DNA of 64,000 bases from Gammaproteobacteria bacterium HGW-Gammaproteobacteria-3 (GCA_002843155.1 PGZD01000005.1:1-64000), one strand, 5' to 3'; positions 1 through 64,000 are shown, counted from the first letter of the stretch. The notes: generated by a model not told the origin, from the sequence alone. Translations and numbers: made by a program.

Positions 1-127
1 AAAAAGAGCCATTGATTTTAAACATCTTTTTTTGCGAAATATCACCAAAAAACTGAATATCAATGACTTAGAGGGGTTTTGGTGACGAAGTTAGGTTAGA
101 GCCCATCAACAAAAAAATATAAAGTGT

Positions 128-898
128 ATGCGTAACGTTAAATTATTTAAATCCGTTGACCACCGTTTTATTTTGCTCAACGAGAGTGAGCCGGGCGAAG
201 AGGACGGCGTTCGATCCAACCAGTATCTGATCACTCATCATAATGACGGCGTGCTGCTCGATCCGGGCGGTTTTGGCGTCATGCCCCGCGTTTTGGCGGA
301 AATGTTGCGCTACGTGGGGCCTGAACAAATTAAAGCCATTTTCCTGTCGCACCAAGATCCCGACATCGTCGGCGGTCTTTCAACCTGGCTGGAGCTGTGT
401 CATTCGCCAGTCTATGTTTCCAGCATCTGGCTGCGTTTTTTGCCTCATTACGGCTTGAAAAACATGGCGCGCTTTATCGGCGTACCCAATGAAGGCATGG
501 ACTGCGAACCCTCTCCCGGCTTTAAACTGAAAATCGTACCTGCACATTTTTTGCATTCCGAAGGCCAGATTAACGTTTACGATCCGATTTCTAAAATCTT
601 GTTCACCGGCGACATCGGCGCGGCCATGCTGCCCATGGAAAAAAACGACGCTTATGTCGACCATTTTGCCGGTCACATCCCCTACATCAAGAGGTTTCAT
701 CGCCGTTATATGTGCTCCAACAAGGCCATACACTGCTGGTTGGCGACTATTGCCGATCTGGATATTGCGATGATTGCCCCGCAACACGGCCCGATTTACC
801 GGGGCGCTGCCGTGCCCGATTTTTTAAACTGGCTCAAAGACCTGCAATGCGGCATCGATATAATGCAGCCGGGCGGACACTTTCCACAGGAAAACTGA
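128..898 (+). CDS. ODP-type diiron metallo-beta-lactamase-fold protein
   Basis: 256-residue protein with a complete metallo-beta-lactamase fold signature. The first metal motif is H75-Q-D77-P-D79 (SHQDPD), followed by H140 and H143 (AHFLHSEG), D162 (GDIG) and H220 (PQHG). The HxDxD variant, in place of the HxHxDH of hydrolases, is what I associate with the flavodiiron/ODP (oxygen-binding diiron) branch, which binds O2 and acts in signalling or chemotaxis. No flavodoxin domain follows, so it is not a full flavodiiron reductase. It ends two bases before the start of a GGDEF/EAL gene, so the pair is almost certainly cotranscribed, suggesting O2 or redox input to c-di-GMP turnover. Cytoplasmic; no signal peptide. 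Fold is certain; oxygen sensing is inferred. Confidence 0.82.
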   Translation: MRNVKLFKSVDHRFILLNESEPGEEDGVRSNQYLITHHNDGVLLDPGGFGVMPRVLAEMLRYVGPEQIKAIFLSHQDPDIVGGLSTWLELCHSPVYVSSIWLRFLPHYGLKNMARFIGVPNEGMDCEPSPGFKLKIVPAHFLHSEGQINVYDPISKILFTGDIGAAMLPMEKNDAYVDHFAGHIPYIKRFHRRYMCSNKAIHCWLATIADLDIAMIAPQHGPIYRGAAVPDFLNWLKDLQCGIDIMQPGGHFPQEN

Positions 899-900
899 GT

Positions 901-3150
901 ATGAGCCATTTATCGCACGACTGCATGGATGCAGGAGGTAGAGCAACGCATGGAGCAGTTGCCGAGCCCAGTCATCTGGAAACTTTACGCTTAAACATTA
1001 TCACTCAGATAGCCGAGATTTTAGAAAATCAAACGCGCAGCCAGCGCTCGGCAATGGATATATCCGAGCTGAACCACAATATGCATCAGGAGATTGTCAG
1101 TAAACTGACGGCGGCTATGTCCATCATGGCGACTGACGATACCGGCGCCATGATTGCGATGATTCCAACCATTACTCATGTCATTAACACCTGCACCCGC
1201 CTAGACAACAGTCTTGACCTGCTTTTCCAACATCGCAGTGAGCAATGGACAGCTAATGATATCCACATCAAAAACCTGTTGATAGGGTTTAATCAAACCT
1301 TGCACGAGCTATCCGCTGTACTGATTGAGAAAGACTTACTGGAGCGGCAAAGCCAGGTGTTGGAACGCATTATCCTGTCGCACGAACACATCTCGCAATG
1401 GAAGGAGTTTGTGCGGGAAATTTTAGTCGATTTTTATGCCATTTTCCCGTTCAGCTTTTTTTACATCGCTTTTGCCGAAGAACATGACTTATCGCTATAT
1501 CTGTATTATCTGGGTCAGTGCTCGGATGAGGTGCGCGCCCAAGCGCGTGGCTTGATGAGCCAGAAAATGCTGAAAAGTATCGGACTACCTCCTGACGCGG
1601 CAGTCGATATTGAAGAGTTTCATATTAATTGCTGCGCTGTTATCAAGCCGAATTTAAACATTAAAATAATTAGCGTGCCCGTGCCCGATCACTCGACTAA
1701 TTTGGCGGGGTTATTAGGGGTCGCTTACGCCGCTGAAAACACTTTATCAGCACAGGAAGCCAGCGTCATCCGCTCGATACTCGCGGTCATGGTGATGGTG
1801 GTAGGTTCCAGCAAGGTGCTGTCGCGTACGCTGCTGGAGCTCGAATACTACGCGGTGCATGATCCCCTGACCGGGCTGCATAACCGCCGCCAGTTTAACG
1901 ATATTTTACAGTACGAAATCGGCCGTTCCGAGCGCCACAAGCATGAATTTAGCCTGCTCATGCTTGATCTCGACGACTTTAAAGATATTAACGATTCCTA
2001 CGGGCACCCCACCGGCGACACTGCATTGTGCTCCATTGCCACCGTGCTGCTTGAACATACCCGCAACGGCGATTTGTGCGCCCGCATCGGCGGCGATGAG
2101 TTTGCCATTATCCTGACCGAAACCGACTCTGCAGGTGCAAAAATAGTCGCCGAAAAGATAGGGGCGGTACTTCGGGAAATGGCCATCACCTCAGCGCAAG
2201 GCAACCGTTTTTATTTGACCGTCTCCATCGGCGTAAGCAGTTATCCGGCCGATGGCCTAAGCGTAGATGCTTTGCTGGAAGGTGTCGATGTCGCCATGTA
2301 CAAAGCCAAGGATATAGGCAAGGATAGCGTCTGTACCTTTGATACCATAGAACAGCACATCAGTGTCCGCGGGACCCGCGATAACGCCGAAAATCTGCGC
2401 GAGGCATTAAAAGAAGGCCGTATTATTCCCTATTATCAGTCGATTGTTGACTGCCAAACCGGCGAGCCGTATGCCTTTGAAACGCTGGCCCGGCTGAGAA
2501 CTCCCGCAGGAGAGACCACTTCGGCGGCGACGTTTATCGAAACCATTGATAAATACGGCATGGCACGGGATCTCGATCTTGCCATGATTAACAACTCGTT
2601 TACCGCTAAACGCGCTGCCATGGATGCCAAGCGCCCGGAAGCCAATGCGAAAATATTCATCAATTTATCGGTGCAGGAAATTCAAGGGCGCGGTATTTTA
2701 GGTTATGCCGAAGAACTTTGCCAAAAACTGGAACTGCCCCCGGAAAGCATCGTCTTTGAATTACTGGAACGCGAAGCCATTGGCGATATGACCAACATGC
2801 GCCGGTTTCTGACCAACCTGCGTCGTAAAGGTTTCGCCTTTGCGCTGGACGATTTCGGCACCGGTTATAACTCGTTTCATTATTTGCGTGAGTTACATTT
2901 TGAATACGTCAAGATTGACGGCGCCTTTGTGCGCAATATACTGAACTCCAAAGTGGATTATGCCTTGGTGCATAACCTGTCCCGGTTGTGTCAGGACATC
3001 AATATTCTGACCATTGCCGAGTTTGTCGAAAATCAGCAAATTTGGGAAGCGCTGAAAGATATAGGTATCAATTACGCTCAAGGCTATCACATCGGCATGC
3101 CACAACCGCAAATGTACGATAGCCGACAATTGCATCCATTCGGCCCTTAG
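901..3150 (+). CDS. GGDEF/EAL bifunctional c-di-GMP enzyme
   Basis: 749 residues from the ATG at 901, two bases after the ODP gene stop. The frame is open further upstream, but that part would overlap the preceding gene. Residues 1-330 are a helical, GAF-like sensory region that I cannot name. The GGDEF domain has an intact GGDEF (about 397-401) preceded by an RxxD inhibitory site (RNGD), so diguanylate cyclase activity is likely. The EAL domain has a variant ETL (about 527-529) but keeps the other hallmarks: INLS, ELLE, DDFGTGY (about 650-656), VKID, an AEFVEN version of AEGVET, and QGY. The metal-binding Glu of EAL is retained, so phosphodiesterase activity is possible. No transmembrane segment is obvious, so any signal is probably cytoplasmic and may come from the ODP protein. 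Confidence 0.9.
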   Translation: MSHLSHDCMDAGGRATHGAVAEPSHLETLRLNIITQIAEILENQTRSQRSAMDISELNHNMHQEIVSKLTAAMSIMATDDTGAMIAMIPTITHVINTCTRLDNSLDLLFQHRSEQWTANDIHIKNLLIGFNQTLHELSAVLIEKDLLERQSQVLERIILSHEHISQWKEFVREILVDFYAIFPFSFFYIAFAEEHDLSLYLYYLGQCSDEVRAQARGLMSQKMLKSIGLPPDAAVDIEEFHINCCAVIKPNLNIKIISVPVPDHSTNLAGLLGVAYAAENTLSAQEASVIRSILAVMVMVVGSSKVLSRTLLELEYYAVHDPLTGLHNRRQFNDILQYEIGRSERHKHEFSLLMLDLDDFKDINDSYGHPTGDTALCSIATVLLEHTRNGDLCARIGGDEFAIILTETDSAGAKIVAEKIGAVLREMAITSAQGNRFYLTVSIGVSSYPADGLSVDALLEGVDVAMYKAKDIGKDSVCTFDTIEQHISVRGTRDNAENLREALKEGRIIPYYQSIVDCQTGEPYAFETLARLRTPAGETTSAATFIETIDKYGMARDLDLAMINNSFTAKRAAMDAKRPEANAKIFINLSVQEIQGRGILGYAEELCQKLELPPESIVFELLEREAIGDMTNMRRFLTNLRRKGFAFALDDFGTGYNSFHYLRELHFEYVKIDGAFVRNILNSKVDYALVHNLSRLCQDINILTIAEFVENQQIWEALKDIGINYAQGYHIGMPQPQMYDSRQLHPFGP

Positions 3151-3289
3151 ATTTTCTGATGGCCTGTGCACCGTCTAATTGGCACCACTGCATAATAAGC
3201 TAAATACTGTTACCGTGCCGGTAATGATCAGACCCTTCAGCTAAAATTAAACTTTTTGACCGCCTACTCACAATGGGGAAACTTCAGTA

Positions 3290-3949
3290 TCATTTTACAA
3301 ACCGCTTATACGCAAAATAAGGCAGGGCACACCCGGCTATTACCGAAAATATTAAAATCAGCCAGGTGGCATTATTCCAATCCACCGGATAACTGTCTGC
3401 CCGCACCGGCGCAGTCAAACCCGGAATGCTCGGCAAATCGGCATCGCCACCCCCGACTTTCAATTGCGCCTTCATGCCTTTTTCCATATGCTGCGGCACT
3501 TCACAATGCACCAGATAGGTTTTTTTTTGTGACGGCATGATCAAGGATGCTTTCAACTCCCCCGGCCCATAAAGTTCCAGGTGGAACATGCCATCCGGGT
3601 ACAAATAACCCGGCAAGCCATGAATCATCAACTGATGCCGTATTTTGTCATCATTGACAAAAGTGATATTAATGCGCGAACAGGGCGCGACATTCCATTC
3701 CTGTTGGTCGAAGGCAAACATTTTGCCATTGAAGCGGCGCGCATATTTGTGCCCGGCACGGATGGTGATATCGACATCGCCGACAAGCTTTGGACAATCG
3801 CGCGGCAGACTGTCGTGGTTGACGTTCATGATCATGCCGGTTTGATTCATCATCATGCCGTCGTGATTCATTGCCGCCAGCGACAATCCGGCCGACCCCG
3901 GCAGCAGCCAGCACACGGCCATTACAAATCTCAGGATAGATCGGTTCAT
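3290..3949 (-). CDS. membrane-anchored cupredoxin-domain protein
   Basis: 219-residue exported protein: signal peptide (about 1-26), a short Met/His-rich stretch (residues 27-46) typical of copper-handling proteins, a cupredoxin domain, and a C-terminal membrane helix (about 195-213) ending in basic residues. Probable type-1 copper ligands are H105 (or H110), C149, H154 and M159, in the plastocyanin-like spacing C-x4-H-x4-M. Its start overlaps the stop of the upstream multicopper oxidase by four bases (ATGA), implying translational coupling. It is probably an electron carrier or copper donor to that oxidase at the periplasmic face. Substrate unknown. Confidence 0.8.
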   Translation of the reverse strand: MNRSILRFVMAVCWLLPGSAGLSLAAMNHDGMMMNQTGMIMNVNHDSLPRDCPKLVGDVDITIRAGHKYARRFNGKMFAFDQQEWNVAPCSRINITFVNDDKIRHQLMIHGLPGYLYPDGMFHLELYGPGELKASLIMPSQKKTYLVHCEVPQHMEKGMKAQLKVGGGDADLPSIPGLTAPVRADSYPVDWNNATWLILIFSVIAGCALPYFAYKRFVK

Positions 3950-5601
3950 TGCCGTTGTTTCCGTTGTCCGACACGCACGATAAAAACAATCAAAGCCAGG
4001 GCCAGGCCCACCGATAAACCAAAACCTATGATGCGCAGATAATCCGGCTGCATCTGTCCTGCTTCGCCTAAAACCCCGGCAAAATCGCCCTCGCCCCAGA
4101 CCGCGTGTTTTTTGGCGTAATAATTTTTATTGAAAACCTGATTGAACAGCTCGGTGTGCAGTTTCGGCATTCCCTGGTCATCGAGTAAAGCCTTATAGGC
4201 CAGAATAGCCATGTTGCCGCCGGGTTCCATGCCATCCGTGGTGGTCGCGGTTTCCACATGATCATGCAGCATCCATAGGCCGGGACCATAACTGTGCAGA
4301 CCGTCATTGGCCGTTTGCAAGGCCAGATCGAGGCGTTGCGAGGGTGCGATAGCGAATACATCCCGAGTCAGTTGCAAACCGCCCGGAGCATCCACACCGT
4401 CATAAGCGGTCACGGTGGCTTTGTGGCCGTGAATATGAATGGCCACGGACGAGCGCTGGGTATTGGCGACGCGCAGTTTGATACGCTCATTTTCGGAGGC
4501 GATGATCATGCTATCGCGCAAGGTGTACGGAAAAGAATGGCCGTTGAGCAGAAAGTAGTTTTCAAACGTTTCGGTGATGTTGTATTCACGGTTCATGCGC
4601 CGGGCAATCAGCCTCGGGTCATTGGCGTCCTGGATAATTTGCGCCAGGCGTTTATCGACCGATTGATAGTGCATGTCGTATTCCTGGCTGTAGTCTTGCT
4701 TTACCGCCACGGAAGGATGGCGCACCCGGCCCGCGCCGATATTGAAAGTTTGCACCCAGTTGTCGGGGCGGTTTTCCTCGACTACAAACAGGCCCTGCAA
4801 ACCCATCATAATGTGTTGCGCGGTTTGCACATGGCAATGGTAGAGCATGGTGCCCGCGTGCCTGGGCTGAATTTCGTAGGTATGGCTTTGGCCGGGCATG
4901 ACCGCGTGTTCTTCGGCGCCGTCATTGTCAAGCCCCGCCGCCGTCATCCAGGGATGATCGACGCCGTGCAGATGCAGCGTATGCGGCAAATAATGCGTGT
5001 TTTCCAGCGTGATATAGACTTTATCCCCTTGCTCCACCCGGATCACCGGCGAAGGCGCGCGCAGTAAAGGATTGGCTTCAGCGGAATTGAAGTTTTTCAG
5101 CGCCATGCCGCGCGATTTCGGGGCGTACACCCACAATCCCGGCTGTATGCCCGGCGCGATAGTAAACGTGTTGATCAAAAACTCACCGTCCGGAGTCGCG
5201 CCGTTCAGTTCAATGACTTCGAGTTTGATGCGAATGACGTCCGGATCGCCGTCGCCGTCGAGATCATTTTCCTTGATCAGCGCGTCTTCGGCCCAATGCG
5301 TCTGCATCAGCGTGTGCATCGAAATATTATTGACGCCCTTGACCGAGGCGGCAATGTCATACGGGTTATCCGGTTCGCAGGCCAGCGACTCTTCGATAGC
5401 CACAGCGTCGATTTGTTGCGCCTTGCGCCACTCGGGATGATCGTTTGGGCAGGGGTTTTCGACGCCGCCCAGCGCCTCGCCATGCTGCGTGGATGGTGGC
5501 TCGATACCGGCCTTTTGAGTAAATTCAGTCGCCAACGGCGAAACGGCCAAAGCGGACAGCGGAATAAGCAAGCTCGACAACATCAGAAAGGCTTTGTTCA
5601 T
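3946..5601 (-). CDS. two-domain multicopper oxidase with C-terminal anchor
   Basis: 551 residues with signal peptide (about 1-19) and a C-terminal membrane helix followed by RVGQRKQRQ. All four His pairs of the trinuclear centre are present: HLH (210-212), HCH (255-257), HIH in the second cupredoxin domain, and HDH near residue 450. The only Cys of a type-1 site is C256 in domain 1; the matching second-domain motif is HDHVE without Cys, so type-1 copper should sit in domain 1 only. The spacing after C256 (His at +7, Met at +9/+10) is unusual. A DLDGDGDPD calcium-type loop occurs at 113-121. Likely copper oxidation or resistance with the coupled cupredoxin downstream. Precise substrate unknown. 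Confidence 0.85.
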   Translation of the reverse strand: MNKAFLMLSSLLIPLSALAVSPLATEFTQKAGIEPPSTQHGEALGGVENPCPNDHPEWRKAQQIDAVAIEESLACEPDNPYDIAASVKGVNNISMHTLMQTHWAEDALIKENDLDGDGDPDVIRIKLEVIELNGATPDGEFLINTFTIAPGIQPGLWVYAPKSRGMALKNFNSAEANPLLRAPSPVIRVEQGDKVYITLENTHYLPHTLHLHGVDHPWMTAAGLDNDGAEEHAVMPGQSHTYEIQPRHAGTMLYHCHVQTAQHIMMGLQGLFVVEENRPDNWVQTFNIGAGRVRHPSVAVKQDYSQEYDMHYQSVDKRLAQIIQDANDPRLIARRMNREYNITETFENYFLLNGHSFPYTLRDSMIIASENERIKLRVANTQRSSVAIHIHGHKATVTAYDGVDAPGGLQLTRDVFAIAPSQRLDLALQTANDGLHSYGPGLWMLHDHVETATTTDGMEPGGNMAILAYKALLDDQGMPKLHTELFNQVFNKNYYAKKHAVWGEGDFAGVLGEAGQMQPDYLRIIGFGLSVGLALALIVFIVRVGQRKQRQ

Positions 5602-5812
5602 AGACTACAGCAGGCAAGAATGGCGCAGTGATGGGTTTGGGCATAGAGTTTGTCAGATTAAGCGCCGCTTTTCAATCACGATAACAGATGCTCTAAGTTT
5701 ATTGCCTGTTTACTGAACGCAAAGAGTCCTCTTATCGGCCTTTCTCAGTTATCATTTATTGGCTATAAAAGCTTGAAATTTTAATTTTTGACATATCTAA
5801 AGGGGTACCTTT

Positions 5813-6244
5813 ATGCTGGAATGGTTTATACTAATCCTTGTCTTTTATAGCCTTTATATCATTATGAAAAAGCCAGCGACTACTCCCAAAAAGCCCGAAC
5901 CTAAAACCGAACCACTTGCTGCACCGGCAGCATCGCCTGTTACACCCGCAGCGCCTAAAGCCACGACCAAAAAATCAAGTCCCGCCCCTAAAAAACCTCA
6001 AGCAACGCCTTCTAAACCAGCCCCGACCAAGCCGGAATTGGCCATACCTGAACGTATCGGTTTAACGGCCGGCAGTATTTGGCATAGCTTGGCTGAAAAT
6101 GGCGCAACACCGGTTGCAAAATTGATTCGTGAGCTTCCGGAAGAAGAAAAAATCATCCAGCGCAGTATCGGTTGGTTAGCCCAGGAAGGAAAAATAACGC
6201 TCACGACTGTTGCCCGGGCTGAAACTATCGCCTTGAAAGACTGA
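5813..6244 (+). CDS. membrane-anchored winged-helix (DUF2582-like) protein
   Basis: 143 residues in three parts. An N-terminal membrane helix (residues 2-18, MLEWFILILVFYSLYIIM) is followed by a Lys/Pro/Ala-rich linker (about 19-78) resembling the tails of histone-like or TonB-like proteins. The C-terminal domain (about 79-143) matches the small winged-helix family with the sequence GSIWHSLAENG and IGWLAQEGKI. The start is the ATG after AAAGGGGTACC. A DNA-binding domain tethered to the membrane through a basic linker would fit a nucleoid-anchoring or one-component sensor role, but nothing in the neighbourhood fixes the function. It stands alone and is followed by a perfect hairpin. Confidence 0.7.
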   Translation: MLEWFILILVFYSLYIIMKKPATTPKKPEPKTEPLAAPAASPVTPAAPKATTKKSSPAPKKPQATPSKPAPTKPELAIPERIGLTAGSIWHSLAENGATPVAKLIRELPEEEKIIQRSIGWLAQEGKITLTTVARAETIALKD

Positions 6245-6268
6245 ATAGTTACGAATTGGTAACTATTC
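6243..6268. repeat. perfect hairpin after the winged-helix gene
   Basis: GAATAGTTAC (6243-6252) and GTAACTATTC (6259-6268) form a perfect 10-bp stem with a 6-nt loop overlapping the stop codon of the upstream gene. No T-run follows, so it is not a classical terminator. A related half-site, GTAGTTACACGAATTG, recurs at about 6406-6421, so this looks like part of a duplicated palindromic repeat. Confidence 0.6.
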
Positions 6269-6442
6269 ACCCCGGGTTTCCGGGCGACGAACGGAGACAG
6301 GCCTTCTTTCGTGGCAAAAACCCCTTTTATCCGGCGCATGGCGTATTTATCCACGCTCTAAAGCCCCGTGCGCGGCAAGCTTTTTTTGCTTTTTTTATGG
6401 GGTGAGTAGTTACACGAATTGTTTTGTATGCCTTTCGCACTT

Positions 6443-6531
6443 CAAATTCCGGCGCCGCTTTAAGGAGGCGCAGGGGTGTCCGGCAAAGGCTGTGCCGGCA
6501 TGGATGCCAGGCGCCCCGGCGCCGGATTTTG
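6443..6531. repeat. GC-rich palindromic repeat (REP/MITE-like)
   Basis: Terminal inverted repeats of 15 bp with one mismatch, CAAATTCCGGCGCCG (6443-6457) and CGGCGCCGGATTTTG (6517-6531), enclose about 59 bp that itself contains GGCGC/GCGCC and GCCGGCA palindromes. It is much richer in GC than the flanks and contains no credible gene. It probably belongs to a dispersed repeat family. Confidence 0.6.
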
Positions 6532-6549
6532 ATCTACGATGAGTAGATA

Positions 6550-6753
6550 CTTCGCGCGGTCATGTTTACGGCTTTTATAACATAAGCTATTTTGTTCGAG
6601 AGCAAGGCGCGAAAACTTAGCACTAGCCAAGCTATGTAACTGTTTTCGCAAAGCGTCGTTCTTGGCTCACGCCCCTTACCTACATCCCTGTAGGCAACGC
6701 CGCTCGCGGACAAAATAGCGAGTAAGCTTACCCGCAAATGTGGCCGCGCGAAG
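6550..6753. mobile_element. 204-bp MITE-like element with 51-bp inverted ends
   Basis: Left arm 6550-6600 and right arm 6703-6753 are imperfect inverted copies of each other: both read CTTCGCGCGG inward and contain GCTATTTTGT near the inner end. The 97-bp interior (6603-6699) is about 86 percent identical by eye to the reverse complement of 40246-40340, so this is a dispersed repeat. It has no transposase and includes a CCTACA/TGTAGG hairpin. It fills the spacer between the winged-helix gene and the 3' end of ftsH. Confidence 0.75.
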
Positions 6754-6832
6754 ATAACTAAACCTCGTGTCAAAAAGAGCCCTCCAACTAAAACACCGCA
6801 GCAGGACTGATAGAGGAGAATGTTGCCGTCAA

Positions 6833-8728
6833 TCAAGTAGCCAGGCCGCCTTGATTGACATTTTTTCCGGGTGCGCCGGGGTCTTCCGGTTTGGTTTCCG
6901 GTGCCGCTGTGACTTCAGGTTCGGGTTCCGGCGGGGCTATTTTGCCGCCGTTCATTAACACATCGATCTGGTGCTTATCGATCGTTTCCCATTGCATCAG
7001 GGCATCGGCCATGTTGTGCAAAATATCCATACGTTCGGTCAGAATGGCCCGCGCTTTTTCATAGTTGCTATTTACCAGGTTACGAATTTCTTCATCGATC
7101 AACTGTGCCATTTGTTCCGACATGGCTTTGGCTTGCGGGCCAAAATAGCCCTGATTTTGACTTTCGCCATAATCCATTGGCCCTAAGCGATCCGAAAGCC
7201 CCCATTTGGTAACCATATTTCTCGCCAACTGAGTCGCTCGCTCGATGTCATTCGAAGCACCCGTGGTGACTTTGTTTTTACCGTAGATGATTTCTTCGGC
7301 AATCCGGCCACCGAATAAACTGGCAATCTGGCTTTCGAGTTTGTCACGGCTGGCGCTGTAGGTATCGCGCTCGGGCAGGAACATGGTGATCCCCAAAGCG
7401 CCGCCTCGGGGCATGATGCTGACCTTATAGACCGGGTCGTGTTCAGGTACAATCCGTCCGACAATCGCGTGTCCGGCTTCGTGATAAGCCGTCATCAATT
7501 TATCTTCTTCGCGCATCATCATGCTGCGCCGTTCCGCGCCCATGATCATTTTGTCGCGCGCTTTATCCAGATCGTCCATATTGACTTCGCGTTTGTTTTT
7601 ACGCGCCGCTAACAAAGCCGCTTCATTGATCAAATTGGCGAGATCCGCGCCGGAAAAACCCGGCGTGCCGCGCGCCAGATCTTTAATGCTGATATCTTTG
7701 GCTTGAGGAACTTTTTTAATATGGACATTCAGTATTTGCTCCCGGCCTTTGATATCGGGCAAGCTCACCGTAACCTGACGATCAAAACGTCCCGGCCGCA
7801 GCAGCGCCTTATCGAGCACGTCGGCCCGGTTAGTCGCAGCGATCACGATAATCCCTTCATTGCCGGCAAAACCATCCATTTCAACCAGTAACTGGTTTAG
7901 GGTTTGTTCGCGCTCGTCATTGCCGCCGCCGCCCATGCCGGTACCCCGATGGCGGCCGACTGCATCAATTTCATCGATGAAAATAATGCACGGGGCGCGT
8001 TTTTTGGCCTGTTCAAACATATCCCGCACCCGCGAGGCGCCGACACCGACAAACATTTCAACGAAATCGGAACCGGAAATGGAGAAAAAAGGCACGCCCG
8101 CTTCACCCGCGATGGCGCGCGCCAATAAGGTCTTACCGGTTCCGGGAGGGCCTACCATCAAGACACCGCGAGGAATCTGACCGCCTAAAAACTCATATTT
8201 TGCGGGATCTTTTAAAAAATCGACCATTTCCACAACATCTTCCTTGGCTTCCTCAACACCGGCGACATCGGCGAATTTGACTTTGATCTGATTTTCTTCC
8301 ATCAACTTGGCTTTGCTTTTACCGAAATTCATTTGGCCACCGGCCCCACCTTGCTGTTTGCGGAAAAAGTAAACCCATACCGCAATCAGCAACAACATCG
8401 GCGCCCAGGAAATAAAAATCTGCATCAGCATGGATTGCTTTTGCGGGGTCGTCACTTTGATTTTGACGTTATTCGCCAAAAGCTCGTCTATCATTTTGGA
8501 GTCATTGGGATTGTAGGTGACAAAACGCTCGCCATTACGCCTGCGCCCTTGCACTTCATTACCGTCGATGATGACCTCAGCTATCGCGCCACCGCGAATA
8601 TCCTCGATAAAATCCGAATATGACAGCGAATAATTACTGTCATTTTGCGGATTCATACGGGAAAATGCCGAAAACAGAGCCAAACCTACAACAATCCAGA
8701 TGACAAATTTAAGTACATTGGATTTCAT
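6833..8728 (-). CDS. ftsH: ATP-dependent zinc metalloprotease FtsH
   Basis: 631 residues, close to the usual 640. Two N-terminal membrane helices (about 5-22 and 105-123) flank a short periplasmic domain. The AAA ATPase has Walker A GPPGTGKT, Walker B IIFIDEID and the second region of homology [21 protein letters not shown]. The protease carries HEAGH and the later Glu/Asp zinc ligand region. It degrades membrane proteins and short-lived regulators at the inner membrane as a hexamer. A good AAGGAG precedes the ATG. It is monocistronic here, without the usual rlmE or folP neighbours, so it may be a second copy. Confidence 0.97.
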
Positions 8729-8973
8729 AAAAACTTCTCCTTAATCTCATGGATACACGAGCCTAACATTATTTCTTCGAACAATATCTGAAGAAAACTG
8801 ATTTCGCTTCTTAAAGCATCGTGTCATGGGTATTTCCAAAACAAGCCGGGCAACACCTGACTTCTGATGAAAACGTAAAATCTTGCTCTTTTAACCGACC
8901 GAAGCTGAACTTAAGATACCGGTTTTTTGAGTTTTGGCAAATCAACAAAATCTGTTTGTTCATTGCTGCCCTT

Positions 8974-10449
8974 TCAACCGGGCTCTAAAAAATCAGTCAA
9001 TTCGCCGCTGAAGTTGTTTTTTAATTTCATCAGCGCACTGTTTTGAATTTGTCTGACCCGCTCCCGGGTCAGAGACATTTTGTCGGCAATATCCTGTAAC
9101 GTCATTTCATGATCGTTGTCCAGACCGAACCGGCACTTGATAATGCTCGCCTCCCTTTCCGGCAGCGTATCCACGGCTTTGCGCAGACAAGCTTTAAGTG
9201 ATGAACCGATCAAGATATTGAGTGGCTGAGGAAAGTGATTTTGCTCCAGAGTCGTCATCACTTCCGGCAAATCATCGTCATCATTGATGCTGGCATCAAG
9301 CGATATAACCGGTTGATAGTTGGCCACGATGGCTTTAACTTCTTCCTCGGGCAACTTGCACAGCGCGGCAAGTTCACGGCTACTGGGCCATTTATTATTC
9401 TGTATCAGGTAGTTATTCATTATTTCGAATACCGCCGACGCTTTTGCCGCTATGTTGTAAGGCAAGCGCACCATTTTTTCCTGCCTTACCAGCGATCTGG
9501 AAATGGTTTGTCTGATCCAGTAAATGGCGTATGTTGAAAAACGTACTGCCCGGTTCAAATCATACCGGTCAACCGCCTTGATCAAGCCGATGGTTCCGTC
9601 CTGAATCAGATCGGCAAAAGGTGTCGTCTGATTGTTATATTGCTTAGCGATATAGGTCACCAGTCGGACATTACCGTTTATCATAGCTAGACGGGAAATG
9701 CTCATGCGTTGCTCTTGCTCCTGAACTCTGCGCAACCAGTATGAATCTTCACTTTTTAACGGCTGATTGCGGCCAAGCTTTGCGAGTGTTGCTGTAATTT
9801 GTTGCAAAAAATTCGGCAAAAAATGAATTTCAGACAAATACTCACGTATTTTCAGCATGTTAGCAGTATCTTTAAGGTCTTCAGGACGATTCATTATCTG
9901 CTCAAAGCAATCCCTTAGTTTGAATTCAAGCTGTTTAGCCGTATCCTGTACAAAATGGTCATTTTGTACAGGTACGAGGCTGTCGCAATGATTTTTACAG
10001 ATCAGTTCGGAAATATCGCTGCCTGTCGCCAGGGCGTTCATAAAAACGTCTGCCAAAACCCAAAGGCCGTAGCTTGAATCAAGCAAGAGTCGCACCAGAT
10101 TGCCTCTGGCAAGCTCCATTTTTCGGGCCTCCAAGCTAAAGTTCTCATTACTCAGCACGGGAGCATTCTGATTCAAGCCGCGCAGATCATCCAGTGGTGA
10201 TGGCACGACCGCCGCCTCAGTCGCACCGGCAGCAATATCACTCGCGAGGTCATCGTCTCTTGGAGGCTCATCCGCTTGGCTGCAACCGGCATCAGCACTG
10301 GTTTTTCGCTTGAGCTTGAGAGCAATCTGCTCGCGCAGAATAGACCTTGAACGGAGTAAAACAGAGCTTTTGCCGGTTTCTGAAAAAGTGCCCGAAACAG
10401 TATCGGAATCGGAGTTGAATTGATGCGGATAAAGAAAGGCTTGAGTCAT
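8974..10449 (-). CDS. sigma-70 family RNA polymerase sigma factor (alternative)
   Basis: 491 residues. The first about 190 residues are variable and hydrophilic. Region 2 contains LIQDGTIGLIKAVDRYDLNRAVRFSTYAIYWIRQ in short blocks, region 3 is weaker, and region 4 ends with TLQDIADKMSLTRERVRQIQ. The core-binding and -10 recognition parts are well kept, so it should be active. It lacks the acidic region and large insert of the housekeeping RpoD encoded at 38.3-40.1 kb, so it is an alternative group 2-like factor. It is divergent from a CarH/LitR-type B12-dependent repressor with a 126-bp shared spacer, which suggests light- or cobalamin-controlled expression. A perfect inverted repeat with two TGTACA boxes lies inside the coding sequence. 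Confidence 0.87.
   Translation of the reverse strand: MTQAFLYPHQFNSDSDTVSGTFSETGKSSVLLRSRSILREQIALKLKRKTSADAGCSQADEPPRDDDLASDIAAGATEAAVVPSPLDDLRGLNQNAPVLSNENFSLEARKMELARGNLVRLLLDSSYGLWVLADVFMNALATGSDISELICKNHCDSLVPVQNDHFVQDTAKQLEFKLRDCFEQIMNRPEDLKDTANMLKIREYLSEIHFLPNFLQQITATLAKLGRNQPLKSEDSYWLRRVQEQEQRMSISRLAMINGNVRLVTYIAKQYNNQTTPFADLIQDGTIGLIKAVDRYDLNRAVRFSTYAIYWIRQTISRSLVRQEKMVRLPYNIAAKASAVFEIMNNYLIQNNKWPSSRELAALCKLPEEEVKAIVANYQPVISLDASINDDDDLPEVMTTLEQNHFPQPLNILIGSSLKACLRKAVDTLPEREASIIKCRFGLDNDHEMTLQDIADKMSLTRERVRQIQNSALMKLKNNFSGELTDFLEPG
9945..9972. promoter_or_regulatory. 28-bp perfect inverted repeat inside the sigma gene
   Basis: Arms CCTGTACAAAATG (9945-9957) and CATTTTGTACAGG (9960-9972) are perfect complements separated by two bases. 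Each arm contains TGTACA, the same hexamer found three times in the adjacent divergon spacer. It could be an internal operator for the neighbouring MerR-type regulator or an mRNA hairpin. No binding has been shown. Confidence 0.45.
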
Positions 10450-10469
10450 AGCGTATGGCCTCTGGTCAG

Positions 10470-10485
10470 GTATCTGTACAGATAC
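10470..10485. promoter_or_regulatory. 16-bp palindrome, candidate CarH/LitR operator
   Basis: GTATCTGTACAGATAC is a perfect palindrome lying 20 bases upstream of the sigma gene start and centred on TGTACA. MerR-type B12 photoreceptors bind TGTACA-like repeats near the promoters they repress, so this is the natural operator candidate for the sigma gene. Inferred from position and symmetry only. Confidence 0.5.
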
Positions 10486-10528
10486 TTTATTGTTTATCTA
10501 AATGAACGCTTGGATTTAAAATTACTCC

Positions 10529-10582
10529 TTTGTACAATATTTGTCAAATATTATCCTATACAAATTTTAAACATAATGTACA
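10529..10582. promoter_or_regulatory. AT-rich divergon spacer with TGTACA boxes
   Basis: Contains TTGTACAA (10530-10537), an overlapping inverted repeat AATATTT-GTC-AAATATT (10536-10552), TATACAA at about 10557, and a TGTACA that includes the start codon region of the MerR-type regulator (10577-10582). This arrangement suggests autoregulation of the regulator as well as control of the sigma factor. Exact -35 and -10 boxes are not clear. Confidence 0.45.
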
Positions 10583-11478
10583 CCATCAAAACCGTTACTG
10601 CTCTCACCGGCATCAGCACCGAAACATTGCGCGCCTGGGAAAGACGATATCACACGATTACTCCCGTTCGGGACGACAAAGGCCGGAGGCTGTATTCCCA
10701 GGAAGATGTCGAACGCTTGAACCTGCTTGCCAGCGCCATCCGACAAGGCTTCACTATCAGCAAAATTGCGAAATTGAACAGGGCCGAACTGCAAAAGCTT
10801 GTTTCCACGCATGAAACGGCAAACGTAAATAATCATGAACGCTATTTCGTGCAATTTCTCGATGCTCTAAAGGAATATCAAATGCAGCGCTGTGAAGAGC
10901 TGTTAAAACACGCTTTGATCGCCATGGACCCGCTCAGCTATGCACGGGATATTTTGCTGCCCTTGCTGCATAAGGTCGGCGACTTATGGCACCAGGGCGA
11001 AATTACTATTGCTCAGGAACATTTATTTTCCGCCTGTGTCAAACGCATCGTACTCAGCATGGTCAATAATATGCAGCCTTTCTCCGGTTCCAAACCCGGC
11101 ATCCTGTTTGCCACTCTGAGCGGAGAAAGCCATGAGTTCGGCATTTTGCTGACGTGCCTACTGGCCGCCAGTCAAAACTGTAGCTGCTTCTATATCGGCC
11201 CTGACCTCCCGTGGACCGATCTGCATCATGCCAGCGACAAGCTTAAACCCGCAGTCATAACGCTTAGCGCCGTATATACTCCGCCTTCGTCCTTTTTACT
11301 TGAAAATCTGGCGCAATTGGCGCATGAAACCCCGCACAGCATCCAACTTTGGATAGGAGGACCCGGCGCCCTGTATTTACAAGAGCAGCAGCGCTTACCT
11401 GAGCGTTACCAGTATCTTGTGTCACTGGACGATTTCTATAACAAACTGGCGGCACTCATTGTTCGCGGCCAAGCCTGA
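10576..11478 (+). CDS. CarH/LitR-type B12-binding MerR transcriptional regulator
   Basis: 300 residues from ATG 10576, where the MerR winged helix begins (MYTIKTVTALTGISTETLRAWERRY in parts). The frame extends upstream but only through the promoter region. The C-terminal half is a cobalamin-binding module: the cap motif W138-x9-E148-H149 that provides the upper ligand in CarH, the lower-ligand motif E184-S-H186-E-F-G189 (ExHxxG), and the GG loop (WIGGPG). Family members bind adenosylcobalamin as tetrameric repressors and release DNA when light breaks the Co-C bond. The divergent sigma factor is the likely target. The photochemical residues are present, but light dependence is inferred. Confidence 0.87.
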   Translation: MYTIKTVTALTGISTETLRAWERRYHTITPVRDDKGRRLYSQEDVERLNLLASAIRQGFTISKIAKLNRAELQKLVSTHETANVNNHERYFVQFLDALKEYQMQRCEELLKHALIAMDPLSYARDILLPLLHKVGDLWHQGEITIAQEHLFSACVKRIVLSMVNNMQPFSGSKPGILFATLSGESHEFGILLTCLLAASQNCSCFYIGPDLPWTDLHHASDKLKPAVITLSAVYTPPSSFLLENLAQLAHETPHSIQLWIGGPGALYLQEQQRLPERYQYLVSLDDFYNKLAALIVRGQA

Positions 11479-11790
11479 AGATCCCTGGTATTTCAATATT
11501 TCAGCCTCCTCCGGGCAGCGTATCGATTCGCATTTAACAATCAGACTCTAAAAAACTTATAAAAGTTCTTTATTTCCAAGTCAATTAGTCAAGTTTTACC
11601 CTGACTGCTCATTATCGTTGCGTGAGGAAGGATTTCTGAGTCAGCACCCGGAACATATTCCCGAGTGCTTACTTGGCAAGTCATTCAAAAAAACACTTTC
11701 GGAAAATTCCGAAGCCTATTTTTGATGCTTTGTTTGGATTTTTGTAGATTTGTAAAAGCTCAAGAAGTGGAACATGAATAAATTCCTTTA
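11479..11790. other. intergenic region between convergent genes
   Basis: This 312-bp AT-rich spacer separates the MerR-type regulator from the convergent cytochrome c gene. I see no coding sequence. A 16-bp palindrome, TTCGGAAAATTCCGAA (11698-11713), followed by a T-rich stretch could act as a weak terminator for the plus-strand gene. Confidence 0.5.
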
Positions 11791-12195
11791 TCAAGGCGCC
11801 TTGCCGGAAAACTGAAGCTCATCTTGCGCCAGCATATAGTCCAATGCCCTGCGTAATTCCGCATCACTGCAATCAGGACAACCGCCCCGAGGCGGCATGG
11901 TTTGCTTGTAACCTTTAAGCGTATGCTCCATCAATACAACCATCCCTTGCCTGCTGCGCCGCTGCCATTCATAGCGGTCCCCCGGCATCGGCGCGCCTTG
12001 GGTGTTTTTGCCGTGACAGCCCCGGCAGCGGTATTGATAAACTTCTTCACCCGTGCGTTGTTTGCCTTCATTAATGGCTACCTGTTGGCGCATTTCCTGC
12101 CAGAAGCCGGTGGTTTTATTGTCCGGGGCACAAGCGCTGATGCTTATGGACATCAGCGCCAGACACAAGCCGTGTATCAAGGTGTTTGAGGTCAT
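11791..12195 (-). CDS. c-type cytochrome lipoprotein (cytochrome c5-like)
   Basis: 134 residues from the ATG at 12195; a TTG one codon earlier is less likely. A lipoprotein signal ends at SISAC. One haem site, CRGCH, is present, with the probable axial Met in MPPRGGCPDCSD. That region, with its extra Cys pair, is characteristic of cytochrome c5-type electron carriers. It starts six bases after the stop of an SNase-fold protein, so the two are cotranscribed. Role: periplasmic or outer-membrane-linked electron transfer; partner unknown. Confidence 0.85.
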   Translation of the reverse strand: MTSNTLIHGLCLALMSISISACAPDNKTTGFWQEMRQQVAINEGKQRTGEEVYQYRCRGCHGKNTQGAPMPGDRYEWQRRSRQGMVVLMEHTLKGYKQTMPPRGGCPDCSDAELRRALDYMLAQDELQFSGKAP

Positions 12196-12201
12196 CAAAA
12201 C

Positions 12202-12663
12202 TCATTCACACCAGGATTTAGCCGAATCGATGCTATCCGGACGCGCCAAACCTTTGCTGACCAGCGCTTGACTGAGGCTTCCCTGACTGGTGCCAATATC
12301 ACCTTCGGCATTTTGCTGGGCACTGTTTTCCATTTTCATACCTTTTATTTCAATAACTTCGGCATTGGCTAAAGAATCCTGCACAAAAGCCAGAGCCTGT
12401 TTCGCCAGTTTCCGCTCACAAGGGCCTGCGGCGGGAGTATCTTGCGGCACTTCGATACCAGCCAGCGAAATATCGAATGTTCGGGTAAATCCGGGCCAGG
12501 TTTGCGCTTCGACACTGATGACCGACGCCGATTTGACTGCGACCAGTCGTGCCGGTAAATTTTCGGCAAAAGGGGTATAAGCTTCTGCAGTGGTCAGCGG
12601 TGATCCGAGCAACAGGCCCACAATAATTACAGGTTGCGCCAATTTTTTAACATTCAGGTTCAT
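12202..12663 (-). CDS. exported SNase-like OB-fold protein, probably inactive
   Basis: 153 residues from ATG 12663, seven bases after GAGG; an upstream in-frame TTG lacks spacing. Signal peptide ends near TTAEA. The rest follows the staphylococcal-nuclease pattern: an RxFDISLAGIEVPQ strand, a Cys-containing KLAKQALAFVQDSL helix, and the final SLSQALVSKGLARP segment. The catalytic DGDT motif and the usual Arg are absent (replaced by SASVISVEAQ), so nuclease activity is unlikely. Cotranscribed with the cytochrome c gene, suggesting an envelope role. Confidence 0.65.
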   Translation of the reverse strand: MNLNVKKLAQPVIIVGLLLGSPLTTAEAYTPFAENLPARLVAVKSASVISVEAQTWPGFTRTFDISLAGIEVPQDTPAAGPCERKLAKQALAFVQDSLANAEVIEIKGMKMENSAQQNAEGDIGTSQGSLSQALVSKGLARPDSIDSAKSWCE

Positions 12664-12737
12664 TATCAATCCTCATTAATTTAAAAGCGCGTAAAACCTG
12701 GCCCGCCAGACACAGCACAGCTGTCTGCCCGAAGCCT

Positions 12738-14138
<1,401 letters not shown>

Positions 14139-14174
14139 TCACTATAAACTTTTCGCATCAAATTTTCTTGTGTT

Positions 14175-14867
14175 TTAATGCTGTCCCGTCCCATTGCCTA
14201 CGGCGATGCGTTGTTGTTCGAGAGCAATCAAACTATCGGCCACTGCCAGCATTTTTTCCTGGGTTCCGGTGAAATATTGGGCGGTTTTATAGCGACCATT
14301 GATAATCAAGGCCGGTACGCCTCTTAACGCGTATCGGGCGGACAGCACCCGCGCCTGGCTCACTTTTTCCGCCACTTCGGGCGAGTTATACGCTTTGATA
14401 AAATCCTGCCGAGAGATACCCTGGGCCATAAAAAACTCCAACACGGCATATTCGTTATAATATTGTTTGCCTTCGTCATGAATGGACTTCAATAACGCCG
14501 GGTGAATTCTGTCCAAAACGCCTAGGGACTCGGCGACATAATAAGCTTTGGCCTGATCGACGAAAGCCGCGCCCATGATGGCCGGAACACGTTTAAAATC
14601 AATCTGCCCCTGTTTATCCTTTAACCAGTTTTTAATTTTAGGCTCCAGCGCGTTGCAGTGAGGGCAGGCATAAAAAAACACTTCGACCACTTCGATCCGG
14701 CCGTCTGTTGTCGCCACCGGCAACACCGGATTGAACGTTTGATAATACCCACCTTCCTGAAAAACTTTTGCTACAGTTGTCGCAGGCCGGCTGGCGCAAC
14801 CCTCCAGAATTGATAGATAAGCCAATACCACCATTAACTTTGCCGCCTCTGATAAAGCTTTATTCAT
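14175..14867 (-). CDS. DsbA-like thiol oxidoreductase lipoprotein
   Basis: 230 residues. Signal ends in a lipobox (LSILEGC), so it should be membrane-anchored rather than soluble like classic DsbA. The thioredoxin-fold active site is FFYACPHCNALEP (CPHC), with an inserted helical domain and the cis-Pro strand GVPALIINGRY. This is the DsbA/DsbL disulphide oxidant family. It starts five bases after the stop of the CusA-like pump, in the same operon, so it may fold or protect envelope copper proteins. No dsbB partner is in the window. Confidence 0.88.
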   Translation of the reverse strand: MNKALSEAAKLMVVLAYLSILEGCASRPATTVAKVFQEGGYYQTFNPVLPVATTDGRIEVVEVFFYACPHCNALEPKIKNWLKDKQGQIDFKRVPAIMGAAFVDQAKAYYVAESLGVLDRIHPALLKSIHDEGKQYYNEYAVLEFFMAQGISRQDFIKAYNSPEVAEKVSQARVLSARYALRGVPALIINGRYKTAQYFTGTQEKMLAVADSLIALEQQRIAVGNGTGQH

Positions 14868-14872
14868 TGCCT

Positions 14873-17800
14873 TTAATCCTTGATGATAAGTTGTTTTTTA
14901 CACCACAAAAAATACAGCACCGGCAGCACCAGCATCGATACCAGCGGCGCGCTGAACATACCGCCTATCATCGGCGCGGCAATGCGCTGCATGGCCTCCG
15001 AACCCGTGCCGCCACCAAGTAGAATCGGCAACAAGCCTAGGATAATGACAGCGGCGGTCATGGCTTTTGGCCGCACACGCAACACGGCGCCCCTGATGAC
15101 GGCACGGCGCAATTCTGCTTCGGTTTCGGGCGCGGCACTGTGCACGGCCTGGCGTAAATAAATGATCATGATCACGCCAAATTCGGCCGCGACCCCGGCC
15201 AAAGCAATAAAACCCACCAGCACCGCAACCGACAGGTGATAATCCAGCAACCACAACAGCCAGACACCGCCGATCAATGCCAACGGCAGCATCGCCATTA
15301 CCATCAGCGCTTCCATCAAAGTTTGAAAACACAAATACAGCAATATCATAATCACCAGCACTGTCATCGGAATGATAGTCAACATTTTTTCCTGCATTCG
15401 CGCCATCGCTTCATATTGACCCGACCAAGTCAGGGTATAGCCTGCCGGTAACGGCACTTGTTCCTGTAATGCCGCTGTTGCGGCCTTGACATAAGAACCG
15501 GGATCACCGCCATCGGTGCTGATGTACACCCAGCCATTGAGGCGGGCGTTTTCACTTTTAATCATCGGCGGACCTTTGGCTGTCCGTACTTCGGCAATAT
15601 CCTGCAATTGAATGAAGGTATCCTCGGTCGCTACGATCGGCAGCTCTTTCAGTTTGGCAATCGAATCCCGCAAATCTCTTGGGTAGCGCAAATTGATCGG
15701 ATAGCGTTCGCGGCCTTCCACGATATAGGTGACATCTTCCCCGCCTATGGCGATACTGGCCGCCTCTTCCACTTCGGCGATACTCAATCCGAAATGCGCG
15801 GTGGCGAAACGGTCAATCTCAATGTCAATATAGCGGGCATCGGCGACACGCTCTGAATACACCGATTGAGTTCCCTCGATAGTCTGTAAAGCCGTCTCGA
15901 TGCGCCGCCCGAGTTGCTCGATGCCTTCAATCGAAGGGCCTGAGAGCTTAATTCCAAGCGCCGTGTTGATGCCGGTCGATTGCATATCGATACGCGCCCT
16001 GATCGGCATCAGCCAGGCACCGCGCACGCCTGGAATCTGCAATCTCGCATCCAGCTCCTGCTTTATTTTGGCCAATGTCATGCCTGGTCGCCATTGCGCT
16101 TCAGGCTTGAGTTTGACCAGCGTTTCCAGCATCGTCAAAGGCGCGGGGTCGGTTGCGCTATCTGCGCGCCCGGCCTTGCCGAACACCCGTTCGACTTCCG
16201 GCTGCGTCTTGATTAAACGGTCGGTCTGCTGAAGCAATTGCCGGGCCTTGCCGATGGCAATGCCCGGTAGCGTGATCGGCATATACAACAAATCGCCTTC
16301 ATTCATTTCCGGCATGAATTCGCTACCCAAACGGGCCAACGGCCATGCTGCCGAAACCAGTAACAGCGCCACGATAATGAGCGTCGCTCCAGGCCGTTGC
16401 AAAACCCGCGCAAGCACAGGCCGGTAAGTCTGAATCATGCGTCGGTTCAATGGACTGGCCGCCTCTCCGGCAATGCCCCCTTTTATGAAATAAGCCATCA
16501 AGGCCGGCACCAAGGTCACCGACAAACCTGCCGCCGCCGCCATGGCATAGGTTTTGGTAAACGCCAGCGGCGTAAATAATTTGGCCTCCTGCCCTTCCAT
16601 GGCCAGAATCGGCAAAAAACTCAAGGCGATGATCAACAACGAAAAAAACAGCGGCGCACCGACTTCCGCAGCGGCATTCTGTATTACCTGTAGACGGCCG
16701 CATCCATCCTGAGCCGGGCGTTCCAAGTGTTTATGGACATTTTCTATCATCACCACCGCCGCATCCACCATCGCCCCCATCGCAATGGCAATTCCGCCCA
16801 GCGACATGATATTGGCATCGATGCCTTGAAGGCGCATGACAATGAACGCAGTCAAAATGCCGACCGGAAGGCTGACGGCAATAACCAGTGCCGAACGGAA
16901 GTGGTATAAAAACAGCGTGCACACCAAGACCACGACCAGTAATTCTTCCCCCAGGCGCTGGCTGAGCGTTTTGACCGCCCGTTTAATCAAGGTGGCGCGG
17001 TTATAGGTTTCCACCAACTCAACCCCTTGCGGCAGGCTTTGCTTGAGCTTGACAAGCTTGGCCTGGACGGCTTCAATGGTGGCCAGCGCATTGGCTCCCG
17101 AACGCATCACCACAATGCCGCCCACCACTTCGCCGATCCCGTCGAGATCGGCTACACTACGGCGCTGAGCGGGCCCTAAATGAATGCTTCGGGCAATGTC
17201 ATCGAGCAGCACCGATGAAATGGACAGGCGCCGTTTCAAAGTCGGCACACTGATCAGACCGACATCGTCGATACTTTTTATATAGCCTTGCAAGCGCACC
17301 GGGTACTCGGCCTCGGCCAATTCCAGCACCGAACCGCCGGCATCGGCATTGGCTTCAGCAATGGCGCGGCGGACATTAGCCAAAGTCAGATAATAGCCGC
17401 GCAATTTATCCGGATCGATTTCCACCTGATATTGCTTGACCATACCGCCAAAGCTCGCGACTTCGGCGACACCGGGTACGGTTTGTAATTCATATTTCAG
17501 AAACCAGTCCTGCAAACTTTTCAATTTGGCCAGATCATGGCTTTGAGAACGGTCAACCAAGGCATACTCATAAATCCAACCCAAACCGGTGGCATCGGGT
17601 CCCAATTTCGGCCTGGCGCCTGTCGGCAACTGTCCTGCGATCTGACTCAAATATTCCAGAACACGCGCACGCGCCCAATATAAATCGGTGCCGTCGGCAA
17701 ATATCACATACACATAAGAATCACCGAAAAACGAATAGCCTCTGACTGAAGTCGCACCCGGTACCGACTGCATCGCGGTCGATAGCGGGTAGGTTATCTG

Positions 17801-17989
17801 ATCTTCGACAATTTGCGGCGACTGGCCGTTATAAGACGTGCGAATCACCACCTGCACATCGGATAAATCGGGCAAGGCATCCAGCGGCAGCGTTGTCGCC
17901 GAATAAATTCCCCAAAGGCTTAACAGCATTGCCACCAGCAACACCAGCAAACGATGACGGATGGATGCACGAATCAGTGCGGCAATCAT
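14873..17989 (-). CDS. cusA: CusA-family heavy-metal RND efflux pump
   Basis: 1038 residues, matching the CusA/CzcA length, with twelve predicted membrane helices and two large periplasmic loops. It contains the family blocks MGAMVDAAVVMIENVHKHLE, MPEMNEGDLLYMP and RPKAMTAAVI in parts. The porter-domain methionines near TMLETLV and ARIDMQSTGI match two of the three copper-binding Met of E. coli CusA; by memory alignment the third (near ARQLLQQ) is Leu. Proton-driven export of Cu(I)/Ag(I) is the likely function. The adaptor gene lies ten bases upstream. No outer-membrane channel (cusC) gene is present nearby. Confidence 0.93.
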   Translation of the reverse strand: MIAALIRASIRHRLLVLLVAMLLSLWGIYSATTLPLDALPDLSDVQVVIRTSYNGQSPQIVEDQITYPLSTAMQSVPGATSVRGYSFFGDSYVYVIFADGTDLYWARARVLEYLSQIAGQLPTGARPKLGPDATGLGWIYEYALVDRSQSHDLAKLKSLQDWFLKYELQTVPGVAEVASFGGMVKQYQVEIDPDKLRGYYLTLANVRRAIAEANADAGGSVLELAEAEYPVRLQGYIKSIDDVGLISVPTLKRRLSISSVLLDDIARSIHLGPAQRRSVADLDGIGEVVGGIVVMRSGANALATIEAVQAKLVKLKQSLPQGVELVETYNRATLIKRAVKTLSQRLGEELLVVVLVCTLFLYHFRSALVIAVSLPVGILTAFIVMRLQGIDANIMSLGGIAIAMGAMVDAAVVMIENVHKHLERPAQDGCGRLQVIQNAAAEVGAPLFFSLLIIALSFLPILAMEGQEAKLFTPLAFTKTYAMAAAAGLSVTLVPALMAYFIKGGIAGEAASPLNRRMIQTYRPVLARVLQRPGATLIIVALLLVSAAWPLARLGSEFMPEMNEGDLLYMPITLPGIAIGKARQLLQQTDRLIKTQPEVERVFGKAGRADSATDPAPLTMLETLVKLKPEAQWRPGMTLAKIKQELDARLQIPGVRGAWLMPIRARIDMQSTGINTALGIKLSGPSIEGIEQLGRRIETALQTIEGTQSVYSERVADARYIDIEIDRFATAHFGLSIAEVEEAASIAIGGEDVTYIVEGRERYPINLRYPRDLRDSIAKLKELPIVATEDTFIQLQDIAEVRTAKGPPMIKSENARLNGWVYISTDGGDPGSYVKAATAALQEQVPLPAGYTLTWSGQYEAMARMQEKMLTIIPMTVLVIMILLYLCFQTLMEALMVMAMLPLALIGGVWLLWLLDYHLSVAVLVGFIALAGVAAEFGVIMIIYLRQAVHSAAPETEAELRRAVIRGAVLRVRPKAMTAAVIILGLLPILLGGGTGSEAMQRIAAPMIGGMFSAPLVSMLVLPVLYFLWCKKQLIIKD

Positions 17990-17999
17990 AGCACCCGAC

Positions 18000-19178
18000 C
18001 TAATGCTGATGAACAGACCGGGGCATCGTCCCGGTTGCCGCCATGCGCAGCAATTCCGCTTGCAGATTGCTTTCCGAATCGATCAGAAACTGCCCGGAAG
18101 CGACCACGACCGCGCCCTCATCCAATCCCGACCGGATTTCGACCCGTCCCGCCGACGCCTCGCCTGCAAGCACCGCAACCGGCTGATACAGCCCGTCCGC
18201 ACGCACCACGACCACACGTTCGCCGTCGGCCGTGCGAATTACGGCTTCTTGCGGCACCATCAACACCTTTTTGCGGGATTTGTCGAGGATTTTGATACGC
18301 GCGAACAGACTTTGCGTCAATTCCGGATTATCGGTTTTGAACTTGAGCCTGACTTCCAGTGAACGGGTGGTAAAACCTACCGGTGGCTCAACCCGAACCA
18401 CCCGGCCTTCAAAAACGATACCCGGCAAACCGCGTACCGACATGAACGCACGTTGACCCTCTTCGACTTTGCCCCATTGCCGTTCAAAAATTTCCGCAGT
18501 CACCTCCACCACCCGGTAATTGCCGCCGATATTGAACACGGTAAAGCCGGTATTGACCGGCTCACCCACTGTGCCGCGCCGGGCGAATATATAACCCGCT
18601 TCCCGGGCATACACTTCAACCGGCAATTCAGGCCTGGCGCCTGCTTGCAGTTTGGCGATTTGTTCAGGATTGAGTCCTTGCCGGTTCAGCGCTGCAAGCG
18701 CAGTGTCGGCATTAGCCGTCTCTCCTGCCAAAAACGCCTCCTGAAAACGGCGCTCCTGCTCGAATAATGGTGTCGAGGCAATGCTGAACAGCAATTCACC
18801 TTGTCGCACGTCATCGCCTGGGTATTTATCGGCGAGATAGGCCAGTTGGCCGTCAATCGGCGGCGTGATGATGCGCCGCGCGGTTTGATCGACACGGGTA
18901 ATCTTGCCTATCGTTTCAATGCTTTGGCTCATTTCGCCGATTTCCGCGCGCGCCGTGCGCACGCCTAAATTCTGAACTACGGACGGCTCGATGGTCACTG
19001 CCGGAAAACCGTTGTGATGATGTCTTGTAAGATGCGCCTGAGCTTGTGCCGCTATTTGGGTGCCGGTTGAATCCTGCATGGCTATCGACACCGGTTTACG
19101 CCCGGCAAAATAGCCTGCAAGCCCTGTAGTCAAGGCGGTCAGCAACAGGGTAATGATTGTTTTTTTATTTAACACCAT
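18000..19178 (-). CDS. cusB: CusB-like periplasmic adaptor
   Basis: 392 residues from the ATG at 19178, where the signal/anchor MVLNKKTIITLLLTALTTGL begins. A start at 19244 is open but would place a terminator hairpin inside the gene. The protein has the membrane-fusion order: barrel-lipoyl-hairpin-lipoyl-barrel, with RIITPPIDGQLAYL and the helical hairpin about residues 150-200. A short His-rich stretch (HLTRHHHNG) near the N-terminus may bind metal. It links the CusA-like pump to an outer-membrane channel and passes metal to the pump. Ten bases separate it from cusA. Confidence 0.9.
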   Translation of the reverse strand: MVLNKKTIITLLLTALTTGLAGYFAGRKPVSIAMQDSTGTQIAAQAQAHLTRHHHNGFPAVTIEPSVVQNLGVRTARAEIGEMSQSIETIGKITRVDQTARRIITPPIDGQLAYLADKYPGDDVRQGELLFSIASTPLFEQERRFQEAFLAGETANADTALAALNRQGLNPEQIAKLQAGARPELPVEVYAREAGYIFARRGTVGEPVNTGFTVFNIGGNYRVVEVTAEIFERQWGKVEEGQRAFMSVRGLPGIVFEGRVVRVEPPVGFTTRSLEVRLKFKTDNPELTQSLFARIKILDKSRKKVLMVPQEAVIRTADGERVVVVRADGLYQPVAVLAGEASAGRVEIRSGLDEGAVVVASGQFLIDSESNLQAELLRMAATGTMPRSVHQH

Positions 19179-19209
19179 CGTCAGAGCAAAAGCCGAATCG
19201 CCAAAATAT

Positions 19210-19240
19210 AAACAGCCCGCCAAATCCTGGAGGGCTGTTT
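19210..19240 (-). terminator. hairpin terminator between exported operon and cusBA
   Basis: AAACAGCCC (19210-19218) and GGGCTGTTT (19232-19240) form a 9-bp stem with a 13-nt loop, followed on the minus strand by ATATTTT. It lies 22 bases after the stop of the 656-residue protein and 32 bases before the cusB start, separating the two operons and supporting the shorter cusB start. Confidence 0.7.
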
Positions 19241-19261
19241 TCATTACCAGTTATTTAAGTT

Positions 19262-21232
19262 TTAATGCAATGAATAAACGGCGACATCGTGATGCAAAGG
19301 ATCGAATTGATACATGCGCAGCCTGATGCTGGGTTCATAGTTAAAAGTAATATCGACTTTGTGCATTCCGGGCGTACCGTCTTCCGCGACCGGCGGTACC
19401 ATGATGGCGCCCCAAGGGCCGCCTGCATTGGGCCAGGCATGATTCCGACCGAAAGTAAAGAAACAGCCCGAACCCAACTGCGGGTCGGCGTTGATATCCG
19501 GATCGCGTGGCGAGGCTTGTAAAAACTCTTCAGGACCGCCGGAGTTCATGGGCAATATTTTATCAATAGTTACAATGGACTCGCCTGTTGCCGGATCAAC
19601 GAGCAGATCACGCTTGACAGGATTTGGCGAGATATCCAGCACTTCTTCGGTGATAGTGTAGCGACTGCCGACAATCGGTACCGGCTCTGTGTGCGGATGG
19701 TCCGCCAGCGCGGTTGTCGGATCGGTAAACTGGAACTGATTTTCCCAGCCGCGCGAGCCGCCAAAATCCACGTTCATGTAAGCGTGGGGAAAATGATCGC
19801 CATTATATAATGTCGCTTTAAAATTATAAGGCCTTATTTTCCAGTCATGCGCACTGGCATTGCTCACTCCTTTAAAGCTGGCGGAACCCAGTTCGCTACC
19901 TTCGCCTTGCAGTCCCATACGGCTACCATAAATGGTGTTATTGACATAAAACAGCGTCAAGGTCGCGTTCGGGTCGGCTTTAACGCCCGCAGGCAGTTTG
20001 GTGCGGTCCGTCCAGTCGAGGTAAGCGGCCCTGAGCTCCGCCACCTGGGCCGAAACCTCGTCTTTGCTCAACTGTACGCCATTGCCCAACGTCCGCAAGA
20101 TATTCCACATGCGTTTAGCCGGTGCAAGATCGCCGATTTTGGCAATCGCCGCCAGTTTATTGGCTTGACTGCCCATAGGATTGGCGCCGAACACATTGAT
20201 TTCATGCTGGGGCAGGGTCGTACCGTCGGGCGTGGTTTTCAGTGCGTTTTCAGTTACCTGTACGCGCGGCGGATGGATGCGCCAGCCCCAGGTATAAGTC
20301 AGGTTGTAATATTTGCCTTTGGATTCCTTGATTTTGACGGTATAGCGCGTACCTTCCTTGAGCATCGGAAAATAGCTCTGATCCATGGCCACATGGAAAG
20401 GTCCTGTGGTGTGCTCCGGCGTTTGGTCGAAGTACATCACCATCGGCGAGAAGTCTTCCATGCCGCCATGCAGGATATTGACATGATAGGTGATGGTCCA
20501 CGGCACTTCCTGCACATCCGAAGGATCGATGAAAGCGGTATCGGCTTCGATGTGTTGATCCCAGAAAATCATTTCCACATCGACATTGCCGCCGATCACA
20601 ATATCGTCGGGCGATAAGGGATCATGGCAGCGCCTGCCCTGACAAATCGGTTTTACTTTTTTGATTTTATTCGGGCCGTTGTAATGCAGCATCGGAAAAC
20701 CGCTATAAGCACGGTCTTTAATCTTGTTGCCTTCCAGAATATCGATACCGCGCTGCGCCATCAGCTTATCGACGCCCCGGTTCCTGACATAATTACCGAT
20801 ATTGTTTTTCTCGAAAAAACTCTGTGCATTGTTGTGGGAGTTTTCGAAAAAATCAATCACCGCATCCAAATCTTCCGATGGATTGGTTTTATTGATGGCT
20901 TCGGTCAATACCGGACCGTCATGCAAATTGTAACGTCCATCGGGTGTCGAAGGCAGGGTGTTGGGCATTTCATCGCCATTGAAATCGCGCGCGTTTTCAT
21001 AAACGGTCATCAAGAAATTGCTGCCCGGCGGCTCGTCGAAAGGATTTTGCGGCGGGAAATGGCCTTCCGGCGTAATGACCGTAGTGGTCACACCATCGGC
21101 CGACAGGGATTGGGCTGATGGCCCTGGACGGGGCTGTGTGCCCGGATGTTCGGCCAGTGCAAGCGACGCCAAACTTAAACCCAGGATAACGCCCGAAGCT
21201 TTGGCAAATTGTTTTTTACCTGTTAATTTCAT
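19262..21232 (-). CDS. exported 656-residue protein of unknown function
   Basis: I do not recognise this family. It has a Sec signal peptide (about 1-27, cut after SLALA) and no membrane helix afterwards, so it should be periplasmic or secreted. Notable parts: a C197-x4-C202-H203 cluster; a His/Met-rich section about 250-295 (YHVNILHGGMEDFSPMVMYF region), suggestive of metal binding or a beta-rich domain; a helical section about 340-410; GDHFPHAYMNVDF; and a C-terminal LHHDVAVYSLH. It is the last gene of an operon with a TAT-exported multicopper oxidase and an SCO-like protein, 12 bases after the latter, so a role with the oxidase is likely. Confidence 0.75.
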   Translation of the reverse strand: MKLTGKKQFAKASGVILGLSLASLALAEHPGTQPRPGPSAQSLSADGVTTTVITPEGHFPPQNPFDEPPGSNFLMTVYENARDFNGDEMPNTLPSTPDGRYNLHDGPVLTEAINKTNPSEDLDAVIDFFENSHNNAQSFFEKNNIGNYVRNRGVDKLMAQRGIDILEGNKIKDRAYSGFPMLHYNGPNKIKKVKPICQGRRCHDPLSPDDIVIGGNVDVEMIFWDQHIEADTAFIDPSDVQEVPWTITYHVNILHGGMEDFSPMVMYFDQTPEHTTGPFHVAMDQSYFPMLKEGTRYTVKIKESKGKYYNLTYTWGWRIHPPRVQVTENALKTTPDGTTLPQHEINVFGANPMGSQANKLAAIAKIGDLAPAKRMWNILRTLGNGVQLSKDEVSAQVAELRAAYLDWTDRTKLPAGVKADPNATLTLFYVNNTIYGSRMGLQGEGSELGSASFKGVSNASAHDWKIRPYNFKATLYNGDHFPHAYMNVDFGGSRGWENQFQFTDPTTALADHPHTEPVPIVGSRYTITEEVLDISPNPVKRDLLVDPATGESIVTIDKILPMNSGGPEEFLQASPRDPDINADPQLGSGCFFTFGRNHAWPNAGGPWGAIMVPPVAEDGTPGMHKVDITFNYEPSIRLRMYQFDPLHHDVAVYSLH

Positions 21233-21244
21233 CGTAATTTCCCC

Positions 21245-21871
21245 TCACACACTGTGCATATCAACCAGGAACGGCTTATAATGTTCCCCGGTACTCAGTC
21301 TTGCGACCGCCTCCGCGATATAAAGCGGATGTTGGCGACTGGCTTTGGATAGCCAGCGTCCGGTTTTTTCGTTGCCGATCCAGGACAGGCCATGAATTGC
21401 GCCATGCACGCCGAAAGCACGCAAAATTTCACGCACATCCTCAGGCTGCCCGGTCAGAAATTTCCACTGGGCGCCCTGTGCATCCGCCAGCGCTTTCAGT
21501 TTTTCAGGGCTATCCTGATGCGGCGCGGTGGTAATGGTGTACATATGCACATCTTTGCCCAGACGCTCTGCCAACATCGCCTGGACTTTCACCAGGTTAT
21601 TGACAATGGGATAGTGTTGCTCGCCTTGCACCGAAGTAAAATTGACCAATACCAGTTTATTGTGAATCAGTTCCTCGTAAAACCAGGCTTTTTTCTTGTG
21701 TTGATCTTGCACGATAACTTGAGGAAAGCGCTGTGCCGTTTTGCCGCCAACCGCGCGCGGACAGTCTTTAATTGCAGCGGGGCTTGCCAAAACCTTCGCA
21801 CCGGTCGCCGCCATGGCGGCAGTCGGCATGGCCAATGCGGCAGAGGCAAGAAATGCTCTTCTGTTTTTCAT
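21245..21871 (-). CDS. TAT-exported SCO-like thioredoxin-fold protein lacking CxxxC
   Basis: 208 residues from ATG 21871, seven bases after AAGGAG; an upstream ATG at 21910 lacks a site. The twin-arginine signal is MKNRRAFLASAALAMPTAAMA. The fold follows the SCO1/SenC pattern: a strand LVLVNFTS, helix, strand HMYTITTAPHQDSPEKLKALAD and WKFLTGQPEDVREILRAFGV. The copper-binding CxxxC that should follow the VNFTS strand is replaced by VQGEQHYPIV, and the only Cys of the mature protein lies near its N-terminus (KDCPRAV). It may therefore be a scaffold or copper chaperone using other ligands. Second gene of the MCO operon. Confidence 0.75.
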   Translation of the reverse strand: MKNRRAFLASAALAMPTAAMAATGAKVLASPAAIKDCPRAVGGKTAQRFPQVIVQDQHKKKAWFYEELIHNKLVLVNFTSVQGEQHYPIVNNLVKVQAMLAERLGKDVHMYTITTAPHQDSPEKLKALADAQGAQWKFLTGQPEDVREILRAFGVHGAIHGLSWIGNEKTGRWLSKASRQHPLYIAEAVARLSTGEHYKPFLVDMHSV

Positions 21872-21926
21872 AATTGACTCCTTGGAATCCGAAATAATTG
21901 TTTTAGTCATGACTCTTGCCTGTGCA

Positions 21927-23648
21927 TCAGCCCGGGGTAATATCCCAGCGCAACATCATGGCATTGTCCTCATGCACGTTGTTGTGGCAATGAATGACAT
22001 AACGTCCGACAAAATCGTCAAAGCGGTAGAACACTTTGACATGGTCGTTCGGTCCCAAGGTGGCGACATCTTTTCTGGCGCGTAATACGCCAGTCGGCTT
22101 TTTGCCGTTCCATTCCAGTACCTGAAATTCTTCAAAATGGACATGGCAGGGATGCGCCCAGGAACTGCCGGCATTGACGAAATTCCATATTTCTGCGGTG
22201 CCTTGCTTAGGTGCTGCGGAAATAATGCTCGGATCCATGAAACTACCGTTGACCGTCCACAAGCCCATATCATGGTCGAATACCCATTCGCGTTCGGCAA
22301 CCACTTCATGCAAGTTAATAGCGGGCAATTTACGCAGGAAATCGGGAATGCGGCTGTTGTCCACGACATTGCTGTCAATAATCCTGAACTGCATGACTTT
22401 CATGCGCTCAGGCCCTTCCAGGCGTCGCCCGGTGGGGCCCTGGCCGTTAATTTGCTCCATAATATTGAGGATTTCAACCGTGGAACCGGGGCTATAGCGG
22501 GAAAAGTCGATAATGACATCATGCCGGTTGGCAGGCCCCATGACCAAAGTCGAAGCTTCGACCGGCTCTTCCAGTAAATTGCCGTCGTTCGATATCACAA
22601 TGAACTTGCTGTCATCGCTCAACGCCAGTTCGTAAAAACGCGACGGGCCGCCGTCATAAATGCGGAAACGGTATTTACGGCGCTCCACATTCAAGTAAGG
22701 CTGGACTTTGCGGTTGACGGTAATCAGATCACCCAAATGGCCGTCGGTATCGAAAATATTGTAGGTAGGGTTACCATTTTGCGTGAAGCGCACATCATGT
22801 AAAAGCAATGATATATCATAGCCATTGGCACTGCCGGGGGCGCCGCCAAAACGCAAGTTTCCGGGCAAGCGCAAGGCGCTCTCGTTGCTGTCGCTTTCAT
22901 TGCCGCTATCGATGTGATCGTAAAAAATCGCCATACCCGACAATCCCGCATAAACATTAGTCGAAGTGAAATCGATCATGTGATCGTGATACCAAAGACT
23001 AGCCAGCGCTTCATCCGGGTTATTGCGGGCATACATCATGGCATAGTGGTGATCCCAGAATTGCCCGGGCACGGCAAAATCCATCGGATAACCGTCACTT
23101 TCAGATGCCGTATGCGCATTGTGCAGGTGCGTGGAAATGGCCGGAAAACCGATGGGCATTTCCACCTTATCCGAAGTGGGTAAAAGATTGTGCCTGCGCA
23201 CGAAAACAGGCTCGCCATAACGCGCCACCAATGTTTCCCCCGGCGTACTGCCGTTATACAGCCAGGCCAGTGAACCTGTGCCTGCGGGCGCACCGGCTTG
23301 TGCAGGCGTCAGTGCCGATAATTGGCTGTGATAATTCCAGACGCCTTCGGTGATGCGCTGCTCGTAATATTTTTGCGGTCGAAATTCGTCAAAGCGCTGA
23401 TGCCGGTTCGGATCCGGCGGCGTTGCCAATTGCGCCGGATTGATCGGCTGTAAAGCGTCGGGCACGAATAGAGGCTCCGTATACGGCGTCACCGGTGGAC
23501 TATCCGGTTCGGTGCCGGGGCTTCTGATGCCGGTGGCCCGGCAAAGCTGCGCCTGCGCCGAGCGCGGCAGCATCACTCCGCCGAAAACGGCCGGCACCGT
23601 CAACGCCGCCGCTCCCGCTTTTAATAGCTCTCTTCTTTTCTTTAACAT
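21927..23648 (-). CDS. TAT-exported three-domain multicopper oxidase
   Basis: 573 residues. Twin-arginine signal MLKKRRELLKAGAAAL, so it is exported folded, probably with copper. Copper ligands are complete: HLH (H174, H176), HDH (H221, H223), the HPCHVH motif near residue 510, and the type-1 site H553-C554-H555-x3-H559-x4-M564. The length and motifs fit the bilirubin oxidase/CotA/CueO group, but no Met-rich insert like that of CueO is seen. The substrate could be Cu(I), Mn(II) or an organic compound. First gene of an operon with the SCO-like and 656-residue proteins, and divergent from a LysR regulator across 412 bp. Confidence 0.88.
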   Translation of the reverse strand: MLKKRRELLKAGAAALTVPAVFGGVMLPRSAQAQLCRATGIRSPGTEPDSPPVTPYTEPLFVPDALQPINPAQLATPPDPNRHQRFDEFRPQKYYEQRITEGVWNYHSQLSALTPAQAGAPAGTGSLAWLYNGSTPGETLVARYGEPVFVRRHNLLPTSDKVEMPIGFPAISTHLHNAHTASESDGYPMDFAVPGQFWDHHYAMMYARNNPDEALASLWYHDHMIDFTSTNVYAGLSGMAIFYDHIDSGNESDSNESALRLPGNLRFGGAPGSANGYDISLLLHDVRFTQNGNPTYNIFDTDGHLGDLITVNRKVQPYLNVERRKYRFRIYDGGPSRFYELALSDDSKFIVISNDGNLLEEPVEASTLVMGPANRHDVIIDFSRYSPGSTVEILNIMEQINGQGPTGRRLEGPERMKVMQFRIIDSNVVDNSRIPDFLRKLPAINLHEVVAEREWVFDHDMGLWTVNGSFMDPSIISAAPKQGTAEIWNFVNAGSSWAHPCHVHFEEFQVLEWNGKKPTGVLRARKDVATLGPNDHVKVFYRFDDFVGRYVIHCHNNVHEDNAMMLRWDITPG

Positions 23649-24060
23649 CCTACCTTCCTCAATTATCTTAAAAGTCAGACTTAAACGACTTGCTGAATAA
23701 ACTTTACTTTGTAGCTATAATTATTAGTATCGCTAAGCGTTAGCATTAGTATTAACAAATCGCTTGGAAATCAAAAAAGCGCAGGAAGCTTGGCGCCGCA
23801 TACGCTCATTCAGACTTTAACCGCTTAAAGTTGAATTCCGCGCTGCTTGACTTGGCAAACAGGCTTTCGAGAACACATCAACCTTAATTTAAGATTAAAA
23901 CCTGAAGAAAAGTTTAGTCGAGATATTTCAGAGCAACCACTTTAAAATTTGAATGCCATCCATTAATATTTTAAATGCAACCTTAAATTATTCTTATGCT
24001 TAAAAAAGTATAATCTAACGCCTGTCTTCTCCTTGACTTGAACCGAGATGCCAAAACCTC
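23649..24060. promoter_or_regulatory. divergent control region between LysR gene and MCO operon
   Basis: 412 AT-rich bases without a gene. Candidate sites are GCTAA-GCG-TTAGC (23732-23744), flanked by repeated TTAGTAT sequences, and CTTTAA-CCGC-TTAAAG (23815-23830). Such dyads suit LysR binding, and the position between divergent transcription units supports regulation of the oxidase operon. No promoter boxes are unambiguous. Confidence 0.4.
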
Positions 24061-24963
24061 ATGAACATCCGCAATATCGACCTCAATTTGTTACATATTT
24101 TTGTGGTGGTTTATGACTGCAAAAGCATTACCCTGGCGGCACAGCAATTGCATTTAACCCAGTCCGCAGTCAGCAACGCTATCACCCGGTTAAACAACAC
24201 ACTGGAGTTGAAGCTATTTATCAAAGACAGCCGAAGTATCACACCCAGCCGCCAGGCCGACAGCCTTTATGACAATATCAAATGCTGCCTGCAAAAAATC
24301 GAATCCAGCCTCGCGCAACAAATTCACTTCGACCCGGCCACCTCTGATTACACTTTCCGCATCGCCACAACTCATTATGGCGAACTCGCGTTGTTTCCAA
24401 AGCTTATCGCTCATCTTCAACAACACGCGCCCAATATTAAAGTCGTACGCACACTTCCCCCTAAAAACGATGATGTCGACAAAGAACTGCAAAGCGGTAT
24501 TATTGATTTGGCTTTGGTGGCTGACCGGAAAATTACCACAGAAACCCACAGCGAAACGGTATGCGGCGACACAATGGTTCTTATCAGCGGCCCCCAGCAT
24601 CCACCCTTACCGGATAAACTGACACTTGAAGCTATCATTGGCCTGGACCTTATCTGTTCCGGCTACGAACACGAACCGTTACTGAATGCGCTAAAACAAA
24701 ATCCCAATTTCCATCCGCCCCGCTATACCCTGACAACCATGTGGAGTACTTTTTACATAGTCTCCACTTCAAAGCTGGTTGCTCTTGCACCTTTGCGCTT
24801 AGTGCATATTCTGGAAAATTATCTGCCCATAAAAACCCATTATCTGCCGGCTCCTTTAAATGCAATAAAACTCAATTTGTATTGGCGCCATGTAGACACA
24901 ACCGACCCTGGACATGCCTGGCTCAGGGCGCTGATTAAAAGCATTCTTGACAGTGCTGAATGA
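24061..24963 (+). CDS. LysR-family transcriptional regulator
   Basis: 300 residues, the standard length. The N-terminal winged helix is clear (SITLAAQQLHLTQSAVSNAI, residues 20-39), and the rest has the two-lobed effector domain typical of the family, starting around residue 95. It starts 412 bases from the divergent multicopper oxidase operon, the classic LysR arrangement, so that operon is the likely target. The effector ligand is unknown; copper, phenolics or another oxidase substrate would be reasonable guesses. Confidence 0.9.
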   Translation: MNIRNIDLNLLHIFVVVYDCKSITLAAQQLHLTQSAVSNAITRLNNTLELKLFIKDSRSITPSRQADSLYDNIKCCLQKIESSLAQQIHFDPATSDYTFRIATTHYGELALFPKLIAHLQQHAPNIKVVRTLPPKNDDVDKELQSGIIDLALVADRKITTETHSETVCGDTMVLISGPQHPPLPDKLTLEAIIGLDLICSGYEHEPLLNALKQNPNFHPPRYTLTTMWSTFYIVSTSKLVALAPLRLVHILENYLPIKTHYLPAPLNAIKLNLYWRHVDTTDPGHAWLRALIKSILDSAE

Positions 24964-25020
24964 TTGGGATGCGGGCGGATTTTGTTACCCCGAGAGCTTG
25001 GCGCGCCGGGTGAAATATAA

Positions 25021-25044
25021 AAACGGGGTCCGAAGACCCCGTTT
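25021..25044 (-). terminator. rho-independent terminator after hsp20
   Basis: AAACGGGGTC (25021-25030), loop CGAA, GACCCCGTTT (25035-25044): a perfect 10-bp stem immediately after the hsp20 stop codon. T-rich sequence on the plus-strand side (ATTTATT) means it can also stop transcription from lysR. Confidence 0.88.
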
Positions 25045-25046
25045 AT

Positions 25047-25481
25047 TTATTCCTCCTCAGCCACAGCGATTTTTTTGGGCTGAACCGCTTCCTGTTTTGG
25101 AATGGTTATCTCCAGAACGCCATGCCTGGATTTTGCCGAAATGGCCTCGGCATTGGCGCTATCCGGCAGGCTGAAACGCCGGTAAAACGAACCATAAGTC
25201 CTCTCGATGCGCTTGTAGTTTTCTTTTTCGGTTTTTGCTTCGGTGTTTTTTTCACCTTTGATCGTCAGTACGCCATTTTCCATGCTGACATCGATATCTT
25301 CGGGTTTGACGCCGGGAATATCGGCATGCAGGACAAACTTATCTTTCTCCTCCTTGATGTCCACCGTCGGCGCCCATTCCGCAGTCGCGATGGAACCTTC
25401 GCCGGAACCTTCATAAGCACGATCCAGTTCTTTTTGCAATTGGGTCAATAAACCCCAGGGTTCATAACGTGTAATAGCCAT
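25047..25481 (-). CDS. small heat shock protein, Hsp20/alpha-crystallin family
   Basis: 144 residues from ATG 25481, just after GGAGG; the open frame upstream would run through the promoter. The alpha-crystallin domain spans about 40-130, with FVLHADIPGVKPEDIDVSMENG and GVLEITIPKQE in blocks, and the C-terminal motif is altered. It binds unfolding proteins as an ATP-independent holdase. A textbook sigma-32-like promoter precedes it and the leader may fold over the ribosome site, so it is probably induced by heat. Confidence 0.95.
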   Translation of the reverse strand: MAITRYEPWGLLTQLQKELDRAYEGSGEGSIATAEWAPTVDIKEEKDKFVLHADIPGVKPEDIDVSMENGVLTIKGEKNTEAKTEKENYKRIERTYGSFYRRFSLPDSANAEAISAKSRHGVLEITIPKQEAVQPKKIAVAEEE

Positions 25482-25482
25482 A

Positions 25483-25514
25483 ACAACCTCCACATGAATA
25501 TTGGTAGAACAACT
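25483..25514 (-). promoter_or_regulatory. possible RNA thermometer covering the hsp20 ribosome site
   Basis: In the leader RNA, CUACCA can pair with UGGAGG, which contains the ribosome-binding site, through five base pairs interrupted by an A-A mismatch and with a 9-nt loop. A weak, mismatched stem over the Shine-Dalgarno is the layout of ROSE-like thermometers of small heat shock genes. Prediction by eye only. Confidence 0.4.
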
Positions 25515-25557
25515 TGTGACAAGTGGCCGCCAAAAACATTGGCCACCCATACAAACT

Positions 25558-25583
25558 ATGGGGTTGTTTGGATTTTTTTCAAG
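25558..25583 (-). promoter_or_regulatory. sigma-32-like heat shock promoter for hsp20
   Basis: On the minus strand, CTTGAAA (25583-25577), 13 bases, then CCCCATAG with CCCCAT at 25563-25558. This is very near the E. coli consensus CTTGAAA-N13/14-CCCCATnT. The -35 box includes the TGA stop codon of purL. Confidence 0.8.
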
Positions 25584-28500
25584 CCACCCACACCCTCGCG
25601 TTCCTGAACAGGCGCAGCCACGGCCCGTATTCACTCCAGTCGCCCGGACGCCATGAGTTTTGCAGTGTCCGGAAGCAACGCTCAGGATGCGGCATCATGA
25701 TCGTGAAACGGCCGTCGGTTGTGGTCAGGCCGGTAATACCAAACGGCGAACCATTGGGATTGGCCGGAAATTCGGTAGCCAACTCGCCGTAATTATCGAC
25801 ATAACACAAGGATACGGCCTCAGCCGCCAGAGCCAGAGCAGGATCTGCTGCAAATTGCGCCCGGCCTTCACCGTGCGCGATAACGACCGGTAAGCGCGAG
25901 CCGACCATGTCTTTAAACAAAATGGACGCTGATTGCTGCACTTCCACCAAAGCCACCCGGGCTTCGAATTGTTCCGACGTGTTGCGCATAAAGCGCGGCC
26001 AATATTCGCTGCCGGGAATCAGTTCCTTGAGACCTGCCATCATCTGACAGCCGTTGCAGACGCCTAAGCCGAAAGTGTCCTGGCGCTGAAAAAATGCGGC
26101 GAATTCATCGCGCGCACGCGGATTGAACAGAATCGACTTGGCCCAGCCGCCGCCCGCACCCAGCACATCGCCGTAGGAAAAACCGCCGCAGGCGGCAAGC
26201 CCCGTGAAATCACCCAGACTGACCCGGCCCTGAATAATGTCGGTCATATGCACATCGATAGCGGTAAAACCGGCGCGGTCGAACGCCGCCGCCATTTCGA
26301 CATGGCCGTTGACCCCTTGTTCGCGCAAAATGGCAATTTTAGGCCGGGCTTTGTTGATAAACGGGGCACAAACATCTTCCGCATTATCGAATGTCAGACT
26401 CACATTCAAGCCCGGGTCCAGATCATCGGCGATAGCCTCGAATTGTGCTTGCGCACACGCAGGGTTATCGCGCAGCGCCTGCATCCGATAACTGACTTCA
26501 GACCAATAACCTTGCAATTGCGCGCGCGTCGCCGAATAAACCACCTGACCGCGATGGCTGAACGTCAACTGCTGCGCATCTTTAATCACACCGATTTGAT
26601 GGCTGCAAGCACTCAAGCCCGCTTGCGCCAGCAACTCAAGCACCTCCCGGGTATCCTCCGTCCTGACCTGCACTACCGCGCCCAGCTCTTCGTTGAACAG
26701 GGCCGCCAACAGGTCTTCGCCCAAAGCGCTTAAATCCAGATCAACGCCGACTCTGGCGGCAAACGACATTTCCGCAACGGTGGCCAGCAGGCCGCCATCG
26801 GAACGGTCATGATAGGCTAAAAGCTTGCCCTGGCTGTTCAATGTCTGTATTGCATTAAAAAAAGCCTTGAATAACAGGGCATCGTCCAGATTCGGACAGT
26901 CATTGCCCAGTTGCCCGTAAACCTGCGCCAGCACAGACCCACCGAGCCGGTTCCGGCCTTGCCCCAAATCGATCAGCAGCAAGGCACCGGCTTCATGCCG
27001 CAACTGCGGCGTCAAGGTTTCAGCAATGTCGAGCACCGGCGCAAAAGCGGTAATAACCAGTGATACCGGCGAACTCATGGTTTTTTCCCGGCCCTCTTGG
27101 CGCCAGACGGTTTTCATCGACAACGAGTCCTTGCCGACCGGAATCGCGATACCCAGTTGCGGGCATAGCTCCTTGCCGACCGTTTTGACGGTATCGAACA
27201 GCGCGGCGTCTTCGCCCGGCGTTCCGGCCGCCGCCATCCAGTTGGCCGAGAGTTTGATTTTTTGCAGTCCGCCGATACGCGCCGCCGCCAGGTTGGTCAA
27301 TGCTTCACCAATAGCCATGCGGCCCGACGCCGGGGCGTCGATGATCGCCAGCGGCGTCCTCTCCCCCAGCGCCATCGCCTCGCCGGTCAGCGCATAAAAG
27401 CCTGTGGCAGTGACTGCGACATCGGCCACCGGCACTTGCCAGGGTCCCACCATTTGATCGCGCGCCACTAATCCTGTCACCGAGCGGTCGCCGATATGAA
27501 TCAAAAAACTTTTATCGGCCACGGACGGATGAGACAGCACTCGCCTGACCGCTTCTGTGATTTCGATAGCGCGGGTATCGAGGGCGCTCAAGGCAGGCTC
27601 GATGCGCTGGACATCACGCTGCATTTTAGGCGGCTTACCAAACAATAACGACATCGGCAAATCGATTGCCCGCTCGCCCAAAAGGCTGTCGTTCAATACC
27701 AGATGTTCGGCTTCGGTCGCTTCGCCAATCACGGCATAAAGGCAATGTTCGCGCTCGCAGAACGCTTTGAACAAGTCCAAAGCCTGTGGTTTAATGGCGA
27801 CGACATAGCGTTCCTGCGCTTCGTTACACCAGATTTGCATCGGCGACATGCCCGGGTCGGCATTGGGCACCTCGCGCAATTCAAAACGTCCGCCTCGGGC
27901 GCAATCGTGAATGATTTCCGGCACGGCGTTCGACAGGCCGCCGGCGCCGATGTCATGTATGGAAATGATTGGCGTGTTGTCGCCCAGCGCATTGCAATGG
28001 TTGATCACTTCCTGGCAACGGCGTTCCATTTCCGGATTTTCCCGTTGCACCGAAGCGAAATCCAAAGCTTCCGAAGCTTCGCCGGAAGTCTGCGAAGAAG
28101 CCGCGCCGCCGCCCAGGCCAATCAGCATGGCAGGCCCCCCGAGTATGATGATCAGGGAACCCGGGGGAATCGGCTGTTTTTCAATCAGCATGGGGCGGAT
28201 ATTGCCCATGCCGCCCGCCAGCATGATAGGCTTGTGATAACCTCGAAATTGATTGCCGTCGCCGGGTGCGCTTTGTTCGAAACTGCGGAAGAAACCCGCA
28301 ATATTCGGGCGTCCGAATTCATTATTAAAGGCGGCGGCGCCAATCGGGCCTTCCAGCATGATGTCCAAAGCCGAGGCCATGCGTCCGGGCTTGCCGTTGT
28401 CGGTTTCCCAGGGCTGTTCGAAGCCCGGAATTTTTAACTGGGAGACCGTAAAACCGGTCAAGCCGGCTTTCGTAGCCGAACCCCGGCCAGTCGCGCCTTC

Positions 28501-29463
28501 ATCACGGATTTCCCCGCCGGAACCTGTAGCCGCGCCCGGATGCGGCGAAATGGCGGTCGGATGATTGTGCGTTTCGACTTTCATCAGCAAATGCGCGGCT
28601 TCTTCTTGGTAACGGTATTCGCCGGTGTGCGCATCCCGGATGAAAACTTTCGCTACCGAACCGCTCGCCACCGCCGCATTGTCGCTGTAGGCGGACAAAA
28701 TGCCGTCCGGGCTTTGCTCGGCGGTATGGCGTATCATTTGAAACAATGATTCGGCCTGCTCAACCCCGTCGATGCGCCATCCGGCGTTGAAAATTTTGTG
28801 GCGGCAATGTTCCGAGTTGGCCTGTGCGAACATCATCAGCTCGACATCGGTCGGATTGCGTCCCAATTTTTGAAAACTTTCGGTCAAATAATCGATTTCA
28901 TCCTCCGACAGCGCTAGCCCCAAACTACCATTGGCGGCCATCAGCGCATTGCGCCCGGATTCAAGCACACCGATGCGCCGCAAGAGTTCAGGCGGGTGCT
29001 GCGCGAACAAGTCGTCTTCGTTTATCGAATCACTGACCAGAACCACTTGCGTCATTCGATCATGCAGCAAGGCAGCGATTTTTTCGCGCTGCGTTTGAGT
29101 CAGCCCGGTTTCTGTGACCAAGTTATATTCAACGCCCCTTTCGATGCGCTTGACGGCGGTCAAACCGCAGCGCCGGGCAATTTCGGTGGCTTTACTCGAC
29201 CAGGGTGAAAGCGTGCCGCGCCTTGGCACAACGGTGAGTTTTTCGCCTTGCCCGGTATTAATCACGTCCTCTGAACCATAGGTCAGCAGTCGCGTCAGAA
29301 CCGCCGCCTGGTTATCGTCCAGTGCCTGTTCGAGGTCGATGAAATGAATATAGCTTGCCGACACAGCGCTGACCAGGGGAAGTGGGCCGATTGCGTTGAG
29401 TTCGGTCATTAATTTATTGATTCTAAAATCAGAAAGCGCGGCGGTTCCGGGAATTTTTAACAT
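25579..29463 (-). CDS. purL: phosphoribosylformylglycinamidine synthase
   Basis: 1294 residues from ATG 29463 (a TTG two codons earlier is open). Large single-chain PurL as in E. coli: N-terminal PurS-like part ([10 protein letters not shown]), linker, two AIR-synthase-like ATP domains ([29 protein letters not shown] in blocks), and a C-terminal class I glutaminase with GVCNGCQMM nucleophile and HGEGR/PHPERCF triad residues. Converts FGAR, ATP and glutamine to FGAM. Its stop codon lies inside the hsp20 promoter. A palindromic element separates it from the upstream bamC. Confidence 0.97.
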
Positions 29464-29507
29464 GGGCAAAGAAAAACAAGGTAAAAAAGTATTTTAGATC
29501 TGCTCAG

Positions 29508-29611
29508 CAGAGGACGGAGGATAGAGGACAGATTTTTGTGTGGCTTCGCTACGCTTTTTTTAAACGCGTCGCTTGCGCACCAACTATCTGTCTTCTGTCT
29601 TCGGTCTTCTG
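29508..29611. repeat. inverted-repeat element at the 3' end of bamC
   Basis: Left arm 29508-29533 (CAGAGGACGGAGG...) and right arm 29586-29611 (its imperfect complement, 20 of 26 positions) are low-complexity GACAGA/AGAGGA-type repeats around a 52-bp loop. The right arm supplies the last codons of bamC, and the stop TAG lies at its inner edge. It looks like a small inserted or expanding repeat. Confidence 0.6.
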
Positions 29612-30285
29612 TCATCTGATGATGGAACGGGGACGGGCGTTGGCACAGATTCGGCCAAATCGTCTTCAATGCCTTTTTGTATTTGCAGCAACAACGATAA
29701 TCCGGCGCCTTCGGATAGAGGCTTGTCGTTTTCATCCAGTACGATCACTTCGGTAAAATCTTCATATTCGGCAAGTTTGATCCGATACTCCCGTTCATTA
29801 CCGCCAAGCTTATCAAAAACAAAGCGTATTTCATCCCAAAAAGATTCATCCGTTATTTTCTGCTCGCCCGGATCGTACATGACGATGTACATATTTTCCG
29901 GTTTATTGCGCGCAATGATTTCAATGGCTTCACGCGCCAAAGCTTTACCGACGATGGGCCAGGTTTTGGCAAAACTCCGATCGACTCTCAAGCGCGTGGC
30001 ACCGCCGTCATAAATAACCCGCTCGACATGGATTTGCTGGTCTTCGTCCGTTGCTACCGTGGGCTCGGGTAGCGGCGATTCAACACTGACAGAGACCGGC
30101 GGTGACGGCGATTTTGCCGTTTCGTTTCGGCTCAGATCGGGGGGCAGAACAAGTTCCGGTATTTCAGTCTTGAATTGATAATCTTTTTCCTTATCCGGAA
30201 AATAACTTTTGATCTGGCTACAAGCAGAAACTGCCAGCAGCAGACAGCTCAACATTAAAGCCTTACCGATTTTGACTGGGTTCAT
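29584..30285 (-). CDS. bamC: outer membrane assembly lipoprotein BamC (short form)
   Basis: 233 residues. Lipoprotein signal with lipobox AVSACS, then the conserved BamC start (SYFPDKEKDYQFKTEIPELVLPPDLS in parts) that contacts BamD, and one helix-grip domain. E. coli BamC has about 344 residues with two such domains; this protein lacks the second. Its tail DDRRPKTEDR is encoded by a repeat arm and is unlikely to be native. It begins four bases after dapA, the same order as in E. coli (dapA-bamC). Part of the BAM complex that inserts outer-membrane beta barrels. Confidence 0.8.
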   Translation of the reverse strand: MNPVKIGKALMLSCLLLAVSACSQIKSYFPDKEKDYQFKTEIPELVLPPDLSRNETAKSPSPPVSVSVESPLPEPTVATDEDQQIHVERVIYDGGATRLRVDRSFAKTWPIVGKALAREAIEIIARNKPENMYIVMYDPGEQKITDESFWDEIRFVFDKLGGNEREYRIKLAEYEDFTEVIVLDENDKPLSEGAGLSLLLQIQKGIEDDLAESVPTPVPVPSSDDRRPKTEDR

Positions 30286-30289
30286 AATT

Positions 30290-31165
30290 TCAGACGACTT
30301 CAGCCTGACGCAGGGCGGCCCTGACTATCTCATAACAGTCTTCGGTCAGCCACGTCAATGGCAACCGGATGCCGGGCTTGATCCAGCCCATTTCCGCCAG
30401 CGCCCATTTTATCGGAATGGGGTTCGACTGGATAAATAAATGCTTATGCAAGCCCATCAGTTTTGCATCGATGGCCAATGCTGTTTCACGGTCGCCGTTC
30501 ATGGCGGCGGCGATCATTTCGTGCACCAGTCTGGGCGCGGCATTGCCGGTAACGGTAATGGAGCCATTGCCGCCCAGCAGACAAAAGTCGCAACTGGTGG
30601 CGTCGTCGCCGGTGTATAAAGCAAAATCATCGCGGCATAAATCACGAATCTGCTTGACCCTTTCAAGCTTGCCGGTCGCTTCTTTAACACCGACAATATT
30701 GTCGATATGGGACAGTCTGCCGATCGTTTCCGGCAGCATGTCACAAGCCGTACGCCCCGGCACATTATAAAGAATCTGATCAATTGCGACGGCTTCGGCG
30801 ACCGCCTTGTAATGCAAATACAAGCCTTCCTGAGTTGGTTTGTTGTAATAAGGCGTCACCAGCAAACAGGCATCGGCTCCCGCCAGTTTTGCCCTATGCG
30901 TCAACTCGATCGCTTCGGTCGTGGAATTCGCCCCGGTGCCCGCGATGACAGGAATGCGCCCGGCGGCATAATCGACCGCCGCCTTGATCACTGCGCAATG
31001 TTCATCTTCATCGAGCGTCGCCGATTCGCCCGTGGTGCCAACGGCTACGATTGCATCAGTGCCTTGGTTGATGTGAAATTCTACTAAATTTTTCAGACTG
31101 GACTGGTCTATTGCCCCGTTTTCATCCATGGGCGTCACCAACGCTACGATACTACCTTGAATCAT
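30290..31165 (-). CDS. dapA: 4-hydroxy-tetrahydrodipicolinate synthase
   Basis: 291 residues, normal length, TIM-barrel class I aldolase. It contains GTTGES (substrate-binding Thr pair), YNVPGRT with the catalytic Tyr, and the Schiff-base Lys in GVKEATG. It condenses pyruvate with aspartate semialdehyde, the first step of lysine and diaminopimelate synthesis. Head of a dapA-bamC operon; the intact catalytic set leaves no doubt about the assignment. Confidence 0.97.
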   Translation of the reverse strand: MIQGSIVALVTPMDENGAIDQSSLKNLVEFHINQGTDAIVAVGTTGESATLDEDEHCAVIKAAVDYAAGRIPVIAGTGANSTTEAIELTHRAKLAGADACLLVTPYYNKPTQEGLYLHYKAVAEAVAIDQILYNVPGRTACDMLPETIGRLSHIDNIVGVKEATGKLERVKQIRDLCRDDFALYTGDDATSCDFCLLGGNGSITVTGNAAPRLVHEMIAAAMNGDRETALAIDAKLMGLHKHLFIQSNPIPIKWALAEMGWIKPGIRLPLTWLTEDCYEIVRAALRQAEVV

Positions 31166-31679
31166 GCCAATCTCTCGATTACGTTAAAATCATTGAAAAT
31201 GCCGTCTATTATAACAAGCAAAACGGCAAAACCCAGCTAATCGAGTATGAAAAGTGCAGATGAAAGATAAGTTGGGTTTACTCTCCAATGTAAACATAAA
31301 ATCTATGTGAGAACAAAATCTACCGATTCAAGCGCTCAAAAAACAATCCGGGCAAATCCCCGGCATCGTGAAAGGTTCAGACTATCAGCATAACCACATC
31401 CATGTGGTTATGGATAAATCGACGTCCTGAGCAACGTTATTGTTAAACGACTTAGGCGGATGGTGTAAAACGTAACCGTCCAACCCCCCATTCCATAGAT
31501 ATTTCAATTGGTTATAGAGGCTAAAAATGACGTCATTAATAACGATGCAATCATAACTCATTGATAAATAATGACCGCCAACTTACAGCTTAATTTTTTC
31601 TCAAAATCAACCGAATAACTACCGTGTGCAACTCAATACGTTACGCATATGTAGAGGGGTCTGAACAGTTATAGTTAAA
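31166..31679. other. intergenic region upstream of dapA
   Basis: 514 bp with no intact gene. It holds the dapA leader, a weak hairpin GTTTAC/GTAAAC (31276-31295), a coding remnant at 31311-31430, and a 12-bp palindrome AATGACGTCATT (31526-31537). The rest is AT-rich and featureless to me. Confidence 0.5.
31311..31430 (+). pseudogene. possible C-terminal remnant of a metallopeptidase-like gene
   Basis: A 39-codon open stretch without a start encodes ...IVKGSDYQHNHIHVVMDKSTS. The HNHIHV signature preceded by a conserved-looking GSDYQ resembles the zinc-site ends of some murein peptidases or phage-type enzymes. The frame is closed upstream by TGA at 31308. Too short to assign; chance cannot be excluded. 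Confidence 0.25.
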
Positions 31680-32180
31680 CTATTGCGGTGGAATCCGTAG
31701 CACTTGGCCTGGATAAATCTTATCAGGATGACTCAACATGGGTTTGTTTGCCTCAAAGATCTTCATGTAGGCATTGGCGTCACCATAAAATGCTTTTGCA
31801 ATTTTAGATAAGGAATCGCCACTTACAACGGTATGAAACTGTGAATCAGACGCTATACTGGCAACGCTCATTTTATCTTCTACGTTTTCCACACCTTTAA
31901 CATTACCACAGCATAATAATATTTTTTCTTTTGTTTCCTGCGTATCCGCGATACCTGCAACACTCACCGTTGCGGTTGCGCCATCAAACCCGATTTCCAG
32001 GTTTTCAGCGGTTAAATTCATTTTTCCTACATAATTGGCAATTGCATCCGCCGCTGTTTTATTTGCAGTTGCCACATTCACTGGTGATGGTTCTTGTTTT
32101 GCCTTTTCATCTGCAGCTTTGACATCGTCATTTCCAAGCAACTTTTCGCCAGCACCTTTAATGAATGAAAATAAACCCAT
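31680..32180 (-). CDS. BON and LysM domain protein (Kbp/YgaU family)
   Basis: 166 residues without a signal peptide. The BON domain spans about 40-108, with VSVAGIADTQETKEKILLCCGNV in part, and the LysM domain about 113-164 (HTVVSGDSLSKIAKAFYG, PGQVLRIP). This architecture equals E. coli Kbp (YgaU), a cytoplasmic potassium-binding protein induced by osmotic stress. The cytoplasmic LysM is normal for this family. Single gene with its own leader; a ribosome site GGGGAG precedes the ATG. Confidence 0.88.
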   Translation of the reverse strand: MGLFSFIKGAGEKLLGNDDVKAADEKAKQEPSPVNVATANKTAADAIANYVGKMNLTAENLEIGFDGATATVSVAGIADTQETKEKILLCCGNVKGVENVEDKMSVASIASDSQFHTVVSGDSLSKIAKAFYGDANAYMKIFEANKPMLSHPDKIYPGQVLRIPPQ

Positions 32181-32373
32181 TTTTTCTCCCCTTTAATATT
32201 TTTAGTTTTTAATGACTCAAAGTGCGCACGTTTTTCCAAAAAAAAATTAATTTACCCTTGAATCATATAAGCGCCAATCAAAATGAAAATAAGCTACTGA
32301 CGCCCCGATGATGCCGCCCCAGTATAAATTGCTTCTAAAACCAAGGCTATGGCGATTGTACAGCCGAACTTAA

Positions 32374-33033
32374 GCATGGCCAAGAAAAGGTAAATTTCCA
32401 AATGTTCGGAAAAGTCCGGTTACCGGTGTCGTTCTGGCTGATACAGAAGACACCTGGAACACGTTGTTTGCCCTGCAAGGAAAACGTTATCAGGAACCGA
32501 AGCTGGTTTTATTTACAGACAATGCAGGTTCAGCCTGTGGCCATGCACAAGCCGCCATGGGGCCCTTTTACTGTCCGGGTGACAACAAAGTTTATATTGA
32601 CCTTGGATTTTATCAGCAACTTAAAAACAATCACAATGCACCGGGAGACTTTGCCCAGGCTTATGCGATAGCGCATGAAGTAGGACACCATGTTCAAACC
32701 TTGCTCGGTATTTCAGGTCAAGTACGCCGGGCGCAACAGAATTTGAGCCCTTCTGAGGCCAACAAACTGTCGGTTAGATTGGAGCTACAGGCGGATTGCT
32801 TTGCGGGGCTTTGGGCCCATCATACCGATAAGGCCAAGCAAATTCTTGAGCAGGGCGATGTGGAAGAAGCACTGCATGCAGCCAGCGCAATTGGTGATGA
32901 CCGGTTACAAAAACAGGCGAGAGGCTATGCTTCCCCTGAATCATTCACTCATGGAACTTCTCGTCAACGCGTTGATTGGTTTAAAAAAGGCTTGATAGAA
33001 GGAACTTTGCAGAGCTGTAATACGTTTACATAG
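32374..33033 (+). pseudogene. ypfJ: 5'-truncated neutral zinc metallopeptidase (ypfJ-like)
   Basis: The frame is open from 32374 and reads the conserved YpfJ core from [10 protein letters not shown] onward: [27 protein letters not shown], the zinc helix [19 protein letters not shown] and the end at 33033. The normal N-terminal third, with its membrane helix, is missing; no ATG/GTG exists in frame, and the first usable start (TTG 32464) would cut into the conserved domain. The sequence upstream of about 32395 shows no YpfJ match in any frame, so this looks like a deletion. The catalytic HExxH remains intact. Confidence 0.75.
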
Positions 33034-33064
33034 ACAATTCGAACAAAAAACGCTTTCGGTAATT

Positions 33065-33955
33065 TCAGAAATGAGCGCGCTGCGCCCCACGCAGTTTTCG
33101 GACAACCCAAAAAACGGCGATCACGAACAACAACCAAACACTGACCAAAGGACCGATAACACCGTCATAAGCGCTGACCAGATAAAAATACTCGGCCCCC
33201 GAATCGACATTGAACAGCGCTTTATTCATTTTGATTTGCCACACCCAGGCTGTGTGACAGCCGATACATAAGCCAAGACTTCGGTCAATACGAGTTCTGA
33301 GCAGGGCCAAAAACACACCGACCATCAACAGCGCCGAAAAGGGCGGTATATTGTCAAATCGAAAAACATTGGCGAAAGCCTCGCCCAACAGCACAAAACC
33401 CGTGAAAAAAGTGATTTCGTCATAACTGAAGCGGCTGTGGCTGTGCAGAAAATGCAGCGACGCATAATAAATGGAGCTGATCAGCAGCACTGCGATAAGC
33501 GGCAGTTTATCTTTTAACCCGGCTACCAGCACACCCCGGAACAAGGGCTCTTCGGCGCATGAAATCAATAGCGCCAGCAACAACGATAACAGCAGTTTTT
33601 TAAACAGCCATACCGGCGTCCACTGCCCGGACACATCGATCACATTGACACCCAGGGCATAGAGCACTATCAACACGGGTAGCAAGGTGACAAGACCCAG
33701 ACCTAAACCTTGCAGCAATTGCCTGAAAAATACAGGGCGCCTGGCAAAACCCAGATCGCGGACGCTCAACTTGAGAGCATACATCAGCGGCAAAATACTC
33801 AGCACCAAAAATAACTTGCCGATTTTACCGATCACTTTATCCAGCGGAAACACATCACCGCTTATCAGCACCACCCAGTAACCGACCACACAAGCCAAGG
33901 CCGAAGCCGTGATTAAAACGGCCAGAGGCGCCAGGGCATAGCCAAGATATTTCAA
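33065..33955 (-). CDS. CPBP-family intramembrane protease
   Basis: 296 residues with about eight membrane helices. The CPBP/CAAX signature is EEPLFR (E135, E136, R140), followed by the second motif around YYASLHFLHSHSRF with conserved His. These are glutamic-type intramembrane proteases involved in prenyl processing, bacteriocin immunity or membrane regulation. The start is TTG 33955, seven bases after AGGA. Last gene of the metK-ahcY-metF-rsmE run, 57 bases after rsmE. Substrate unknown. Confidence 0.85.
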   Translation of the reverse strand: MKYLGYALAPLAVLITASALACVVGYWVVLISGDVFPLDKVIGKIGKLFLVLSILPLMYALKLSVRDLGFARRPVFFRQLLQGLGLGLVTLLPVLIVLYALGVNVIDVSGQWTPVWLFKKLLLSLLLALLISCAEEPLFRGVLVAGLKDKLPLIAVLLISSIYYASLHFLHSHSRFSYDEITFFTGFVLLGEAFANVFRFDNIPPFSALLMVGVFLALLRTRIDRSLGLCIGCHTAWVWQIKMNKALFNVDSGAEYFYLVSAYDGVIGPLVSVWLLFVIAVFWVVRKLRGAQRAHF

Positions 33956-34012
33956 TGCTTATTCCTGCAAATGTCCAAAACCGCAATCTGCCAAAGAAAA
34001 ATGAACGCAGGA

Positions 34013-34741
34013 CTAGACAAAATCGCCCCAGAGCATTTGCAGCGCCGATAAAGCGGCCAACGCTGCGGTTTCTGCCCGTAAAATCCGGTGCCCCAGCCTG
34101 ACCGGAATAAAACCTGCCGCTTTGGCCGCTTCACGTTCATGACTGGCAAAGCCCCCCTCAGGACCCGATAATAAGGTGACACCGTCGTATGTCGGCGTTA
34201 ATGTGGATAATGAAGTCTCGGCGAGGGGATCGAGAAAAATTTTAAGCCCTGCCCTTGATTCCAGCCAGCCGGATAAATCCGTAACCGGATTTAACGTCGG
34301 CAGTAAAGTCCGTCCGCATTGTTCTGTCGCATGTTGCATGATTTTGCGCCAATGGGACAGTCTTTGCTGCGCTTTATCGCCCTTTAGCTGCACCACGCAG
34401 CGCTCGGTCAATAAAGGCGTGATGGCGTTGACACCTAATTCGACCGATTTTTGCACGGCAAGATCCATTCTGTCGCCACGGGAAACAGCGAGCCCCAGCG
34501 TGACATTGAGAGGTGACTCCACACTGCGGTCAGTCCATTTGCCGAGTGTAACCTGCACTTTGTTTCGGCTCGCTTCTGTCACCGTGCCGCTATATTCGCC
34601 GCCTTTACCATCAAATAAAATGATTCCGGCCATTTTTTTGAGACGCAGAACGGTTCGGACATAATGGCTGGCCTCATCATCCAAAGTCAGTGTTTGGCAG
34701 GCCTCAAGGTTTGCCGAAACATACAATCTGGAAACGCGCAT
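34013..34741 (-). CDS. rsmE: 16S rRNA (uracil-1498-N3)-methyltransferase
   Basis: 242 residues, a standard SPOUT enzyme. N-terminal PUA-like RNA-binding part (about 1-70) followed by the knotted SAM-binding domain, with LLSGPEGGFASHE and RLGHRILRAETAALAAL in parts, which form the trefoil knot. Methylates U1498 of 16S rRNA. It follows metF by 19 bases in the methyl-cycle operon, a sensible place for a SAM-consuming enzyme. Confidence 0.95.
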   Translation of the reverse strand: MRVSRLYVSANLEACQTLTLDDEASHYVRTVLRLKKMAGIILFDGKGGEYSGTVTEASRNKVQVTLGKWTDRSVESPLNVTLGLAVSRGDRMDLAVQKSVELGVNAITPLLTERCVVQLKGDKAQQRLSHWRKIMQHATEQCGRTLLPTLNPVTDLSGWLESRAGLKIFLDPLAETSLSTLTPTYDGVTLLSGPEGGFASHEREAAKAAGFIPVRLGHRILRAETAALAALSALQMLWGDFV

Positions 34742-34760
34742 GACCGGTTTTTCTAAACGG

Positions 34761-35618
34761 CTAGGATCTGGCCGGTAAATCGAGATTATTCAAAATAGCC
34801 AGCGTCGGCTCAGCCTGATTCAAAGTATAAAAATGCAGACCGGGCGCGCCATTGTCGAGTAGCTGCTGGCACAAGGTTGTCACCACATCCAGACCAAAAG
34901 CGATGATCTGCTCGCGGTCATCGCCGAAACATTCGAGTTTTTTGCGCAGCCAACGGGGTATGTCGGCGCCGCACATATCCGAGAAACGGAACAGCTGTGA
35001 ATAATTGGTGATCGGCATGATGCCGGGTACGATAGGAATATCGATAGCCATTTTTTCGCAGGCATCGACAAAATAATAATAACACTCGGCGTTGTAAAAA
35101 TACTGGGTAATGGCGGCATTCGCCCCCGCCTCAACTTTGCGTTTGAAATTTTTCAAATCTTCGTTGGCGTTTCTGGCCTGTGGATGCGTTTCAGGATAAG
35201 CCGCCACATGGATTTGAAAATAATCGCCGGTTTCCGCGCGGATAAATTCAACCAGCTCGTTAGCATAACGGAACTGCCCTGCCGACATCATTCCGGACGG
35301 TAAATCACCCCGCAAAGCCACGATTTTTTTGATGCCGTTATCCCGGTAACCTTTGAGAATATCGAGAATATTTTCGCGGGTGGAGGCGACGCAGGATAAA
35401 TGAGGCGCGGCCGGAACGCCTTGCTGTTCTATTTTTATTACCGTTTCGTAGGTTTTATCGCGGGTCGAGCCGCCCGCGCCGAAGGTCACCGAGAAAAAAT
35501 CAGGCTGCAGACGCGCCAGTTTTTGATGGACTTTCTGCAAACTTTCCGTACCGGCTTCGGTTTTGGGTGGATAAAATTCAAAACTGAACAGTTGCGGGTA
35601 ATGTTTTTGTGTTTGCAT
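34761..35618 (-). CDS. metF: methylenetetrahydrofolate reductase
   Basis: 285 residues from ATG 35618 (a GTG at 35630 is possible). TIM-barrel flavoenzyme with the start FSFEFYPPKT, the FAD-binding GGSTRDKT and LRGDLP, and the substrate region FDPL-type end. It reduces methylene-THF to methyl-THF, feeding methionine synthesis. Belongs to the metK-ahcY-metF set that runs the methyl cycle. Fully conserved, with nothing missing. Confidence 0.95.
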   Translation of the reverse strand: MQTQKHYPQLFSFEFYPPKTEAGTESLQKVHQKLARLQPDFFSVTFGAGGSTRDKTYETVIKIEQQGVPAAPHLSCVASTRENILDILKGYRDNGIKKIVALRGDLPSGMMSAGQFRYANELVEFIRAETGDYFQIHVAAYPETHPQARNANEDLKNFKRKVEAGANAAITQYFYNAECYYYFVDACEKMAIDIPIVPGIMPITNYSQLFRFSDMCGADIPRWLRKKLECFGDDREQIIAFGLDVVTTLCQQLLDNGAPGLHFYTLNQAEPTLAILNNLDLPARS

Positions 35619-35669
35619 AAGATCAGGCACAAGGTACGGACGGATTCATCACGAGTCCGTCCGTCAGGA

Positions 35670-36962
35670 TTAATAGCGGTAATGTTCGGGTTTAAACGGG
35701 CCTTCCACCGGAACATTGATATAGTCGGCTTGCGCCTGCGTCAAAGTGGTCAGGTTAACACCCAATTGTTGCAAATGCAGCGCGGCTACTTTTTCATCCA
35801 GTTTTTTAGGCAACACATAAACTTTGTTTTCGTATTGGTCGGCATGGTTCCATAATTCAATTTGCGCCAGTACCTGATTACAGAATGAATTGGACATGAC
35901 AAAACTTGGATGGCCGGTTGCGCAACCCAGATTGACCAGGCGGCCTTCCGCCAGAATAATCAAGCGCTTACTGTCCGGAAAAATGACATGATCGACCTGG
36001 GGTTTGATATTTTCCCAGGTGTATTGCCGCAGCGCGGAAATTTCAATCTCCGAATCAAAATGCCCGATGTTGCAGACGATGGCCTGATTTTTCATCGCTT
36101 GCATGTGCTCGTGGGTAATAACATTGAAATTGCCGGTCGCAGTCACGAAAATATTGGCGATCGGCGCGGCAGCTTCCATAGTGACCACACGAAAACCTTC
36201 CATCGCGGCCTGTAACGCGCAAATGGGATCGATTTCGGTAATCCAGACAGTCGCGCCCAAGCCGCGCAATGACTGCGCGCAGCCTTTGCCGACATCGCCA
36301 TAACCGCAAACGACGGCAATTTTACCCGCCACCATGACATCGGTAGCGCGCTTGATGCCGTCAACCAGCGATTCCCGGCAGCCGTACAAATTATCGAACT
36401 TTGATTTGGTGACCGAATCATTAACATTGAAGGCGGGAACTTTCAAGGTTCCTTTTGCAACCATTTCAGTCAGCCGCAATACGCCGGTCGTGGTTTCTTC
36501 CGACAAGCCTTTGACATCCTTCATAAGCTCGGGATATTTTTGGTGCATCAACAAGGTCAAATCGCCGCCGTCATCCAGAATCATATTCGGACGCCAGTTA
36601 CCCGGCCCTTCGATGGTTTGCACGATACACCATTCGGCCTCCGCCTCGGTTTCGCCTTTCCAGGCAAAGACCGGAATGCCGACCGCCGCTATCGCCGCCG
36701 CCGCATGATCTTGGGTCGAGAAAATATTACAGGACGACCAGCGTACCTCAGCGCCCAAAGCGGTCAAGGTCTCGATGAGTACCGCCGTTTGAATGGTCAT
36801 ATGCAGGCAACCGGCAATACGAGCGCCTTTAAGTGGCTGCGATGCGCCAAATTCGGTACGCAAAGCCATCAATCCCGGCATTTCGGTTTCGGCGATGTTG
36901 ATTTCCTTGCGGCCCCATTCGGCCAATGCAATATCCGCAACCTTGTAATCTTGCTGACTCAT
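35670..36962 (-). CDS. ahcY: S-adenosylhomocysteine hydrolase
   Basis: 430 residues. Contains the NAD-binding Rossmann segment [18 protein letters not shown], the substrate motif [16 protein letters not shown] and the typical C-terminal KPEHYRY that reaches into the neighbouring subunit. It splits SAH to adenosine and homocysteine, relieving product inhibition of methyltransferases. Directly between metK (21 bases upstream) and metF (39-51 bases downstream). Confidence 0.97.
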
Positions 36963-36983
36963 GCGTTTCTTCCGATTAATTGT

Positions 36984-38144
36984 TTAAAGTTTGGCGGCAT
37001 CTTTCAAAGCGTCCACCTTATCGGTTTTTTCCCAACTGAAAGAATCTTCAGTCCGGCCAAAATGCCCATAGGCGGCGGTTGTCCGGTAGATAGGTTTCAA
37101 TAAATCCAGCGTCGCAATAAGACCTTTGGGTCTGAGGTCGAAAGTATCACGAATGATTTGTACCATGAACCCTTCGCTGATCTTACCGGTGCCGAAAGTT
37201 TCGACACTGATGGAAGTCGGCTCGGCGACACCGATGGCATAGGAGACCTGGATTTCGCAGCGTTCGGCAAGACCTGCCGCGACGATATTCTTGGCCACAT
37301 AACGCGCCATATACGTGGCAGAACGATCGACCTTGGACGGATCCTTACCGGAGAAAGCGCCACCACCGTGCCGCGCCATGCCGCCATAGGTATCGACGAT
37401 AATTTTACGTCCGGTCAGGCCGCAATCGCCCACCGGGCCGCCAATGATGAATTGCCCGGTTGGGTTGATGAAATATTTCGTGCCTTTATGCAACCATTCC
37501 TTAGGCAGCACCGGTAAAATAATTTCATCCATAACGGCTTCATGCACCTGTTTTTCCGCGATGTCCGGGGCATGTTGCGTGGACAGGACGACCGCGTCGA
37601 TGGCAACCGGCTTGTTATTTTCATAACGGAATGTGATCTGGCTTTTAGCGTCGGGGCGCAGCCACGGCAAAGTCCTGTTTTTACGCACTTCGGCCTGACG
37701 TTTGACCAGAAGATGCGAATAAGTGATGGGCGCCGGCATCAGTACGTCGGTTTCATTGCTGGCATAACCGAACATCAGACCTTGATCGCCCGCGCCCTGT
37801 TCATGGTCGGCCGATTCATCGACGCCCATGGCAATATCGGACGATTGCTTGCCGATAGCGTTCAGCACCGCGCAGCTCTGGCCGTCAAAGCCGATATCGC
37901 CGCTGTCGTAGCCTATTTCGCAAACGACTTTTCTGACCAGGGCTTCGGTATCGACCCAGGCGTCCGTGGTAATTTCACCGGCCAGAATGACCATGCCGGT
38001 TTTGACCATGGTTTCACAAGCGACCCGTGAACGCGGGTCTTGCTCCAGCAGAGCGTCCAATACCGCATCTGAAATTTGATCCGCGACTTTATCCGGATGG
38101 CCTTCCGAAACCGATTCCGATGTAAAAATGAAATTATTGCTCAC
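36984..38144 (-). CDS. metK: S-adenosylmethionine synthetase
   Basis: 386 residues, usual length. It shows the signatures [28 protein letters not shown] and the N-terminal [20 protein letters not shown]. It makes SAM from ATP and methionine as a tetramer. First gene of metK-ahcY-metF-rsmE-CPBP. No SAM or SAH riboswitch is recognisable in its short leader, which runs up to the terminator of the upstream tRNA. Confidence 0.97.
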
Positions 38145-38179
38145 AGGCTTGCCTTAAGGTTGTTTAACTTAAAATACTA

Positions 38180-38205
38180 AAAAGGCTGCTCCTTCGCAGC
38201 CTTTT
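38180..38205 (-). terminator. terminator after tRNA-Ile2/rpoD
   Basis: AAAAGGCTGC (38180-38189), loop of six, GCAGCCTTTT (38196-38205): a perfect 10-bp stem followed on the minus strand by TTTAGTATTTT. It lies just after the tRNA and before metK, ending the rpoD-tRNA transcript. Confidence 0.88.
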
Positions 38206-38213
38206 AAAATTCA

Positions 38214-38290
38214 TGGTGGGCCCTGAAGGACTTGAACCTTCGACCTGCCGATTATGAGTCGGACGCTCTAACCAACTGAGCTAAGGGCCC
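38214..38290 (-). tRNA. tRNA-Ile2 (anticodon CAU, lysidine type)
   Basis: A 77-nt cloverleaf with encoded CCA. Acceptor stem GGGCCCT/AGGGCCC and anticodon loop CUCAUAA (anticodon CAU). The body, with CTTAGCTCAG and GGTTCAAGTCC, matches tRNA-Ile2 rather than elongator or initiator Met. The C34 would need TilS modification to read AUA. It sits seven bases after the rpoD stop. Confidence 0.87.
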
Positions 38291-38296
38291 GGATGT

Positions 38297-40102
38297 CTAT
38301 TCTCCATCCAGGAAGCAGCGCAATTGCTCGGATCTTGAAGGATGCCTCAGTTTTCGCAAGGCCTTGGCTTCAATCTGCCGTATGCGCTCCCGAGTCACAT
38401 CAAACTGTTTGCCGACTTCTTCCAGTGTGTGATCGGTATTCATATTGATACCAAAGCGCATTCTGAGCACTTTGGCTTCCCGGGCGGTCAGCCCCGACAA
38501 CACATTTTGCGTGGACTCTCTCAAGCCCGCGATGGTCGCCGATTCAATCGGGGACAATACTTTAGCATCTTCTATGAAATCACCCAAGTGCGAATCCTCA
38601 TCATCGCCGATGGGGGTTTCCATCGAAATAGGCTCTTTTGCGATTTTCAGCACTTTGCGCACTTTATCTTCCGGCATTTCCATACGCTCAGCCAATTCTT
38701 CCGGCGTCGCTTCCCGCCCCATTTCCTGGAGAATCTGCCTGGAAATCCGGTTCAATTTATTGATCGTTTCGATCATATGCACCGGAATCCGGATGGTTCT
38801 GGCTTGGTCGGCGATGGATCGGGTAATCGCCTGTCTGATCCACCAGGTTGCATAAGTCGAAAATTTATAGCCGCGACGGTATTCAAACTTATCGACCGCT
38901 TTCATCAAGCCGATATTGCCTTCCTGAATCAAATCCAAAAATTGCAAGCCCCGGTTGGTGTATTTTTTGGCAATTGAAATGACCAGACGCAAATTAGCCT
39001 CGATCATTTCTTTTTTAGCTCGCCTGGACTTGGCTTCGCCGATTGACATGCGCCGGTTGATGTCCTTTATATCGCTGATCGACAAGCCGTATTCACCGGC
39101 AATATCTGCTAAGGCGGCCTGCGCCTTGCGGATATCCTTTTCATGGAGGGCAAGATCTGACAAATACTGACTGCCGGGCTTCAGGTACTGTGTCAACCAT
39201 TCAGGGTCGGTTTCATGCCCTGGGAACGAGGCAATAAAGTCTGCACGGGGAATTTTGGCGACTTCCACGCATAACTTCATAATCAGATTTTCTTCCCGAC
39301 GAATATTGGCTACGCCATCCGTGATGATGGCGGTCATTTTTTTAAAAAATTGCGGCGTCCATTTGAACTCAATAAAACATGTCGCCAGCCGATCTATTTT
39401 TTGGCCGACCTTGGCATTTTCATAGCCGTGTTTCTTGATTGCCGCCGAAACCGCTTTCATTTGTTTTCTGAGCTCTTCGACTTTGGTCTTGACCTCTTCG
39501 TAATCGACACCCTTAATTTCGTCTTCTTCGGTTGCTTCGACTTCAACAGAACTTACTACCGGGCTGCTTAAAGCCACTTCAGGCTCGCTCAAATCGATAA
39601 AACCGGACACCAGATCAGTCAGGCGCAATCCGCCTTCTTCAGTTGTTATGCTATCAAAGGCATTGATAAATTCTTCCACGACCCGGCAAGAGCGCGCAAT
39701 CGCTCTTGCAACCTGATGATGTCCTTCTTCAATGCGTTTGGCAATTTTTAACTCATCTTCCCGATTCAGCAGCTCGACCGAACCCATTTCCCGCATGTAC
39801 ATGCGTACCGGATCGGTGGTTCTGCCGAATTCGCTATCGACCGAAGCCAGGGCCGCCACTTCATCATCGTCATCGTCATCATCGGTAACCGCGCTATCGG
39901 TTATCAGCGAGTCTTCATCCGGGGCCGCTTCATAAACCTTTATGCCCATATCATTGATCATGCCGATAATATCCTCAATTTGCTCGGGATCGACGATATC
40001 GCTGGGCAAATGATCATTGACTTCGGCATAAGTCAGGTATCCCTGCGCCTTGCCTTTAGCTATCAATTGTTTAAGTTGAGACTGCTGTTGTTCTTGATTC
40101 AT
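38297..40102 (-). CDS. rpoD: housekeeping sigma factor RpoD
   Basis: 601 residues with the full primary sigma layout: region 1.1 ([24 protein letters not shown] in part), acidic stretch DDDDDDDE, region 1.2 ([11 protein letters not shown]), the large non-conserved insert, region 2 ([32 protein letters not shown] in part), region 3 and region 4 ([20 protein letters not shown]). Directs core polymerase to housekeeping promoters. Last gene of the rpsU-yqeY-dnaG-rpoD operon, but separated from dnaG by a 351-bp spacer that may carry its own control signals. Confidence 0.97.
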
Positions 40103-40245
40103 CGCTCACTCACAGAATATTTTCAACGAATACATTCGCTTAACCAAACAGTATACTACACAATTTGATCTTATGCTTATATTAAGACTTAGGAACGTGC
40201 ATTTTATAACTTGGGCAACTGACTTGTCTTTTTGTCCGTCTTCTT

Positions 40246-40340
40246 CGTTGCCTACAGGGATGTAGGTAGGGGCGTGAGCCAAGAGCGGCGCTTTGCGCAA
40301 ACAGTTACATAGCTCACTATCGCTAAGTTTGCACGCCTTG
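40246..40340 (-). repeat. second copy of the interspersed repeat
   Basis: 95 bp that, in reverse complement, match 6603-6699 at about 86 percent by eye. Homology continues weakly to about 40229 (TTTTTGTCCG), but the outer inverted ends of the first copy are not preserved here. Non-coding; lies in the dnaG-rpoD gap. Confidence 0.75.
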
Positions 40341-40343
40341 AAT

Positions 40344-40406
40344 CCAGCACATGAATTCCACAGGTTATTGGCTATGATTTTGCATCATAGCCAATTTAGG
40401 TGCTGG
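40344..40406. promoter_or_regulatory. compound stem-loop between dnaG and rpoD
   Basis: Inner stem ATTGGCTATGAT (40367-40378) and ATCATAGCCAAT (40384-40395) is 12 bp with a 5-nt loop. An outer stem CCAGCAC (40344-40350)/GTGCTGG (40400-40406) encloses it. No T-run, so an attenuator, RNA-processing site or repeat is more likely than a simple terminator. Function unknown. Confidence 0.55.
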
Positions 40407-40453
40407 GCAAAAATCTTAGCGTCAGCTGCCCCAAGTTATTTCATGCCCATTCC

Positions 40454-42193
40454 TTAAGTTTTTTTAAAAGCGGCCAACATTATTTTTAACTTATCCATCT
40501 CGCCGGAGCTCAAGCCTTCGCCTTGCTTTTTTGTCAGCAACTTTGCAACACCTTCTTTTCGGGCTTGTGCCACCAATCTGTCGAGCGCGTCCACAAGTTC
40601 GGCCCGAAGACCTTCGGCTGGAATCAACAAATCCATAAAGCTTAGTTTTTTGACCCACTTTTCCTCTTTGCTTCCCCGAAACATTTCGAGTACGACAGAG
40701 GTATTTTCAGGTTCCCGCTCAAGTAATGATTTGACAAGACTATTGAAGGACCCGTAGCCGGAAAGTTCCAGCTCCTCCCAATCAATTTCTTTTTGTTCGA
40801 CTGCATCGAGTAGCTCTGGATTTTGCAGTAACAGCGCGATCACGAATTGCGCCAATGACAGCCGTTGCCGGTCGCCTCTACGCTGTGCAATCCGGGTTCC
40901 AGTAGTCAGTTTAGCGGCATTTTCTGAATCGTCCAGTCGGCTTCGCCCGACCAGCCGCTCCAGCTCGTCAAACATCATATTCCTGAATTCACCAGGCGGC
41001 AATTGTTCCAGATATTTTCGGGCCTTATGTGATATTTGCGCGCGACCTTCCAGGCTTTCCAGCTCCACATTCGCCGTCAAGCGCCCGAAAAAATAATCGG
41101 ATAATGCGCTGGACGTGGTGATTCTTGTTAAAAAACCTTCAACGCCTTCCGTTCTGACCAGCGAGTCGGGGTCTTCATTCTCCGGCAAAAGACAAATTTT
41201 GACCCGGCGCCCATCTTTCAGACAGGGGAAGGTCTGCTCCATTGCCCGCCAGGCCGCATCGATCCCGGCTTTGTCGCCATCGAAACACAACACCACTTCC
41301 GGACTAAAGCGAAACAGCAACTCCAGATGCACCCTGGAAATGGCCGTACCTAAAGCCGCCACGGCGTAATGAATGCCGTATTGGGCCAACGCCACCACAT
41401 CCATGTAGCCCTCGACCACCAGAATACGTTCGGGCCGCGCCTCATGCTCCAGCAGCTCATACAAACCATAAACCTCCCTGCCTTTGGAAAATAAGGGAGT
41501 TTCCGGCGAATTCAAGTATTTGGGCACCGAGTCATCCAAAACCCGTGCGCCAAAGCCGACGACACGACCCCGCCTGTCGCGGATAGGGAACATGAGGCGA
41601 TCACGAAAACGATCATAGCTGTTACCGTCATCCCTAACCACCAGCAGCCCTGCCGTCGCCAGGATCTTTGGATCAAACCGGCTTTTTAGTTCCGACCAGC
41701 CTTCCGGCGCATAACCCAGCTTATAGGTAAGGGCTATGTCGCCACTTACGCCGCGTGCTTTAAGATATTCGACCGCCCGGGCCCGGTCCGGGCCCGACTT
41801 CAATCGCTGCGCGTAAAACGCAGCGGCCCGGGCCATCACCTCATACAGCGCCGACAGCTCATCTTTTTTAGGCCCATCCGGCTTTGTCGCAGCCTCTCTA
41901 GGCACAGGGACGCCGACAAAGGTGGCCAAATCTTCGACCGCCTCGACAAAATCAAGATGACTGTGGTCCATCAAAAAACCGATGGCGTTACCGCTCGCGC
42001 CACAACCAAAGCAATGAAACAATTGCTTCGCGGGATTCACGGAAAAGCTCGGGGTTTTTTCGGTATGGAACGGGCAGCGCGCCATATAATTGCTACCCGT
42101 CTTTTTCAGAGGAACGTGCGTATCGATCAGATCGACAATATCGACCCGCGCCAAAAGATCATCTATAAAACTTCGGGGAATTCTACCGGCCAT
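40454..42193 (-). CDS. dnaG: DNA primase
   Basis: 579 residues, the usual length. Zinc-binding domain (CPFHTEKTPSF, CFGCGASGN), catalytic TOPRIM core (RILVVEGYMDVVAL and CFDGDKAG), and a C-terminal helicase-binding region. Makes RNA primers for replication. Middle gene of the macromolecular synthesis operon, 39 bases after yqeY. Confidence 0.96.
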   Translation of the reverse strand: MAGRIPRSFIDDLLARVDIVDLIDTHVPLKKTGSNYMARCPFHTEKTPSFSVNPAKQLFHCFGCGASGNAIGFLMDHSHLDFVEAVEDLATFVGVPVPREAATKPDGPKKDELSALYEVMARAAAFYAQRLKSGPDRARAVEYLKARGVSGDIALTYKLGYAPEGWSELKSRFDPKILATAGLLVVRDDGNSYDRFRDRLMFPIRDRRGRVVGFGARVLDDSVPKYLNSPETPLFSKGREVYGLYELLEHEARPERILVVEGYMDVVALAQYGIHYAVAALGTAISRVHLELLFRFSPEVVLCFDGDKAGIDAAWRAMEQTFPCLKDGRRVKICLLPENEDPDSLVRTEGVEGFLTRITTSSALSDYFFGRLTANVELESLEGRAQISHKARKYLEQLPPGEFRNMMFDELERLVGRSRLDDSENAAKLTTGTRIAQRRGDRQRLSLAQFVIALLLQNPELLDAVEQKEIDWEELELSGYGSFNSLVKSLLEREPENTSVVLEMFRGSKEEKWVKKLSFMDLLIPAEGLRAELVDALDRLVAQARKEGVAKLLTKKQGEGLSSGEMDKLKIMLAAFKKT

Positions 42194-42232
42194 GACCCGC
42201 CCGGCTGAAACCGGGAAAATGGGGTTGCAAGA

Positions 42233-42682
42233 CTACCCGGTCAACGCCGCTTTTATTTTTGCGCTGACCACCGACATATCGGCGCGCCCTTGCATTTTTT
42301 CCTTTAATAAAGCCATGACCTTGCCCATATCTTTAATCGTTTCAGCGCCTGATTGCGCTATCGCTTCCCGCACCAAGCCATCGATTTCCGCATCCGTCAG
42401 AGCCTGCGGCAGAAAATCCTGTATGACCACAATTTCAGCTTCTTCTATTTGCGCCAAATCATGGCGTTCGGCAGCCGCATACTGCCGGATCGATTCCCGG
42501 CGCTGCTTGAGCATTTTATCCAGCGTGGCGATGACCTGAGCATCATCCAGCTCTATTCTTTCATCGACTTCGCGCTGTTTGATCGCCGCCATAATCAGGC
42601 GTATAACGCCCAATCGCGGCTTATTTGCGCTTTTCATCGCGGCCTTCATATCTTCCCTGATACGGTCTTTTAACGAATCCAT
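42233..42682 (-). CDS. GatB/YqeY domain protein
   Basis: 149 residues matching the YqeY family: helical N-terminal part (MDSLKDRIREDMKAAMKS) and the tail domain shared with GatB/GatE (about 90-149). Role not known precisely, perhaps tRNA-related. Between rpsU and dnaG, its conserved place in many proteobacteria. Confidence 0.92.
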   Translation of the reverse strand: MDSLKDRIREDMKAAMKSANKPRLGVIRLIMAAIKQREVDERIELDDAQVIATLDKMLKQRRESIRQYAAAERHDLAQIEEAEIVVIQDFLPQALTDAEIDGLVREAIAQSGAETIKDMGKVMALLKEKMQGRADMSVVSAKIKAALTG

Positions 42683-42703
42683 ACTCTATCAACCTTGAAA
42701 TGA

Positions 42704-42937
42704 TTACAGTTGCGGACGGCCACGACGCAAGTTTTTCAGCGCATAACGCTCGCGCGCCAATTTTTTCAAATGCCTCTTGACTGCGGCAGCGCCTTTGCGT
42801 TTACGTTCGGCGGTGGGCTTTTCGTAAAATTCACGCCGACGCACTTCGGCCAGCACCCCGGCTTTTTCACAGGCGCGCTTAAAACGGCGAATAGCAATAT
42901 CAAAAGGTTCGTTTTCTTTAACTTTAACTGACGGCAT
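42704..42937 (-). CDS. rpsU: 30S ribosomal protein S21
   Basis: 77 residues from the ATG at 42937 ([20 protein letters not shown]); an upstream in-frame start would add ten unrelated residues. The basic body [14 protein letters not shown] and [16 protein letters not shown] are typical. First gene of the operon with yqeY, dnaG and rpoD. Divergent from tsaD across about 106 bp, a widely conserved pairing. Confidence 0.96.
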
Positions 42938-43043
42938 TCTCAATGATCCAAATATGTTAACATGCAAAAAAACGAGAGTTTACACTCTCTATAAATAAAG
43001 AACTCTAAATTATAACCTTCTCTTGCCGGATTTTCAAAAACCA

Positions 43044-44054
43044 ATGTACGTTTTAGGAATAGAAACTTCCTGCGATGAAACCGGAGTCGCTATTTATCAT
43101 TCGCAGAAGGGCCTATGCAGCCATCTGTTACACAGCCAGGTGGACATGCACAGTGAATACGGCGGGGTAGTGCCGGAACTGGCTTCGCGCGACCATATCC
43201 GGAAACTGGCGCCGCTCATCAAACAATGCCTGAAGCAAAGCGAACTGACTCGGCAAGACATTGGCGGCGTTGCCTACACGGCAGGCCCGGGCTTGATGGG
43301 CGCTTTGCTGGCAGGCGCCGCGACCGCCAGAAGCCTGGCCTGGGCCTGGCAGGTACCGGCCGTTGCCGTACATCACATGGAAGGGCATTTGCTGGCGCCC
43401 ATGCTGGAAGACAATGCACCGGCCTTTCCTTTTATCGCCTTATTGATTTCAGGCGGCCACACTTTGCTGGTTGAAGTCGAAAAGATCGGCTGTTACAGAC
43501 TGCTGGGCGAATCGCTCGACGACGCCGCCGGTGAAGCTTTCGACAAAACCGCGAAAATGCTGGGTCTGGGCTATCCGGGCGGCCCTCGTCTGGCGGAGCT
43601 GGCCGAACAAGGCTGCGCCCGTTTTAAATTTCCAAGGCCGATGACCGACCGCCCCGGACTCGATTTCAGCTTCAGCGGCCTGAAAACCTACACGATGAAC
43701 ACGCTGTTTGCCACAGCGCAAAACGCCCGGGACAAAGCCGATATTGCTTACGCTTTTCAAACTTCGGTAGCCGAGACTCTGAGCATAAAATGCCGACGCG
43801 CCTTACAGCAAACGGGCATGAAACGTTTGGTAATTGCCGGCGGCGTCAGCGCCAACACCCGGATTCGGGAAGCTCTGCAGAAAATGGCGCAACAGGAACG
43901 GGCTCAGGTTTTTTTCCCCCGACTGGAATTTTGCACCGATAACGGCGCCATGATTGCGTATGCCGGCTGCCAACGGCTTTTGGCGGGACAACACCAGGAC
44001 GCCGAGATTTTCGCAAGACCGCGCTGGCCGCTTGCAGAGCTGCCCGGTATTTAA
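43044..44054 (+). CDS. tsaD: tRNA N6-threonylcarbamoyladenosine transferase
   Basis: 336 residues from ATG 43044 ([14 protein letters not shown]); the earlier TTG is less likely. ASKHA-fold enzyme with the metal-binding [15 protein letters not shown] and FSGLKT motifs and ends normally. With TsaB and TsaE it makes t6A37 on tRNAs reading ANN codons. Its last four bases overlap the end of the convergent plsY. Confidence 0.96.
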
Positions 44055-44623
44055 CGCTCTTCGCCTGCCATAAGCCGCTGAATATTGCTTTTATGTCGCC
44101 ACAACAGCAGCGCGGCCATAGCTATCGACACCGCCACCAGATTAATATCATCAACCAGATACCAGGCATAAACGGGCGACAGCACGGCGGCCAGCAGGGC
44201 TGCCAGCGAGGAAATTTTGCCCAGCTTGTAAATAAGCGTCCAGGTCGCCATGACGGAAAAACCCAGCGCCCAGGAAAAGCCCAGTAAAACTCCGACCGAA
44301 GTCGCCATGCCTTTGCCGCCTTTGAATTGAAAAAAAACCGGATAAAGGTGGCCAAGAAAAGCCGCAAGCCCGGTGAGCGCCAATATTTCCGAAGAAACGC
44401 CAAAAATTTTAGCCGCATAAACCGGAATCAGGCTTTTCAATAAATCCCCCAACAAAGTAATGCCCGCCGCTTTTTTTCCGCCCAATCTCATGACATTGGT
44501 GGCGCCGGGATTCCCCGAGCCCTCGCCACGAGGGTCCGGCAGCCCCATCAGGCGGCAAACTACAATCGCGCTCGAAACAGAGCCGGCTAAATAGCCTGCA
44601 AGAATAAACAACCCTTCAAACAT
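44051..44623 (-). CDS. plsY: glycerol-3-phosphate acyltransferase PlsY
   Basis: 190 residues, polytopic membrane protein. Three conserved cytoplasmic motifs are present: [22 protein letters not shown] and the C-terminal basic loop RHKSNI. Uses acyl-phosphate to acylate glycerol-3-phosphate, the first step of phospholipid synthesis. Convergent with tsaD (4-bp overlap) and divergent from folB. Confidence 0.95.
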
Positions 44624-44715
44624 TGATCCACCTTATATTACTCAAGACTTGTAAAGCCGGGATAATTACCCGATACTTGGTTTTTTTATCGAGCGTAATA
44701 ATAGCGGAAACAACC

Positions 44716-45069
44716 ATGGATATCATCTTTTTAGGCGGACTTGAAATAGAAACCATCATCGGCATCTACGATTGGGAAAGAATCACCAAACAAAAAGTCA
44801 TACTGGATATTGAAATGGCCTTTGATATCAGTAAAGCCGCCGAAACCGATGATATAGCTCACACACTGGATTATAAAATGGTCTCCAAACGTATTATTTC
44901 TTTTGTCGAAACCAGTGAATTTTATCTGGTTGAAAAATTGATCGTGGCAATAGCGGATATTATCCGTAATGAATTTAATGTTCCCTGGGTTAAAGTCACG
45001 TTAAACAAAAAAGGAGCGATCAGAGGCGCCAGCGATGTGGGGATAACAATAGAAAGAGGTGAAAAATAA
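44716..45069 (+). CDS. folB: dihydroneopterin aldolase
   Basis: 117 residues from ATG 44716; the upstream open frame overlaps plsY's promoter. Contains the start MDIIFLGGLEIETIIGIYDWER, the catalytic Lys near TLNKKGAIRG and the homo-octamer fold of the family. Converts dihydroneopterin to hydroxymethyl-dihydropterin in folate synthesis. Followed directly by folK. Confidence 0.95.
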   Translation: MDIIFLGGLEIETIIGIYDWERITKQKVILDIEMAFDISKAAETDDIAHTLDYKMVSKRIISFVETSEFYLVEKLIVAIADIIRNEFNVPWVKVTLNKKGAIRGASDVGITIERGEK

Positions 45070-45070
45070 C

Positions 45071-45568
45071 ATGCCAAGATGTTATGTCAGCATAGGCAGT
45101 AATATCGATAAGGAGCTTCACATTCCCTCCTGCCTGCGGGCGCTCGAGCGCTATTTTGGCAAGCTGACACTCTCCAGCGTCTACGAGACTGAGGCCATCG
45201 GTTTTAACGGCGATAATTTTTACAATTTGGCGGTCGGCTTCGATACCGATCTACCCATCCTGCGCGTGGCTGAAATTCTTCGGCAAATCGAACTCGCCCA
45301 TGGTCGCACACGAAATTGTAAAAAGTTTTCGGCGCGCACACTCGATATCGACCTCCTGCTTTATGGTGACTTGATCACTGATGACGGAACTATTCAAATT
45401 CCTCGCCACGAAATAGAGCGCTATGCTTTTGTGCTGGAACCTTTGGCCGAAATCGCACCGGATTTACAACACCCGGTCAATCATCAGAGTTATGCCGAAA
45501 TATGGCAGCATTTCGACCGCTCCCAGACCCAGCAAAAGCGCATTCAGCCGCCCTGGCGTAACATGTAG
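45071..45568 (+). CDS. folK: 6-hydroxymethyl-7,8-dihydropterin pyrophosphokinase
   Basis: 165 residues from ATG 45071, one base after the folB stop; a GTG at 45059 would overlap it. The HPPK pattern is clear: YVSIGSNID, the magnesium-binding TLDIDLLLYG, and IPRHEIERYAFVLEPLAEIAP. Transfers pyrophosphate from ATP to the pterin made by FolB. The two form a folate operon. Confidence 0.95.
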   Translation: MPRCYVSIGSNIDKELHIPSCLRALERYFGKLTLSSVYETEAIGFNGDNFYNLAVGFDTDLPILRVAEILRQIELAHGRTRNCKKFSARTLDIDLLLYGDLITDDGTIQIPRHEIERYAFVLEPLAEIAPDLQHPVNHQSYAEIWQHFDRSQTQQKRIQPPWRNM

Positions 45569-45725
45569 GGCGAAACAGACGAAAAAGCCAAGGCAGCCTT
45601 CGCTTAAAGCCCAAACTCCCAGACAAGACACATATGACTATCAGGCCAATAAGATCGCTTCAGCGCTATCAAACCCTTCTTTCTCCTTTGGACAGGCTTT
45701 CGAAGAACTATCTTGCGCTTTAAGT

Positions 45726-46379
45726 TTATTTTCCTTGAAAAAACTCGGCCAGTGCAGCAGCGCGATCTTCGGCAACTTTTTGCGCGTAATGACGGCTTTC
45801 TATGCGTTTGAAATACCTTTCAACGCCGGGAATATAAATGGCAACCAAATCTTCGTCGTAAATTTTTTGGCTTGCAAAGCTTATCAATTGCAAATGCGGC
45901 CAAGCGGCGATATCGGCGGCGCTGAAGTTGTCACCCAGCGCATACGGTTTTAACGCCATCAATTTAGCCAAGGCTTTCAAACCGGTTGTCAATTTAGCTT
46001 TGACATCTTCCTTGGTCGCCGCCGAGACATTGTTACCGAAAACCGCTTCAGTATACAGGCGCCGCGCAACCTGTTCGACATTCAATTCCAGATGCAGGAT
46101 AAATTCACGGCATTTAGCGCGGTCGAAAGCATCGGCAGGATACAGGGGGTGAGCCGGAAAACTCTCTTCCAGATAATCCAATATGGCCTGAGACTCCGAC
46201 AAATAGCCTTCGGGCGTTTTGATAAAAGGAATTTTTCCAAGCGGCGAGCGCTTCAATACAGCTTCATCCTGGCTGGGCGCGACCCGCTCTTCAATGAAGC
46301 CGATTTCTTTTTCCATCAGCGCGAACTTGATCTTGTTGTAATAGTTGCTGATAGCAAAGCCGTATAAGGTAATCATCAT
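45726..46379 (-). CDS. glutathione S-transferase family protein
   Basis: 217 residues from ATG 46379, preceded by AGGAG; an earlier frame start is not needed. Thioredoxin-like N-terminal domain (about 1-75) with SNYYNKIKFAL and the cis-Pro/ESQAILDYLEE glutathione site, and all-helical C-terminal domain. The catalytic residue could be Ser or Tyr near position 10-12. Substrate not predictable; convergent with folK. Confidence 0.88.
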   Translation of the reverse strand: MMITLYGFAISNYYNKIKFALMEKEIGFIEERVAPSQDEAVLKRSPLGKIPFIKTPEGYLSESQAILDYLEESFPAHPLYPADAFDRAKCREFILHLELNVEQVARRLYTEAVFGNNVSAATKEDVKAKLTTGLKALAKLMALKPYALGDNFSAADIAAWPHLQLISFASQKIYDEDLVAIYIPGVERYFKRIESRHYAQKVAEDRAAALAEFFQGK

Positions 46380-46460
46380 TTTATCTCCTGTAGAACCCGA
46401 TTTACCGGGCGATTGCAATCTGAGGTTAACGGACGCCCGGCCGGGCAGTGCGCCCGGACC

Positions 46461-47945
46461 TCATCCGTTTGTTGTGGCATGTTTTTCTTCAACCATGGCA
46501 TCGATCAGCGCCATAACTTCGACGCTGGCATTTTCGGATTGCCGCATTTGGGCGATGATAGTATCGATAATCGCTGTATCTTGTTGCCATTTATTGCGGG
46601 AGCATGCGTAAGCTTTTTGGGTCGATTGATGGACTTGCTCATGCGGTTGCTTCAATTTGGCATAAGCTTGGGTTGACCGGAATTTTTCGTAACCGATACC
46701 TTCACAATACCATTGACCCAACCGGCAATGATGGTGATCGACATTGATCGCATCCGCTTGCGGGCACAGACGGCTGTTTTCAATGGCAATATAGCCGTTT
46801 TGTTTGTAGACAATATGATCGACTTTGGTCAACAGGGCAAAGCTTTTATCCTTGGCGTAACTGATATACTTGACCGAAGCTTGCGCCGATTGCGACAGTT
46901 CAGCGAATTGGCTGCGGAACGCATTGACTTTACCCATGATTTGCTGTGAAAGTTCGGCCGAGGTTGCGGCTTCGTCGCGCATCTGATAAACACGTTTATT
47001 GAAAGAATCCAGCGTTTTAGTGACTTCCAGAGCCGCGTTCTTGGTGTGTTCGGACAGCTTCTTGACCTCTTCGGCAACCACGGCAAAGCCGCGTCCGTGT
47101 TCGCCGGCGCGAGCCGCTTCAATCGATGCGTTCAGCGCCAGCAAGTTGGTTTGATCGGCAATGCCGGTAATCATCGACAACGATTCAGTCACTTTTTTAC
47201 TGTCGTCTATTAACGCGGAAATGACTTCGGTGACGGAGTGGATATTTTCGTTGATATGGGTCAATGACCGGCTGATGGTATTAACCGTAGCCAGGCTTTC
47301 TTCAGCGTTATCGCCGGTGTTTTTGGCTATGTCTTCGACTTTTTGCATTTGCTCGCCCATGCTGAGCAAATCGGCCTGATTGGCTTTGAGATTGTCCAGT
47401 AAATTCGAGGTATTAAGCCCATGCAAACCGGCGGATAAACGGTTTTTTATAATCATGGTTTCATTTTCCGCCATAACGCGCAAAGCATCGTTGATGGATT
47501 TTGCCGAACTTTTCAGTAAGCCGGGAAAACCATCGTACAGGACATAACGATCATGATTGCCTTTGGCGACCTGTTCGAAACAGAGATTGATCTCTTTGAA
47601 ATAAGACTCCATGATATCCAGCATTTCGTTAAGTTCCCAGGCCACTTTGCCCAACTCGCCCATGCCTTTTGTCCCGGTGATCCGGTGATAAAGTTCGCCC
47701 TTGTTGGTTTTCACCAACACATTCTGCATGGCCGCGACGACACTTAAATATTTTGTGGTTGAATCGAGCAGGGTGACGGCGATGGCGACCAATCCCAGGT
47801 TAACGGTCAGCAACACCCATGAAAAACTGTCGATATAACTGTGATAAGCCATATTGGCCAGCGCCAACAGGACAATGCCGGTGACGGCATAATCGATCTT
47901 GGATTTCAGAAAAGGGATATTGGCGTTGGATCGGGCAGAACTCAT
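46461..47945 (-). CDS. methyl-accepting chemotaxis protein with CZB domain
   Basis: 494 residues from ATG 47945 after GGAG. Two N-terminal membrane helices with a very short periplasmic loop (about 18-60), so it probably senses from inside or within the membrane. The signalling hairpin is clear ([40 protein letters not shown] in parts). The C-terminus has a chemoreceptor zinc-binding domain: [15 protein letters not shown], followed by the HEQVHQS region with the third and fourth ligands. Starts one base after the PAS protein's stop. Confidence 0.92.
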
Positions 47946-47946
47946 G

Positions 47947-48489
47947 TCACACTCCATTGGGTTTGAACAAATCCAGGACCAGCGCGTCGTAGCTTTTCGC
48001 GCCTGTTTGTCCGACCACATCGACCAGATAGGCTATGGATTGGTCGGGCGCTTCTTTTTTGGTGGCGGCGCGGCTTTCAATCGCGAGCATTTCCTTATAG
48101 ACAGGGATGAGCACATCGAGTGCCGATTGCGGCGGTTTGCGACGGACTGAATAATAACCCTGAAGCTTACCGTCACGGTCGTAATCCGGTGTAATTTCGG
48201 CGAATACCCAGTAAAAACCGCCGTCGGAGCATAAATTTTTGGCAAAACCCAAAAACTCATTACCGGCTTTCAGGGTATCCCACATGAATTTAAAAACACC
48301 GCGCGGCATATCGGGGTGGCGGATAATATTGTGCTGGACACCTAATAACGCAGATTCGGGGTAACCGGCGATATCCATGAAAATACGGTTGGCATAAGTA
48401 ATCTTGCCGAGGATGTCGGTTTTTGAAACGATAAAGTCGTTTTCACCGAGTTTTTTTTCATGACTATTGGGAGTTATATTTTTTTTCAT
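47947..48489 (-). CDS. PAS domain protein, Aer-like
   Basis: 180 residues from ATG 48489 (a GTG one codon earlier is open). One PAS domain (about 18-130) with the Aer-type sequences [34 protein letters not shown] and SVRRKPP, which bind FAD in redox receptors. It has no methyl-accepting or HAMP part of its own and is followed directly by the CZB chemoreceptor, so the pair may work as a split Aer: redox signal in, chemoreceptor out. Confidence 0.9.
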
Positions 48490-49216
48490 CACTGCCTGAC
48501 TTTTTTATTTTTATTAATCTTAGGCCATCTTTGTCATTTTTTTGTAGAATTTTTTAATGACTGCCTTTGAGTTTGGGCAAGTATTGCCGGGAAAAAAATT
48601 CCTTTTCAAACCCAGCATCATTGCAAGTATGATGCTATATTCTAGCTTAACTTAGCTACTTTAAAAGGCGACATGACACTCATGGAGATTAAATCGAAAC
48701 TGCTCGGCAACCAACAAATCGACACTGAAACTATCATCACTTTTCCAGAAGGCATTCCGGGGTTTTGAAAAATCAAACACGATTTAAGTTGTTTCATCAG
48801 GAAAACAATCCCCATTATTCACGGGTTACAAGCAGCGGACACTGAGAAGCTGACTTTTTCAGCCGCAAGCCCTGGATTGTTCAAAACTAATTACAACTTT
48901 CTGCTGAGCAAGCGGTTGTCCGGATTCAGGGGCACACTAACACACGACTACCAAAAAGCCACTAACTGCCTTACAAACCAACAGGTTATAAATTTTAAGC
49001 AAATCGCCCATGTCTTTTGTAAGCCATTGCTTTTTAATGTCAACAACTATATTGCACTAAAAAACTTGTTCACGTAACTTATTGATTTTGCATTGTTGAA
49101 AAAAATCTGGGTAATCGTGTGGTCCAGTCCACTATACTCAATCAAAAAAACAGAATGCAAAACTATGCTAATTATTTAGAAATTACCAAAAAAGCAATCG
49201 AGGGTAGAGGTCAAAA
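48490..49216. other. decayed intergenic region
   Basis: 727 bp without an intact gene. It holds a hairpin AGCATCAT/ATGATGCT (48614-48636), the fliW remnant, and AT-rich sequence up to tRNA-Arg. I see nothing else coding. Confidence 0.6.
48673..48912 (+). pseudogene. fliW: fliW flagellar assembly factor, frameshifted remnant
   Basis: The reading from ATG 48673 gives MTLMEIKSKLLGNQQIDTE... then ITFPEGIPGF, the FliW hallmark, and hits TGA at 48766. The next frames continue with RFKLFHQENNP and then, after another shift, LQAADTEKLTFSAASPGLF and NYNFLLS, in the order expected of FliW. The C-terminal third is missing. FliW binds CsrA and flagellin; this copy cannot make a working protein. Confidence 0.72.
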
Positions 49217-49293
49217 TGGCGCGCCCGAGAGGATTCGAACCTCTGACCTCGGCCTCCGGAGGGCCGCGCTCTATCCAGCTGAGCTACGGGCGC
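49217..49293 (-). tRNA. tRNA-Arg (anticodon CCG)
   Basis: 77-nt cloverleaf with encoded CCA: acceptor GCGCCCG/CGGGCGC, anticodon loop CUCCGGA (CCG), T arm with GGTTCGAATCC. Reads the Arg codon CGG. tRNA genes are common sites of integration; a damaged hsdR ends 20 bases from its 5' end. Confidence 0.95.
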
Positions 49294-49312
49294 TTAAATA
49301 AATGAACAGGGA

Positions 49313-51241
49313 TTATACCGGAATTTTCGGAAACATGCTGTGACATTTAAAGCATGCCCTTATACACAAGTCCGTGGCGGCGAAGGTGTCGAGGTCGGTG
49401 TCGGTGGCTTCGCGGTAGTAGTCGGCCAAATTCAGAAAGCGTTTGGTGTTGTGGTAGGAGCTGAAATGCAGGGTGCCGTTGCGGTAGTGGCCGGTGAGTT
49501 TGTCTTGTAGCATCAAGCCGGGTTCTTCCAGCTTTTTGTAGGTATCGCCGCTGCCGATCAGAGTAAAACCGCGCTTGAGCAGCTTGCCGGCATCAAAAAC
49601 CTGAAAGTTGACGGTTTTAGTGGTGGCTGTCCAGGTACCGCTGAACAAGGTCTTGCCGAACTCTTCGTTGATGCGGGTGCCGCGCCCGATGATTTGCTTG
49701 AACTCGGTCATGGAGCCGATGTTGCTGTCGAGCACGATCAGCTTGCAGGTTTGGGCATCGACGCCGGTGGTCATCAGCTTGGAGGTGGTGGCAATCACTG
49801 GAAAACGCTCTTCCGGGTTGATGAAGTTGTCCAGTTCTCGCTTGCCTTCGTCGTTGTCGCCCGTGATCTGCATGACATACTTGGGATTCTGGGCCATCAG
49901 GTCGCTGTTGGCGTTAGCCAGTGCAGCCCGCATGCGTTGGGCATGGTCGATATCGACGCAGAAGACGATGGCTTTGTCGAAGCGATTGGTCTTGGTCAGG
50001 TATTCGGTGATCTTGCTGGCCACGGCTTCAGTGCGTTCGTCGATTACCAGGCTCTTGTCGTAATCCTTACGGTTGTAGATGAGATCATCCACCAGTTGGC
50101 CGCTCTTGTCGGTTTTGCCTGCCTCCGGTCGCCAGCCTTCCAGATCGACATTCAGGCCAACCCGCAATACCTTGTAGGGGGCGAGGAAACCGTCCTGTAT
50201 ACCCTGTTTGAGCGAGTAGGTATAAATGGGGTCGCCGAAGTATTCGGTGCTGGAAACCGTTTCGGTTTCCTTGGGTGTGGCGGTAAGGCCAATGTGGGTG
50301 GCAGTTTTAAAATAATCCAGAATTTCTCGCCAGGCACTGTCTTCCGAGGCGCTGCCACGGTGGCACTCGTCGATGACGATCAGATCGAAGAAGTCACGGC
50401 TGAATTCGCGATAAGCGTCCTTGTCTTCATCGTAGTTGGTCAGCCCTTGATACAGCGCCAGATAGATCTCATAGGATTTGTCGATCTTCTTCTGCTTTAT
50501 GACCGTCATTTTGTCTTTGAAATGACGGAAATCGCCGCGCCGGGTCTGGTCGATCAAGGCATTACGGTCGGCCAGAAACAGGATGCGCTTCTTGGCTCCG
50601 GCCTTCCAGAGGCGGTGGATAATCTGAAAGGCGGTATAGGTCTTTCCAGTGCCGGTGGCCATAGTCAGCAGAATGCGCTGCTGGCCTTTGGCAATAGCCT
50701 CTACCGTGCGGTTGATGGCGATTTGCTGGTAGTAACGCGGGCTGCGGTTGGTGCCGTCGAAGAAGTAATCCTGGGCACTGATGCGCTCGGCTTCTTGCGT
50801 GATGATGCCTTTGTAGCGTTTATATCGCTCCCAGAGTTGTTCTGGCGTTGGGAAGTCGTGCAGCGGAAGTTCGCGCTCGACACCGCCGCTTGCGGCGGTG
50901 CGGTCATGCTCATAGAAGCCATCGCCGTTGCTGCTGAATACAGTTGGTATGTCCAGGATGGTGGCGTAATCCAGCCCCTGCTGTATGCCTGCCATGACCG
51001 AATGCTTGTTGTCCTTGGCCTCAATGATGGCGACAGGGATATTGGGTTTGTAGTAAAGGATGTAATCCGCTCGCTTGCGCTTACCTCGGGTGGTGAGATT
51101 GCCCTTTACATAGATACGGCCATCGGTGAAGCCGACTTCCTCGCGGACTTGTTTCTGCATGTCCCAGCCCGCCTGTTCCAGCGCTGGCGTGATGAACTTG
51201 GTGCAGATGTCGCGTTCTGATAGTGCTTTTTTATGGGTCAT
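49313..51241 (-). CDS. type I restriction R subunit-like protein with an unusual tail
   Basis: 642 residues; HsdR relatives of this type have about 780-1000. Nuclease motif D59 and E74-x-K76 (IIEAKD) is present. The helicase is complete: Walker A ATGTGKT (195-202), DECH (291-294), GLTATPK, and motif [10 protein letters not shown] (516-523). After about residue 530 (INEEFGK) the expected helical EcoEI-type C-terminus is absent and a different 110-residue tail follows ([14 protein letters not shown]...[13 protein letters not shown]). No hsdM or hsdS is in the window, so restriction is unlikely. Probably a deletion product. Confidence 0.8.
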
Positions 51242-51386
51242 TCGCTGGTCGGGTTGCTTTGATCTGCACAGGCTGGATTAGGCATATAACGTTTGCGCAC
51301 AAGGCGCGAGCTTGCTTGCCGCCGCCCCAAATTTTTCTGGCGTATAAATTAAAAATCATGCCGAATTTAACTTTATAGCACCCTTA

Positions 51387-52061
51387 TCATACCGACGCGG
51401 GATGCTCTATTTTACCATCGACGATACGAATCCGACGCCGGGCGCGTTCGCCGATAGCCGGGTCATGACTGATGATCATCAAGGTCACGCCTTGCCGGTT
51501 GAGGCTTTCCAGCAGTTCGATGATTTCCAGACCGGCTTTGCTGTCAAGGTTTCCGGTGGGTTCATCGGCCAGCAACAGCGGCGGTTGCATGATCATGGCG
51601 CGGGCGATGGCGACGCGCTGAAGCTGGCCGCCGGACAATTGCTCAGGGCGATGCCGGGCGCGTTCGGACAGATTGACAGAAGCCAGCGCCCGGGTCACTT
51701 TTTGCCGGCGTTGCCGAACATCCATACCGGCCAGAATCATGGGCATTTCGACATTCTCCGCCGCCGTCAAGCGTGGAATCAAATGAAAAAACTGGAACAC
51801 AAAGCCGATGTTTTCCCGTCGCACCCGGGCCAGTTGGTCGTCACTCAACTGTGTCACATCCTGTCCATTGAATGAATAAAAACCCGACGACGGCTGATCC
51901 AGCAAGGCAATGATATTCAGCAAGGTCGATTTACCGGAACCGGAAGGCCCCATGACCGAAACATATTCGCCCCGCTCCACCGTCAGATTGATGTCATCGA
52001 GCGCGTGCACGGTTTGTTCGCCCACCTGAAAGCTGCGGTGTATGCCACTGAGTTCAATCAT
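51387..52061 (-). CDS. ABC transporter ATP-binding protein (MacB/LolD type)
   Basis: 224 residues from ATG 52061. Walker A GPSGSGKST, Q-loop, signature LSGGQLQRVAIARA, Walker B LLLADEPTGNLD and H-loop are all intact. The family pairs with FtsX-like permeases in lipoprotein transport or efflux. Its start overlaps the adaptor gene's stop. The permease expected next is missing. Confidence 0.92.
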   Translation of the reverse strand: MIELSGIHRSFQVGEQTVHALDDINLTVERGEYVSVMGPSGSGKSTLLNIIALLDQPSSGFYSFNGQDVTQLSDDQLARVRRENIGFVFQFFHLIPRLTAAENVEMPMILAGMDVRQRRQKVTRALASVNLSERARHRPEQLSGGQLQRVAIARAMIMQPPLLLADEPTGNLDSKAGLEIIELLESLNRQGVTLMIISHDPAIGERARRRIRIVDGKIEHPASV

Positions 52062-53193
52062 GTTCAACTTCGACACGAGCGCCGGGAACCACACCTTCGC
52101 GGCCTGACGACAATACCACGCGATCGCCCGCCTTGAGCCCCGACAGCACTTCGGTAAAGTTCCAGTTGCCCAGTCCCGGTTTGAAAGTGCGCAGTGCCAG
52201 GACATTGTCAGGGCCGATCAATAACACCCGGTTATTTTCCATGATCGCCTCGGCAGGCAGACGCAGAGCCCTGTCTTTTTTCGCCAGGAGCACTTCAATG
52301 TCGGCGCTGTAGCCGGGTAACAATTCGGCCAAGTCGGAAGCTTCGCTCAATTTCACTTCGACTTCGACCGTGCGCGCCTGCTTTTCTTTTTCCAACACAT
52401 AAGGCGCGATGCGCGAAACTTTGCCGGAACAGCGCTTACCGGCAAAAGCGTCGAGCGTTACGCAAGCGGTCATGCCGGTTTTGATGTGGGCAGCATCGAC
52501 TTCATCGATCGGCGCGGCAACATAAAGGCAACTGAGATCGAGTAAATCAATCGCAGGAAGCGTTGGAATGCCGGGCGGCGAAGGCGTGATGAATTCGCCC
52601 AGTTCGGCGTTGATTTCAGCCACGGTGCCGTCAAACGGCGCTTTCAGCAGTGTGCGCTGCACCGCCGCCTCGGCGACGGCAAGGCTGGCGGTGCTGACTA
52701 GAACCGACGCCTCGGAAGCATGGCAAAAAGCCCGCTGCGCTTTGGCTTCGGTGACGGCTTTATCCACTTGGTCTTCCGAGGCATATTGATTGTGCTGTTG
52801 TAAGCGCGATAACCGCGAAGCTTCGCGTTCGGCGCCGCCGGCGCGCAGGCAAGCTTGCTCGGCGGTGGCGCGGTTGGCTTTGATTTGAGCTTTTTGTAAG
52901 GCGACTTGAGCCTGTAAGTCTTCATTCCAGACTTCCAGCAGCAATTGGTTTTGCCGGACTTTATCGCCTTCGCGCACATGCAGGCGGGCCACCTGGCCGC
53001 CGGTCGCGGGCGCAAGATAGGCGCGGCGACAGGCTTTGACAGTGCCGACGCGGGTGTTGGCGACAGTGGCGCTCACTTTGCCTGCGGCCACCGTGTAAGC
53101 TTTGACTTTGACCGCCTGCGGACGCTTTGAGTAGGTATAAAAGAGCGCGATAAAAGCCGCAACAGTCAACGCAAGAACTGTTTTGCGGATCAT
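52054..53193 (-). CDS. periplasmic adaptor (HlyD/MacA family)
   Basis: 379 residues. N-terminal signal/anchor (about 5-20), lipoyl-like halves ([17 protein letters not shown] and [13 protein letters not shown]) around a long helical hairpin, and beta-barrel domain toward the C-terminus. Its ATG overlaps the TGA of icd by the classic ATGA. Together with the ATPase it is two-thirds of an ABC exporter. It would need a permease and an outer-membrane channel supplied elsewhere. Confidence 0.88.
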
Positions 53194-54419
53194 CCGGGCA
53201 GGCTTTTTTCCAGATTATTACGCAAGGTATCGAGAAAGTTTTCTGTCGTTAAATACTGTGCCTCAGTCAAGGCGTCGCCATAAATACAGAGGGCCAGGTC
53301 TTTGGTCATGGAACCTGCTTCGACGGTATCGACGCAGACTTTTTCCAGGGTTTGGCAAAATTCAAGTAAAGCTTCGTTGCCATCGAGTTTGCTTCTAAAC
53401 GCCAAGCCCCGGGTCCAGGCGAAAATCGAGGCAATGGGATTGGTGGAGGTTTTTTGGCCTTGTTGGTGCATACGATAATGCCGGGTCACCGTGCCGTGGG
53501 CAGCTTCGGCTTCCATGGTTTTGCCGTCGGGCGTAATCAATGTCGATGTCATTAAGCCCAATGAACCGAAACCTTGGGCGACGGTGTCCGATTGCACGTC
53601 GCCATCGTAGTTTTTACAAGCCCAGACAAAGGCGCCACTCCATTTCAGCGCCGAAGCGACCATGTCGTCGATCAGTTTATGTTCGTAGTTGATGCCTTGG
53701 GCGGCGAATTTATCTTTATATTCATCCTGATAAATCGCCTCGAAAATATCCTTGAAACGGCCGTCGTAGTGCTTGAGGATGGTGTTTTTGGTTGAAAGGT
53801 ACAACGGCCAGCCCCGGTCGAGGGCGACATTGAAACAGCTTCGGGCAAAACCGCTGATCGATTCATCGGTGTTGTACATGGCCAGCGCCACGCCGTTTCC
53901 TTCGAACCGGTAGACTTCATAGCTTTGCTCCGCGCCGCCGTCGTCCGGTGTGAAGCTGATGCGTAACTTGCCTTTGCCCTGCGTGACAAAATCGGTGGCG
54001 CGGTATTGGTCGCCGAAGGCGTGACGGCCTATGCAGATGGGCTTAGTCCAGTTGGGCACGAGGCGCGGCACGTTGCTGCAAATGATCGGCTCACGAAAAA
54101 CCGTGCCATCAAGGATATTACGAATCGTGCCGTTAGGCGATTTGTACATTCTCTTTAAATTGAACTCTTTGACCCGGGTTTCATCCGGCGTGATGGTCGC
54201 GCATTTGATGCCGACACCGTATTTTTTGATGGCGTGGGCGGCGTCGATAGTGATTTGGTCGTCGCTGGCATCGCGCGCCTGAATACTCAAATCAAAATAC
54301 TCGATGGGCAAATCCAGATAAGGCAAAATCAATTCCTGTTTGATGAAATGCCAGATGATTCGGGTCATTTCATCGCCATCCAGCTCAACCACAGGTGATT
54401 TAACGGATATTTTTTTCAT
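53190..54419 (-). CDS. icd: NADP-dependent isocitrate dehydrogenase
   Basis: 409 residues of the dimeric, eukaryote-like type, not the E. coli type. It has [29 protein letters not shown] and the AHGTVTRHY block with the adenine-binding Arg typical of NADP forms. Oxidises isocitrate to 2-oxoglutarate in the TCA cycle. Overlaps the next gene by four bases, an odd coupling to a transport adaptor. Confidence 0.95.
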
Positions 54420-54454
54420 GCTGCGCTCCAGGTTTTTAAGGATTCATGCGTGTA

Positions 54455-54528
54455 GGGTGGATAAGCTTAGCCGCATCCACCTTTTAGGCCAAGCGGGCTA
54501 TGGTGGAGCGCAAAGCGCTTATCCACCC
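54455..54528. repeat. REP-like palindromic repeat
   Basis: Perfect 12-bp arms GGGTGGATAAGC (54455-54466) and GCTTATCCACCC (54517-54528) enclose 50 bases with an inner CATCCACC/GGTGG pair. Such repeats are scattered in many proteobacterial genomes. Lies between icd and gatB. Confidence 0.65.
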
Positions 54529-54579
54529 AACAGACGGCATCATCGGGTTGCTGTGGCTTGCCGGTAAAAACCCGGAGCC

Positions 54580-56019
54580 TTATCCTTTTAACTTGGCTTT
54601 CAGCAGCTTATTGACTTCACCGGGGCTGGCCTGGCCTTGTGTCGCCTTCATGACCTGACCCACGAAAAAACCGAAAACCTTGTCCTTGCCGCTCCGGTAT
54701 TGCTCAACCTGGCCCGCATTGTCGGCGATAATTTTATCGATGATAGCCTCGATGGCGCCGCTGTCGGTTATTTGTTTCAAGCCTTCGCGTTCGATGATGG
54801 CATCGGCGGTGTCAGGGCTTTGCCAGAGCGCCTCGAACACCCGCTTGGCGATTTTTCCAGACAGCGTGTTGTCGGCGATACGTTTGAGCAAGCCGCCCAG
54901 GCGCTCATAATCCACCGGCGACCGGCTGATGTCCAGACCCGCTTTATTGAGCGCGCCCAGCAAATCTCCGGTTACCCAGTTGCAGGCCAATTTCGCTTCG
55001 CCACCGCTGGCTTTGACCAGAGCTTCGTAATAATCGGCCAGTTGCCGCGATGCGGTCAGTGTGGCTGCGGTTTCATCGTCCTGTCCGTAGTGTGTTTTGA
55101 AACGCTGTTTTTTGGCGTCCGGCAATTCCGGCAACATGGCTTTGACTTCTTCCTTGAAGGCTTCTTCGATCACCACCGGCAGCAAATCGGGATCGGGGAA
55201 ATAGCGATAATCGTTGGCTTCTTCCTTGCCGCGCATGGATCGGGTTTCATCTTTCATCGAATCGTAGAGCCGGGTTTCCTGCACCACCTTGCCGCCGCTT
55301 TCGATGACTTCGATCTGGCGTTCGATTTCGTAATTGATCGCTTTTTCAACAAATTTGAACGAGTTGATGTTTTTGATTTCGGCGCGGGTGCCGAATTCGG
55401 CCTGGCCTCTGGGTCGTACCGACACGTTGGCGTCGCAGCGAAACGAGCCTTCCTGCATATTGCCGTCGCATATTTCCAGGTAGCGCACCAGTTCGTGCAC
55501 TTTGCGCATGTAGGCTACCGCCTCGTCGGCCGAGCGCATATCCGGCTCCGACACGATTTCCAGCAGCGGGGTTCCGGCGCGGTTCAAGTCGATTCCGGTC
55601 AAGCCGTGAAAATCTTCGTGCAAGGATTTACCTGCATCTTCTTCCAGGTGGGCGCGGGTCACGCCAATGCGTTTTTTGACGCCGTCCACTTCAATATCGA
55701 CATGCCCGGGACCGACGATCGGCAATTCGAACTGGCTGATTTGATAGCCTTTGGGTAAATCCGGATAAAAATAGTTCTTGCGGGCAAATACCGAGTAAGG
55801 CCCGATAGCAGCGTCAATCGCCAGACCGAATTTAACGGCCATGCGCACGGCTTCCCGGTTCAGCACCGGCAATACACCGGGCAAGCCCAAGTCCACGGAG
55901 CAAGCCTGGGTATTGGGCGCGGCGCCATAGGCCGTTGCCGCGCCCGAGAAAATTTTGGATTTTGTGGCGAGTTGGGCGTGAATTTCCAACCCGATGACGG
56001 TTTCCCATGCGGCGTTCAT
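54580..56019 (-). CDS. gatB: Asp/Glu-tRNA amidotransferase subunit B
   Basis: 479 residues, usual length. Kinase-like domain ([12 protein letters not shown] and [17 protein letters not shown] motifs) plus the helical YqeY-type tail (about 330-479). Phosphorylates the misacylated Glu-/Asp-tRNA and binds the tRNA. Third gene of gatC-gatA-gatB, 89 bases after gatA. Confidence 0.96.
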
Positions 56020-56108
56020 AAAAGCATTCCTTAAAGGTTATTCGGCGAAAATGTCGGCTAAATCGATTGCCGTTACAGCTAATCGGTTATTGACGCCATG
56101 ATGGCCTT

Positions 56109-57560
56109 TTAATCAAAACCTTCGGGCGTTTGAAGGTGCCAATCGGTGACTTGCTGGTATTGATGGGCGCTGCTCAACAGGCGCCCTTCGGCAAAATAAT
56201 CGCCGATAATCTGCAAACCGACCGGCTTGCCGTCAACAAAGCCCGCCGGGATCGACAGCGCGGGCAGCCCTGCCAGATTGACGGCGATAGTATAAATATC
56301 GGACAAATACATCTGAATCGGATCGCCGGTTTTTTCACCCTGGCCGAAAGCCGTGCTGGGTGATACGGGGCCCATCAACACATCGACTTCGGTGAGCGCG
56401 GCTTTAAAATCTTCGGTGATCAACCGGCGCACTTTTTGTGCTTTCAGATAATAAGCATCGTAATAACCGGCCGACAAGGCATAAGTGCCGATCAAAATTC
56501 GGCGTTTGACTTCCTTGCCGAAAGCTTCGCCGCGCGAACGGGTGTAGAGGTCGGTCAAATCAGCCGGATTTTCGCAGCGATAACCAAAGCGCACACCGTC
56601 AAAACGAGATAGATTGGCCGAACATTCAGCCGGTGCGATAACGTAGTAAGCCGGTATCGCATACTGCAAATGCGGCATGGAGACGGATTTGACCTGTGCG
56701 CCCAGTTTTTGAAATTGATCGATGGCGGCATCGAGTGCCTGGGCGATATCGCTGTTCAGACCGGTGCCGAAAAACTCTTCAGGCAGGCCGATTTTAAGAC
56801 CGTCCAGCGGCTTGTTCAGCTCCGCCAGATAATCCGGGACGGGTTGTTCGACACTGGTCGAGTCCTTGTCATCGAAGCCTGCCATGGTTTGCAGCATGAT
56901 GGCGGCATCTTCGGCGCTACGCGTCATTGGCCCGCCCTGATCCAGACTGGACGCATAAGCGATCATGCCATAGCGGGAAACCCGTCCGTAGGTTGGTTTC
57001 AGGCCGGTAATGCCGCACAAGGCGGCGGGCTGGCGAATCGAGCCGCCGGTATCGGTGCCTGTGGCAGCCGCACAAAGCCTCGCGGCAACGGCGGCGGCTG
57101 AACCGCCGGAAGAGCCTCCCGGCACGGCGGCGGTATGCCAGGGGTTTTGCACCGGCCCGTAATAACTGGTTTCATTGGACGAACCCATGGCAAACTCGTC
57201 CATATTCGATTTACCCAGCGTGACGGCGCCGGCGGCATGGAATTTTTCGATCACTGTCGCATTATAAGGCGCGATAAAATTATCCAGCATTTTAGAGCCG
57301 CAGGAAGTTTTGACGCCTTTGGTGCAGAAAATGTCTTTATGGATAACAGGAATCCCGGTCAATAACCCGGCCTGTCCTGCCGCCCGCATGTCATCGGCCG
57401 CTTGCGCCTGCATCAGTGCCTGATCGGCAGTGACGGTAATCAGGCTGTTGAGCGCTTGATGCTGTTCGATTCTTTTCAGATAAGCCTGAGTCAACTCAAC
57501 GCTGGAAAATTCACCCGTGCGCAGGCTGCTTGCCAACTCGGCGATTGTGCAGTTATGCAT
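56109..57560 (-). CDS. gatA: Asp/Glu-tRNA amidotransferase subunit A
   Basis: 483 residues from ATG 57560 (a TTG two codons earlier is open). Amidase-family catalytic site: KDIFCTKG with Lys, and [16 protein letters not shown] with the Ser pair. Provides ammonia from glutamine for Gln-tRNA or Asn-tRNA formation. Between gatC (35 bases) and gatB. Confidence 0.96.
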
Positions 57561-57595
57561 GGCCAATAATGTCTCTCACTAAAATTTTTTTAATC

Positions 57596-57883
57596 TTATT
57601 CGATTACCTTGGGAACCAGATAAAGCCCCGCTTCCACCTGGGGCGCTATCGCTTGAAAAACCCGGCGCTGATCGCTTTCGGTCACGGTATCCGCCCGCAG
57701 TCTTTGCACTTGATCCATAGGATGCGCCATAGGTGTCACCGCGTCGGTATCGAGCGCATTCATTTGCGTCATTAAATCGAGGATTCCGGATAAATCTTGC
57801 GTATAATCATCGATATCCCGGGTATCGATGCCCAGGCGCGCCAAATGGGCAATTTTTTTTACCGTGTCGGCCGTTAATGACAT
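57596..57883 (-). CDS. gatC: Asp/Glu-tRNA amidotransferase subunit C
   Basis: 95 residues from ATG 57883, preceded by GGAG; the earlier start would add nine non-conserved residues. Family pattern VKKIAHLARLGI, LSGILDLMTQMNALDTD, VTPMAHP and LR-D. Joins GatA to GatB. First gene of gatCAB, divergent from mreB. Confidence 0.94.
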   Translation of the reverse strand: MSLTADTVKKIAHLARLGIDTRDIDDYTQDLSGILDLMTQMNALDTDAVTPMAHPMDQVQRLRADTVTESDQRRVFQAIAPQVEAGLYLVPKVIE

Positions 57884-57918
57884 TTTAAACTCCATTGTTA
57901 TCAATTCCATAAATATAA

Positions 57919-59037
<1,119 letters not shown>

Positions 59038-59350
59038 TTCGCTAACCCAGCCGTAACAATTTATAATCCTAAGATATTGAAAAGTGTGTAAAAATAAATT
59101 TTACAGCACTATTCAAAGTTAACTTCGGCATGATTTTTAATTCTTTTATTTCAATACCATAGATCGCAGGCACTACATTTGTTAAAGCTGGGCTAACAAG
59201 TCGTGATACCGCGACCGCTCCGGCAGCGACTTATACTTGGCATGGGTATGATTAGCGGGTGCGCGTTGATTTTATCCGCAAGTCAAGCGTCGAATTTACC
59301 CGGTGTGAGTCGTTACAGTCATTGGAAAAAACTATTCGAGGCACAAGACT
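59038..59350. other. mreB-mreC intergenic region
   Basis: 313 bp, AT-rich. Contains the weak hairpin TGTAAAA-ATAAA-TTTTACA (59087-59105), which may trim or pause the mreB transcript. A GTG frame from 59203 shows no family features. Probably an mreCD promoter region, but no boxes are convincing. Confidence 0.5.
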
Positions 59351-60235
59351 ATCAATCTTTTATTTGCCACCGGCCCTTCCATCAATACACGTCTGTTAGT
59401 TGCCGTTCTGTTGTCCATCGCGTTTTTGGCTGTCGAACACAAAAGCACGCATCTGGATCGGCTGCGCGACGCATTATCCGTTCCGGTCTATCTTGTGCAA
59501 CGTCTGATCGACTGGCCGCTGCATGAAGCGAAGGAAGCTGTCGAGACAATAAAGTCGCTGTATGCGATAAAAGAAGAAAACCAGCGCCTGAAACAGGAGC
59601 AATTGATCTATAAAACACAATTGCTCAAATTTTCCGCCGTGGAACAAGAGAATATCCGCTTGCGGGCGTTATTGGAAAAATCCTTTGAACTCGGCGAACA
59701 GGTTCTGGTAGCGGAATTGCTGTCGGTCAACCTGGCGCCTTTTGAGCATGTGGTCGTGGTCAATAAAGGATCACGTTTCGGTGTGCATCCCAAACAGCCG
59801 GTACTGGATGCTTACGGCGTGGTAGGTCAGGTATTCAGGGCCTTGCCTTTAAGCTCCGAAATCATGCTGATCACCGACCCGAGCCACGCCATCCCGGTTC
59901 AGATAAACCGTAACGGCTTGCGCACCATTGCCATAGGCAGCGGCCAGATCAATCGCTTGAGCCTGCCTTATTTACCCAACAATGCCGATATAAAAATCGG
60001 CGACTTGTTGATTACTTCCGGTCTCGGCGGTACTTTTTCGCAAGGCTATCCGGTCGCGGTCGTCGATGAAATTACCCGCCAGCCCAACAAACCGTTTGCC
60101 GAAATTTATGCAACACCCAAAGCGCAGCTCAACAGAAGCCGCGAATTATTAATCGTCTGGAGCAGCGAAGCGGCAATACCGCTGATTCCATTACAATCTG
60201 AAACCGAAACAGCCGTCGAAAACCATGTCCGATAA
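59351..60235 (+). CDS. mreC: rod shape-determining protein MreC, non-standard start
   Basis: 294 residues if the ATC at 59351 is the start. The conserved N-terminus NLLFATGPSINTRLLVAVLLSI, a cytoplasmic stub plus membrane helix, is present only upstream of the first ordinary start (TTG 59411). No ATG or GTG precedes it in frame back to the TGA at 59306. A GAGG (59338-59341) stands nine bases before the ATC. The rest, coiled coil (about 60-100) and two beta domains ending at KAQLNRSRELLIVW, is normal. Periplasmic scaffold of the elongasome; overlaps mreD by 11 bases. Confidence 0.8.
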   Translation: MNLLFATGPSINTRLLVAVLLSIAFLAVEHKSTHLDRLRDALSVPVYLVQRLIDWPLHEAKEAVETIKSLYAIKEENQRLKQEQLIYKTQLLKFSAVEQENIRLRALLEKSFELGEQVLVAELLSVNLAPFEHVVVVNKGSRFGVHPKQPVLDAYGVVGQVFRALPLSSEIMLITDPSHAIPVQINRNGLRTIAIGSGQINRLSLPYLPNNADIKIGDLLITSGLGGTFSQGYPVAVVDEITRQPNKPFAEIYATPKAQLNRSRELLIVWSSEAAIPLIPLQSETETAVENHVR

Positions 60236-60710
60236 TAGCCCTTTCGGCATGGGCCGCTATCTGTTTTCCATTATTACCGCTATGGCCCTCTCTATAGCAC
60301 CCTGGCCGCAGACCATCAGCGCATTCAATCCGGACTGGATACTGCTGGTGTTAATTTACTGGAGTCTTGCCGTGCCCGAACGGGTGGGCATTTTCAATGG
60401 CTGGATCATAGGTTTGTTTACCGACGTGCTGACCGGCAGAATGCTGGGCCAACACGCCCTGACCTATTCGCTGGTCGTCTATCTGTGTTTCAAGCTGCAT
60501 AAGCGCTTGCGCCAATACACCTTGCTGCAACAGGGTCTGTTCATCTTTTGTTGTCTGTTTTTGTCGCAATTGATTATTTTCTGGATTGAAAACACCCAAA
60601 GCACAACACACTTCCATATCTATTTTTGGTTTCCGATCATCACCGGCACTTTCTGTTGGCCGATGGTTTATTTCTTAACCAGGTTATTGCGACTTTACCG
60701 GCGTTTTTGA
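60225..60710 (+). CDS. mreD: rod shape-determining protein MreD
   Basis: 161 residues, five or six membrane helices, starting at ATG 60225 inside the end of mreC. Short family motifs include PDWILLVLIYWSLA and GLFTDVLTG near the middle. Integral membrane part of the MreBCD complex; translationally coupled to mreC. Confidence 0.93.
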   Translation: MSDNSPFGMGRYLFSIITAMALSIAPWPQTISAFNPDWILLVLIYWSLAVPERVGIFNGWIIGLFTDVLTGRMLGQHALTYSLVVYLCFKLHKRLRQYTLLQQGLFIFCCLFLSQLIIFWIENTQSTTHFHIYFWFPIITGTFCWPMVYFLTRLLRLYRRF

Positions 60711-60725
60711 TAAAAAACTCAAGCC

Positions 60726-62588
60726 ATGCCCCACTCCGACATATTAAAAGACGCCGCAGCGGAAAACCGCATATTTGCCAGCCGCGCTTTGATTGCTTTT
60801 ATTTTAATACTGGCTTTGACACTGGGATTGACTGTGCGACTGGTTTATCTGCAAATTGTGGGGCATGAACATTACGCCACTTTAGCCAAAAACAATCACA
60901 TCAAAATTGCCTCCTTGCCGCCGACCCGAGGCATTATTTACGACCGGAAAGGAAGAATTCTGGCGGAAAATATTCCGACCTACAGCCTGGAACTCATCCC
61001 CGAGCAAATCAGGGATATGGATGACACCTTGGCGCGCCTGCAACAATTGCTGGCTATTCCCGACGAAAAAATCGAGCAATATCAAAAATTACGCAAGCGT
61101 GAAAAACGTTTCACCAGTACGCCGTTGTTGTTACGCATGGATGACGAGGAAGTGGCCAAGTTCGCTGCGGTTCGGCCCTTTTTTCCCGGTGTCGATATTC
61201 AGGCCCAGTTGGTCAGACATTATCCTTTCGGCTTGCTGACCTCCCATGTCGTAGGCTTTGTCGGACGCATCAACGAAAGAGAGCTCAAAACACTCCCGGC
61301 TGCCGAATACCGGAGCACGCATCATGTCGGCAAAGTGGGCATCGAGCTGGCTTACGAAGCCGAGCTGCATGGCAAATCGGGCTATGCGGAAATCGAAACC
61401 AATGCCCAGTCGCGCGCCATCAGCACCATCAAAACCACCGATCCGATTCCCGGCGCAAACCTGCATCTGACGCTTGACATAGACCTGCAAAAAACCGCTT
61501 ATGAAGGTCTGGATATTTACAACGGCGCGGTTGTCGCCATCGATATTAAAACCGGCGGGGTTTTGGCGCTGGCAAGCCGACCCGGCTTTGACCCCAATCC
61601 GTTTGTCTACGGCATAGACAGAAAAACCTACCATGAACTACAGACTTCGGAAGATCAGCCGATGTTCAACCGGGCCTTGAGAGGCCAGTATCCGCCGGGC
61701 TCTACCCTCAAACCTTTCATGGCGCTGGCAGGACTGGAGTATCAGGTCATCAATGCCAATAACCGCAAATTTTGCCCGGGCTATTTCCAACTGCCCAATG
61801 TCAAGCACAAATACCGGGATTGGAAGCACGGCGGCCACGGCACGATCGCTATGAATGCCGCCATCGTACAGTCTTGTGATGTTTATTTTTACGAGCTGGC
61901 ACTGTCACTGGGGATTGACAATATCCATGCGTTTTTGGCGCGCTTTGGTTTTGGCGAAAAATCCGGCATCGACCTGGTCGGTGAAAAAGAAGGTTTATTG
62001 CCTTCCAAAAAATGGAAAAGAAAAGCCCGGAACCAGTCCTGGTACCCCGGGGAAACCTTGATTACCGGCATCGGCCAGGGCTTTACCCAGGTCACACCCC
62101 TGCAATTGGCGCGGGCCACCGCGACACTCGCCAACAAAGGCGTTATCGTCAACCCGCACCTGGTTGACAGGCTTGCAGACTCTGACGACAATAACACTGC
62201 GCCTTTGCCCCAGCATCAGGCCATCATTCCGTTACAGCCCGATCACGTCAACACTGTCATTAAAGCCATGATCGATGTGGTGCACAGTTCGCGCGGCACA
62301 GCACGGGTCATCAGCAAAGGCATCGATTACAGAATCGCCGGAAAAACCGGAACCGCTCAGGTTTTTACGGTCAAACAAGAAGAGCGTTACAATGAAAATA
62401 AAATCGACTTTAAATTGCGCGATCATGCGCTGTTCATTGCGTTCGCACCGGCTGACGACCCTCAAATAGCCGTGGCCGTCATTGCTGAACACGGCGGCCA
62501 TGGCGGCTCGGTCGCAGCCCCCATTGCCGGAAAAATTATACGTCAATATTTAGGAGAAACGAGCGATGCAAGTCGAGACGCGCAGTGA
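60726..62588 (+). CDS. mrdA: penicillin-binding protein 2 (MrdA)
   Basis: 620 residues. N-terminal membrane helix (about 20-42), pedestal domain, then transpeptidase with active-site STLK (PPGSTLKPF), SCD in place of SxN, and KTGTAQ. Cross-links peptidoglycan of the side wall with RodA. It begins 15 bases after mreD and its end overlaps rodA by 23 bases. Confidence 0.96.
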   Translation: MPHSDILKDAAAENRIFASRALIAFILILALTLGLTVRLVYLQIVGHEHYATLAKNNHIKIASLPPTRGIIYDRKGRILAENIPTYSLELIPEQIRDMDDTLARLQQLLAIPDEKIEQYQKLRKREKRFTSTPLLLRMDDEEVAKFAAVRPFFPGVDIQAQLVRHYPFGLLTSHVVGFVGRINERELKTLPAAEYRSTHHVGKVGIELAYEAELHGKSGYAEIETNAQSRAISTIKTTDPIPGANLHLTLDIDLQKTAYEGLDIYNGAVVAIDIKTGGVLALASRPGFDPNPFVYGIDRKTYHELQTSEDQPMFNRALRGQYPPGSTLKPFMALAGLEYQVINANNRKFCPGYFQLPNVKHKYRDWKHGGHGTIAMNAAIVQSCDVYFYELALSLGIDNIHAFLARFGFGEKSGIDLVGEKEGLLPSKKWKRKARNQSWYPGETLITGIGQGFTQVTPLQLARATATLANKGVIVNPHLVDRLADSDDNNTAPLPQHQAIIPLQPDHVNTVIKAMIDVVHSSRGTARVISKGIDYRIAGKTGTAQVFTVKQEERYNENKIDFKLRDHALFIAFAPADDPQIAVAVIAEHGGHGGSVAAPIAGKIIRQYLGETSDASRDAQ

Positions 62589-63696
62589 ACAGTTCGACCG
62601 GCACTCGATTATCGGCAGGCTTTTAACCAAACTGCATCTCGATATTCCTTTATTGCTGGGACTTGTGCTCATTTCGGCGCTCAGTTATCTGATCCTTTAC
62701 AGCGCCGGGGGGCAGGATATGAAGATTCTCAACCGTCAAGCAGTACGCAGCGGCATTGCCTTCATTCTGATGATGGTATTGGCGCATATCAATCCTTATC
62801 AATTTAAACGTTATTCAGTGCTGTTGTACAGCATTGGCGTTTTTCTGCTGATCGCCGTGCTGGTGATGGGTGAAATTGGCAAGGGCGCCCAACGCTGGCT
62901 TGATTTGGGCCTGTTCCGTTTTCAGCCATCGGAAATGATTAAAATCACCACACCGATGATGGTTGCCTGGTATTTATCCATTGACTCGCTACCGCCTAAA
63001 TGGAAGCAATTGGGCGGCGCCGGCCTTCTGATCCTGATGCCTACACTGCTGATCGCCAAGCAGCCGGATTTGGGCACGGCATTGCTGGTCGCCAGTTCCG
63101 GCGCCGCAGCCATATTTTTTGCCGGTTTGTCATGGCGCTTCATTAGCGTCGTAGTTGTGACGCTGGCCTCGTTAACGCCGGTACTCTGGCATTTCATGCG
63201 CGACTACCAGCGTGACCGGGTGCTGACTTTTTTAAACCCCGAAGCGGACCCGATGGGACGAGGTTACCATATCATTCAGTCCAAAATTGCCATCGGTTCA
63301 GGCGGTATTTACGGCAAAGGCTGGCAGGGCAGCACCCAGGCGCAACTGGATTTTTTGCCGGAAAGCTCGACCGATTTTATTTTTGCCGTTTTCGCCGAGG
63401 AATTCGGCCTGTCAGGCTGCCTGACCTTACTCGTACTATACGTTGCCATCATCAGTCGCTGCCTGTATATTGCGGTGCAAGCACAAGATACTTATACGCG
63501 GCTACTGGCCGGCAGCCTCGGCTTTACTTTTTTTGTTTACGTTTTTGTTAACATAGGCATGGTCATCGGCATTTTGCCGGTGGTCGGCGTGCCCCTGCCG
63601 CTGATCAGCTACGGCGGCACCTCAATGGTGACGTTACTGGCAGGCTTCGGTATCTTAATGTCCATTCACACCCATAGAAAATTTTTACCGACATAA
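62566..63696 (+). CDS. rodA: rod shape protein RodA, peptidoglycan glycosyltransferase
   Basis: 376 residues with about ten membrane helices, SEDS family. It contains KQPDLGTALL with the essential Asp region and the C-terminal VGVPLPLISYGGTSM. Polymerises glycan strands from lipid II with PBP2. Its ATG lies inside mrdA, so the two are coupled; the next gene starts immediately after the stop. Confidence 0.96.
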   Translation: MQVETRSEQFDRHSIIGRLLTKLHLDIPLLLGLVLISALSYLILYSAGGQDMKILNRQAVRSGIAFILMMVLAHINPYQFKRYSVLLYSIGVFLLIAVLVMGEIGKGAQRWLDLGLFRFQPSEMIKITTPMMVAWYLSIDSLPPKWKQLGGAGLLILMPTLLIAKQPDLGTALLVASSGAAAIFFAGLSWRFISVVVVTLASLTPVLWHFMRDYQRDRVLTFLNPEADPMGRGYHIIQSKIAIGSGGIYGKGWQGSTQAQLDFLPESSTDFIFAVFAEEFGLSGCLTLLVLYVAIISRCLYIAVQAQDTYTRLLAGSLGFTFFVYVFVNIGMVIGILPVVGVPLPLISYGGTSMVTLLAGFGILMSIHTHRKFLPT

Positions 63697-64000
63697 ATGA
63701 CTCTAAAAAACAGTTTATTAAAAACACTGCTGGGCGGCGGTTGCCTGATAGCCGCCGCTTGCTCGGCGGCGACACCGGAAACCAGCGCCACTGCACCGGC
63801 TCAAACGGTCGCCCACGCTCAGCCTGAAGCATTACAGGCTTTTATCGACAAAATGGCCGGCCAGCATCATTTTGATAAAACCCGATTGCACACGTTGTTT
63901 CAATCGGTCGAACTCAAACCCGGCATTATCAAAGCAATGACGCGCCCCGCCGAAGCCATGCCCTGGTTTAAATATCGCAAAATATTTTTGACCGAAAAGC
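63697..64000 (+). CDS. mltB: lytic murein transglycosylase B, partial
   Basis: The first 101 codons are in the window, then the sequence ends. Lipoprotein signal (LIAAACSAA) followed by the MltB beginning: FIDKMAGQHHFDKTRLHTLF and PAEAMPWFKYRKIFL. The lytic Glu lies beyond the window. Cleaves peptidoglycan with 1,6-anhydro ends. The ATG follows the rodA stop without a gap, the usual position. Confidence 0.85.
   Translation, partial: MTLKNSLLKTLLGGGCLIAAACSAATPETSATAPAQTVAHAQPEALQAFIDKMAGQHHFDKTRLHTLFQSVELKPGIIKAMTRPAEAMPWFKYRKIFLTEK

Follow-up and report, generated by a model that had tools for sequence, protein, structure and literature searches.

What does a B12-dependent photoreceptor of the LitR/CarH family control when the gene diverging from its own encodes a sigma factor that is not of the ECF type? 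Switches of the CarH/LitR kind have been known chiefly from carotenoid genes and from sigma factors of the ECF type. The question is raised by a stretch of 64,000 nucleotides (the window) from Gammaproteobacteria bacterium HGW-Gammaproteobacteria-3 (GCA_002843155.1, PGZD01000005.1:1-64000), in which two divergent genes were found where an earlier note on this DNA had placed them:

10576 to 11478, plus strand: litR, encoding a 300-aa regulator of the LitR/CarH family with a MerR-type HTH, a four-helix bundle and a Rossmann B12-binding domain.
8974 to 10449, minus strand: the sigma gene, encoding a 491-aa non-ECF factor of the sigma-70 family with regions 1.2, NCR-like, 2, 3 and 4.

The spacer between them comprises positions 10450-10575 (126 bp) and does not extend to 10582 as the earlier note had it, since litR starts at the ATG at 10576. 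The TTG at 10420, given as the litR start in the ORF list, is spurious. A scan of genome contigs recovered a LitR orthologue at 30 further methanotroph loci, belonging to Methylotuvimicrobium, Methylomicrobium, Methyloprofundus, Methylicorpusculum, Methylomonas, Methylobacter and other genera (litR of L067 is cut by the contig end), and counts given below over 31 loci refer to these together with the window. Our answer, which we consider probable, is that an autoregulated LitR/CarH photoreceptor switch governs a dedicated sigma factor and a membrane-protease operon in gammaproteobacterial methanotrophs. It is built on the proteins, their residues, the predicted promoters, both operators and the order of the operon, all as read from sequence.

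The best solved match of LitR is the CarH/LitR protein of T. thermophilus (E about 1e-32). Pfam recognises its MerR_1 domain (E 1e-17), and the recognition helix RxWERRY is present as R19-A-W-E-R-R-Y25. The Rossmann-type B12 domain is below the Pfam cut-off, yet it is confirmed by the predicted fold; the predicted structure (pLDDT 89.6) matches CarH cobalamin-binding domains with Z of 20.3-21.3 and rmsd of 2.3-2.6 Å over 192-198 residues. Both cobalamin ligand motifs that had been read in this protein proved to be exact, namely W138-x9-E148-H149 (the Wx9EH motif, in the four-helix bundle) and E184-x-H186-x2-G189. The latter opens a full B12 motif, in which it is followed by 41 residues, S231-A-V233, 27 residues and G261-G262, the published form being D/ExHx2G-x41-SxT/V-x22-27-GG (PMC9304148). 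In the alignment of methanotroph orthologues W138, E148, H149, H186 and G189 are invariant (25/25). LitR carries the residues for binding and photolysing adenosylcobalamin (AdoCbl), and by analogy we infer that it binds this cofactor.

The 3.13-Mb genome holds no second full-length copy of LitR. The best NCBIfam hit of LitR is the CarH equivalog NF052513, at 142 bits, which lies below the curated cut-off of 400; judged by its motifs and scores LitR is a relative within the CarH family and is not filed as a CarH orthologue. Assignment to class II LitR is ruled out by the full Rossmann B12 domain. Moreover, Arg176 of CarH, which forms the Arg176-Asp201 salt bridge of the dimer, is replaced by S185 in LitR and mostly by P in its relatives while D210 is kept, and as this arginine is not conserved the LitR oligomer may differ from the Thermus-type CarH tetramer. 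Xanthomonadaceae also possess LitR relatives (L073-L090, 33-37%), which keep W-x9-E and the lower His; in those aligned the second His is mostly replaced by Arg and the His132 position is mostly Ala, and they are perhaps not light-switched like CarH.

The same B12-binding residues would equally serve a LitR that chiefly senses the supply of AdoCbl and not light, repressing when the cofactor is plentiful and freeing the sigma-protease operon at B12 shortage. Non-light B12 domains, that of methionine synthase for example, are among the fold matches, and a long open frame of the genome matches a MetH-type B12 domain, so that B12 matters to the cell. However, the His132-type ligand is needed for the CarH light response (PMC10442372), and its equivalent H139, the upper ligand of the light state, is found in 23 of the 25 methanotroph rows of the alignment and is lacking in the non-methanotroph relatives examined. 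In addition, W-x9-EH touches the adenosyl group (PMC9304148). We therefore hold a supply sensor to be unlikely, if still a serious contender, and continue with a photoreceptor that represses.

The predicted signals that such a repressor could act upon lie in the spacer:

10510 to 10538, plus strand: predicted litR promoter, TTGGAT-N17-TACAAT, found at 31/31 loci with N17 or N18.
10519 to 10547, minus strand: predicted sigma promoter, TTGACA-N17-TAATTT, with TTGACA and TAnnnT at 31/31 loci.
10531 to 10573, no strand assigned: promoter operator of four CarH-type TnnACA boxes, recognised by conservation over 31 loci.

Across the 31 loci the litR promoter consists of a TTGG/CTGG-type -35, 17-18 bp and TAnAAT, and the sigma promoter, which overlaps it, of TTGACA, 17-18 bp and TAnnnT. 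Both came from comparative conservation; a promoter-consensus scan alone listed neither of them, its output being at background. Likewise a repeat search in the spacer with a 10-bp minimum returned nothing, and the boxes came from the alignment. On the minus strand TGTACA (10536-10531) and TTGACA (10547-10542) form an 11-bp tandem, on the plus strand TATACA (10557-10562) and TAAACA (10568-10573) form another, and the two pairs diverge symmetrically from the centre at 10552. CarH proteins recognise TnnACA in direct repeats of 11 bp, placed across -35 or -10 elements (PMC9304148); here the TTGACA of the sigma -35 doubles as a CarH-type box, the next box being 11 bp further. All four boxes are exact in 20/31 loci, and the corresponding count in Markov shuffles was 0/20000. 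With up to two mismatches allowed, the genome has no match to the four-box pattern other than the one at this locus. The sigma leader also contains a perfect 16-bp palindrome with a TGTACA core (10470-10485, GTATCTGTACAGATAC) that was not seen in related loci. No cobalamin riboswitch was found within the window.

The placement of the boxes bears on the sign of control. LitR of Streptomyces is described as promoting litS transcription after light (PMC12705666), activation is common among MerR regulators, and LitR might similarly activate the sigma promoter in light. But the boxes cover the sigma -35 and the litR -10 with a spacer of a normal 17 bp, which is an occlusion layout, and those CarH and class II LitR proteins that have been characterised act as repressors (PMC9304148, PMC9758184). 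Activation thus appears quite unlikely to us and repression is retained as the more probable sign of control at this locus, although the Streptomyces protein raises litS after light.

A second predicted operator is situated about 590 bp from the first:

9947 to 9970, no strand assigned: predicted intragenic operator TGTACA-N12-TGTACA, within the sigma gene, where it encodes PVQNDHFVQ.

Footprinting of PmlR2, a LitR protein of Pseudomonas, gave this same sequence, which also agrees with the consensus for PplR1 (PMC9758184). The exact pattern TRTACA-N12-TGTAYA matches the genome at the sigma gene only, and in four of the seven genomes that carry both LitR and the sigma factor (the paired genomes) the exact pattern occurs once per genome, inside sigma. 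An intact intragenic pair is missing at L051 and L067, and L043 and L047 have degenerate intragenic boxes only. The distance from operator to operator ranges from about 225 to 594 bp across loci with no common helical phase, and so a rigid loop of fixed phase is not supported.

The codons under this site are VQ-x4-VQ, and VQ is among the few conserved residues of a variable region. These codons could then have been kept for the protein, for example for contact with core polymerase or with a regulator, the match to TGTACA being a by-product. The nucleotides argue otherwise. In 23 aligned sigma genes the boxes fall at the same codons, and the valines at the two box positions are encoded by GTA in 39/39 cases, as against 21% GTA among the Val codons of these genes; other well-filled valine columns reach at most 45% GTA. 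The base preceding the box is T in 45/46 boxes (every first box and 22/23 second boxes), where the preceding residues differ and are of six or seven kinds. When 222 variable columns are ranked by conservation of the third base, the top five (0.96-1.0) all belong to the intragenic site, and the next is at 0.78. Where the residue at a box has changed to Ile, Leu or Ala the DNA mostly still reads TnnACA (TATACA, TTTACA, TGCACA). Moreover, sigma residues 154-166, at the site, form a low-confidence linker in the model (pLDDT <50), and one locus (L050) keeps the DNA site without the sigma domains. As the sigma sequences are related no formal p-value is attached to the site; the pattern of substitutions nevertheless tells that it is conserved as DNA and not as protein, and we regard selection for the protein as very unlikely.

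Sites of similar form occur elsewhere. TGTACA-N12-TGTACA at L131:5608 and TATACA-N12-TGTATA at L130:6169 are intergenic and lie upstream of LitR-like operons in two genomes of another family; in these both halves have changed together with the symmetry preserved. Many Methylomonas and Methylobacter loci (L052-L071) have TGTACA in hflK, about 2300-2480 bp before the litR start, and some of them have it twice, at a spacing of exactly 54 bp (3 x 18).

The divergent sigma gene accompanies litR at 29/30 of the further loci. In the sole exception, L050, the sigma domains have been lost and the promoter region and both operators are kept upstream of hflK-hflC-ftsH. A short ORF of that locus (L050:4563-5003) has VQ-x4-VQ and the intragenic-type site, and the promoter operator is also retained there. 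Among 61 relatives of the same family and order, the sigma factor was found in 7/7 genomes with this LitR versus 1/54 without it, for which the hypergeometric value of 2e-8 is only indicative because the relatives are not independent; at the cut-off used it was absent from 53/61. Genome G020 contains a sigma-ftsH pair of the same group (L121, 597-3875), and no full-length LitR was found in it. From these comparisons the pairing of litR and sigma is no local accident. That the two are chance neighbours without a regulatory link, for which one could say that a two-gene adjacency in the window alone is weak evidence, is scarcely credible with the pair kept at all but one of the further orthologous loci and with shared promoters and operator at every one. 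The pairing of a repressor of B12-photoreceptor type with a non-ECF sigma-70 factor, from which a light/B12 switch had been suggested, is well supported, with LitR/CarH-type operators kept over both promoters and within the sigma gene.

Pfam finds regions 2, 3 and 4 in the sigma factor, and the domain search and alignments found these regions to be RpoD-like, as they would be in a non-essential sigma of the group 2 type. An ECF factor, having regions 2 and 4 only, is ruled out by the presence of region 3 and of a domain resembling region 1.2-NCR. The protein scores 213.6 bits against RpoD (cut-off 555) and 197.7 bits against RpoS (cut-off 378.7). A tree of 50 rows has one supported group apiece for RpoD, RpoS and RpoH, and the LitR-paired sigmas stand apart from all three; the group of these paired sigmas includes one sigma from a LitR-less genome (G020), and its support as a whole is moderate (89/78). 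Identity with RpoS is excluded by the separate clade and the score below cut-off, and identity with RpoD by these same two features and by a structural match that starts only at about RpoD residue 101. The sigma-70 partner is hence non-ECF, regions 2-4 being present, and the tree places it outside RpoD, RpoS and RpoH.

The sigma model superposes on RpoD 101-613, which covers region 1.2, the non-conserved region and regions 2-4; no match to region 1.1 was found in this superposition. A profile comparison with one RpoD limited the homology to regions 2-4. The long unique N-terminus described in the earlier note holds for the first 86 or so residues, mostly modelled with low confidence, variable and missing from most relatives, but not for residues of about 89-240, which superpose on RpoD region 1.2 and the non-conserved region. 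The residues for recognition of the -35 element (RERVRQ) and the Gln/Ser in the -10 helix are like those of RpoD, and one of the paired region-2 tryptophans is Tyr.

The genes following sigma point to the probable output of the switch. The order litR (divergent) sigma-hflK-hflC-ftsH was found in Methylotuvimicrobium buryatense, Methylomonas koyamae and Methylicorpusculum, and sigma followed by hflK-hflC in most other loci. The hflK and ftsH of this operon are second copies, other ftsH and hflK genes being present elsewhere in those three genomes. In the window two features remain:

6833 to 8728, minus strand: ftsH paralogue, downstream of sigma and co-oriented with it, a dedicated second copy.
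8772 to 8888, minus strand: hflC scar of 39 codons, 44% over 39 aa to HflC 249-287 (E 3e-6).

Here hflK and hflC are gone, and sigma is followed by the C-terminal hflC remnant and then by ftsH; with a gap of 245 bp holding the scar between sigma and ftsH, their co-transcription in the window is not certain. The ftsH of the window shares 84-88% identity with its operon counterparts in the nearest genera and 68% with the other copy of this genome, which is of housekeeping type and located elsewhere. More distant LitR-like genes adjoin ftsH in five relatives (G026, G027, G028, G055 and G060), several of them with a sigma gene, and the link between sensor, sigma factor and FtsH therefore recurs in different gene orders. 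The window also encodes a multicopper oxidase and an AcrB/CusA-type RND pump (3946-5601 and 14873-17989), perhaps for copper handling.

A repressing photoreceptor at this locus would function as follows. In the dark, AdoCbl-loaded LitR would occupy the four-box operator and both litR and the sigma operon would be off. By pure conjecture, LitR would also bind TGTACA-N12-TGTACA inside sigma and so tighten the repression, either through looping of the DNA or by acting as a roadblock. In light the Co-C bond would be broken, H139 would replace the adenosyl group with H186 as the lower ligand, and LitR would leave the DNA; once it is released, housekeeping RNA polymerase could read sigma-(hflK-hflC)-ftsH. 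Equally conjectural are the last steps, in which sigma might redirect polymerase to further promoters and the spare FtsH (with HflKC) might remove photodamaged membrane proteins. AdoCbl binding, photolysis and repression are carried over by analogy from CarH (PMC10442372) and PmlR2 (PMC9758184), and it is likewise by analogy that we infer the gating of the locus by light. A 'global' reach of the switch, as suggested earlier, is unproven, the exact site patterns occurring in the genome at this locus only; no box pairs were found at the photolyase loci of the seven paired genomes. Taken as a whole, a light- and B12-gated RpoD-like sigma factor with a private FtsH-HflKC copy, repressed by LitR through promoter and intragenic operators, may constitute a photodamage response for the methane-oxidising membrane, a reading on which we are evenly divided.

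At this locus the LitR sensor appears to be wired, across many methane-oxidising genera, to an RpoD-like sigma factor outside the ECF type and to an extra FtsH-HflKC protease. No paper combining 'methanotroph' and 'LitR' was found in the literature searched and, as far as that search goes, there is no earlier description of the use of a non-ECF RpoD-like sigma factor, of an FtsH-HflKC operon dedicated to such a system, or of the intragenic operator. Light inhibition of lake methanotrophs has been discussed (PMC12211021), with no known regulator as far as searched, and the litR-sigma locus provides a named candidate. If true, the photodamage response would offer a possible link to the light inhibition of methanotrophy, and the locus points to a light-gated switch for membrane repair. 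The intragenic operator is, in addition, a clean case of a regulatory sequence overriding codon choice.

Among known systems, LitR resembles CarH of Thermus thermophilus and Bacillus megaterium (LitR class I) in its MerR HTH, four-helix bundle and Rossmann B12 domain, and also in Wx9EH, E-x-H-x2-G, the His132 equivalent and the 11-bp TnnACA boxes over promoter elements. It differs in that the predicted target is an RpoD-type sigma factor with a protease operon, whereas CarH controls carotenoid genes, in that its boxes form two diverging tandem pairs where CarH has a single tandem array, and in the extra intragenic operator and the non-conserved Arg176. A sigma factor (ECF) under LitR control has its precedent in the LitR-LitS system of Streptomyces (PMC12705666). 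In S. coelicolor, too, litR lies beside the sigma gene that LitR controls; LitS, however, is an ECF sigma for carotenoid genes, and the factor described here is non-ECF with regions 1.2 to 4. The site bound by PmlR2 and PplR1, class II LitR proteins of Pseudomonas, is identical to the intragenic site, but class II proteins carry only the four-helix half of the B12 domain and no Rossmann part, and PmlR2 takes its signal from a LOV partner protein, while this LitR has the full B12 domain. In lac the auxiliary operator O2 lies within the first structural gene, some hundreds of bp further downstream than the promoter operator. The placement of the intragenic site is similar, with a different repressor family and with looping as a proposal. 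Like RpoD and RpoS the sigma factor has regions 1.2, 2, 3 and 4, and it superposes on RpoD; unlike them it belongs to a separate clade, is without region 1.1, has Tyr for one region-2 tryptophan and is tied to LitR. Finally, ftsH together with hflK-hflC recalls the FtsH-HflKC membrane protease complex, and in contrast to the housekeeping complex it represents a second, dedicated gene set in a LitR-sigma operon.
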